From Cyclobacteriaceae bacterium (GTDB lineage: Bacteria; Bacteroidota; Bacteroidia; Cytophagales; Cyclobacteriaceae): a DNA stretch of 36,676 nucleotides. The notes under the pieces were generated by a model. That model worked only from the letters and a program-made list of their open reading frames with translations. It was not told the DNA's origin and did not search any database. Below are positions 1-36,676 of the stretch, piece after piece; the stretch's first letter is position 1; each line of letters begins with the position of its first letter. A program made the translations under genes and the position numbers. Location: positions 1 through 36,676 of the forward strand of contig JABFSO010000143.1 of NCBI GenBank assembly GCA_013140555.1, given 5' to 3'.

Positions 1-753
1 GTCAACACCATTCCAAGGCGCTGCTCCGTGTGTTTGTCTTCCGGTTACTTTGATACTGAGTTGATCCACTGCCGCCATCATTCCTTCCGGACGATAAGTA
101 AGTGTTCCAACGGGCGTGAGTGAACTAATATGCAATCCAAATACCGCGTCTACTTTTGGATTGTCCAGCGCTCCTTCTTTGATCATGAGTGCAGCACCAC
201 CCTCTTCACCGGGAGGCGCTCCTTCTTCTGCCGGTTGAAACAAAAACACAATGGTTCCCTTTAGGTCGGCTTTCATTTTCGTTAGGATTTCTGCAGCCCC
301 CATTAAGATGGCAATGTGTGTATCGTGGCCACAAGCGTGCATCACTCCTACCGATTGACCCAAGTATTCGCTTTTCTCTTTAGATGCAAATGGCAAACTA
401 TTTCGTTCTACTACAGGTAACCCGTCAATATCCGCTCGAAGCGCGATGGTTGGTCCGGGTTTGCCTGTGCGCAGAATCGCAACGGCACCGGTTTTCGCCA
501 CCGGATATTTTACTTCTAATCCAAGTGCCTTTAAATGTTCGGCAATCTTGGCTCCTGTTTTAAACTCGCGATTCGAAAGTTCCGGAAATTGATGGAAGTG
601 TCTTCTCCATTCAATTACCTTTTTCTCCATTTCAGTAGCTTGCTGATTGAGCTTCGCGATTACTTTAGGATTTGTTTGTGCCTGGCATAACGTAGATGCC
701 AGCATGGCGATAAGGACAAATGCACTTGTCCCTTTCCAGAATTTCATTGTCAT
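1..753 (-). CDS. M20-family amidohydrolase, partial (N-terminal part)
   Basis: This is a zinc-dependent M20 aminoacylase/amidohydrolase of the hippurate hydrolase, AbgB and IAA-amino acid hydrolase type. Such enzymes release an amino acid from an N-acyl or amide conjugate. The open frame reads from an ATG at 753 (a second in-frame ATG is at 747) and runs off the left edge, giving 251 codons. The N-terminus is a signal peptide ending near LASTLCQAQ, so the product is exported. Visible family motifs are the metal-binding GVMHACGHDTH, then FLFQPAEEGAPPGEEGG with the catalytic Glu pair, and GLHISSLTPVG. The C-terminal end of the enzyme lies outside the window, after the start of the dimerisation domain (TGRQTHGAAPWNGVD). 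Substrate cannot be told from sequence. The family call is secure. Confidence 0.9.
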   Translation of the reverse strand, partial: MTMKFWKGTSAFVLIAMLASTLCQAQTNPKVIAKLNQQATEMEKKVIEWRRHFHQFPELSNREFKTGAKIAEHLKALGLEVKYPVAKTGAVAILRTGKPGPTIALRADIDGLPVVERNSLPFASKEKSEYLGQSVGVMHACGHDTHIAILMGAAEILTKMKADLKGTIVFLFQPAEEGAPPGEEGGAALMIKEGALDNPKVDAVFGLHISSLTPVGTLTYRPEGMMAAVDQLSIKVTGRQTHGAAPWNGVD

Positions 754-829
754 AGATTTGTAGATTCGGTTGAACCCGAAAGTAAGAAAAGCGTAGAATA
801 TATTTTGTGATTATTACACCACGTAATTG

Positions 830-2005
830 CTATTCTACAAACAACACCAATCCCTTCAAATATTCTCCTTCCGGATGAAAGATTGAAACCGGATGATCGG
901 CCGGCTGTGAAAGATGATGCAATACTTTGATGGTCCTTCCTGCTTGAATCGCAGCTGAAACCACGGTGTCATAAAACAATTGTCTGTCTACAACCTGCGA
1001 GCACGAGAATGTGAAAATGATTCCCCCCGGTTGTATCATCTTCATGGCTTCAGCATTCAGTCGCTGGTAGCCTTTCATCGCCTGATGCTTGGCATCTTTG
1101 TGCTTGGCAAATGCGGGAGGATCGAGTATGATAAAATCATACACATCTTTTTTGTCTTTGAGAAAGTCGAACGTATCGCTGTCAAAGCTCTCATGTACTT
1201 GTGCATCAAAACCATTTAGCTCAATATTCTTGCGCGTCATCTGTACCGCCCGCTCCGATGAATCAACCGAGTGAACTAATTCCGCGCCTCCGGCTAATGC
1301 ATAAATTGAAAATCCTCCGGTATAACAAAAGGTGTTCAACACTTTTTTTCCTTTTGCCAATTCTCCTACCAGTTTTCTATTCTCTCGCTGATCCAAAAAG
1401 AATCCGGTCTTCTGCCCTTCTTCCCAATCTACCAAAAACTTATTACCATGCTCAAGCGCTACGTGCGGTGTTGCCGCCATCCCAAACAAATATTCATTCT
1501 CTGTTTTTGTAGGAAGCGTACCCTGACTTTTATAATAGACAGCTGTGATTGCTCCATCCATTACCTCCACCAGTGCATTGGCAATCATGGCGCGATCGGC
1601 ATGCATACCCGCAGAGTGTGCCTGCATTACGGCTACTGATTGGTAAATGTCTATAATCAAACCGGGTAAGCCATCGCCTTCGCCATGCACTAAGCGGTAC
1701 GAGTTTGTTCGATCAGAAATGACTTGTGTGGCCACTCGCTGCTGAAATGACTTGCTTAGTTTTTCATGAAAGACACGATCGGTCGGCTTAGTTGTAGAAA
1801 ATGTAATTGCCCGAACCGTGATGGTGCCTTTCTGATAGTGGCCGTGAGCCAGCGTTTTTTTTGAAGCATCGCGCACCTCAACCCAATCTCCATCCTTTGG
1901 AGTTCCTTCGGTGGATTGGATAGCACCGGAAAATATCCATGGGTGATAACGCCTGATGGAATGATCTCTTCCTTGCTTTAATGTAATAACTCCCCTTATC
2001 TCCAT
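830..2005 (-). CDS. Class I SAM-dependent rRNA (cytosine-C5)-methyltransferase, RlmI-like
   Basis: The 391-residue protein has the layout of the RlmI/YccW family. It has an N-terminal PUA RNA-binding domain (about residues 3-80), a linker subdomain, and a Rossmann methyltransferase domain from about residue 185. Visible motifs are the SAM-binding stretch KKVLNTFCYTGGFSIYALAGGAE, an acidic SVDSSERAV at the ribose-binding position, FIILDPPAFAKHK (motif IV), and FTFSCSQ. RlmI of E. coli methylates C1962 of 23S rRNA; the same role here is inferred from family and length. The ATG at 2005 is followed directly by the PUA fold. A possible -7 box (TAACTTTA, 2037-2044, minus strand) lies about 32 bases upstream. 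It follows the amidohydrolase on the same strand but has a 76-base gap, so it need not share its transcript. Confidence 0.88.
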   Translation of the reverse strand: MEIRGVITLKQGRDHSIRRYHPWIFSGAIQSTEGTPKDGDWVEVRDASKKTLAHGHYQKGTITVRAITFSTTKPTDRVFHEKLSKSFQQRVATQVISDRTNSYRLVHGEGDGLPGLIIDIYQSVAVMQAHSAGMHADRAMIANALVEVMDGAITAVYYKSQGTLPTKTENEYLFGMAATPHVALEHGNKFLVDWEEGQKTGFFLDQRENRKLVGELAKGKKVLNTFCYTGGFSIYALAGGAELVHSVDSSERAVQMTRKNIELNGFDAQVHESFDSDTFDFLKDKKDVYDFIILDPPAFAKHKDAKHQAMKGYQRLNAEAMKMIQPGGIIFTFSCSQVVDRQLFYDTVVSAAIQAGRTIKVLHHLSQPADHPVSIFHPEGEYLKGLVLFVE

Positions 2006-2251
2006 TTTTGTTTCGCTCTTGCCTCTTGACGAAAAGTAAAGTTAGTTAATATATTTGGCCTCCATTTTTTTACCTACGATTCGTGGTGAAAAAGTAGGAT
2101 TAAACTTTTTTAAAGTGCGGCACGTTGTTAGGATACCATCAAGAAAGGAGATTTCGGTTATGTAAAAAAATTTGAAATTCATTCAACTTTTTAATCGAGA
2201 GGATCATCTCTCTTCGCGGAAAAAATTTTCAATCTAAAATTCTACTTTACT
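2006..2251. other. Divergent intergenic region between the rRNA methyltransferase and htrA
   Basis: This 246-base AT-rich divergent spacer must hold the promoters of both flanking genes. A 5-bp inverted repeat GAGAG/CTCTC lies at 2197-2212, about 40 bases before the htrA start, and could be an operator or a leader hairpin. I see no perfect TAnnTTTG box for htrA. No small gene is supported. Confidence 0.4.
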
Positions 2252-3763
2252 ATGAAACGATTCAGTTCATTACTACTGGCTGCTGTTTTGGGTAGCTTCC
2301 TTACGTTGGCAGCCAACTACTGGCTCGGTAATCAATCCGGGCAAAATGTAAAAATAGAACACGTGAGCGGATTGCCCACTTCGCAGGTGGCTTATCGCAT
2401 GAATGAAAAGGGCGAAGCCGTTGCTTTGGACTTTGCGGGCACAGCCGAAAAAGTAACGCAAGCAGTGGTACACATCAAGTCATCACAAACTAGCAATGCC
2501 ATTGCCCGTGAGCGTGATGCCGATGATCCGTTCCGCTTTTTCTTCGGCCCCAATGGCCCCGCTGAAAGAGGCCCCTCACAAAGCACCGGCTCGGGTGTAA
2601 TCATCAATGCCGATGGCTACATTGTAACGAACAATCACGTTGTAAAAGATGCCGATGTGGTAGAGGTAACTCTCAGCGACAATCGCTCTTTTAAAGCGGA
2701 AGTAATCGGCACCGATCCTGACACCGATTTGGCTGTCATTAAAGTAAATCAAAAAGATTTGCCTTTTCTTTCGTTTGTTGATTCGGATAAATCACGCGTA
2801 GGCGAGTGGGTGTTGGCCGTTGGTAATCCGTTCAACCTGAATAGTACCGTCACAGCGGGAATCATCAGCGCTAAAGGAAGAAATATTAACATCATCAACT
2901 CAAATAATCCTGAAGTAAGAAACGGACAACAAGCCAGCAGCGCCATTGAGTCTTTCATTCAAACCGATGCTGCTATCAATCCTGGAAACAGCGGTGGTGC
3001 CTTAGTTAATTTGGATGGAGGGCTTTTGGGAATTAACACCGCCATTGCCAGCAACACAGGTTCATATGCCGGTTATGGTTTTGCCGTGCCTTCAAATATT
3101 GTGAGCAAAATTGTAGAAGACCTGCTGGCGTATGGCACCGTGCAGCGCGGATGGTTGGGTGTGCAAGTGGGCAATGTAAGCAGCGATCTAAAAAAAGAAT
3201 TTAACCTTTCGGTGAATGAAGGTGCTTATATCTCCGGTTTTGCCGAAGATGGCAAGAGTGCTGCTAAAGATGCCGGAGTAAAAGAAGGTGATGTGGTGGT
3301 GAAGATTGATGAAACACCTATCAAGTCGAGCACTGCGTTGATCGAATACATTGGCCGCAAAAGACCAGGTGATAAAATTTCGATGACGATCGACCGCAAA
3401 GGAAAAACGGTAGTCGTGCCGGTAGTGCTCAAAAACAAAGAAGGCAAAGTGGGCACCGTAAAGCGGGAAGAGAAAGAAGGCGTAGCTACACTCGGTCTGC
3501 AACTGGAAGACCTGGATAGCAAGGAGTTAAGCCGTCAGGACTTAGAAAATGGAGTGAAGGTAAAAGCGCTGGACAATGGCAAAGTGGAAAAATACACCGA
3601 CATGCGCGAAGGATTTATTATTACACGAATTGATAACGTAGTGGTAAAATCGGTGAACGATGTGAATGCTATCTTGAAAAAGAAAAAGTCGGGTGATTTG
3701 ATCACTTTTGAAGGTGTTTACCCTGACTATCCAAGGGAGTATATATATGCATTGAGAATGTAA
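2252..3763 (+). CDS. htrA: Do/DegP-family periplasmic serine protease (HtrA)
   Basis: The protein is an HtrA-type envelope protease/chaperone that degrades misfolded periplasmic proteins. Its 503 residues begin with an N-terminal hydrophobic segment (residues 5-22) that serves as a signal peptide or anchor. The trypsin-like domain follows with the full triad: His129 in TNNHVV, Asp159 in DPDTDLAVIK, and Ser247 in NPGNSGGA. A disordered loop (about 85-110) precedes the GSGVIIN start of the protease fold. Two PDZ domains follow, roughly 285-390 and 400-500; the first begins near RGWLGVQVG. Length and order match DegP/DegQ. The gene is first in a likely two-gene unit with the 57-residue ORF 17 bases downstream, and the unit ends at a strong terminator. 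Envelope-stress control is expected but not shown by a recognisable site. Confidence 0.95.
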   Translation: MKRFSSLLLAAVLGSFLTLAANYWLGNQSGQNVKIEHVSGLPTSQVAYRMNEKGEAVALDFAGTAEKVTQAVVHIKSSQTSNAIARERDADDPFRFFFGPNGPAERGPSQSTGSGVIINADGYIVTNNHVVKDADVVEVTLSDNRSFKAEVIGTDPDTDLAVIKVNQKDLPFLSFVDSDKSRVGEWVLAVGNPFNLNSTVTAGIISAKGRNINIINSNNPEVRNGQQASSAIESFIQTDAAINPGNSGGALVNLDGGLLGINTAIASNTGSYAGYGFAVPSNIVSKIVEDLLAYGTVQRGWLGVQVGNVSSDLKKEFNLSVNEGAYISGFAEDGKSAAKDAGVKEGDVVVKIDETPIKSSTALIEYIGRKRPGDKISMTIDRKGKTVVVPVVLKNKEGKVGTVKREEKEGVATLGLQLEDLDSKELSRQDLENGVKVKALDNGKVEKYTDMREGFIITRIDNVVVKSVNDVNAILKKKKSGDLITFEGVYPDYPREYIYALRM

Positions 3764-3780
3764 ACTAAACCAGCTTAATT

Positions 3781-3954
3781 ATGAGAAGGTTATTTAAGAA
3801 AGGCGAACGTGTTCGTAGTAAGATTGACGGAAAAGTGATGGAGGTGCTGAAGTACATTAAAAACAATTGGATTCAGGTAAAATCATACGACCTCGAATCG
3901 AAAGAGGTGCGAACGGCCAAGATCAAAGAAGACAAGCTGAGTAAGGCAGCATAA
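3781..3954 (+). CDS. Small basic protein of 57 residues, DUF2158/KOW-like
   Basis: This short ATG-to-TAA frame translates as MRRLFKKGERVRSK..., with GKVMEVLKYIKNNWIQVKSYD in the middle and KIKEDKLSKAA at the end. It starts 17 bases after the htrA stop and is followed 6 bases later by a rho-independent terminator, so it is very probably co-transcribed with the protease. The pattern of an early GE-x-V turn, a G-K-V-M-x-V strand, an aromatic strand and a KxDKL end resembles small SH3-like barrels such as DUF2158 (YodC-like) or KOW modules that assess nucleic acid or protein. That assignment is inference from pattern only. It is likely cytoplasmic, with no signal peptide or membrane segment. Its function is unknown. 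Confidence 0.72.
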   Translation: MRRLFKKGERVRSKIDGKVMEVLKYIKNNWIQVKSYDLESKEVRTAKIKEDKLSKAA

Positions 3955-3960
3955 AAAAAG

Positions 3961-3987
3961 AGCCTCGCAGAAATGCGGGGCTTTTTT
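3961..3987 (+). terminator. Rho-independent terminator after the htrA unit
   Basis: A 9-bp stem (AGCCTCGCA paired with TGCGGGGCT, one G-T wobble) closes a GAAA tetraloop and is followed directly by six T residues. It lies right after the stop of the 57-residue gene and before the ispH promoter. Confidence 0.9.
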
Positions 3988-4009
3988 ATGAACACCCATC
4001 CAAACAAAC

Positions 4010-4017
4010 TACTTTTG
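4010..4017 (+). promoter_or_regulatory. Bacteroidota -7 promoter box for ispH
   Basis: TACTTTTG matches the Bacteroidota sigma-factor -7 consensus TAnnTTTG exactly. It lies between the upstream terminator and the ispH reading frame. A -33 partner is weak (TTTA at 3985-3988, 21-base spacer). Transcription would start near 4021-4025, which leaves only about 20 bases of leader before the proposed ATC start at 4043 and puts the out-of-register ATG at 4019 outside the message. Confidence 0.55.
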
Positions 4018-4042
4018 AATGTTGTTTTAAAGCTAAACAGTT

Positions 4043-5260
4043 ATCAAAAAGTTCGACATACCCGCCTATTACCGCTCTTCCATCACCGGAAGGGTAAAAG
4101 AAGCACGCAGAAAAAGTGATCTGCGTAAGCAAGATTTTTCTCCTGCTGTTTTAGATTTTGGCTCCGTTCAATTTTTTATCGCGCGCCATTTTGGTTTTTG
4201 TTATGGCGTTGAAAATGCTATTGAAATCAGCTATCGCGCGCTCGAAGAAAATCCGAATAAGAATGTGTATCTGCTTAGTCAGATGATCCACAATCAGGAA
4301 GTAAACCGCGACTTACAAAGCCGGGGCATTCGTTTCATTATGGATACCGATGGCTCTCACTTTATTCCTTGGGACGATGTGCATGCCGGGGATGTAGTGA
4401 TTATCCCAGCTTTTGGAACAACCTTGGAAATTGAAAAATTGCTGATCGATAAAGGCGTAGATGTACAGAAATACAACACGACTTGTCCTTTCGTAGAGAA
4501 GGTGTGGAATCGGGCGGAAAAATTAGGTCAGGAAAATTATACGGTTATCATTCACGGAAAACCCAAGCACGAAGAAACACGCGCTACTTTTTCGCACAGT
4601 GCCGGCCAAGGCCACTCGGTGATTGTGCGCGACATGGACGATGCCATTCGCCTAAGCAATTACATTACCGGCAGTAAAACACACGAAGAGTTTTTTGAAG
4701 AGTTCAAAGGAAAGTTTTCCCTTGGGTTTGATCCAACTCTTCATCTGCAGCGTGTTGGTGTAGTCAATCAAACGACCATGCTCGCCACCGAAACGCAAGC
4801 CATTGCCGATTTCTTCAAACAAGTTATGATCACCCGCTATGGCGAAAGCGAAATCAAAAATCATTTTGCCGACACCCGCGATACCCTCTGCTACGCTACC
4901 AACGACAATCAGGATGCTACTTACGAATTGCTGAAGACCGATGCTGATCTGGCCATTGTTGTGGGTGGTTACAACAGTTCGAACACTTCGCATATTGTAG
5001 AATTGTGCGAGCGGCAATTCAAAACGTATTTCATTCATTCGGCTGACGAAATAAAGTCTCGAGAAGAAATTCAACATTTCAATTACGCACGGAAAGAGCT
5101 CCTTACATCTTATCAATTTCTTCCGGAGAAATCACCCGTGAAAATCATTTTAACCAGTGGCGCCTCATGTCCTGATACTTTGGTTGATCAAGTGATGCTG
5201 AAGTTGGTGAGTTATTTTGATCAGGCGAAAAGTGTGGAAGATGTGTTGGCGCAATACTAA
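4043..5260 (+). CDS. ispH: 4-hydroxy-3-methylbut-2-enyl diphosphate reductase (IspH/LytB), apparent ATC start
   Basis: IspH is the [4Fe-4S] reductase that makes IPP and DMAPP in the last step of the MEP pathway. This is the long form (405 residues) as in Bacteroidota, cyanobacteria and plants. The three cluster cysteines are Cys53 (HFGFCYGV), Cys148 (NTTCPFV) and Cys376 (GASCPD). The first canonical in-frame start is a GTG at 4265, which would remove 74 residues including Cys53 and cannot be right. Upstream of that, the frame encodes the conserved KKFDIPAYYRSS block back to 4046, and TAA stops lie in frame at 4028 and 4034. No ATG, GTG or TTG lies between. ATC at 4043, read as fMet, gives MKKFDIP and is one base from ATG. 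The stop overlaps the next gene's ATG (TAATG). Confidence 0.88.
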   Translation: MKKFDIPAYYRSSITGRVKEARRKSDLRKQDFSPAVLDFGSVQFFIARHFGFCYGVENAIEISYRALEENPNKNVYLLSQMIHNQEVNRDLQSRGIRFIMDTDGSHFIPWDDVHAGDVVIIPAFGTTLEIEKLLIDKGVDVQKYNTTCPFVEKVWNRAEKLGQENYTVIIHGKPKHEETRATFSHSAGQGHSVIVRDMDDAIRLSNYITGSKTHEEFFEEFKGKFSLGFDPTLHLQRVGVVNQTTMLATETQAIADFFKQVMITRYGESEIKNHFADTRDTLCYATNDNQDATYELLKTDADLAIVVGGYNSSNTSHIVELCERQFKTYFIHSADEIKSREEIQHFNYARKELLTSYQFLPEKSPVKIILTSGASCPDTLVDQVMLKLVSYFDQAKSVEDVLAQY

Positions 5261-7278
5261 TGCGTTGGCTCGGATTATTTTGCCTCTCACTTAGCGGATG
5301 GACTGCTTTCTCTCAATCATCTGATTCCACTCGTGTTCTTTCGGAAGTGATTGTTAAAAGTTATGCCTCCAATAAGTCAGTCTTGCTAGTTCCCGCTGCT
5401 ATTGCTGTTGTGGACAGTGTTCAACTTCAGCGGTTCAACAACCAATCATTGGTGAGTGCTTTCAACACGATTGCCGGTGTGCGCATGGAAGAACGTTCGC
5501 CTGGCAGTTACCGGATCGCTATTCGCGGAAGCTCACTGCGCGCACCCTTCGGCATTCGCAATGTAAAATTTTATTGGAATGGATTGCCACTCACGGATGG
5601 TGGTGGCAACACCTATCTGAATTTGTTGGACAATGCATCGGTAGAAAAAATAGAAATTTTAAAAGGCCCATCCGGCAGTTTGTATGGAGCCGGCACAGGC
5701 GGTGTGATTTTATTAAATGGCTGGTCGGGAAAAGGAAATCAAATTTCGATTCGATCAACCAGCGGAAGTTATGGCCTGTTCAACTTGCAGGCGGTGGCAC
5801 AAGGCTCTATCGACAAAACCAAAGTTGCTTTTACTTTTGCGCACCAACAGAGTGAAGGCTACCGTCAAAACAGCAGCACCAACCGCGATGCGTTTTCATT
5901 GCAACTACAACATGCTATTGGAAATCGCGGAGTGCTTTCGTCTAGTCTGTTTTACACCGATTTGTTTTATCAAACTCCGGGCGGCCTTACGCAAGCGCAA
6001 TACGAAGCCAATCCCGCGCAAGCGCGAGTTGATGCTGCCAGTAAAAAAGCAGCTGTCTACAACAAAACTTTTTTTGGCGGTCTATCTTATGATCATCAAT
6101 GGAATGATCAGTGGTCAATTCAGGTTGGAGCTTATGGATCTGTTACGGATTTTGTAAATCCCACTTTTCTAAATTATGAAAAGCGAAAAGAAGAGAACGC
6201 GGGAGGTCGCGTGGAAACTCATTACAGTTTCAGCACCGGTTCCATCAAAGGTAAATTGACAATTGGCGGAGAGGCACAATTTTTCCACTCGCCCATTCGC
6301 AATTATGATAATGTGCAAGGCAACACCGGCAACTTACAAGCCGAAGATGAAATTGATTCGCGGTTATTGATTGGCTTTAGTCAAGTAGAAGTAGACCTGC
6401 CTAAAAATTATTCGATTACTGTTGGCTCGAGCTACACTTTCATCGATTACAAATTCAATCGACTTTCAACTCAGCCAAACATTCGTCAACAACGAGGATT
6501 TACTCCTTCATTTTCACCTCGTGTCGCAATCTTAAAAAAATGGAGTAAAAATTTATCGGTTTATGGTTCTATCAGCAAAGGTTTTTCTCCTCCAACTGCA
6601 GCCGAAGTTCGACCCTCTACTAGTAGCTTCAACGACTCGCTTCAGGCAGAAACCGGATTGAATTATGAGGTAGGCGTAAAAGGAAGTTCAGGTCGCTTTT
6701 CGTACGAAGTAGCGCTCTACTACTTTGCGCTCGATCAAACTATTGTTGTGCAGCGACTCAACAATGCTGATTACTTTATTAACTCAGGCAACACCGATCA
6801 AAAAGGAGCGGAGGTTACACTTGCGTGGACTCCATTCACGAATCGCCAATCCATACTTCGCTCCATGAAATGGTGGAGCAGTTTTACCTGGAATGAATAT
6901 CGATTTGGGCGTTACAATAAAAACGGTGTCGATTTTTCCGGAAAACAATTAACCGGGGTTCCCCCTACTATTTTCTTCGGAGGTGTTGATTTGGGGCTCG
7001 GAAAATCTTTCACTTTCCATAGTACCATTCACCACACCGATCGTATTCCACTCAACGATTCCAACGTAACCTATGCTTCCGACTATCTGTTGCTTGGTGC
7101 AAAACTAAATTTTACTCTACAGTTTCGCGGCAAGCAACGCATCAGCATTTGGGTGGGTGCCGATAACTTGCTCGATCAAACGTATAGTTTAGGAAATGAT
7201 TTGAACGCAGCCGGAAATCGATTTTTCAATGCCGCTGCTAAGCGCAATTATTTTGTCGGATTATCTTTTTCCCTTTGA
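5260..7278 (+). CDS. TonB-dependent outer-membrane receptor
   Basis: This 672-residue protein is a compact TonB-dependent receptor, the size of siderophore or cobalamin receptors and not of SusC-type glycan receptors. It has a signal peptide (residues 1-18, ending TAFSQS) and a plug domain (about 35-145) with VPAAIAVVDSVQL, IRGSSLR and VEKIEILKGPSGSLYGAGTGG. A 22-strand barrel follows and ends in a terminal aromatic strand, FVGLSFSL. The carboxypeptidase-like extension common in Bacteroidota is absent. The N-terminal SEVIVKSYASNKSV stretch is a plausible TonB box region. The start ATG overlaps the ispH stop by one base, so the two are translationally coupled. The 3' end overlaps the convergent YpdA gene by 18 bases. 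The ligand is not known. Confidence 0.92.
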   Translation: MRWLGLFCLSLSGWTAFSQSSDSTRVLSEVIVKSYASNKSVLLVPAAIAVVDSVQLQRFNNQSLVSAFNTIAGVRMEERSPGSYRIAIRGSSLRAPFGIRNVKFYWNGLPLTDGGGNTYLNLLDNASVEKIEILKGPSGSLYGAGTGGVILLNGWSGKGNQISIRSTSGSYGLFNLQAVAQGSIDKTKVAFTFAHQQSEGYRQNSSTNRDAFSLQLQHAIGNRGVLSSSLFYTDLFYQTPGGLTQAQYEANPAQARVDAASKKAAVYNKTFFGGLSYDHQWNDQWSIQVGAYGSVTDFVNPTFLNYEKRKEENAGGRVETHYSFSTGSIKGKLTIGGEAQFFHSPIRNYDNVQGNTGNLQAEDEIDSRLLIGFSQVEVDLPKNYSITVGSSYTFIDYKFNRLSTQPNIRQQRGFTPSFSPRVAILKKWSKNLSVYGSISKGFSPPTAAEVRPSTSSFNDSLQAETGLNYEVGVKGSSGRFSYEVALYYFALDQTIVVQRLNNADYFINSGNTDQKGAEVTLAWTPFTNRQSILRSMKWWSSFTWNEYRFGRYNKNGVDFSGKQLTGVPPTIFFGGVDLGLGKSFTFHSTIHHTDRIPLNDSNVTYASDYLLLGAKLNFTLQFRGKQRISIWVGADNLLDQTYSLGNDLNAAGNRFFNAAAKRNYFVGLSFSL

Positions 7279-8244
7279 GTCTTGCTCAATAATATGATGA
7301 ATGATCATCTCCGCATGTACGCGTGAGTTTTCAATAAACCATTTGTTTGTTTTGAGTCCTCCACAAACTACCCCGGCCAAATACATACCAGGCACATTGC
7401 ACTCCATGGTCTGCTCGTTGTAGATGGGTGTGTGGTGTTCATCGTTTGCAAATTGCACTCCGGCCGTTTTCATAAAATCGAATGGCGGTTGGTAGCCCGT
7501 CATCGCTAACACAAAATCATTTTCAATTACTACATTTCCGTTGGGTGTTTTTATTTCCACTTGCGTGGGAAGGATGCGCACTACTTCCGAACTGAAGTGT
7601 GCCTTAATCGACCCTTCTTTGATTCGGTTTTCAATATCGGGGCGCGCCCAATACTTTACATTTTCTCCAATGGAAGGCTCACGAATTACCATCGTTACAT
7701 CCGCACCTTTGCGCCAGGTTTCGAGCGCTACATCTACGGCCGAGTTGGCTGATCCGATAACAACAATTTTCTGTGCAAAGTAAGGATGAGGTTCATCATA
7801 ATAATGCTTCACTTTCGGAAGATCTTCGCCCGGAACATTCAACAAAAAAGGAAGATCATAAAATCCCAAAGCCAAAATGACTTTGCGAGCGTGGTAATGA
7901 TTTTTAGACGTAACGATTTTGAATGCATTGTCTTCTTTGTTGATGTGTTCTACTTTTTCGTAGAGTTGTACATTTAGTTTCCAGCTTGTGCAAACACGTC
8001 TGTAATATTCGAGTGCTTCTGATCGAGTGGGTTTGGCATTGTTTGAAATAAAGGGCACCTCACCGATTTCGAGTTTTTCGGAAGTGGAGAAAAATGTCAT
8101 GTTGTTGGGATAATGATACAGCGAGTTTACCAGCACGCCTTTATCAATTATCGCGTAGCATAGTCCGGCTTTCTTTGCTTCAATACCACAGGCCAAACCG
8201 ATGGGGCCAGCACCAATGATTAGTACGTCTATCATGTCTTTCAT
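7261..8244 (-). CDS. YpdA-family FAD/NAD(P)-dependent bacillithiol disulfide reductase
   Basis: The 327-residue flavoprotein has two dinucleotide-binding folds: the FAD motif VLIIGAGPIGLACG at residues 6-19 and the NAD(P) motif VVIGSANSAVDVALE near residue 158. The thioredoxin-reductase CxxC is missing. NMTFFSTSEKLEIGEVPF near residue 48 is characteristic of YpdA (Bdr). In Firmicutes, YpdA reduces bacillithiol disulfide with NADPH. Many Cytophagales make bacillithiol, so that role fits here but is inferred. Translation could also begin at Met4 (MIDVLIIG). The gene is convergent with the TonB receptor and divergent from the type IX secreted protein; it stands alone. Confidence 0.85.
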   Translation of the reverse strand: MKDMIDVLIIGAGPIGLACGIEAKKAGLCYAIIDKGVLVNSLYHYPNNMTFFSTSEKLEIGEVPFISNNAKPTRSEALEYYRRVCTSWKLNVQLYEKVEHINKEDNAFKIVTSKNHYHARKVILALGFYDLPFLLNVPGEDLPKVKHYYDEPHPYFAQKIVVIGSANSAVDVALETWRKGADVTMVIREPSIGENVKYWARPDIENRIKEGSIKAHFSSEVVRILPTQVEIKTPNGNVVIENDFVLAMTGYQPPFDFMKTAGVQFANDEHHTPIYNEQTMECNVPGMYLAGVVCGGLKTNKWFIENSRVHAEMIIHHIIEQDSKGKR

Positions 8245-8366
8245 TTCCGGAATTGATTTTTGTTAAACGATTTTCTCTTTACGCTATACTATATGTAAAC
8301 AATATCTAATTGCAAACGATCGCATTTTTTACGAACACGTTTCGTCACTTTTTCGATCATTCTAGG

Positions 8367-8396
8367 TTTAAAGAATTTGTTTTGAACGTACCTTTG
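8367..8396 (+). promoter_or_regulatory. Promoter for the type IX secreted protein
   Basis: TACCTTTG at 8389-8396 is an exact match to the Bacteroidota -7 box TAnnTTTG and sits 24 bases before the ATG at 8421. An imperfect -33 element (TTTA, 8367-8370) is 18 bases upstream of it. Confidence 0.5.
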
Positions 8397-8420
8397 TTAA
8401 TTAATCCCCTGTGATTTACC

Positions 8421-11400
8421 ATGTTACGTTCCCCACTTCTCACTTTTATGAGTTTAATCTTTGCATTGAACTCATTTTCTCAAAGCATCAGTACATCAGC
8501 AATTAGCGGTTCTCCTTTTTGTGCGGGAACTGCAGTAAATGTACCATATACCATTTCAGGAAGCTTTACTACCGGTAATGTTTTCACAGCTCAACTTTCT
8601 GCGCCTAACGGCAGCTTTACAACGGCCACTGCAATCGGAACGATCGTTTCAACCACTGCGGGAACTATTTCTGCTACGATACCAGCTACGCAAGCTAGTG
8701 GTACTCAGTATCGAATTAGAGTAGTAAGTTCAACTCCTTCCGTAACCGGCATTAACAACGGAACCGATTTAACCGTCAATGCCTTGGGGCTAAACGCTCC
8801 CACATTTACCGGAACTACATTTTGTGCTGGAGCCTCTTTTACAGTTAATTATAATTTAACAAATAGTTGCGACTTTCTTACCGGAAATACTTTCACTGCA
8901 TTGTTATCTAATTCCACTGGGTCTTTCACAAGTGCTGTTGCGATAGGATCAGTTAATTCAACAGCTTCTGGTAGTATCTCTGTTACGTTGCCAACCTCTA
9001 CTGTAACCGGTACTGGCTATCGCATACGCATTGCTGCATCCAATCCAGCTATCAACAGCCCGATCAACGGTTCGGCTCTCACAATCAATTCACTTGGAAT
9101 CAATGCTCCCACTATCACGGGAGGAACAACTACTTTTTGTCAGGGGCAAGCTTTTACCGTAAACTACACCGTGCAAAACAGTTGTGGTTTTCCCAATACT
9201 CCTTCCAGCAATATTTTCACCGCTCAGCTTTCCGATGCAAGTGGAAGTTTCACAACGCCAACTGATCTTGGTACCGTTACTGCCTCTAACTCCGGGGCAA
9301 TCAGCGCCAACATTGGCAATGCACCTGCAGGCACGGGCTATCGTATTCGGGTAGTTAGTTCAAATGGTGCTATTGTAAGTGCTAATAACGGCACCAATCT
9401 CACGATCAATGCTTCGTCCGGAGATCCAACTGTATTTGGCACGACCGGTTGGAATAATTACGTCTACTCTGGAACAGTTTTTCCTATCTCCAGCAATACG
9501 TATCTGGGAACATACACTGAAACGAATTTGAGTTTCAATACAACCAATCGATGGACCAGCGGTAACTCACCCAGCACAGCAAATACTTCTAGCGGTTCGG
9601 CATATAGTGGATGCCCTGTCGGAGCTACGAATATTTCGATCAGTTTTAAAAGAACCAATTTTACCTGCGGATACTATCAAATTGATGTTCCCACACATGA
9701 TGATTATTTAAGACTCTTCATAGACGGAGCTTTGGTTTTTGGCCATACCAATGGGTGCTGTGATGCTCACACCAATGTATGGACAGGATTTTTGGGCCCC
9801 ACATCGACTGTAGAATTTCAATTGATTCAATTTGGTGGCGGCTCAGGTTTAACTGCCAATTTTAGTAATCCAACAAATCCGATGGTAGTAAGTAACCCAG
9901 CAACAATTTGCTCCACATCTAGCATCACACTCAATGCATCGGCATCTATTCCATTAAATTATTCCTGGACACCTGTTACCGGACTCGCTCCTGCCGATGG
10001 CTTGGGTGCAAGTGTTGTTGCCGCACCTACTGTTACAACAACTTACACCGCCACCGGAACGGATGCAACTACCGGATGTACTTTAACCAAAACGGTTCCC
10101 ATTACAGTAGTTTCTCCCGCCACCGTACCTACACTTTCATTAACCAACGTTTCATCACCTATCTGTTCTGGAGTTACAACTTCTACTATTACTGTTTCCG
10201 GTGCTTCCAGTTATGTCTGGGCTCCCACCACCGGACTTACTTTTCAAAATCCGGAAAACTCTATTGCCATCGCCAATCCGGCCTCCACTACTTCATATAC
10301 GATTACAGGAAGTACCGGATGTCAAACGGCCAACATCAACACTACGGTAACGGTTCAAAATATTCCACCTACACCAGTTCCGGCTACTGATTTTGGTAAT
10401 GGTGTATGGAATGCGTATTGCCATAACAATACAACTTTGAGCAATTATTATGGATTCTATACAGAAAGTGCGGTAAGTTTCAACACAACTTCTAAGTGGG
10501 CATCTGGTAGTGGGCCTACCGTAGCAACCGGCTATTCGGGTTGTTCTTTCGGAAGCACCAATTATTCCATCAGCTTTAAGCGAACTAATTTTACGTGCGG
10601 TTATTATCAAATCGATATCAATAATCAGGATGATTTTTTAACGCTGCTTATCGATGGTGTGCAGTTGTTTCAGAGAAATTCATTTAATGCAACACTTCAA
10701 TCTAATGTCTGGACAGGATTTCTTGGTCCAACGTCAACTGTAGAATTCCGATTGGTAAACAACAACGGGCCGGGCAGTTTGTCTGTTTCCATTACTCCAT
10801 CTACCATTCTTGCAAACCGGCCTCAAACCATTAATTCAAATAGTACGATATGTGCCGGTACCAACATGGCATTATCTGCTACCTCTGCTATTACAGGGGC
10901 TACCTATGATTGGTCGATAAGCCCGAGTGACCCTACGATTACATTTGTACCTGGCTCAAATACCTCTAATCCGTTTTTACAAACTACGAGTGGTACCGTT
11001 GGCCCTACTTACACCGTCACCAATACATTAACAGATGCGGCACTTACCGGATGTTCTGTTTCAAAAAGCTTTACACTTACTGTAGATCCATTGCCGAACA
11101 CAACCGTTTCTCCTACTGCGATTACCACCTCTTGCCCAAGCGCAGGAATTACTTTAACAGCTAGTGGTGCTGTTAACTATACTTGGAGCCCTTCAATGGG
11201 ACTAAGTGCAACAACCGGATTTTCAGTTGTGGCAACACCCACCACAACGACAACCTATACCGTGGTTGGTAGTAACAATTGTTCCGTTGGCGTAGCAACT
11301 TCTACCATCACAGTAGTACCGATCCCTGCCTACACAACATTTCCTACTGGAACTTGGAACGTGTATGGTTTTAATTCTCAAACGATCGGAACAAACTATC

Positions 11401-13307
11401 AAGGCTATTATACCGAAAATGGAAGTGGCCCCACCGGATATAGTTTTAGTTCGACCACTCGATGGACGAGCGGCACCGCTCCTTCTACTGCCAATGCCAC
11501 CAATGGAAATGCATGGCTCGGCTGTACCATGAGCGCCACGAATATAAGCATGTCAGCAAAACGAACCGGTTTTGCGTGCGGCATGTATCAAATTGATATT
11601 CCATCGCATGACGACTCCTTCTATTTGTTGATTAACGGAGTTGAGGTAGCCAGACACATTGGTTGCTGCGATGTGCACACTGCCGTATGGACTGGTGTGC
11701 TCAATTCGAACTCAACTGTAGAGTTACAAATGCAACAAGGTACAGGTGGCTCAAATTTATCCATCGCATTCACAGCAATTGCTCAACCCGCAGGAACCAC
11801 GCTTTGGCTTGGAGGCACCAGCAATGATTGGTTTACAGCCAGCAATTGGTGCAATGGAATTCCAACGGCAACAACGGATGCATTAATCCCAGCTGCCGGT
11901 CCTCAGAATATGCCTTTGATTAACAATACGGGTGCTGTCACCAGAAACTTAACAATCAACCCTGCCATTCCTGCTGTGACCGGAACGATCACCTCTCCGG
12001 CTATTGCTGCTGCCAGCCTAACTACCAACTCATTCAATTTAGATGTAAACGGAAATTGGACGAACAACGGAACATTTACTGCCAATGCCGGTTCGGTTAG
12101 TTTTGTAGGAAGTGGAAGCAATAGTAGTATCTCAACCAATGGAACTCAATCGTTCAATAACCTGATCATCGATAAAGGAAATGGTGTCACACTCAGTTCC
12201 GGGATCCATCAAGTAAGCGGCACGATGACTTTCACCAATGGATTAGTGACACAAAACGCAACGCTTAGAATACTAAATGGTGCCAGTGTAGCAAGTGCAA
12301 GTAACACTAGTTATGTAGATGGAGTGGTAACTAAAATTGGTAATAGTGCCTTCACATTTCCTATCGGAAAAGCCAATCTTTACAGACCCATTTCGATTTC
12401 TGCACCTGCTGTCGTAACCGATAGTTATACGGTTCAATATTTCAATGTCAATCCGAATGGAACCTATCCTAATGCGTCTCGAGCCGGCACACTCGATCAC
12501 GTGAGCGGAGCCGAATATTGGATGCTCAATCAGACCGCAGGAACTTCGAATGTAAATGTTACTCTAAGCTGGGGAAGCAATAGTGGTATCGTGGATAACT
12601 TTAGCACGCTCCGCGTGGCTGCTTGGAATGGATCGCAGTGGACTGATCAAGGCAGCGGAGGAACCACCGGAACTTTTGCATCGGGCACAATTATTAATGC
12701 GGCTCCTTCTTCCATTTTCGGACCATTTACGTTGGCTAGCACCGCACCATTCAGCAACCCATTGCCTGTTGAGTTAACGCTCTTCAACTGCTCGCTTACG
12801 CAGGAAGGCTTTGTTTCCTTAACGTGGACAACCGCGTCTGAAAAAAATAGCGATTACTTTGATGTGCAGCGATTCGATGATGATACACAAACTTTTAAAA
12901 CGATTGGTCGTGTCAAATCTGCCGGTACTACCAATTTGGAAAGCAACTATTCATTTGAAGATAAGTTGACTCCCAAAGGATATGTATACTACCGTTTAAA
13001 ACAAGTTGATTTTGATGGCACTCCAACCTATTCGAAAATCTGCTCGATCGAAGGTGCGTCTGAAAAAGATAGTATTAAAATATTCCCTAATCCAAACTCG
13101 ACCGGAATAGCCTACATCAATCTAAACGATGCTGAGCTAAACTCTCTATCAATTATCAATAATGTCGGTCAAGAGGTGAATTGCAATTACAAACTAGAAT
13201 CCGGCAGAGTAGCAATAAACACTCAATTACTTGCCGGAGGTATCTATATCGTTAAAGTCGTAGCGAATCAAAAACTCACCACGTTAAAACTAGTTGTTCA
13301 AAAATAA
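8421..13307 (+). CDS. Giant modular secreted protein with type IX secretion C-terminal sorting domain
   Basis: This 1628-residue protein has a signal peptide (residues 1-20, ending FALNSFSQS). Three tandem Ig-like repeats follow (about 22-118, 119-222, 223-330), each with an FCxG start, a GSFT middle and a GYRIRV end. Three longer homologous modules lie at about 341-483, 660-792 and 976-1122. They share W-N-x-Y, RWTSG, SFKRTNFTCGYYQID, a DDxxxLLIDG core and VWTG, and resemble PA14-like ligand-binding folds. Pairs of Ig/PKD-like domains separate them. A WLGGTSNDWFTASNWC segment (about 1129) begins a beta-solenoid-like region. A fibronectin-III-like domain (LPVELTLFNCS, about 1447) precedes a type A sorting domain (FPNPNSTGIAYINL to the C-terminus). 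The product is probably a surface adhesin or glycan-binding protein; no catalytic domain is recognised. A strong terminator follows. Confidence 0.9.
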   Translation: MLRSPLLTFMSLIFALNSFSQSISTSAISGSPFCAGTAVNVPYTISGSFTTGNVFTAQLSAPNGSFTTATAIGTIVSTTAGTISATIPATQASGTQYRIRVVSSTPSVTGINNGTDLTVNALGLNAPTFTGTTFCAGASFTVNYNLTNSCDFLTGNTFTALLSNSTGSFTSAVAIGSVNSTASGSISVTLPTSTVTGTGYRIRIAASNPAINSPINGSALTINSLGINAPTITGGTTTFCQGQAFTVNYTVQNSCGFPNTPSSNIFTAQLSDASGSFTTPTDLGTVTASNSGAISANIGNAPAGTGYRIRVVSSNGAIVSANNGTNLTINASSGDPTVFGTTGWNNYVYSGTVFPISSNTYLGTYTETNLSFNTTNRWTSGNSPSTANTSSGSAYSGCPVGATNISISFKRTNFTCGYYQIDVPTHDDYLRLFIDGALVFGHTNGCCDAHTNVWTGFLGPTSTVEFQLIQFGGGSGLTANFSNPTNPMVVSNPATICSTSSITLNASASIPLNYSWTPVTGLAPADGLGASVVAAPTVTTTYTATGTDATTGCTLTKTVPITVVSPATVPTLSLTNVSSPICSGVTTSTITVSGASSYVWAPTTGLTFQNPENSIAIANPASTTSYTITGSTGCQTANINTTVTVQNIPPTPVPATDFGNGVWNAYCHNNTTLSNYYGFYTESAVSFNTTSKWASGSGPTVATGYSGCSFGSTNYSISFKRTNFTCGYYQIDINNQDDFLTLLIDGVQLFQRNSFNATLQSNVWTGFLGPTSTVEFRLVNNNGPGSLSVSITPSTILANRPQTINSNSTICAGTNMALSATSAITGATYDWSISPSDPTITFVPGSNTSNPFLQTTSGTVGPTYTVTNTLTDAALTGCSVSKSFTLTVDPLPNTTVSPTAITTSCPSAGITLTASGAVNYTWSPSMGLSATTGFSVVATPTTTTTYTVVGSNNCSVGVATSTITVVPIPAYTTFPTGTWNVYGFNSQTIGTNYQGYYTENGSGPTGYSFSSTTRWTSGTAPSTANATNGNAWLGCTMSATNISMSAKRTGFACGMYQIDIPSHDDSFYLLINGVEVARHIGCCDVHTAVWTGVLNSNSTVELQMQQGTGGSNLSIAFTAIAQPAGTTLWLGGTSNDWFTASNWCNGIPTATTDALIPAAGPQNMPLINNTGAVTRNLTINPAIPAVTGTITSPAIAAASLTTNSFNLDVNGNWTNNGTFTANAGSVSFVGSGSNSSISTNGTQSFNNLIIDKGNGVTLSSGIHQVSGTMTFTNGLVTQNATLRILNGASVASASNTSYVDGVVTKIGNSAFTFPIGKANLYRPISISAPAVVTDSYTVQYFNVNPNGTYPNASRAGTLDHVSGAEYWMLNQTAGTSNVNVTLSWGSNSGIVDNFSTLRVAAWNGSQWTDQGSGGTTGTFASGTIINAAPSSIFGPFTLASTAPFSNPLPVELTLFNCSLTQEGFVSLTWTTASEKNSDYFDVQRFDDDTQTFKTIGRVKSAGTTNLESNYSFEDKLTPKGYVYYRLKQVDFDGTPTYSKICSIEGASEKDSIKIFPNPNSTGIAYINLNDAELNSLSIINNVGQEVNCNYKLESGRVAINTQLLAGGIYIVKVVANQKLTTLKLVVQK

Positions 13308-13330
13308 ATCAATCTTCATTTTAAGATTTG

Positions 13331-13357
13331 AAAGACTCCTTCGGGAGTCTTTTTTTT
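13331..13357 (+). terminator. Rho-independent terminator after the type IX secreted protein
   Basis: The stem AAAGACTCC/GGAGTCTTT (9 bp) closes a TTCG tetraloop and leads into a run of eight T residues counted from the stem's 3' end. It lies 23 bases after the stop codon. Confidence 0.93.
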
Positions 13358-13373
13358 GTGAACTTTGTAAACA

Positions 13374-14015
13374 GTGGCTTATCCCTTTTCATTTCTGACA
13401 ATTACAGGTTCTGCCGAAAGCTTGTTCAAAGATACCGGTAGCAAATTTTTTTCCTATGCCTTTCCTGTGCAGGATGAAGAAGAGGTGAAACAACATCTGG
13501 TAACTCTTCGGAAAAAATACTTTGATGCCACGCATCATTGTTATGGATATGTGCTGGGTGCCGATGGTTCAAAATTTCGGGCGAATGATGATGGCGAGCC
13601 GAATCACTCTGCGGGCGATCCTATCTTAGGTCAACTTCGCAGCAGAAATTTAACCAATGCACTCGTGGTGGTGGTACGCTACTTCGGTGGCACCAAACTG
13701 GGTGTGAGTGGACTGATTCATGCGTATCGCGAAAGCGCAGCACTGGCTTTGAATCAATGCACGATTGTAGAAAAAGATGTAACAGAAAAAATTTTATTGC
13801 TGTATGATTATGCTGCCACTCCGGAAGTGATGCGACTGTTGAAGGATTTTGGGATGACCATCGAAGAACAAGACTTTCAAGATCGCTGTTCGTTGCTTGC
13901 CTCCGTTCGCAAAAAAGTTTTTCCCGAGCTTATTGAGAAAATTGAGTTACTGATCGCGTTGGGTCATCCTATGGAAATCGCAACGCCTCCACTTTCACAA
14001 TCGCCTCACGATTAA
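13374..14015 (+). CDS. IMPACT/YigZ family protein (UPF0029)
   Basis: This 213-residue protein has the YigZ layout. The N-terminal IMPACT domain (about 20-130) shows the signature stretch FRANDDGEPNHSAGDPIL followed by RYFGGTKLGVSGLIHAY. A C-terminal ferredoxin-like DUF1949 domain (about 140-205) follows. E. coli YigZ and eukaryotic IMPACT are linked to translation control, but the bacterial reaction is not established. I chose the GTG at 13374 because it lies directly before AYPFSFLTITG and no upstream ATG exists in frame. The gene begins 16 bases after the preceding terminator's T-run. Its 3' end overlaps the convergent GNAT-DUF952 gene by 47 bases, so the last 15 codons are coding on both strands. 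Confidence 0.88.
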   Translation: MAYPFSFLTITGSAESLFKDTGSKFFSYAFPVQDEEEVKQHLVTLRKKYFDATHHCYGYVLGADGSKFRANDDGEPNHSAGDPILGQLRSRNLTNALVVVVRYFGGTKLGVSGLIHAYRESAALALNQCTIVEKDVTEKILLLYDYAATPEVMRLLKDFGMTIEEQDFQDRCSLLASVRKKVFPELIEKIELLIALGHPMEIATPPLSQSPHD

Positions 14016-14760
14016 TGGGGCCATACACATGCGGAAACATTTTTCCGTCTGCCTCCTCATACTTTAATGGATGTTGTAAGCGTGAAGGCTCGACATGCAG
14101 CAATACCAAATTTTGCTGACCTACAAAAAATCGTTGCAGCGTGCCTGCGATCTGATCGTGCGTGGAGCAATGAATAAATCCTTCCGTTTCCAAAGATGAT
14201 ACAGAATAGCTCGTTTGCGTCACGTAGTTTTTCCAATAAGAACCTGGAGTAATGTGGAAAATACGTTGTGTAGGTCGAAGCACTCTTTGATAAAATCGGT
14301 TGTCGACTTTCATCAATGGGAAAGTAGAAGGCAGGTTTTCTTTTTCAATGGCATGAAATCCGTTCTTTTCATAAAAGCGGTGAGCTGCCTTCATCGTGTC
14401 AATCGTCCCGAGAAAAATTTCATCGATCTGTTTTGTCTCGCACCATGCTACCAATGTGTCGAGCAACCGCTGCGCTACACCCCACGCTGCACCACGGTAA
14501 TTAGAATGAACAAACATTTTGCGGATCACGCCTTGTCCGTTACCAATATTTAATAATGCGATGGTTCCAATTACATCATCGCCATTCACTGCCACCCAAA
14601 AGTTTCCTCCCTTTTGAAAATAAAAAGTAGAGATAGCCTGAAGATCAGGTTGATCACCAATGGTGATGGGCACTCCAAACTCTTGCTGCTGAATGGGAAG
14701 AATCAGCTCAATGATTTTCTCCTTGTCTTCTTCGGTATATGGCCTTACCGCATAAGTCAT
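13969..14760 (-). CDS. GNAT acetyltransferase fused to DUF952
   Basis: The 263-residue protein combines two domains. Residues 1-162 form a GNAT N-acetyltransferase, with an acetyl-CoA loop region near MFVHSNYRGAAWGVAQRLL and a C-terminal AHRFYEKNGFHAIEK. Residues about 165-263 match DUF952, a small domain with conserved IFHIT, EGFIHCST, LLHVEP and FPHVYGPI motifs. DUF952 is usually a stand-alone protein of about 110 residues, so this is a fusion. The GNAT substrate is unknown; DUF952 may act in the same reaction, but this is inference. Its ATG overlaps the mqo stop (ATGA, 14757-14760), which indicates translational coupling downstream of mqo. Confidence 0.85.
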   Translation of the reverse strand: MTYAVRPYTEEDKEKIIELILPIQQQEFGVPITIGDQPDLQAISTFYFQKGGNFWVAVNGDDVIGTIALLNIGNGQGVIRKMFVHSNYRGAAWGVAQRLLDTLVAWCETKQIDEIFLGTIDTMKAAHRFYEKNGFHAIEKENLPSTFPLMKVDNRFYQRVLRPTQRIFHITPGSYWKNYVTQTSYSVSSLETEGFIHCSTHDQIAGTLQRFFVGQQNLVLLHVEPSRLQHPLKYEEADGKMFPHVYGPINREAIVKVEALRFP

Positions 14761-16262
14761 TTAATTCCCAAGTTCAAAATTTCTGCAGTTCGTTTACGGG
14801 TAGCTTGCAACTTCTCTTCGTTTTTAGAAAGTGCTACGTTCAACGAAGGTGCCATCTCCTTCAATTTGCTTTGCCACGCATCGGTTTGGAATTGTTTCTT
14901 GAAACATTTTGATAGCAAGCCCATCATTACTGCTGCTGCGGTGGATGCGCCAGGTGATGCACCTAATAATGCTGCCACAGTTCCATCTTCTGCTACTACT
15001 ACCTCGGTTCCAAATTCCAATACGCCTCCTTCTTTTTTATCTTTCTTAATCACCTGCACACGCTGGCCGGCTTCTTTCAATTCCCAATCTTTCAACTCGG
15101 CCATGGGCACATATTCTTTCAATGCTTCCAATCGTTGCTCCGGTGTTTGACGCACTTGTTCAATCAAATATTTGGTGAGTGGCATATTTCGCATGCCTGC
15201 AAAAATCATCGGGATGGCGTTGTCAAAGCGAATGGATTTTGGCAAGTCCATTAAGGAACCGTTCTTTAAAAACTTGGTGGTAAATCCGGCAAACGGACCA
15301 AAGAGCAATTCTTTCTTTCCATTGATGATTCGGGTGTCTACGTGTGGCACAGACATCGGTGGCGAACCAACCGTAGCTTTGCCATATACTTTAGCATGAT
15401 GTTGTTGGATGATACTTTCATTGAGACACTTCAACCACAAACCACTTACCGGAAATCCTCCGTATCCTTTGCGCTCGTTTATTTCTGCGCGCTTCAACAA
15501 ATGAAGCGTAGCGCCACCCGCACCTATAAAAACAAACTTCGTGTTTACCTGATCTTTCTCTTGGTTCAGCAGGTTGCGGATAAACACATCCCAACCGCCT
15601 TTTCCATCCGGATCTAAGTCAAGCGCCTCTACGTTGTAGTGCACCGTCACACCCGGCATTTTGCTGAGTTGATCCATCATCGATCGCGTCAGTGTGCCAA
15701 AGTTCACGTCCGTGCCTAAATCCATTCTCGTGGCAGCAAGAGGCTGCTTTTGATCGCGACCTGCCATGACAATCGGTGCCCATTGTTTCATTTGGTCACG
15801 ATCTTCGGTAATGGTCATTTCCTTAAACATGGGGTTATCTTTCAGCAAGGCATATCGCTTGCGCAGATAGGCCACATTGGTATCTCCCCACACAAAGCTC
15901 ACGTGTGGAATAGCGGTTATAAACTCAGCCGGCTGGGGCAAGTATTTCTTCTGAACGAGGTATGCCCAAAATTCTTTCGAAACTTCATACGACTCGGCAA
16001 TCTTCACTGCCTTTGAAATATCGATCGAGCCATCGGGTTTTTGAGGGGTATAATTCAGTTCGCAATAGGCTGCATGGCCGGTGCCGGCATTGTGCCAGGC
16101 ATCCGAGCTTTCTGTTCCGGCTTCGTCTGCGCGTTCAAAAATTTGAATGGTGATGTTGGGGTCTAGTTCTTTTAAAATGATGCCCAGTGTGGCACTCATG
16201 ATGCCCGCACCCATCAATACGACATCCGTTTGTTGAACAAGTGGTTTGATCGCCTTTGTCAT
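14757..16262 (-). CDS. mqo: Malate:quinone oxidoreductase
   Basis: Mqo is a membrane-associated FAD enzyme that oxidises malate to oxaloacetate and passes electrons to the quinone pool, in place of or alongside NAD-malate dehydrogenase. The 501-residue product fits the family's usual length of about 490-500. Visible features are the FAD-binding VVLMGAGIMSATLG at residues 14-27, the family stretch SSDAWHNAGTGHAAYCELNYTP, FVFIGAGGATLHLL, GGFPVSGLWL, and the C-terminal LLGASPGASTAAAVM. No upstream gene is close: 127 bases separate it from the preceding minus-strand gene. The downstream GNAT-DUF952 gene overlaps by 4 bases and forms an operon with it. Confidence 0.96.
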   Translation of the reverse strand: MTKAIKPLVQQTDVVLMGAGIMSATLGIILKELDPNITIQIFERADEAGTESSDAWHNAGTGHAAYCELNYTPQKPDGSIDISKAVKIAESYEVSKEFWAYLVQKKYLPQPAEFITAIPHVSFVWGDTNVAYLRKRYALLKDNPMFKEMTITEDRDQMKQWAPIVMAGRDQKQPLAATRMDLGTDVNFGTLTRSMMDQLSKMPGVTVHYNVEALDLDPDGKGGWDVFIRNLLNQEKDQVNTKFVFIGAGGATLHLLKRAEINERKGYGGFPVSGLWLKCLNESIIQQHHAKVYGKATVGSPPMSVPHVDTRIINGKKELLFGPFAGFTTKFLKNGSLMDLPKSIRFDNAIPMIFAGMRNMPLTKYLIEQVRQTPEQRLEALKEYVPMAELKDWELKEAGQRVQVIKKDKKEGGVLEFGTEVVVAEDGTVAALLGASPGASTAAAVMMGLLSKCFKKQFQTDAWQSKLKEMAPSLNVALSKNEEKLQATRKRTAEILNLGIK

Positions 16263-16389
16263 TCTTTTCCTTTAAATAAAGCGTCCAAGTTATAACCGGA
16301 ATCGCAATAAGAAAAGAAAAAGTAATGCGCTAACCCAAGTCGTTGTAATGTCCAAGTAAAGAAATGGACTTACGCATTGCTTTTGAACC

Positions 16390-17142
16390 TCATCGCACCA
16401 TAATGGCAGAAGGGAGTTTTACCTTATAGCGAACTCCGGCTCCAAAGTCCTCCTCCATTTTGATAACCTCTTTGCTCTTTTTGCTGATGTAGAAAATCGC
16501 ATAGTACTTATCCGAGTAGTCAATTCGCAGCTTCCAGCAGTCCACTACTTTATCTTCGTACGTGCGCACTTTTTCATCGCCCGTTACTTTGTATTCGTAA
16601 AATGCAGGTCCTGTTCTTCCGCCCGGATGATAGAAGTTGATCGCATAGCGCTTGCCCGGTTTTAAATCGAGCAACGAAAATGTTTCTAAGTCCAGCTCCC
16701 AATTGAGCGGTTTCGCTGAGGCTAATTCAAATGTGGCTTTTGAATTGTTGGCCACCGAGTCAGAGCCCTTGATTTTTTTGTCGGAAAAGTCAAACGCTTC
16801 AATGCCGCTACGCTGCATAATCGTTTTGTGATAAATCGGCAAAAATGTTTTTCGATCTACTGTTGAATAGACATAGCGATAGCCGGTTGAATCAGAGCTA
16901 TACCATTTTTGCTCTACTTCGATCATGTTGTTTTTTACCTTTATCTGGCGACTCCAAATAAACGCACCGGCTTGCTTCGGCTTTTTCTTGTTTTGGAAAA
17001 ATACCAAATACTGCGCGGTTTCCGATCGCAGCGATTGCGTAATCCATTTTTCAGGAATGGCTCTGAGTGTGTCGACTTGTGCCTGTGTTTGAAATGAAGT
17101 GATCAGACATACTATGCAGCTGATTCGAATGAGAATTTTCAT
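16390..17142 (-). CDS. Secreted protein, DUF3108-like
   Basis: I recognise no firm family. The 250-residue product has a signal peptide (residues 1-21, ending FQTQAQ) and is then predicted to be mainly beta-stranded. The pattern of an early signal, IEVEQKWYSSDSTGYRYVYSTVDRKTFLPIYHKT, a middle KPLNWELDLETFSLLDLKPGK and a late DCWKLRIDYSDKYYAIFYISKKSKEVIKME resembles DUF3108 and related periplasmic beta-barrel-like proteins. It would act in the periplasm or outer membrane. It lies upstream of mqo on the same strand with a 127-base gap, and is divergent from the LytS kinase gene, with 204 bases of shared upstream sequence. Confidence 0.7.
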   Translation of the reverse strand: MKILIRISCIVCLITSFQTQAQVDTLRAIPEKWITQSLRSETAQYLVFFQNKKKPKQAGAFIWSRQIKVKNNMIEVEQKWYSSDSTGYRYVYSTVDRKTFLPIYHKTIMQRSGIEAFDFSDKKIKGSDSVANNSKATFELASAKPLNWELDLETFSLLDLKPGKRYAINFYHPGGRTGPAFYEYKVTGDEKVRTYEDKVVDCWKLRIDYSDKYYAIFYISKKSKEVIKMEEDFGAGVRYKVKLPSAIMVR

Positions 17143-17346
17143 TTTATCTTTTTTTTGTTGGTCAGTGAAACAACGATGTTTTCGATTGGACGAAAAAAGT
17201 TTTCAACCAACGCAGCTATGAAATAATCGGATGAAGGAAAGTAGTCTACCAACCAATCGGGTGATCATTTGACTGGGTTAGTTGAGCCAAACTCTCAATT
17301 GGAAGAATCTCGATGGCAATCGTTTATCTTTATCCTACTTTAGAAG
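17143..17346. other. Divergent promoter region between the DUF3108-like gene and the LytS kinase gene
   Basis: The 204-base spacer contains no supported gene. TATCTTTA at 17325-17332 is one base from the -7 consensus TAnnTTTG, with TTGG at 17299-17302 as a possible -33 element (22-base spacer). This would place transcription about 10 bases before the kinase ATG at 17347. Confidence 0.35.
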
Positions 17347-18375
17347 ATGAATTCTTTCGTTGAGAAAAATCGAACGCTCCTATTGCACCTGTCCTTTTGG
17401 GTGCTGTATACGACTTATCGCTTTTATGATATTTCCGAATTCACAGGATGGCAGTTGGCTATTGCGTATGTAGGCATTCCATTGTTTTTTAATTTAGCTG
17501 CCAGCTACGCGCATTATTTTCTTTTGTTACCGGTTTGGCTTTCGCGAAGGCAGGTGTGGCAGTACCTTTTGTGGACCTTGATTCTAATTGGTTGTGTTTC
17601 TACGCTTCGTATCCTAGTCGAAAATCAGATCTACCCATCTTTTTCGAAAAATGTTGATTACTTCAAAACAGTGAAGCTGAGTCGGGTGATCAGCACCATT
17701 TGGGATGCGCTTGGATTTATGCTCTTTACCGGAATGATACGGTTTACCATTGATCGTTTTGACCTCGAGAGTAAACAAAAGCAATTGCAAAATGAAAAGT
17801 TGGCGGCCGAACTCAACTTTCTCAAAGCGCAAATCAATCCGCATTTTCTTTTCAACACACTGCACAATCTCAACTATCTGGTGTATGCCAAATCCGACAA
17901 TGCCACGGAAGTGATCATCAAACTTTCGAACATCATGCGCTACATGATTTACGATGCCAGCAAACCCAGCGTGCCGATCAGCAGAGAATTAGAGTATCTG
18001 CACGATTATATTCATTTGGAATCTATTCGATTGACAAATGCCTTTGATCTTCAGTTCGACAAGCAGGGCGATTATCACCACGTGGAGATTGCTCCGTTGC
18101 TGATGATCACGCTTTTGGAAAATGCTTTTAAACACGGGGTGCGCGACAAGGATAAAAACAGTTGGATCAAAATAAAACTTCGGGTAGATGATCAAACGAT
18201 TTACTACGAAGTGTCGAATCAAATCCTGGCGGCCGATCCTACCAAGCTTCGCTCCGGGTTTGGGCTTGACAATCTGCGCAAGCGGTTAGAACTAAGCTAT
18301 CCCGATCGCCATCGTTTAGAAATTTTGCAAGATGCACACATCTACCAAGTTCAACTTACTTTATTGCGCTCATGA
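17347..18375 (+). CDS. LytS/YehU-type sensor histidine kinase
   Basis: The 342-residue membrane kinase has four predicted transmembrane helices (about 12-30, 38-62, 72-92, 115-135) with very short loops and no periplasmic sensor domain. A coiled-coil linker (about 138-160) follows. The His_kinase domain carries the phospho-acceptor His166 in AQINPHFLFNTLHNL. The HATPase_c fold shows LLENAFKHGV (N box) and SGFGLDNLRKRL (G box). This is the common Bacteroidota LytS-like architecture, in which the signal is sensed in or near the membrane. Its stop overlaps the ATG of the response regulator (ATGA, 18372-18375), so the two are a cognate pair. The signal is unknown. Confidence 0.93.
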   Translation: MNSFVEKNRTLLLHLSFWVLYTTYRFYDISEFTGWQLAIAYVGIPLFFNLAASYAHYFLLLPVWLSRRQVWQYLLWTLILIGCVSTLRILVENQIYPSFSKNVDYFKTVKLSRVISTIWDALGFMLFTGMIRFTIDRFDLESKQKQLQNEKLAAELNFLKAQINPHFLFNTLHNLNYLVYAKSDNATEVIIKLSNIMRYMIYDASKPSVPISRELEYLHDYIHLESIRLTNAFDLQFDKQGDYHHVEIAPLLMITLLENAFKHGVRDKDKNSWIKIKLRVDDQTIYYEVSNQILAADPTKLRSGFGLDNLRKRLELSYPDRHRLEILQDAHIYQVQLTLLRS

Positions 18376-19076
18376 TACGCTGCCTGATTGTTGATGACGA
18401 GCCGTATGCGCGCAAGCTGTTGGAAGAGTTCATTCAAAAACTTCCCGAGCTTACGTTGGTAGGCACCCCAGCCGATGCACTTTCCGCTCGCAGTATTTTA
18501 AGCAAACAAAAAGTGGATGTTCTCTTTTTGGATATTCAAATGCCCGACTTAACCGGGATTGATTTTCTGAAAAGCACCGCCCATCGTCCCTTGGTAATTT
18601 TTACGACCGCTTTCGCGGAATACGCTTTAGAGGGTTTCGAGCTAGATGCAGTGGATTACTTATTAAAGCCCTTCGACTTTAATCGTTTCTTGAAAGCGGT
18701 GAATAAAATAACAGAGCGTTTGCCTGCTGGCATAAATCGAATCGAAAAAGACAGCGCTCCCGAGCGCGATTTTTTATTTGTGAAGGATGGCTACAAGCTG
18801 GTGAAGATCGATTTGAAATCGGTGCTCTACATTAAAGGTTCACGCGAGTATGTTACGTTTATGAGTGAAAACTCAAAAGTGATGAGTTTACTTTCGTTGA
18901 AAGATTTGGAGGACGAACTGCCGTCTGATTTTGTACGCATACATCACTCGTTCATTGTACGCATTGATGCCATTCAATCCATCAGCAAAGAAGAGGTGAC
19001 CATCGGTGATGAATCGCTGCCGATTGGAGCCACGTATAAAAAGGGTTTCTTTCAAAAAATTGAAAGGCCCAATTAG
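18372..19076 (+). CDS. LytTR-family response regulator
   Basis: This 234-residue regulator has an N-terminal receiver domain (1-120). The acidic pocket is Asp8-Asp9 in VDDEPYAR, the phospho-acceptor is Asp54 in LFLDIQMPD, the switch threonine lies in FTTAF near 78-79, and Lys99 is in YLLKPFDF. A LytTR DNA-binding domain (about 135-230) follows, with FVKDGYKLVKIDLKSVLYIKG and VRIHHSFIVRIDAI. LytTR regulators bind direct repeats upstream of target genes; I could not identify such a repeat here with confidence. It is cotranscribed with the LytS kinase. Only 8 bases separate its stop from the convergent sensor gene. Confidence 0.95.
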   Translation: MIRCLIVDDEPYARKLLEEFIQKLPELTLVGTPADALSARSILSKQKVDVLFLDIQMPDLTGIDFLKSTAHRPLVIFTTAFAEYALEGFELDAVDYLLKPFDFNRFLKAVNKITERLPAGINRIEKDSAPERDFLFVKDGYKLVKIDLKSVLYIKGSREYVTFMSENSKVMSLLSLKDLEDELPSDFVRIHHSFIVRIDAIQSISKEEVTIGDESLPIGATYKKGFFQKIERPN

Positions 19077-19084
19077 TCCTGGCT

Positions 19085-20935
19085 TTATTTATTTTGTAAC
19101 TGGATTTGTTCTCTCAATTCCATCAATTCCGCCTCCAGCTCCTGTCGCTGTCGGGTCATTTCTTCTTGTGTGGCAAGTAGCTCTTCTGAGTTTTGACGCA
19201 TCTCTTCTTCTTGTTGCGTTAACATCTCCGTCTTTTCACGCGCCTCCGCAAGTAATTGATTGGTGAGCTCAATGCTCTTACGACTCGATAGCATCGTTGC
19301 AATGTTTTCCGAGATTTGCTCTATGAACTCTATCTTATGTTTCTCAAAAACAGAGAAGGATGCTATTTCGAGTATACCCATAATTTGATCTCGAATTTTC
19401 AAAGGAACTATTAGAATAGCTTTCGGTGTGCTTTCTCCTAATCCGGAAGTAATCGAAATGTAGTTTTTAGGAACATCCGTTAAATAAATCGTCTCTCCTT
19501 CTAACACAGCTTGTCCAATCACCCCTTGTCCCACTTCAATCTCCTGCTCAATAAATTTTTTCTTTCCATATGCATACGAAGAAATACGAACGAGCAGATC
19601 TCTTTCCTTGCTTTCCCGAATGAACAATGCCGCCTGATTTGCCTCTACATAATTGACTAAGAATCTTAAAATACTGTCCCCCAATTTTTCGATACTGGCA
19701 TTATCTTCTTTTAAGATATCATTGAATTTGGCTGCGCCTTTATTGACCCAATTGATTCTTGCCTTTTGCTCATCTGCATCCTTCAACTTCGTTTGCATAT
19801 TGATCAAAGCCCTCGCCAATACATCATTGCTAAATTGATCGTCATAATGCAACTGCAAATTCCCTTTACCCATTGTCTCAGCAAAATTGGTAGCCACTTG
19901 CAGCCTTTTAACAAATTGATTGAATCCGTCTTTGGTCTGTCCAATTTCTTCTGTTGAATCTACTACTAACTCATCCGGATAATTTCCCGAAGCAAGCGAT
20001 AAGACAGCTGATTTGATCTGTTTAATGGGCTTAGAAATCTGATTGGAATAATAAATTGCGAGAGCAACTCCTGAAATTATCTGGATGACCACAATCAAAA
20101 TCAAAAACCAAATAGATTGACTGATTGCTGTTTTGCTTTGTGTGTCTACGTAACGATTTAGTTTTTCAATTTGAGGTTTTACTTGATTGATAACGGTTTG
20201 CAATTCTCCCCGCAGTCCATCATTTGCAGTCAAGCCAATTTTAGTTTCCATGTCAACAATTTCAGCAAACTGTTTTTGGTAATTTGTGATTAAATCCAAA
20301 ATCGCTGGCTGTGCTGTTTTAGAAACCTTTTCGCGAAATTCGATCAAGGTCTTGTTAAATTCTGTTTGGTATTTGAGATCCTTTCGCAGAAAAAAATCTT
20401 TTTCATGTCTACGAAGCATTAATAGATCTGACTTATCGTATTTGAAATCCGCGTTTTCTACTTCATGAATTGATTTTCTCAAAGCGCCTTCCAATCCAAA
20501 ATCCTTAAATCCTCGTTGGGTTAGTTTTCCTGTAAGTCGAGCGAATACTTCAGCGGTTTTAGTAAGCCCCACTCGTAGATCAGTCACCTTCGATCTCTCC
20601 TCATTCCAAGGTAAAGATTCATCTATGTAATTAATCAATCCATTCGCAAGATTATAATTGGTTTTAAATGTCTCTTGCGCTTTGCTTTTTCCTTCTTTTA
20701 AGAATGCGGTACTCTTAAATTCCTCACTTATAAATTCAGCCATAGAAATTTCCATGGATTGCATGGTGATGAACAAGGAGTCAGTCTTCTCTGTTAATTG
20801 TTTATAAGATTGAATTCTGTCTAATGTTCGAAATGTAAAGACAACCAGTAAAGCGGAAATTGCTAATAGCGAGCCAAATGCCAATAACAATTTTGCCCGT
20901 ATCCTAAGATTCCTGAAAAATTGGAATTGTATCAT
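19085..20935 (-). CDS. Membrane sensor with HBM-like, HAMP and GAF domains but no recognised output domain
   Basis: The 616-residue protein has a transmembrane helix at 15-33 and a long helical periplasmic domain (about 35-270). That domain contains LRRHEKDFFLRKD, typical of helical bimodular (HBM) sensors such as those of TorS and McpS-like proteins. A second transmembrane helix lies at 274-296, HAMP at about 297-350, a linker, and GAF at about 410-555 (EVGQGVIGQAV, ILIVPLKI). The protein ends in a Glu/Gln-rich coiled coil (about 560-616). No histidine kinase, GGDEF, methyl-accepting or phosphatase domain is present. The stop at 19085 is natural, with 8 bases to the convergent LytTR gene, so this does not look like a truncation. 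It may signal through partner binding by the coiled coil. Confidence 0.85.
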   Translation of the reverse strand: MIQFQFFRNLRIRAKLLLAFGSLLAISALLVVFTFRTLDRIQSYKQLTEKTDSLFITMQSMEISMAEFISEEFKSTAFLKEGKSKAQETFKTNYNLANGLINYIDESLPWNEERSKVTDLRVGLTKTAEVFARLTGKLTQRGFKDFGLEGALRKSIHEVENADFKYDKSDLLMLRRHEKDFFLRKDLKYQTEFNKTLIEFREKVSKTAQPAILDLITNYQKQFAEIVDMETKIGLTANDGLRGELQTVINQVKPQIEKLNRYVDTQSKTAISQSIWFLILIVVIQIISGVALAIYYSNQISKPIKQIKSAVLSLASGNYPDELVVDSTEEIGQTKDGFNQFVKRLQVATNFAETMGKGNLQLHYDDQFSNDVLARALINMQTKLKDADEQKARINWVNKGAAKFNDILKEDNASIEKLGDSILRFLVNYVEANQAALFIRESKERDLLVRISSYAYGKKKFIEQEIEVGQGVIGQAVLEGETIYLTDVPKNYISITSGLGESTPKAILIVPLKIRDQIMGILEIASFSVFEKHKIEFIEQISENIATMLSSRKSIELTNQLLAEAREKTEMLTQQEEEMRQNSEELLATQEEMTRQRQELEAELMELREQIQLQNK

Positions 20936-20960
20936 ATCGATTAAACTTGCTCTAAACGAA

Positions 20961-20968
20961 CAAAGTTA
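20961..20968 (-). promoter_or_regulatory. -7 promoter box for the HAMP-GAF sensor gene
   Basis: On the minus strand the sequence is TAACTTTG, an exact match to TAnnTTTG, with its last base 26 bases upstream of the start codon. I find no convincing -33 element; that position falls in the inverted repeat at 20979-20999. Confidence 0.45.
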
Positions 20969-20978
20969 TAGTCGATGC

Positions 20979-20999
20979 ATTACTTGTATGTTAAGTAAT
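20979..20999. repeat. 7-bp inverted repeat upstream of the sensor gene
   Basis: ATTACTT and AAGTAAT are perfect complements separated by 7 bases. They sit between the permease stop (21013) and the sensor's -7 box, where a -33 element should be, so they could be an operator. The stem is too AT-rich, and lacks a T-run, for an efficient terminator. Confidence 0.35.
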
Positions 21000-21012
21000 C
21001 GCTCACTCAAAA

Positions 21013-23391
21013 TTATTGATCCTTTAATGCATTGACCGGATTAGACGTAGCTGCCTTTAGTGAATGATAGCTTACTGTACCAAACGCTACTACCAAACCC
21101 GCGAGTGCCGCATACAAATAAACAATCCACGTGAAACCCACATTGTACGCAAAGCCGTCCAGCCATTTATTCATAAAAATGTAAGCCACCGGTGCAGCGA
21201 TGAGTAAACCTATTATTACCAATCTCAAAAAATCTTTCGACATCATCATCACAATATTGCTCACGGTTGCTCCCATCACCTTTCTCACGGCCACTGATTT
21301 TTTATTTTGCTCCATCGTAAATGACGCCAAGCCAAATAATCCGAGGCACGAAACAAAAATCGCTAAACCGGAAAAGATGCCGAACAATTGACCAAGTCGT
21401 TTTTCCTGATCAAAAAGTTTATCAAACGTCTCATCCAAAAATTGATATTCAAATTCGTACTGTGGCAAAATTCGTTTCCAGGTTTGTTCGATCTGCGCCA
21501 TCATTTCTTTGATGTTATTCGACTTCACCTTCACGGCCATAAATTGACCTTCGTAATGTGGTTCCGTAAACATCACCAGCGGATCGATCTTATCATGCAA
21601 ATGTTTAAAGTGAAAATCTGCGATCACACCAATCACCTTACCGGGATCTTTTCCTCTCTCTCCAAAATCGATGAGCTTGCCAATGGCATTTTCGTTGGTC
21701 CAACCCAAATGTTTCACGGCTGTTTCATTCAGCACAAACTCTTTATAAAACTGTTTCGTATCCGGACGAAAGTATTCGCCCGATTTCATTTTCATATTTA
21801 ATGTTTGCAGCAAGTCCACATCGCCACTGAAATGATACATGTTTTCGGCTTTGTTGTCTTTGGCGCCTTCAAACCAAAATCCGCTAGTGCGTACCATCTT
21901 TCCGGGCACCTCGACAAAACGAGTTACACCCTCCACTCCGGCCAGGCGTTTCATTTCATTTTTTACCGACTCATCGCCAACGCTGTCGCGAGGCATCGTG
22001 AGTACGACTGTCTGCTCGCGATCAAAGCCCATGTTTTTGTTTAGCATGAAATCCAATTGCGCATAGATAATATATGTGCCCACCATAATCACAAAGGCGA
22101 TGGCAAATTGAAATACCACCAATCCCTTGCGAAGCAATTGGCCTTTGAGGTTGCTCACAAAGTTTCCTTTGAGCACAGCGGTTGGCTTAAATCCCGAAAG
22201 GAAAAAGGCAGGATATGTACCGGCCACCACTCCGACAAAAAAAGTAATCGCTACAAAAATTAAAATCACTAACCCATTTTCAAGCGGATTGATGACGAGT
22301 TCTTTTCCGCTTAAGGTATTGAATTGCGGCAAGATCAAAATGAGTAACACCGATGCGAGCACCAAAGCGATAAAACTGATGACCACCGATTCACTTAAAA
22401 ACTGAAATACTAATTGTGCCTTGCGGCTGCCCACCACTTTGCGAATGCCCACTTCGCGTGCGCGCTTAAGCGACTGAGCGGTGGTAAGATTCATGAAGTT
22501 GATACAAGCAATGATCAAAATGAAAAATGCTACTGCCGACATAATGTAAACTGTATTCACATTTCCGTTGGCCTCCACTTCCAGGCCGCGGTTAGAATAA
22601 AGATGAATAGAAGTGATGGGTTGTAACAAGATTTGATTGCGTGGCTGCTCGGGTGTAAGCTCTTGATACTTGTCCATAAACTCGGAAATCTTTTTTCCGA
22701 AAGCCACATGATCAATACCAGCCGGTAAAACCAGATACGTATAATGGTTAGTCAGGTAATTCCATCCCTCCTGTGAACCGGGTTTCATCGGTCCGAAATT
22801 GTCGGATGACACCATCATATCCATGTGCACATGCGAGGCTGCCGGAAGTGGTTTGAATACTCCGGTGATGCGATATTCTTTTTTGTCGTTGAGAAGTGTA
22901 AGCGTTTTGCCAATGGGGTCTTCATCTCCAAAATAGGCTTTTGCTTTCTTGGCAGTAATCACCATCGAGTTGATTTCGGCCAGAGCGGTTAATGGATTTC
23001 CTTTTTCGAGTTGAATATCGAGTACATCGAACACGGAAGAGTCGGCAAAGAAAACGCGTTCTTTATTCTTCGTTTCGTTGGCTGCATTTAGCACAAAAAT
23101 TTCTGATGGCTTGATTCGGGTAAAACTCTCGACTTCGGGAAATTTATCTTTCAACAAACTGCCAATCGGGAAAGCAGATATCGCCCAATTGTTGGCTTCC
23201 AGGTTGATGGCCATTCTATAAATTCGATCGGCATTTTTATTTTGACGATCATAGCTCAATTCAAACTGAACAAACAAGGTGATCAGAATGCAACACGCCA
23301 TGCCTATGGCGAGACCAATGATGTTGATGGATGCGTGCAGTTTATTTCTGCTCAAGGTGCGCAAGGCAACGAGCAAGTAACTTTTGATCAT
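21013..23391 (-). CDS. ABC transporter permease, FtsX/MacB type
   Basis: The protein has two MacB periplasmic core plus FtsX permease halves. Transmembrane helices are expected near the N-terminus (SINIIGLAIGMACCILITLF), in a middle cluster that begins with IMSAVAFFILIIACINFMNL, and in a C-terminal cluster. Signature stretches are LKRAREVGIRKVVGSRK in the first half and KKSVAVRKVMGATVSNIV in the second. I chose the ATG at 23391 (MIKSYLLVALRTLSRNK) because family members start with this motif; an in-frame ATG at 23433 would add 14 residues. No ATPase gene is adjacent, as is usual for this Bacteroidota group. Members are mechanotransmission-type exporters or lipoprotein/peptide transport units; the substrate is unknown. 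Confidence 0.9.
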   Translation of the reverse strand: MIKSYLLVALRTLSRNKLHASINIIGLAIGMACCILITLFVQFELSYDRQNKNADRIYRMAINLEANNWAISAFPIGSLLKDKFPEVESFTRIKPSEIFVLNAANETKNKERVFFADSSVFDVLDIQLEKGNPLTALAEINSMVITAKKAKAYFGDEDPIGKTLTLLNDKKEYRITGVFKPLPAASHVHMDMMVSSDNFGPMKPGSQEGWNYLTNHYTYLVLPAGIDHVAFGKKISEFMDKYQELTPEQPRNQILLQPITSIHLYSNRGLEVEANGNVNTVYIMSAVAFFILIIACINFMNLTTAQSLKRAREVGIRKVVGSRKAQLVFQFLSESVVISFIALVLASVLLILILPQFNTLSGKELVINPLENGLVILIFVAITFFVGVVAGTYPAFFLSGFKPTAVLKGNFVSNLKGQLLRKGLVVFQFAIAFVIMVGTYIIYAQLDFMLNKNMGFDREQTVVLTMPRDSVGDESVKNEMKRLAGVEGVTRFVEVPGKMVRTSGFWFEGAKDNKAENMYHFSGDVDLLQTLNMKMKSGEYFRPDTKQFYKEFVLNETAVKHLGWTNENAIGKLIDFGERGKDPGKVIGVIADFHFKHLHDKIDPLVMFTEPHYEGQFMAVKVKSNNIKEMMAQIEQTWKRILPQYEFEYQFLDETFDKLFDQEKRLGQLFGIFSGLAIFVSCLGLFGLASFTMEQNKKSVAVRKVMGATVSNIVMMMSKDFLRLVIIGLLIAAPVAYIFMNKWLDGFAYNVGFTWIVYLYAALAGLVVAFGTVSYHSLKAATSNPVNALKDQ

Positions 23392-23553
23392 AGGTTCTTT
23401 GTTTTCGAATAGGTCGACTGAAATGCTTTGCAATTACAGTACCAAAGAAATAAACACCTATATGGAATTGATCGAGCTCCTCACGAAAGATGCGTTGATC
23501 GGTTGCGGATAAAATTGTCCGATAATGAGATTGGAAAATAGAAAGTCGGATTC

Positions 23554-25512
23554 TTAATTCACAATTTTTTCTTCGGCAAAATCGCCACGTAACGAACGGA
23601 AGCGCTTGCGCGCTTCTGCTGCATACACGCTGCCGGGAAACTTGTTGAGAAACTCACGGAAAATTTCTTGAGCTTTTACTTTATCGGCCAATTGGGTTTC
23701 ATAGATATCGCCTTGCAAAAAGAAGGCATCATCGGCATACACATCATCTGGAAACTGCGTCAAGATTTTTTCCAAAAAGGAAATGGACTCTTTAAATTTT
23801 CCCTGCTTCATGTTCAGGTTTGCCTGCAACCAAAAGTAGTCGTCCATTATTTCTCTATTCATTCGAGTAGGCGGAAGTTGCACCCAAATGTATTCGCCCT
23901 CGGTTTCCACCAAAGTGTTCACATCGATCAGACCATATAAAAATGCTTCGGCTTGTCTCATCAATACTTTTCCGTTTTCAAAATTGAGAAGCTGCTTTTG
24001 CGCTACATCCATTTTGTTTTGATAAATCAACAATTCGATGTGGGCAAATTGCCGTAAGGATAGTCCCGTAGTGTCGAAGGTGGTGTTCTCTTTAATGCGC
24101 ATACTCAAATCCATGGCATCGTTGGCGATTTCGCGAGTAGTCGCCTGTTTCAAAATATCCAAATGCTCTTGTGCCAATTTGAAATCTCCTTTGTAATACG
24201 AAAGCTTGGCGTTTCGCAATTTCGCATCATAGCCCAGTGGTGTTTCGCGCTGCGATTTTTCTACCTGCGAATAAAGCAGTGTTGCTTCCCAAGGTTCTTC
24301 TTTCAACAAATACACATCGCCCAACTCCATTTTCGCCTGGTTGCGGAGCATGAGTGATACTTTTGGGTTGGCTATTAATTTCGAAATGTCTTTTACAGCT
24401 GAGTCGAGTTCGTTTAGATAATATCCTTTCAGCAACGACTGGTTCAACCGCGCTTCGTGTGCATTCGAATTTTCCGGATAGCGCGAACAAAATTTGTCGT
24501 ATTCGGCAATCAGGTAGCGCACAGAATCTTTATTGACTGGAAATGATTTTTTCACTTTGGCTTCGCGTGTACGGATGAGTCCGAGCTGGGCCGGCAAATA
24601 ATTTTCGGTGTTGGCAAATTCTTTGATTACATACGAAAATGCTTTGTCGGCATTGGAGTAGTCTTTATTGTTCAGTGCGATTTGGGCGATTTCTAATGTT
24701 TTCGAATTTTCTTTTCGAAAGCGTTTATCGTAGGCGCGAGCTTGGATAAAGGCTCCGTAAAAATTTTTTTGCTGCAGATTCACCCATATAATAAGGTCGG
24801 CATAAATTTCTGACTGTTGGTATTGCTGTACTCGTTCCAGCAAAATCTGCTCAAGACTTTGCAGCTCTTCCGGTTTTGTAATCAGAAGCTGCATCAAATT
24901 TTTAATGTAGGCGCTATTCGCGGGTGTTTGCGTTACGTAGTCGAGGTACTCGTTTACCATTTCGGTGCGCTTTCCTTGAATTCGGTATAAGTTGGCGAGC
25001 TCCAGGGCAAAGAGAGCCGGACTGTTGGTAACATTTCGCGCCTGTTGTAAACTATAAACTGCATAGTCTACTAAATTTTTAGAGGCTAAGTAATCCGCGA
25101 TTATTTTCGCTTTATAGACATCCTCGATTTGAATTTTTATAATGCTTTTGAGGTACTTGTCCGCTTTGGCCAATTCGCCAGCTCGAACATACACTACGCC
25201 TAAATCGAGGCGGTAGGTAATTCGATCGTCTTTTTTAATAATTTTTTCCACATAATCTTCGGCTTGCTTAAACTGACTCATGTCGAGCATCAGGTTAAGA
25301 TAATTGTTGTGGATAACCGCTATGTTCTGAAAATCTTTGGCCAGTGTTTGAAAAGCCGCCAGTGCTTTGGGTTTTTCGCCTTTGCTTAAATATTCATTTG
25401 CGATTTGAATCTCTTGCTGATTTTGCGCAAGAAGTTGTACACAAGCGAAGACTAGTATTGTATTACAAATAAATTTTTTAAAAAATAATTGGTAGTAGTT
25501 AGTCGTGTTCAT
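23554..25512 (-). CDS. Tetratricopeptide-repeat secreted protein
   Basis: The 652-residue protein has an N-terminal signal (residues about 15-29, ending CVQLLAQ) and is otherwise a long alpha-solenoid of TPR-like units. Examples are ANEYLSKGEKPKALAAFQTL near the start, AELAKADKYLKSI, LYSQVEKSQRETPLGYDAKLRNAKL, and a C-terminal pair KESISFLEKILTQFPDD and AQEIFREFLNKFPGS. The C-terminal repeats resemble the outer-membrane-assembly lipoprotein (YbgF/BamD) type of TPR, but no lipobox is visible. It probably acts as an envelope protein-interaction scaffold. The ATG at 25512 lies directly beside a perfect DnaA box (25514-25522), so initiation factors could affect its transcription. Confidence 0.85.
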   Translation of the reverse strand: MNTTNYYQLFFKKFICNTILVFACVQLLAQNQQEIQIANEYLSKGEKPKALAAFQTLAKDFQNIAVIHNNYLNLMLDMSQFKQAEDYVEKIIKKDDRITYRLDLGVVYVRAGELAKADKYLKSIIKIQIEDVYKAKIIADYLASKNLVDYAVYSLQQARNVTNSPALFALELANLYRIQGKRTEMVNEYLDYVTQTPANSAYIKNLMQLLITKPEELQSLEQILLERVQQYQQSEIYADLIIWVNLQQKNFYGAFIQARAYDKRFRKENSKTLEIAQIALNNKDYSNADKAFSYVIKEFANTENYLPAQLGLIRTREAKVKKSFPVNKDSVRYLIAEYDKFCSRYPENSNAHEARLNQSLLKGYYLNELDSAVKDISKLIANPKVSLMLRNQAKMELGDVYLLKEEPWEATLLYSQVEKSQRETPLGYDAKLRNAKLSYYKGDFKLAQEHLDILKQATTREIANDAMDLSMRIKENTTFDTTGLSLRQFAHIELLIYQNKMDVAQKQLLNFENGKVLMRQAEAFLYGLIDVNTLVETEGEYIWVQLPPTRMNREIMDDYFWLQANLNMKQGKFKESISFLEKILTQFPDDVYADDAFFLQGDIYETQLADKVKAQEIFREFLNKFPGSVYAAEARKRFRSLRGDFAEEKIVN

Positions 25513-25513
25513 T

Positions 25514-25522
25514 TGTGGATAA
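25514..25522 (-). promoter_or_regulatory. DnaA box 1
   Basis: TGTGGATAA is a perfect minus-strand TTATCCACA. It lies one base upstream of the TPR gene's start codon, so bound DnaA could also block that gene. Confidence 0.8.
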
Positions 25523-25623
25523 CTCCTTTAAATCCTTCTGATGTATATAAATTATGGAATTCTTTGGATCGATATCTTGGCTTTCTTAGTCCTAAGTGGA
25601 TAAGGTAATCTTAATTTGTGAAT

Positions 25624-25632
25624 TGTGGATAA
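25624..25632 (-). promoter_or_regulatory. DnaA box 2
   Basis: TGTGGATAA is a perfect minus-strand TTATCCACA, 110 bases from box 1 and 58 bases from box 3. Confidence 0.8.
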
Positions 25633-25681
25633 CTTATTACACATGGATTAATGTGAATTTACTTTGTGGTTATCTTCATGT

Positions 25682-25690
25682 TTATCCACA
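25682..25690 (+). promoter_or_regulatory. DnaA box 3
   Basis: TTATCCACA is a perfect plus-strand box within the sequence TTTATCCACAATT. Confidence 0.8.
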
Positions 25691-25741
25691 ATTCTCTTGG
25701 CTTTGGTAATAGCTATATTCGAAATGTGTATAGCTTTCATT

Positions 25742-25750
25742 TTATCCACA
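25742..25750 (+). promoter_or_regulatory. DnaA box 4
   Basis: TTATCCACA is a perfect plus-strand box within TTTATCCACAAGT, 60 bases from box 3 in the same orientation. The 3' end of the lipoprotein gene begins 15 bases later. Confidence 0.8.
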
Positions 25751-25764
25751 AGTATTTATGCTTA

Positions 25765-27375
25765 TCAGAAAGTTATCACCAATGGTCCTACTTCCCAATT
25801 TGCTCTAATAGGTGTTATTGTTTTACCGTCAAAATTCTTGTAGGTAAATACACGTTCGGGTTCGATTCTTAGCAGATAGTTTCCGATGTCCCATCTTTGG
25901 TTGTTGTTGGTGTCAATCGTAATCCTGATTTTGTAATCGCCCGGTTCTAAATTTTTGAAAGTGTGTGTTTTTGGTTTGTTGAGTTTTAGTACGACTTTAT
26001 TACTGCGATCAATCAGCTCTATAAAGTAGTAAGGTTCTTTAGATTCTACTTTTATGGCTAATGAACCTACTTGTTCTGATTTGGGAATCCTGACTGGTTC
26101 GGTTTTAGTTCTTGATGAATCTTGTTCAATAGATACAAAGGCTCCTTTACCGTAATACAACATTGGTTTAACAGTCGAGATTTCGCCTTCTAGTTTTTTA
26201 GTTAATTGTAGTGTTAAATTTAGTGTATCCAATGTAATATCTTGATTACCAATTGGTTGGAAGTCTGTAGAATCAATTTGCACAAATACACTGTCGTAAT
26301 TGATGTGTGACAAGAGTTTGTTAAATCGGATAGATTGAGTGATGATCTTTTTATCAGAGTCGTAATTGAGTGAGTTGAAGGATACAGAAAATTTTTCTTT
26401 TGACATCTTTGAATTGGTGAACTTAAGATAGACGGTTGTGTCTTTACGAACTTCTAAGCTATCGGTAACTGTCACTTCTAGTTGAAGAGAATCTCTGGAG
26501 AACTCGTCTTTTAGATTTCGGAATACGACTTCGTCTTGCTTCGTGCCGAAGTAGTAGATGAAATCGTTTCTGAGGTAGGGGTTAATCTTGATGGATGTAA
26601 TTGCCTTATTTAGGCGCATAGTTGAAATTTTATCAGAAGATCGAAAGCTGGTGATCTTTAAGGGTCGGGCATCAACTTTTGCAAGTTCCACGTTTACGCT
26701 GTCCTTGCTTGGAATCTCAATGGTTTCTTTTTTAAATCCGAATCGTTCAGACTTACTTTCAACTAGGAGGTTCTTGTTCTTGTCATCGAAAGCGTAAATA
26801 AAATATTTTCCTGGTTTTAAGTTTTTGATAGAGAATTTACCTTTTTTATTCGCTTTGGTAAAATAGGTTGGGGTGTGTTTGAAGATGTTGAAAGTATCTG
26901 AACTGTAAAGAGCAACTGTAATCTTGTCCGGAATTTCTTCTTTAAAGATTTCGGATATTCTTCCTTGTATCTCTAATGAATCTATTGTTGACCCTGTGCT
27001 GAAAGCTAATCGTAAATTATTTGCCGGATTACTTTCTGTAATGTCTTGGATGGATTCTCTAAACGCGATACTGTAAGTAGTATTTTCTTTCCAACCTCCC
27101 TTCGTGCTTACAATGATCTTGTTTTTCTTCGCTGTGTATTTTATTTCTTTTCCGATGGATGGGCTTATTAGTACTTCTTCTTCCGGTGCTTTCAGTTTTA
27201 CATATTCATCGAACGTCAGTTCAATTGTTTTGCCTGTAAAATTCTTTTGATTGTTGGCCGGATTCGATGAAACCAATTCGGGTGGTTTCTTGTCTTGTGG
27301 CCCGCCAGCTGGTGATGTCTGATTGGCACAATGTGAAAAGACAATAAGAATGATGGCTGCCCAGAAGTACTTCAT
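25765..27375 (-). CDS. Ig-like (Big_5) domain lipoprotein
   Basis: The 536-residue protein is a lipoprotein with a short signal and a lipobox ending at Cys16 (IVFSHC). It begins with a proline/glycine-rich linker (SPAGGPQDKKPPELVSSNPANNQKNF). The first domain (about 30-130) is a Big_5 Ig-like fold: TIELTFDEYVKLKAPEEEV, ENTTYSIAFRESIQD. A prealbumin-like domain (about 135-225: KKGKFSIKNLKPGKYFIYAFDDKNKN) and further beta domains follow, with a second LEPGDYKIRITIDTNNNQRWD near the end. This is a common Bacteroidota surface lipoprotein type and its function is unknown. Its ATG overlaps the upstream methyltransferase stop (27372-27375). Its 3' end is next to oriC. Confidence 0.85.
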   Translation of the reverse strand: MKYFWAAIILIVFSHCANQTSPAGGPQDKKPPELVSSNPANNQKNFTGKTIELTFDEYVKLKAPEEEVLISPSIGKEIKYTAKKNKIIVSTKGGWKENTTYSIAFRESIQDITESNPANNLRLAFSTGSTIDSLEIQGRISEIFKEEIPDKITVALYSSDTFNIFKHTPTYFTKANKKGKFSIKNLKPGKYFIYAFDDKNKNLLVESKSERFGFKKETIEIPSKDSVNVELAKVDARPLKITSFRSSDKISTMRLNKAITSIKINPYLRNDFIYYFGTKQDEVVFRNLKDEFSRDSLQLEVTVTDSLEVRKDTTVYLKFTNSKMSKEKFSVSFNSLNYDSDKKIITQSIRFNKLLSHINYDSVFVQIDSTDFQPIGNQDITLDTLNLTLQLTKKLEGEISTVKPMLYYGKGAFVSIEQDSSRTKTEPVRIPKSEQVGSLAIKVESKEPYYFIELIDRSNKVVLKLNKPKTHTFKNLEPGDYKIRITIDTNNNQRWDIGNYLLRIEPERVFTYKNFDGKTITPIRANWEVGPLVITF

Positions 27376-28259
27376 TTCTTAATTATATAAATAAGACTTG
27401 AGTGATTTATTTCTTTCAATGCTTTCCGGTTAGAGGTTAGCCCCTGAAGAGTAGCCTTCATCATATTCATCAAACTTGACTGTTGTGGGTTTCTATACTT
27501 TTCGCTTAGAAGGCTTACATAGTATGCATCCAGTTTCATCGGAATCACTTCTTTTATTTTCATTCCATGTGTGTTCATCAAATTCTGCATGGTGGTTTTT
27601 GAAAAGTGCCACAAATGTCTTGGCACATCGTAAGCTGCCCAGTGCGACTGGTACTCTTTTGCATCCGGTGATTCATGATTAGGTACTGCTATAATAATTG
27701 TGCCATTCTCCTTTAGAACTGATTTTATTTTTTCTACCGTTTCATGAAGTTCATGTACGTGTTCAAGTACATGCCACATTGTAATCACATCGAAGGTTTG
27801 ATTAATACTTTGAAGATCTGTGTAGATTTTTTGCTGAATTTTTTGTGATGCTTTTTCACGCGCTGTCTCTGTCGGCTCCACTCCGGTGACATTCCAGCCT
27901 GCCGTTTTCATGTGGTAAATGAACTCACCGGTACCACAGCCAACATCCAACAGTTCTCCTTTGATGTGTCGTTCCGATATCAATTCCTCTTTCCACCTGA
28001 GTGTAAAATTTCTTGCCATCAGGTATACCCGATCCAAAATTCCTTTTCCACCATCGGTATGTGAAATGTAACTATCCGATTGGTAATATTTTCCAATGGC
28101 ATTTACCGGTGGTCTCGGGTTGGTAAACACAAATTGACAACTCGCACACTTTTGAACCTGAAAAGTTTCTTGCGTTGTCGTATAGTCAGTGGCCACTAAT
28201 ACATCTAATAACTCAGACGCTTGGCAGAGCGGACAGTGTGCTAGATTTTCCTGATTCAT
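27372..28259 (-). CDS. SAM-dependent methyltransferase with N-terminal zinc ribbon
   Basis: The 295-residue protein has an N-terminal four-cysteine zinc ribbon (Cys9, Cys12, Cys38, Cys41) and then FVFTNPRPP. A class I methyltransferase domain (about 85-230) follows, with motif I LLDVGCGTGEF, an acidic GVEPTETAREKA, and DVITMWHVLEHVHELHE. This two-part layout matches the methyltransferases of the UbiE/COQ5-like group often found with sugar or lipid biosynthesis. The substrate is unknown. It overlaps the mnmG stop by one base and the lipoprotein start by four, so all three are one transcription unit. Confidence 0.85.
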   Translation of the reverse strand: MNQENLAHCPLCQASELLDVLVATDYTTTQETFQVQKCASCQFVFTNPRPPVNAIGKYYQSDSYISHTDGGKGILDRVYLMARNFTLRWKEELISERHIKGELLDVGCGTGEFIYHMKTAGWNVTGVEPTETAREKASQKIQQKIYTDLQSINQTFDVITMWHVLEHVHELHETVEKIKSVLKENGTIIIAVPNHESPDAKEYQSHWAAYDVPRHLWHFSKTTMQNLMNTHGMKIKEVIPMKLDAYYVSLLSEKYRNPQQSSLMNMMKATLQGLTSNRKALKEINHSSLIYIIKK

Positions 28260-30121
28260 TATTTTCCCATGTAGACAGTGAGTACCGATACGTCAGCCGG
28301 AGATACTCCACTGATTCGTGATAGTTGACCGATGGTTTCCGGTTTTATTTTCTTCAGCTTTTCTCGAGCTTCTGATGATAGCGCTTTCACGCGATCATAG
28401 TCAAAGTCGGGACGGATTTTGTAGTCTTCCAGTCCCTCGATTTTAGTAGCCAGTTTTTGTTCACGGTCAATGTAGCTTACATACTTGGTGATGATCTCCA
28501 CTTGTTGAAGAATTTCTTCTTCGTACTTTTCGAGCACCTTCCCTATTTCTGGATCAATCTGTTTCAATTCGTTCATGCCGATATGAGGTCGCTTCAAAAG
28601 ATTTTCAGCGGGCATCTTTTCGCTGATGGTGGCGGTCTCTAATTCGGTGAGCGAATTGTTCACCACTTCTGGTTCTACTCGAAGAGCTTTTAGTTCTTTG
28701 GTGAGCTGTGTGATGGCTTCTTTTTTCTTAAGAAGATTTTGAAACCGTTCGTCAGTTGCCAGCCCAAGCTTGTGTCCTATTTCAGTCAGGCGCAGGTCTG
28801 CATTATCCTGACGTAACAATATTCTGTATTCGGCACGGGAGGTAAACATTCGATAAGGTTCTTGAGTGCCTTTGTTTACCAGATCATCGATGAGAACACC
28901 TATATAGGCTTCAGATCTTTTTAGAATCAACTGCTCTTTTTCATGCACTTTGTTGTGCGCATTGATTCCAGCCATGAGTCCTTGACATGCTGCCTCTTCA
29001 TACCCCGTAGTGCCATTAATTTGACCTGCAAAATACAGATTGTCAATAAGTTGAGTCTCCAAGCTCATCTTTAGTTGTGTGGGCGGGAAGTAGTCGTATT
29101 CAATAGCGTAACCCGGCCTGAACATCTTGGCATTTTCAAAGCCGGGTATCTTAGTAATGGCGCTGTACTGAATGTCTTCTGGCAAAGAAGTTGAAAATCC
29201 ATTGACATAGATCTCGATAGTCTTCCATCCTTCCGGCTCAACAAATATCTGATGCCTATCTCTTTCAGCGAACCTATTGATCTTATCTTCTATGGAGGGA
29301 CAGTAACGAGGACCTAGTCCTTTGATTCTTCCCTGAAACATAGGTGATCGGTCGAAGCCTTTTTCCAGTTCTTTATGCACGGCTTCGTTGGTGTAGGTGA
29401 TCCAGCAGCTTCGTTGCTGTGCCAACGGTTTGGTATCGGTATAAGAAAACTTCCCAGGGTTCTCATCCCCTTTCTGTTCTTCCATCGCGCTATAGTTCAG
29501 CGATCTTCCGTCAATTCGAGGTGGCGTTCCGGTTTTCATTCTACCGGCCTCAAAACCTAACTCTATTAGTTGTTCAGTAATTCCAGTAGCGGCTTTCTCT
29601 GCTGTGCGTCCTCCTCCAAAGTTCTTTTCTCCGATGTGGATCTTTCCATTCAGGAAGGTTCCATTGGTTAATACTACGGCCTTTGCTTTTACTTCAATCC
29701 CCAGTGCTGTTCTTACCCCTACTACTCGTTTATCTTTAACAAGTAGCCCACTTACCATCTCTTGCCAGAAATCTACATTTGGCATGGATTCAAGTGCTAG
29801 TCTCCATTCTTCGGCAAACAACATGCGGTCGTTTTGAGTGCGCGGACTCCACATAGCAGGCCCTTTAGATAGATTCAGCATGCGGAACTGAATCATTGAC
29901 TTATCAGAGACAATTCCAGAGTATCCACCTAAGGCATCGATCTCTCGTACAATTTGCCCTTTGGCCACACCGCCCATGGCTGGGTTGCAAGACATCTGGG
30001 CAATAGTGTTCATATTCATAGTCACCAAAAGAACTTTGGATCCCATGTTTGCCGCAGCGGCTGCAGCCTCACATCCGGCATGGCCGGCTCCTACCACAAT
30101 TACATCGTATTCCTGAAACAT
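28259..30121 (-). CDS. mnmG: tRNA uridine-5-carboxymethylaminomethyl modification enzyme MnmG (GidA)
   Basis: MnmG, with MnmE, builds the cmnm5 group on the wobble uridine U34 of several tRNAs. The 620-residue protein has the FAD-binding VIVVGAGHAGCEAAAAAA at residues 8-25, then MSCNPAMGGVAKGQIVREIDALGG, the NAD-binding middle region, GTPPRIDGRSLNYSAMEEQ, YCPSIEDKINRF, and the helical C-terminal domain ending LSRISGVSPADVSVLTVYMGK. Length and all family blocks are complete. GidA is a classical neighbour of oriC; here the DnaA-box region is 2.5 kb downstream. Two parS-like palindromes lie directly upstream, within 77 bases of the start codon. It forms a unit with the methyltransferase and lipoprotein. 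Confidence 0.98.
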   Translation of the reverse strand: MFQEYDVIVVGAGHAGCEAAAAAANMGSKVLLVTMNMNTIAQMSCNPAMGGVAKGQIVREIDALGGYSGIVSDKSMIQFRMLNLSKGPAMWSPRTQNDRMLFAEEWRLALESMPNVDFWQEMVSGLLVKDKRVVGVRTALGIEVKAKAVVLTNGTFLNGKIHIGEKNFGGGRTAEKAATGITEQLIELGFEAGRMKTGTPPRIDGRSLNYSAMEEQKGDENPGKFSYTDTKPLAQQRSCWITYTNEAVHKELEKGFDRSPMFQGRIKGLGPRYCPSIEDKINRFAERDRHQIFVEPEGWKTIEIYVNGFSTSLPEDIQYSAITKIPGFENAKMFRPGYAIEYDYFPPTQLKMSLETQLIDNLYFAGQINGTTGYEEAACQGLMAGINAHNKVHEKEQLILKRSEAYIGVLIDDLVNKGTQEPYRMFTSRAEYRILLRQDNADLRLTEIGHKLGLATDERFQNLLKKKEAITQLTKELKALRVEPEVVNNSLTELETATISEKMPAENLLKRPHIGMNELKQIDPEIGKVLEKYEEEILQQVEIITKYVSYIDREQKLATKIEGLEDYKIRPDFDYDRVKALSSEAREKLKKIKPETIGQLSRISGVSPADVSVLTVYMGK

Positions 30122-30132
30122 CTTAGTTGGTT

Positions 30133-30148
30133 AGTTCCACGTGAAACA
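30133..30148. promoter_or_regulatory. parS-like ParB-binding site 1
   Basis: AGTTCCACGTGAAACA differs from the parS consensus TGTTTCACGTGAAACA only at two positions, one of them an end base. The core CACGTG is intact. The site lies 12 bases upstream of the mnmG start, so a bound ParB could affect mnmG transcription. Confidence 0.8.
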
Positions 30149-30167
30149 TTTAACACGTTTTTAGCGG

Positions 30168-30181
30168 ATTTGATTTCAAAT
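30168..30181. repeat. Palindrome between the two parS-like sites
   Basis: ATTTGATTTCAAAT is a near-perfect palindrome: six paired bases on each side of a central TT. It is spaced between the two parS-like sites and may be a regulator site for mnmG or chance. No binding protein is identified. Confidence 0.35.
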
Positions 30182-30182
30182 A

Positions 30183-30198
30183 GGTTCCACGTGGAACT
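30183..30198. promoter_or_regulatory. parS-like ParB-binding site 2
   Basis: The core GTTCCACGTGGAAC (30184-30197) is a perfect 14-base palindrome and fits the pattern GTTNCACGTGNAAC. It lies 50 bases from site 1 in the same gap. Its last two bases overlap the stop codon of ybeY. Confidence 0.8.
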
Positions 30199-30619
30199 AT
30201 TTGCGCAAAGATAGGGAAGCTTCCTCTTTTTTGCGCATGAGGGCTTTATCGGCAGGTTTCTTGTCTTTGTATCCAATCAGGTGCAAAACGCCATGTATCA
30301 TTACGCGGTCAAGTTCATCCTGAAATGGCACTTTAAATTTCTCCGCGTTTTCCTTCACGCGATCGATGCTGATATAAATTTCCCCTTCCAATTGCTTTGC
30401 CCCTTCGGAGTAGTCGAAAGTGATGATATCAGTAAGGGTATTGTGATTGAGGTATTGCTGATTGAGTTGCAGCAAGTAAGCATCCGAGCAAAAGATGTAG
30501 GAAACATCCAATACCTCGCGCTTTTCTTTTTGAGCGATGATTTTAATCCAATTGCTGGTCTTACGAGGTTTGGCGAGTGTGAATGAAATGTCTTCTATAA
30601 AAAACTGGATAGCCGCCAT
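30197..30619 (-). CDS. ybeY: rRNA maturation endoribonuclease YbeY
   Basis: YbeY is a zinc-dependent single-strand RNase that takes part in 16S rRNA 3'-end processing and ribosome quality control. The 140-residue protein is full length. The metal motif HGVLHLIGYKD contains His109 and His113. The third ligand position is Asp119 instead of the His found in E. coli (HGxLHLxGYDH); this replacement is common in Bacteroidota. TLTDIITFDY in the middle and a C-terminal MRKKEE match the family. Its ATG overlaps the upstream ATPase stop by one base (TAATG), and mnmG follows 75 bases downstream. Confidence 0.93.
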   Translation of the reverse strand: MAAIQFFIEDISFTLAKPRKTSNWIKIIAQKEKREVLDVSYIFCSDAYLLQLNQQYLNHNTLTDIITFDYSEGAKQLEGEIYISIDRVKENAEKFKVPFQDELDRVMIHGVLHLIGYKDKKPADKALMRKKEEASLSLRK

Positions 30620-31020
30620 TAGTTCATATAGAAGCTAAGCTCCACCACTTTGCCCTTATCGGAGAAAGCCACCTCATCAGCAAGATGTTTCATGAGGAAG
30701 ATGCCACGGCCACCAGGCTTTTCTAAATTTTCAGGAGCGGTAGGGTCTGGAAGGTTTTCATATTCAAAACCATTGCCTTCATCTTCCACTTTGAATTTGA
30801 TCAAGTTTTCGTCAAAGGAAAGTGAAAGGGCTACGTTCTTGGCAGAGTTATTTTGATTGCCGTGCTTGATGGCATTGTTCACCGCTTCGGTCACAGCAAT
30901 CATGATGTTGCCGTAGATATCGTCATTGAGATGGTATTTCTCCTTAGCATTATCAATAAAGCTTTCAATCATCCGGATGTTCTCGGTTAAGGAAGGAATC
31001 TCAATACTAATCTTCTTCAT
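30619..31020 (-). CDS. RsbW/SpoIIAB-like ATP-binding anti-sigma or switch kinase
   Basis: The 133-residue protein is a single GHKL/HATPase_c domain without a histidine-containing phosphotransfer domain, as in RsbW and SpoIIAB. Visible motifs are EAVNNAIKHGN (N box) and VEDEGNGFEYENLP, then KPGGRGIFLMKHLADEV (G box and lid). RsbW proteins phosphorylate an antagonist and bind a sigma factor in Firmicutes. In Bacteroidota the partner is not identified and no STAS antagonist or PP2C phosphatase gene is next to it. It starts the ybeY unit, with a one-base overlap with ybeY and a 66-base gap from the DUF4175 gene upstream. Confidence 0.88.
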   Translation of the reverse strand: MKKISIEIPSLTENIRMIESFIDNAKEKYHLNDDIYGNIMIAVTEAVNNAIKHGNQNNSAKNVALSLSFDENLIKFKVEDEGNGFEYENLPDPTAPENLEKPGGRGIFLMKHLADEVAFSDKGKVVELSFYMN

Positions 31021-31086
31021 GCGCTAATAGTTCATTTTTTGGTGATCACTCGAAATGGACAAAGCCATACCAAATGCAATTCTGTT

Positions 31087-34000
31087 TTACTCTTTAGTCC
31101 CTATTCGTTTAAAATATTCGTTCACCTCCTTTTTGTAATAGGGAAACAACCGAGGAGGTAGTGTTTTCAACAATTCTACTTCTTTTTCTTTTAATCTTAA
31201 ATACTCTTCAAAAGCGCGTGGCATTTCCTGCGTATAATCTTTGGCTGTCTCTCCTTTTCGCTCCTGATCCTGATTTTGCTCGCGCATCGATTTCTCCGCT
31301 TCGAGCAGTCGGGTGATGATTTCGTTTTGCCTGCGGATGGTTTGCTCGGTGATCTGCTTGTTAACCAAATCCATTTCAGTTTGTTCCATTTTGCCTGGTA
31401 AATCTCCGCCCGGAACCTTGCCCCCTTCTTGCTTCAACTTCTCCTGCATTTCCTGCAAGGCCCTACGAATGCGTTCTTGCTCCGCAGCCATACGAGCAAA
31501 CTCTTCTGACAGTTGTCTGCCCGACTTGCCGCCTTTTTTCATTTCCTGCATTTGCTGATTCAATTGTTGTTGCATTTGGCCAAGATTGGGCATCTTTTGT
31601 TTTCCTTTCTTTTTTCCTTTGCCGGGCTTAGCATTCGCCATCATGTCCATCATCATATCAAAATGATCGTTCAGCATCAAAGCGAGGTTGTTGATACTTG
31701 TCATTGAGAATTGCATCTCCGAACTGGCGTTGCCTTTCTTGCGCTCCTTCACGTTCAACGCAGCTTTGTCCAGGTGATCGTTAAGCTCACCCACTTCTTT
31801 TGTTACAATAGAACCTAAGAAAGCGTCCTTCTTAGAAAGAGATAACAGGCTGTCTTCCAGCACTTTAGCGTCATCTTTTACCTTTAACTGCTGCTGGCCG
31901 AGGGTTACGTAACGGGGGTCGGTCTGTTGTACCTGGTTAAATTCTTTCATCAGATTCTCTTGATCGTAGGACAACTTGATCAAGCCATGGAGAATCTGGC
32001 GCAGGCTTTCCAGGTTGGCCATATCCATTTCCATCTCCATAGAGTTTTGCATGCCCTCCAGTTTTTGCTGCATTTTCTTCATCTGCTCCACCGCCTTCTT
32101 TTGTTGCTCCGAAGCTTTTTTGGGTTTGCCATTCTTCAACTCTTCTTTGCTGTTCTCTTGCGACTGCTCCAACTCCTGCATTTGTTGCTCGCTGGGTGTG
32201 TCTTCTGTTTTGTCCAATTCCTCACCCATCTTCTCCAACTCCTTCACGGTTTCTTTGAACTGCTCATTTTCTTTTTTCAACTGCTCTTGCTCTTCGGCCA
32301 ACTTTTCAGCGCTTGGCTTTTCGTTATTTTGATTTTCATCATTTTTCTGACCGTCATTCTCTTTTCCGTTCTTGTCTTTAGACTTGTCTGGATTGTTTTC
32401 GTTTTGCTTTCCGTCCTTGTTTTCTTTTCCGTCTTTCGAATCACTGTTCTCTTTAGGTTCGGGTTTTTCTCCGGCCAGCTCTTGCGTTTTTTCCAATAGA
32501 TTTTCCTGCTTCTCTTTTTGCTCTTTTATTTCAGAAATAGCTTGCTCCAGTTTGTAGTCGTATTGCAGTTGTTTGAAAAGTTCCAGCGTGCGCTCCAGCT
32601 CTTTTTCCATATTGATTTCTTTGCGATCCATTTTGTCGAGCAACTTTTGCATCTGCGATGGATCGGCATTTTCTTTCAATAGCTTTTCTAATTCCTGAAA
32701 AAGTTTTTTGGTTTCTTCGTCCAGCAACTCGTTCATAATTTTTTGTATCTGCTCCGATTTCTCGCGGATGCGCTCGCTCTCTTCCGTAAAGCTTTCTTTC
32801 TTTTGCTCGAGCAACTTGTTTTCTTTTTGCAGTTGCTGAATGGCCTGATCTAGTTTTTGTTTTTGCTGAACAAGCTCCTCCAACATTTTCTTGTCCTGCC
32901 AATCCAAACTTTGTTTTCCTTTCAGTCGCTCTTGGGCTTCGTCAATGGATTGCTTGAGGTCTTTCGCCTTTTGAATGCTTTGATCTATTTTGTTTTCAGC
33001 ATTTCGCTGCGATTGCGCAATGTCTGCTTTCAACTCTTCATTGCCCGGAAGGGCAAACACGTAGCCGGCCGAGCGTGTGGATTTGCGACCGTTCACTCCG
33101 TCATTGTCCCATACCTGTAAGTAGTAATTTACTTTGTCGCCCGGCTGCAATCGGAGCGAATCGATCTTCCATTCGTAAAAGAAGTTTTGTTGATTGCGAT
33201 TGGAGTTGAGCGGAATGGTAGTGGTTTTCAGTGGAGCTTCTTTATTTCCTTTGATGATCTGGTACTGAAGTTTTAATTCGGTCACACCATAATCATCCGT
33301 AAGTGATCCTCCCAAAAGAATATTTTTAAAGAGAATGGAATCTTGCAGGTTGTCCACAACAATTTGTGGAAACTGATCTTTAACGACAGCAATAGAGTAA
33401 CTGATTTGCTCCTTGTTTTTGCTCTTATCGTTTTCCAGCAGAATCGAGTATTGATCAGGATCTTTGATGTTTTTACTGAAGTTGAAAAGTTGGTCGTCCA
33501 CCATGGGCATCTCGTTTTCACCCAAGCCTGAGCTAAACGTAATTTTAGCACGAGTCGCATTGGCGGTGCCCACCTGCCAGGTTACTTTGGTTCCTTCCGG
33601 AATTTCCAGATTGCCCACATTGGTCATGCGCTCAGCTTTCCTGCCTAGATAAGAAGGGAAGGCGAGTTGCACATTGATTTTGGTTACTTCGGGACGGTTG
33701 ATGATTTCAATTTTGTACCGATCAGAGTAAAACCCAGCCGCCTCTATTTGCAGATCAACTTCGTTTTGCAATTTTTCAAACAGGTATGAAAACTGACCCG
33801 TTCCGAGTGACTCCATCTTCCAGCGTTGGTTGCCAATCACGATATAGGCGCTTTCGGGTATTGAGCTACCTTTCAGCGAAAGCTGCAATGTAAAATCTTC
33901 ATTGAAAAATGCCGACAAAGAAGGATTCCCTATCTGAAACGTGAACGGAGCCTGAGGCGAGAACTCTTGATTGAACTGAATGATACGCTTGGTGCTTTGT

Positions 34001-34521
34001 GTGAAAATCGATCGGTCGATGACCATCAACAAGAGAATAAAAGCGATGGCTGCGCCAAAATATTTTAAGTATTTGATGTTGTCGCGGAAGTTGATGGCCT
34101 CTTCGAATGAAATATTTTTAAAGGCATTGGATTTTTGTTGAATGCCGGCTTGCGCCAATGAACCGGAAGACGATGCGGCTAATTGAAGAACATTAATTAA
34201 GCGATCGCCAATGCCAGGAAAATGAAGACCAATCATGCGTGCGCTTTGCTCTTCGCCCAATCCGCGTTTGTAAATCCACCATGCTAACGGTGCCCGTAGA
34301 AAAAGAAAAATGCAAACGGCCACTAAAGCAAAGAATGTGGTGAAGAGCAAAAAGCGCACCCCTTTGCCCAACCATAGATTATATTCAATCAAACTAACCA
34401 GTGCCAGGTAAGCCAGCACCAATGTGATGGTGAGCATGGCTCCTTTGATAAAAAGATTGAGATAATACTTACGCCTGAAGGCTGTTACTTTCTCATGAAT
34501 ATCTTGAATCCCCTCTGTCAT
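31087..34521 (-). CDS. DUF4175-family coiled-coil membrane protein
   Basis: The 1144-residue protein is DUF4175-like. Two membrane helices lie near the N-terminus (about 22-45 and 52-75) and a third near 152-167 (YFGAAIAFILLLMVI). A beta-rich extracytoplasmic part follows (about 190-490), with LQLAFPSYLGRK and YYLQVWDNDGVNGRKS. A very long Gln/Glu/Lys-rich helical region (about 500-1090) contains coiled coils and a charged low-complexity linker (about 690-760, KPEPKENSDSKDGKENKDGK). It ends LPPRLFPYYKKEVNEYFKRIG. The family is found widely in Bacteroidota and its biochemical role is unestablished. The long run of Gln/Lys codons causes antisense Leu-rich frames that are not genes. It lies 38 bases from the NTF2-like gene's stop. 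Confidence 0.9.
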   Translation of the reverse strand: MTEGIQDIHEKVTAFRRKYYLNLFIKGAMLTITLVLAYLALVSLIEYNLWLGKGVRFLLFTTFFALVAVCIFLFLRAPLAWWIYKRGLGEEQSARMIGLHFPGIGDRLINVLQLAASSSGSLAQAGIQQKSNAFKNISFEEAINFRDNIKYLKYFGAAIAFILLLMVIDRSIFTQSTKRIIQFNQEFSPQAPFTFQIGNPSLSAFFNEDFTLQLSLKGSSIPESAYIVIGNQRWKMESLGTGQFSYLFEKLQNEVDLQIEAAGFYSDRYKIEIINRPEVTKINVQLAFPSYLGRKAERMTNVGNLEIPEGTKVTWQVGTANATRAKITFSSGLGENEMPMVDDQLFNFSKNIKDPDQYSILLENDKSKNKEQISYSIAVVKDQFPQIVVDNLQDSILFKNILLGGSLTDDYGVTELKLQYQIIKGNKEAPLKTTTIPLNSNRNQQNFFYEWKIDSLRLQPGDKVNYYLQVWDNDGVNGRKSTRSAGYVFALPGNEELKADIAQSQRNAENKIDQSIQKAKDLKQSIDEAQERLKGKQSLDWQDKKMLEELVQQKQKLDQAIQQLQKENKLLEQKKESFTEESERIREKSEQIQKIMNELLDEETKKLFQELEKLLKENADPSQMQKLLDKMDRKEINMEKELERTLELFKQLQYDYKLEQAISEIKEQKEKQENLLEKTQELAGEKPEPKENSDSKDGKENKDGKQNENNPDKSKDKNGKENDGQKNDENQNNEKPSAEKLAEEQEQLKKENEQFKETVKELEKMGEELDKTEDTPSEQQMQELEQSQENSKEELKNGKPKKASEQQKKAVEQMKKMQQKLEGMQNSMEMEMDMANLESLRQILHGLIKLSYDQENLMKEFNQVQQTDPRYVTLGQQQLKVKDDAKVLEDSLLSLSKKDAFLGSIVTKEVGELNDHLDKAALNVKERKKGNASSEMQFSMTSINNLALMLNDHFDMMMDMMANAKPGKGKKKGKQKMPNLGQMQQQLNQQMQEMKKGGKSGRQLSEEFARMAAEQERIRRALQEMQEKLKQEGGKVPGGDLPGKMEQTEMDLVNKQITEQTIRRQNEIITRLLEAEKSMREQNQDQERKGETAKDYTQEMPRAFEEYLRLKEKEVELLKTLPPRLFPYYKKEVNEYFKRIGTKE

Positions 34522-34559
34522 GCCTATGGTAGCAACGGTTTATCCACGAATATAGTTAG

Positions 34560-34973
34560 TTAATCCCATACGTATTTCCAGCTCTTATCCGACTGGCGCT
34601 TCCACACTGTGTGAAAAATCCCGGTTTTAGTAGTGATTTCACCGGAGCTATCGGACAAAGTCATTTTGTATTTCCCATACGTGAAAGCCATATCCCCAGC
34701 CTCACTCACAAAAACAGAGTCCGGTGCCCATTGCAGGCGCGCATTGTCCAAACCAGTCTTTTTGTAAAAATCTAAAATCGCTTCACGGCCATGGATTAGT
34801 TCCCCACGGTTAATGGTGGCATTCTGATCGGCAAACTCGTAAAATGCCTGAGCGATGCTTTTCTCTGCCGCCCTTTTTTCGAAAGCCGCTTCTGCCGCGA
34901 CAATTTCTTGTTGGATGTTTTGCTCCTTGGGCTGACAAGCAACTAAAATGCAAATGAGTAAAAGGTATTTCAT
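34560..34973 (-). CDS. NTF2-like (SnoaL/DUF4440) lipoprotein
   Basis: The 137-residue protein begins with a lipoprotein signal (MKYLLLICILVAC, lipid-modified Cys13) and continues with an NTF2-like cone. It has an early helix IVAAEAAFEKRAAEKSIAQAF, then NATINRGELIHGREAILDFYKK, and a beta part GDMAFTYGKYKMTL and FHTVWKRQSDKSWKYVWD. The layout matches DUF4440/SnoaL. Members range from small ligand-binding proteins to ketosteroid-isomerase-like enzymes; the role here is unknown. It follows the 88-residue membrane protein by 22 bases on the same strand. Confidence 0.85.
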   Translation of the reverse strand: MKYLLLICILVACQPKEQNIQQEIVAAEAAFEKRAAEKSIAQAFYEFADQNATINRGELIHGREAILDFYKKTGLDNARLQWAPDSVFVSEAGDMAFTYGKYKMTLSDSSGEITTKTGIFHTVWKRQSDKSWKYVWD

Positions 34974-34995
34974 TGGAGTTAAAAAAAATCAGTCG

Positions 34996-35262
34996 TTAAA
35001 CTTGAGCGCCAATCCAACAAGAAGGAAATCCAATTAGTACAATCAGCAGAGCTGATAATAAAAAGCTTCGGCCATTTTCTTTAGACTTATTTATAAATGA
35101 AGCGATAGCAACAATAAAATTTAACCCAGAGTGTATGGATATGCAAAAAGCTAATCCAATTAATATACCCAAGCCTTTTTCTGATCCACTGCTAAAGGCT
35201 ATTATAAGAATGGTATATACGAGCAATATGATCAGATTGACACCCACTATTTTATTCTTCAT
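34996..35262 (-). CDS. Small hydrophobic membrane protein of 88 residues
   Basis: I recognise no family. The sequence shows three probable transmembrane helices: VGVNLIILLVYTILIIAF (about 5-22), GLGILIGLAFCISIHSGLNFIVAIASF (about 30-56) and FLLSALLIVLIGFPSCWIG (about 67-85), with a short basic loop KSKENGR before the last. It starts three bases after the radical SAM stop, so the two are almost certainly co-transcribed; the NTF2-like lipoprotein follows after 22 bases. It could be an accessory to the radical SAM enzyme, but this is only context. Confidence 0.7.
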   Translation of the reverse strand: MKNKIVGVNLIILLVYTILIIAFSSGSEKGLGILIGLAFCISIHSGLNFIVAIASFINKSKENGRSFLLSALLIVLIGFPSCWIGAQV

Positions 35263-35265
35263 AAT

Positions 35266-36666
35266 CTAGGATTTAGTTTCCTCTATCAATATTTCATTTA
35301 ATCTTTTCGCCTTGTTATCGCGATAAAACAAATTCATCGTTTCAAACGGTATGATATTTAAATCTTTGTTTACGATGTGCACACATGATTTTTTTACGGC
35401 TCTGACATCAAAATTATGAGCATCCATAAAATGCATAATAATAATGCGAAATAGATTATCGTAACCCAATTGTGGAGCATCAATAGTTGGCAAGCAGCAC
35501 AAAATCGATTTTAATTCTTCAGAGGCTCTTTCAACCGAATTGCCCGTACTGAACATCTGAATCATGTGACTTTTCAATCGCTCATCCTGTTCGTAGACAA
35601 TTGTATTTTTGGAGTTGTTCAATAAGTCATCCGGATTGATATAACGTGTAAGCGGAAAGACCTGATCATCGATCTTTAATGCGTAGCCCATAACCAAAGC
35701 ATCCGGATTGCAAGGCACCGGCAAAAGATCATCTTCATTGAAAATAGCACTTTGCTTTAGTATCTCTTTGCGCACCTCAGTGAGAGTGATCCGATTCAAT
35801 TGCGGATCGTGATTCTCTAATCGGCCTGCTACTTGAGTCGGCTGAAAAGTAATTCCCCGAACGCATTTTTGTTGTAAGGCAAACTCGATTAACGATCCTA
35901 TTTCTCCATCATTAAGTCCCTTTTGCAGGGTGACTACCAGCGTGGTTGACAAATTAAATTTATTCAGATTTTCAATGGCCTTGCGCCTTACCTCTACTAA
36001 GTTTTCGCCCCGTAGTTTTTCTAACACGTGAGGCTGCAGTGAGTCGAATTGTAAATACACCTCAAAGTCTGGCGTGTAACTCGAAAGCTTTTGAACAAAG
36101 GCCTCGTCTTTTGCAATGCGTATACCATTCGTGTTAAGCATTAAATGCCGAATGGGCTTTTTCTTAGCAATGTCCAATATTTTAAAAAAATCAGGATGAA
36201 CGGTAGGTTCACCACCACTGATTTGTACCACATCCGGCTGACCCTCATTTTCAACAATTGCATCCAGCATTGCTTCGATCTCTTCCAGCGTACGATGTCT
36301 TCCAAAGTGAGGCGAAGACTCTGCATAGCAAGTCGGGCAAGTGAGATTGCACCGGTCGGTAACTTCTATTACTGTAAGGCATGAGTGTTGTTCATGATCC
36401 ACACACAAGCCGCAATCATACGGGCAACCGTAGTGGGTAGCCTTATTGAATTTTAATGGCATTTCACTGGGCTTCATGTATTGGCGACACTTCTTGTAAT
36501 ATTCAATATCGTCAGCAATTAGAACTTTTTCCCGACCATGCTCTTGACAGTTTTTGAGCATGAAAACTTTATCATCCTGAAACACAATTTTAGCATCAAC
36601 TCTTTTCAAACAAACCGAACAGATGCTGAGGGTAAAATCATAATACGTATAAGGTCTTTCAGGCAT
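35266..36666 (-). CDS. Radical SAM protein related to archaeal tetraether lipid synthase (Tes/MJ0619-like)
   Basis: The 466-residue enzyme has a radical SAM core with CNLTCPTC (Cys106, Cys110, Cys113), SGGEPTVHPDF (SAM amine-binding GGE), and a C-terminal half with IIMHFMDAHNFDVRAVKKSCVH and IIPFETMNLFYRD. Extra cysteines come before the core: a zinc/rubredoxin-like set CSVC...C (16, 19, 40) and CPYDCGLC...C (81, 85, 88, 96), which could hold auxiliary Fe-S clusters. This matches the MJ0619/Tes family, in which the archaeal enzyme joins phytanyl chains into tetraether lipids. In a Bacteroidota host the substrate cannot be tetraether as such, so the true reaction is unknown. It is complete; the window ends 10 bases upstream. 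Confidence 0.85.
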   Translation of the reverse strand: MPERPYTYYDFTLSICSVCLKRVDAKIVFQDDKVFMLKNCQEHGREKVLIADDIEYYKKCRQYMKPSEMPLKFNKATHYGCPYDCGLCVDHEQHSCLTVIEVTDRCNLTCPTCYAESSPHFGRHRTLEEIEAMLDAIVENEGQPDVVQISGGEPTVHPDFFKILDIAKKKPIRHLMLNTNGIRIAKDEAFVQKLSSYTPDFEVYLQFDSLQPHVLEKLRGENLVEVRRKAIENLNKFNLSTTLVVTLQKGLNDGEIGSLIEFALQQKCVRGITFQPTQVAGRLENHDPQLNRITLTEVRKEILKQSAIFNEDDLLPVPCNPDALVMGYALKIDDQVFPLTRYINPDDLLNNSKNTIVYEQDERLKSHMIQMFSTGNSVERASEELKSILCCLPTIDAPQLGYDNLFRIIIMHFMDAHNFDVRAVKKSCVHIVNKDLNIIPFETMNLFYRDNKAKRLNEILIEETKS

Positions 36667-36676
36667 ATAAAGATTG

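Follow-up and report, generated by a model that had tools for sequence, protein, structure and literature searches.

A probable chromosomal replication origin at the start of a TPR-protein gene in a Cyclobacteriaceae bacterium

Gene context and DnaA boxes

The window, i.e. the whole 36,676-nt stretch of DNA analysed here, contains a short gap (25513-25764) between two minus-strand genes, one encoding a TPR protein and the other a Big_5 (Ig-like)/DUF2141 protein, with gidA/mnmG close by (Table 1). The main ORFs to the right of the gap (25765-36666) all lie on the minus strand.

Table 1. Genes, DnaA boxes and proposed elements around the gap (window coordinates)
Feature	Position	Strand	Remark
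TPR protein gene	23554..25512	-	start overlaps the putative origin element
Fifth exact box	25308..25316	-	TPR coding sequence; encodes a kept Ile-His stretch
Proposed DNA unwinding element	25452..25505	-	first TPR codons; proposed from stability and AT content
Overlapping box pair, best-kept element	25506..25522	-	exact 25514-25522 and weak 25506-25514, one-base overlap
DnaA box, one mismatch	25595..25603	-	from mismatch scan
Exact DnaA box	25624..25632	-	inside block ~25618-25667, 82-94% identity in three closest relatives
Exact DnaA box	25682..25690	+	exact TTATCCACA match
Exact DnaA box	25742..25750	+	adjoins Big_5 stop codon; box or near-box here in many relatives
Big_5 (Ig-like)/DUF2141 protein gene	25765..27375	-	bounds gap on other side
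gidA/mnmG	28259..30121	-	syntenic neighbour

The gap region holds four exact copies of the DnaA box TTATCCACA, at 25514-25522 and 25624-25632 on the minus strand and at 25682-25690 and 25742-25750 on the plus strand, just as an earlier sequence-only reading of this DNA had placed and oriented them (minus, minus, plus, plus). That reading described the outer pair as facing inwards; read 5' to 3' as TTATCCACA, however, the left pair points left and the right pair right, which makes the layout diverge outwards. It also held that the window has no other perfect copy, but a fifth lies at 25308-25316 (minus strand) within the TPR ORF; because the letters of this fifth box vary synonymously among relatives, we dropped it as a conserved part of the origin and regard it as probably incidental. 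As for the three degenerate copies reported earlier, their number depends on the cut-off: the interval 25513-25764 has one box with one mismatch (25595-25603) and four with two mismatches (at 25542, 25665, 25670 and 25725).

Against the five exact boxes of the window, 100 dinucleotide shuffles averaged 0.36, the richest having two and none reaching five; as the excess also recurs in relatives (below), we rejected a chance cluster, the probability of which is negligible. Clustering of DnaA boxes well above chance, one of the marks of an oriC, is thus present. The organism's own assembly (4.78 Mb, 498 contigs, 94% complete) contains 55 exact copies of TTATCCACA, five of them in the window; apart from these, the two nearest copies on any one contig are ~2.2 kb apart; the exact-match scan of this assembly, which the earlier reading had proposed as a check, accordingly found no second exact-box cluster.

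The same reading named an equally dense cluster beside dnaA as an observation that would count against it. The dnaA gene lies on a different contig of the assembly, and that contig carries no exact TTATCCACA; in a complete relative, CP058703.1, dnaA (1.218 Mb) lies 1.36 Mb from the corresponding gap, and we therefore rejected an origin beside dnaA. The DnaA ORF of the organism ends with a GGRDHSTV stretch, which we take to be the domain IV signature for TTATCCACA.

Conservation among relatives and chromosomal position

A pattern-based, non-exhaustive scan yielded 63 loci in other genomes where the coding sequence for a TPR-protein relative begins at the gap. The kept gene order is ybeY, gidA, methyltransferase, Big_5 protein, gap, TPR protein, with gidA present in 54 of the 63 loci and the Big_5 gene in 58; gidA is missing from nine loci, eight of which are cut by a contig edge, the ninth (L064) being a remote relative. 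The suggestion that gidA/mnmG is an origin neighbour agrees with this kept synteny and with its distance of ~2.5 kb from the boxes.

We tested 56 gaps, i.e. that of the window and those of 55 relatives, leaving out three loci with gaps longer than 500 bp (L038, L047 and L051) and five without a Big_5 match. Together they contain 56 exact boxes, where dinucleotide shuffles predict 0.36, as well as 145 boxes with one mismatch; at least one exact box occurs in 30 of the 56 gaps, and p<0.05 is reached in 49, the seven others including that of CP058703.1 (L059; one exact box, p 0.17). Exact boxes occur at a density of 3.41 per kb in the gaps vs. 0.030 per kb elsewhere in these loci.

Cumulative GC skew inside the window shows no turn at the gap, and the chromosomal position was examined in complete relatives. 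From CP058703.1 (G001; 4.26 Mb in one contig, with 61% TPR identity) we took 80 stretches of 20 kb. The raw cumulative skew of this chromosome is lowest in the stretch centred on 2.513 Mb and highest at 0.436 Mb, and origins within 10% of the best raw fit span 2.46-2.67 Mb; in a contiguous 180-kb view the raw skew is lowest at 2.544 Mb, 31 kb from the gap, and the raw minima as a whole lie 31-62 kb off it. When gene-strand and replication effects were separated at third codon positions (GC3), the fit placed the origin at 2.57-2.61 Mb (5% band 2.46-2.61 Mb), with the corrected minimum in the very stretch that holds the gap and the maximum at 0.489 Mb; the exact box of the gap lies at 2,574,567, and the point half a chromosome away is 0.443 Mb. 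G043, a complete relative of 4.72 Mb, was sampled as 40 stretches. Its gap at 3.365 Mb falls outside the 10% band of the raw fit (fit 3.02-3.12 Mb; band 2.37-3.24 Mb) but inside the 5% band of the corrected fit (fit 2.90-3.01 Mb; band 2.56-3.72 Mb). In G114 (20 stretches sampled) the skew is too weak to place an origin. The skew evidence is good in one genome (CP058703.1) and weak in two (G043 and G114); the skew minimum that the earlier reading proposed to look for was found at the gap in CP058703.1 by the corrected fit, while in G043 the outcome depends on the correction.

Taken with the conserved boxes of the gap, the unlinked dnaA and the GGRDHSTV-bearing DnaA, the skew of CP058703.1 gives good support to the earlier identification of the locus: judged from sequence comparison, the gap is very probably the chromosomal replication origin (oriC).

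Three side observations concern these loci. A TAnnTTyG-like stretch at ~25598-25610 (minus strand), which recurs there in many aligned gaps and which we take to resemble the Bacteroidota -7 promoter element, is a candidate promoter of the TPR gene inside the origin. Compared with the three closest relatives, the Big_5 protein is only 73-77% and the methyltransferase 75-83% identical (25765-28259), whereas the flanking gidA and TPR products are 97-98% and 94-96% identical, which suggests fast change or exchange of the two genes beside the origin. CP058703.1 also has seven further weak PF00308 matches with near-equal scores, in ORFs of ~194-263 aa scattered over the chromosome; presumably these are insertion-sequence ATPase copies (IstB-like).

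The box pair and AT-rich stretch at the TPR start

The best-kept element of the aligned gaps is found at the start of the TPR gene and not between boxes 1 and 2: it consists of TTATCCACA, a weaker box (AAATGcACA) that overlaps it at an 8-bp offset, and then an AT-rich stretch. The weak box (25506-25514) has four mismatches in the window and three in its commonest form, and the TPR start codon (25510-25512, minus strand) sits within it. Directly beyond the pair, and inside the TPR ORF, DNA stability over 50 bp reaches its lowest value in the window (25452-25501). The earlier reading had drawn attention to the DNA between boxes 1 and 2, which is indeed AT-rich, but the less stable DNA at 25452-25501 led us to reject it as the opening site; when non-overlapping stretches of the window are ranked from the least stable upwards, the segments 25519-25568 and 25611-25660 come 11th and 14th. 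The interval 25513-25764 assigned to the origin in that reading is likewise too narrow, since it omits the likely unwinding element and the best-kept element runs into the TPR ORF. An unstable AT-rich element beside DnaA boxes, as expected of an oriC, is thus present.

We split the loci by TPR identity into a genus-level group (at least 56%; 37 loci including the window, without L035 and L057, which lack the gene start because of a contig edge) and 23 more distant loci (without L040 and L064). In the group the start ATG occupies the same place in 27/37 loci; 36/37 (all but L012) have an in-frame ATG between -30 and +25 nt, and L004 has an additional in-frame ATG slightly upstream. The 60 nt past the element contain no in-frame stop in 37/37 group loci, of which L012 and L058 match the element poorly and L013 was positioned manually (its automatic placement was off and gave two stops). 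By contrast, in-frame stops occur in all 23 distant loci, among which L063 was placed by hand (its automatic placement gave no stop). The element is well matched in 16 of the 23, mostly as TTATCCACG-TATCCACA followed by cTAATAAttaATAATAatTTtaat, and poorly in seven. At 15-45 nt beyond the boxes, AT fractions of 0.95 and 0.91 were measured over the 37 group loci, compared with 0.95 and 0.97 over the 16 distant ones. Since the frame is open throughout the group and interrupted throughout the distant set, the unwinding element of the group appears to double as code for a putative signal peptide, which is how we read the TPR N-terminus. The gap has a median length of 265 bp in the 37 group loci vs. 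354 bp in 15 distant loci, a difference that a merger of gene start and element would be expected to produce.

The kind of substitution near the gene start points in the same direction. Around the TPR start, positions -17 to +10 do not differ between the window and its three closest relatives (L002, L003 and L004), vs. 63-71% identity between the window and these relatives at positions -55 to -17. At codons 1-25, 4/25 differ synonymously in at least one of the three comparisons vs. 213/375 of later codons (p 9e-5), whereas amino-acid changes are commoner in codons 1-25 (6/25 vs. 25/375, p 0.008). Nucleotide identity is hardly higher in the first codons (0.89-0.92) than in later stretches (0.81-0.92), and the signal therefore resides in the kind of change and not in its amount. 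The scarcity of synonymous changes supports a role of these letters in the origin, short of proof, because translation can also limit synonymous change near gene starts. Across the group, codons for Ile, Leu, Tyr and Asn abound among the first 22 that follow the element, and ATA makes up 75% of the Ile codons there vs. 23% later, in a count that took in L013 with its wrong automatic placement.

A published rule for the basal unwinding system of Bacillus subtilis asks for at least three consecutive DnaA-trios within 16 bp (PMC8287927). We counted trio runs within 8 bp of the box pair and compared them with shuffled AT-rich DNA: NTN runs of at least three occur in 22/37 group and 9/16 distant loci (shuffle p 0.006 and 0.97, respectively), and NAN runs in 28/37 and 14/16 (p 0.0002 and 0.015). 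Such runs are common and only partly exceed those of shuffled AT-rich DNA; our case for an unwinding element consequently draws on position, AT content, stability and conservation.

Proposed mode of initiation, alternatives and known origins

We consider it likely that the oriC extends over ~25450-25760 and that, throughout the group, its box pair and unwinding element overlap the TPR start and ~20 codons of the gene. The reading builds on computed features—boxes, conservation, synteny, skew in one complete relative, the extreme of AT content and stability, the contrast in reading frame, and the few synonymous changes—from which we infer DnaA binding, the site of melting, the direction of the oligomer, helicase loading, the signal-peptide role and any coupling to TPR expression. 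DnaA would bind the high-affinity boxes across the gap (25742, 25682, 25624 and 25514); a DnaA oligomer may then extend from the overlapping boxes (25522-25506) onto the AT-rich DNA at ~25505-25450 and open it, the upstream boxes helping. The helicase would be loaded at the opened stretch and forks would leave both ways, the left fork running co-directionally with the TPR gene and the rightward fork meeting the minus-strand ORFs of 25765-36666 head-on. One stretch of DNA would thus serve the genus-level group as both origin and signal-peptide code. That this protein-coding state of the unwinding module is common to the group and arose by merger of a gene start with a formerly non-coding element is an evolutionary reading to which we give only a slight preference.

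It is improbable, in our estimate, that the opening site of the oriC instead lies within the intergenic gap, the AT-rich TPR start being merely a signal peptide with AT-rich codons. Signal peptides are hydrophobic anyway, the two gap segments mentioned above also rank among the 15 least stable, and the trio runs, which exceed shuffled DNA only in part, are compatible with such an arrangement; against it, the least stable stretch of all is in the TPR start, distant relatives keep an AT-rich stretch after the same box pair in non-coding DNA, and TPR codons 2-24 are 75% AT vs. at most 68% in 23 other picked genes of the window, several of which begin like signal peptides. Another alternative, rather unlikely, takes the AATGcACA half as translation-start context and leaves only the upstream TTATCCACA as a DnaA site: the start ATG is exactly there in most group loci, and the match to TTATCCACA is weak. 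Yet box-like letters often stay where no in-frame ATG occupies this place (e.g. AATCCACA, TTTACACA, ATTACACA and AATTCACA), and most well-matched distant loci read TATCCACA or TATTCACA at this place in non-coding DNA.

The boxes could also form a DnaA-binding cluster other than an origin, such as a promoter under DnaA control or, like datA of Escherichia coli, a site that titrates DnaA. The imprecise skew of G043 would accommodate this explanation, but the skew transition at the gap of CP058703.1, the conserved synteny and unwinding element, and the want of another exact-box cluster in the assembly make it very improbable.

An oriC with perfect boxes near gidA is in itself ordinary. Like the oriC of E. 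coli, the origin proposed here has TTATCCACA boxes near gidA/mnmG and is unlinked from dnaA; its layout differs, and the unwinding element of E. coli is intergenic. What appears unusual, from the aligned loci, is that throughout the group the beginning of a protein gene coincides with a DnaA box and the unwinding element. Origin letters that are also protein code are known from phage lambda, whose replication origin lies inside the O gene, the gene of its own initiator; here, in contrast, the origin is of the chromosomal DnaA type and the TPR gene has no known link to replication. Among publications judged by title and the start of the abstract, with most subscription journals and the DoriC database outside the scope, we recognised no such overlap of origin and gene start, a silence that is weak evidence of novelty.

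DnaA binding, polymerisation and opening at the box pair are proposed by analogy with B. subtilis (PMC6669920, PMC8287927) and Helicobacter pylori (PMC8235120). The basal unwinding system (BUS) of the B. subtilis oriC comprises DnaA boxes 6/7 and DnaA-trios (PMC6669920, PMC8287927); as there, an adjacent or overlapping box pair is found directly beside the proposed unwinding DNA, with further boxes at a distance. Unlike the BUS, the origin proposed for the window is not beside dnaA, its unwinding DNA is protein-coding in the group, and its trio array is imperfect (CTA-A-CTA-CTA) and lacks statistical confirmation. The H. pylori oriC2 has overlapping boxes (ts1/ts2), a GC-rich spacer and a DnaA-trio (PMC8235120), and the element described here resembles it in its fused or overlapping boxes, short spacer, and CTA-type repeats followed by AT-rich DNA; H. 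pylori, however, belongs to another phylum, and its origin is two-part, with no gene-start overlap noted in the part of the text available (PMC8235120).

If the proposed overlap is real, DnaA occupancy and origin opening would compete with, or couple to, transcription and translation of the TPR gene, and interference between origin opening and adjacent-gene expression becomes testable. Selection on origin DNA seems, moreover, to have shaped a protein N-terminus, as reflected in its Ile, Leu, Tyr and Asn residues and ATA codons. Our work also provides a predicted oriC and its comparative footprint for a group of Cytophagales known mostly from metagenomes, and the Big_5-gap-TPR arrangement may serve as a synteny marker for the origin in fragmented genomes of this group.

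The arrangement, with exact boxes in the gap, reaches as far as G074 (9.0 Mb, single contig), a member of another family of the order, in which the element is non-coding. We rejected the TPR gap as an order-wide origin marker because the exact-box pairs of three other genomes lie away from the TPR homologue (~1.2 Mb in G105, ~0.24 Mb in G114, and ~0.7 Mb, across the record start, in G098); in G043, G044 and G079 no exact-box pair of that spacing was found, and neither the pattern nor its place is therefore universal. Far from its TPR homologue, G105, which represents another family, has twelve exact DnaA boxes within ~690 bp (L215:1871-2577; G105:C1:2058870-2059576), a very dense candidate origin at another place.
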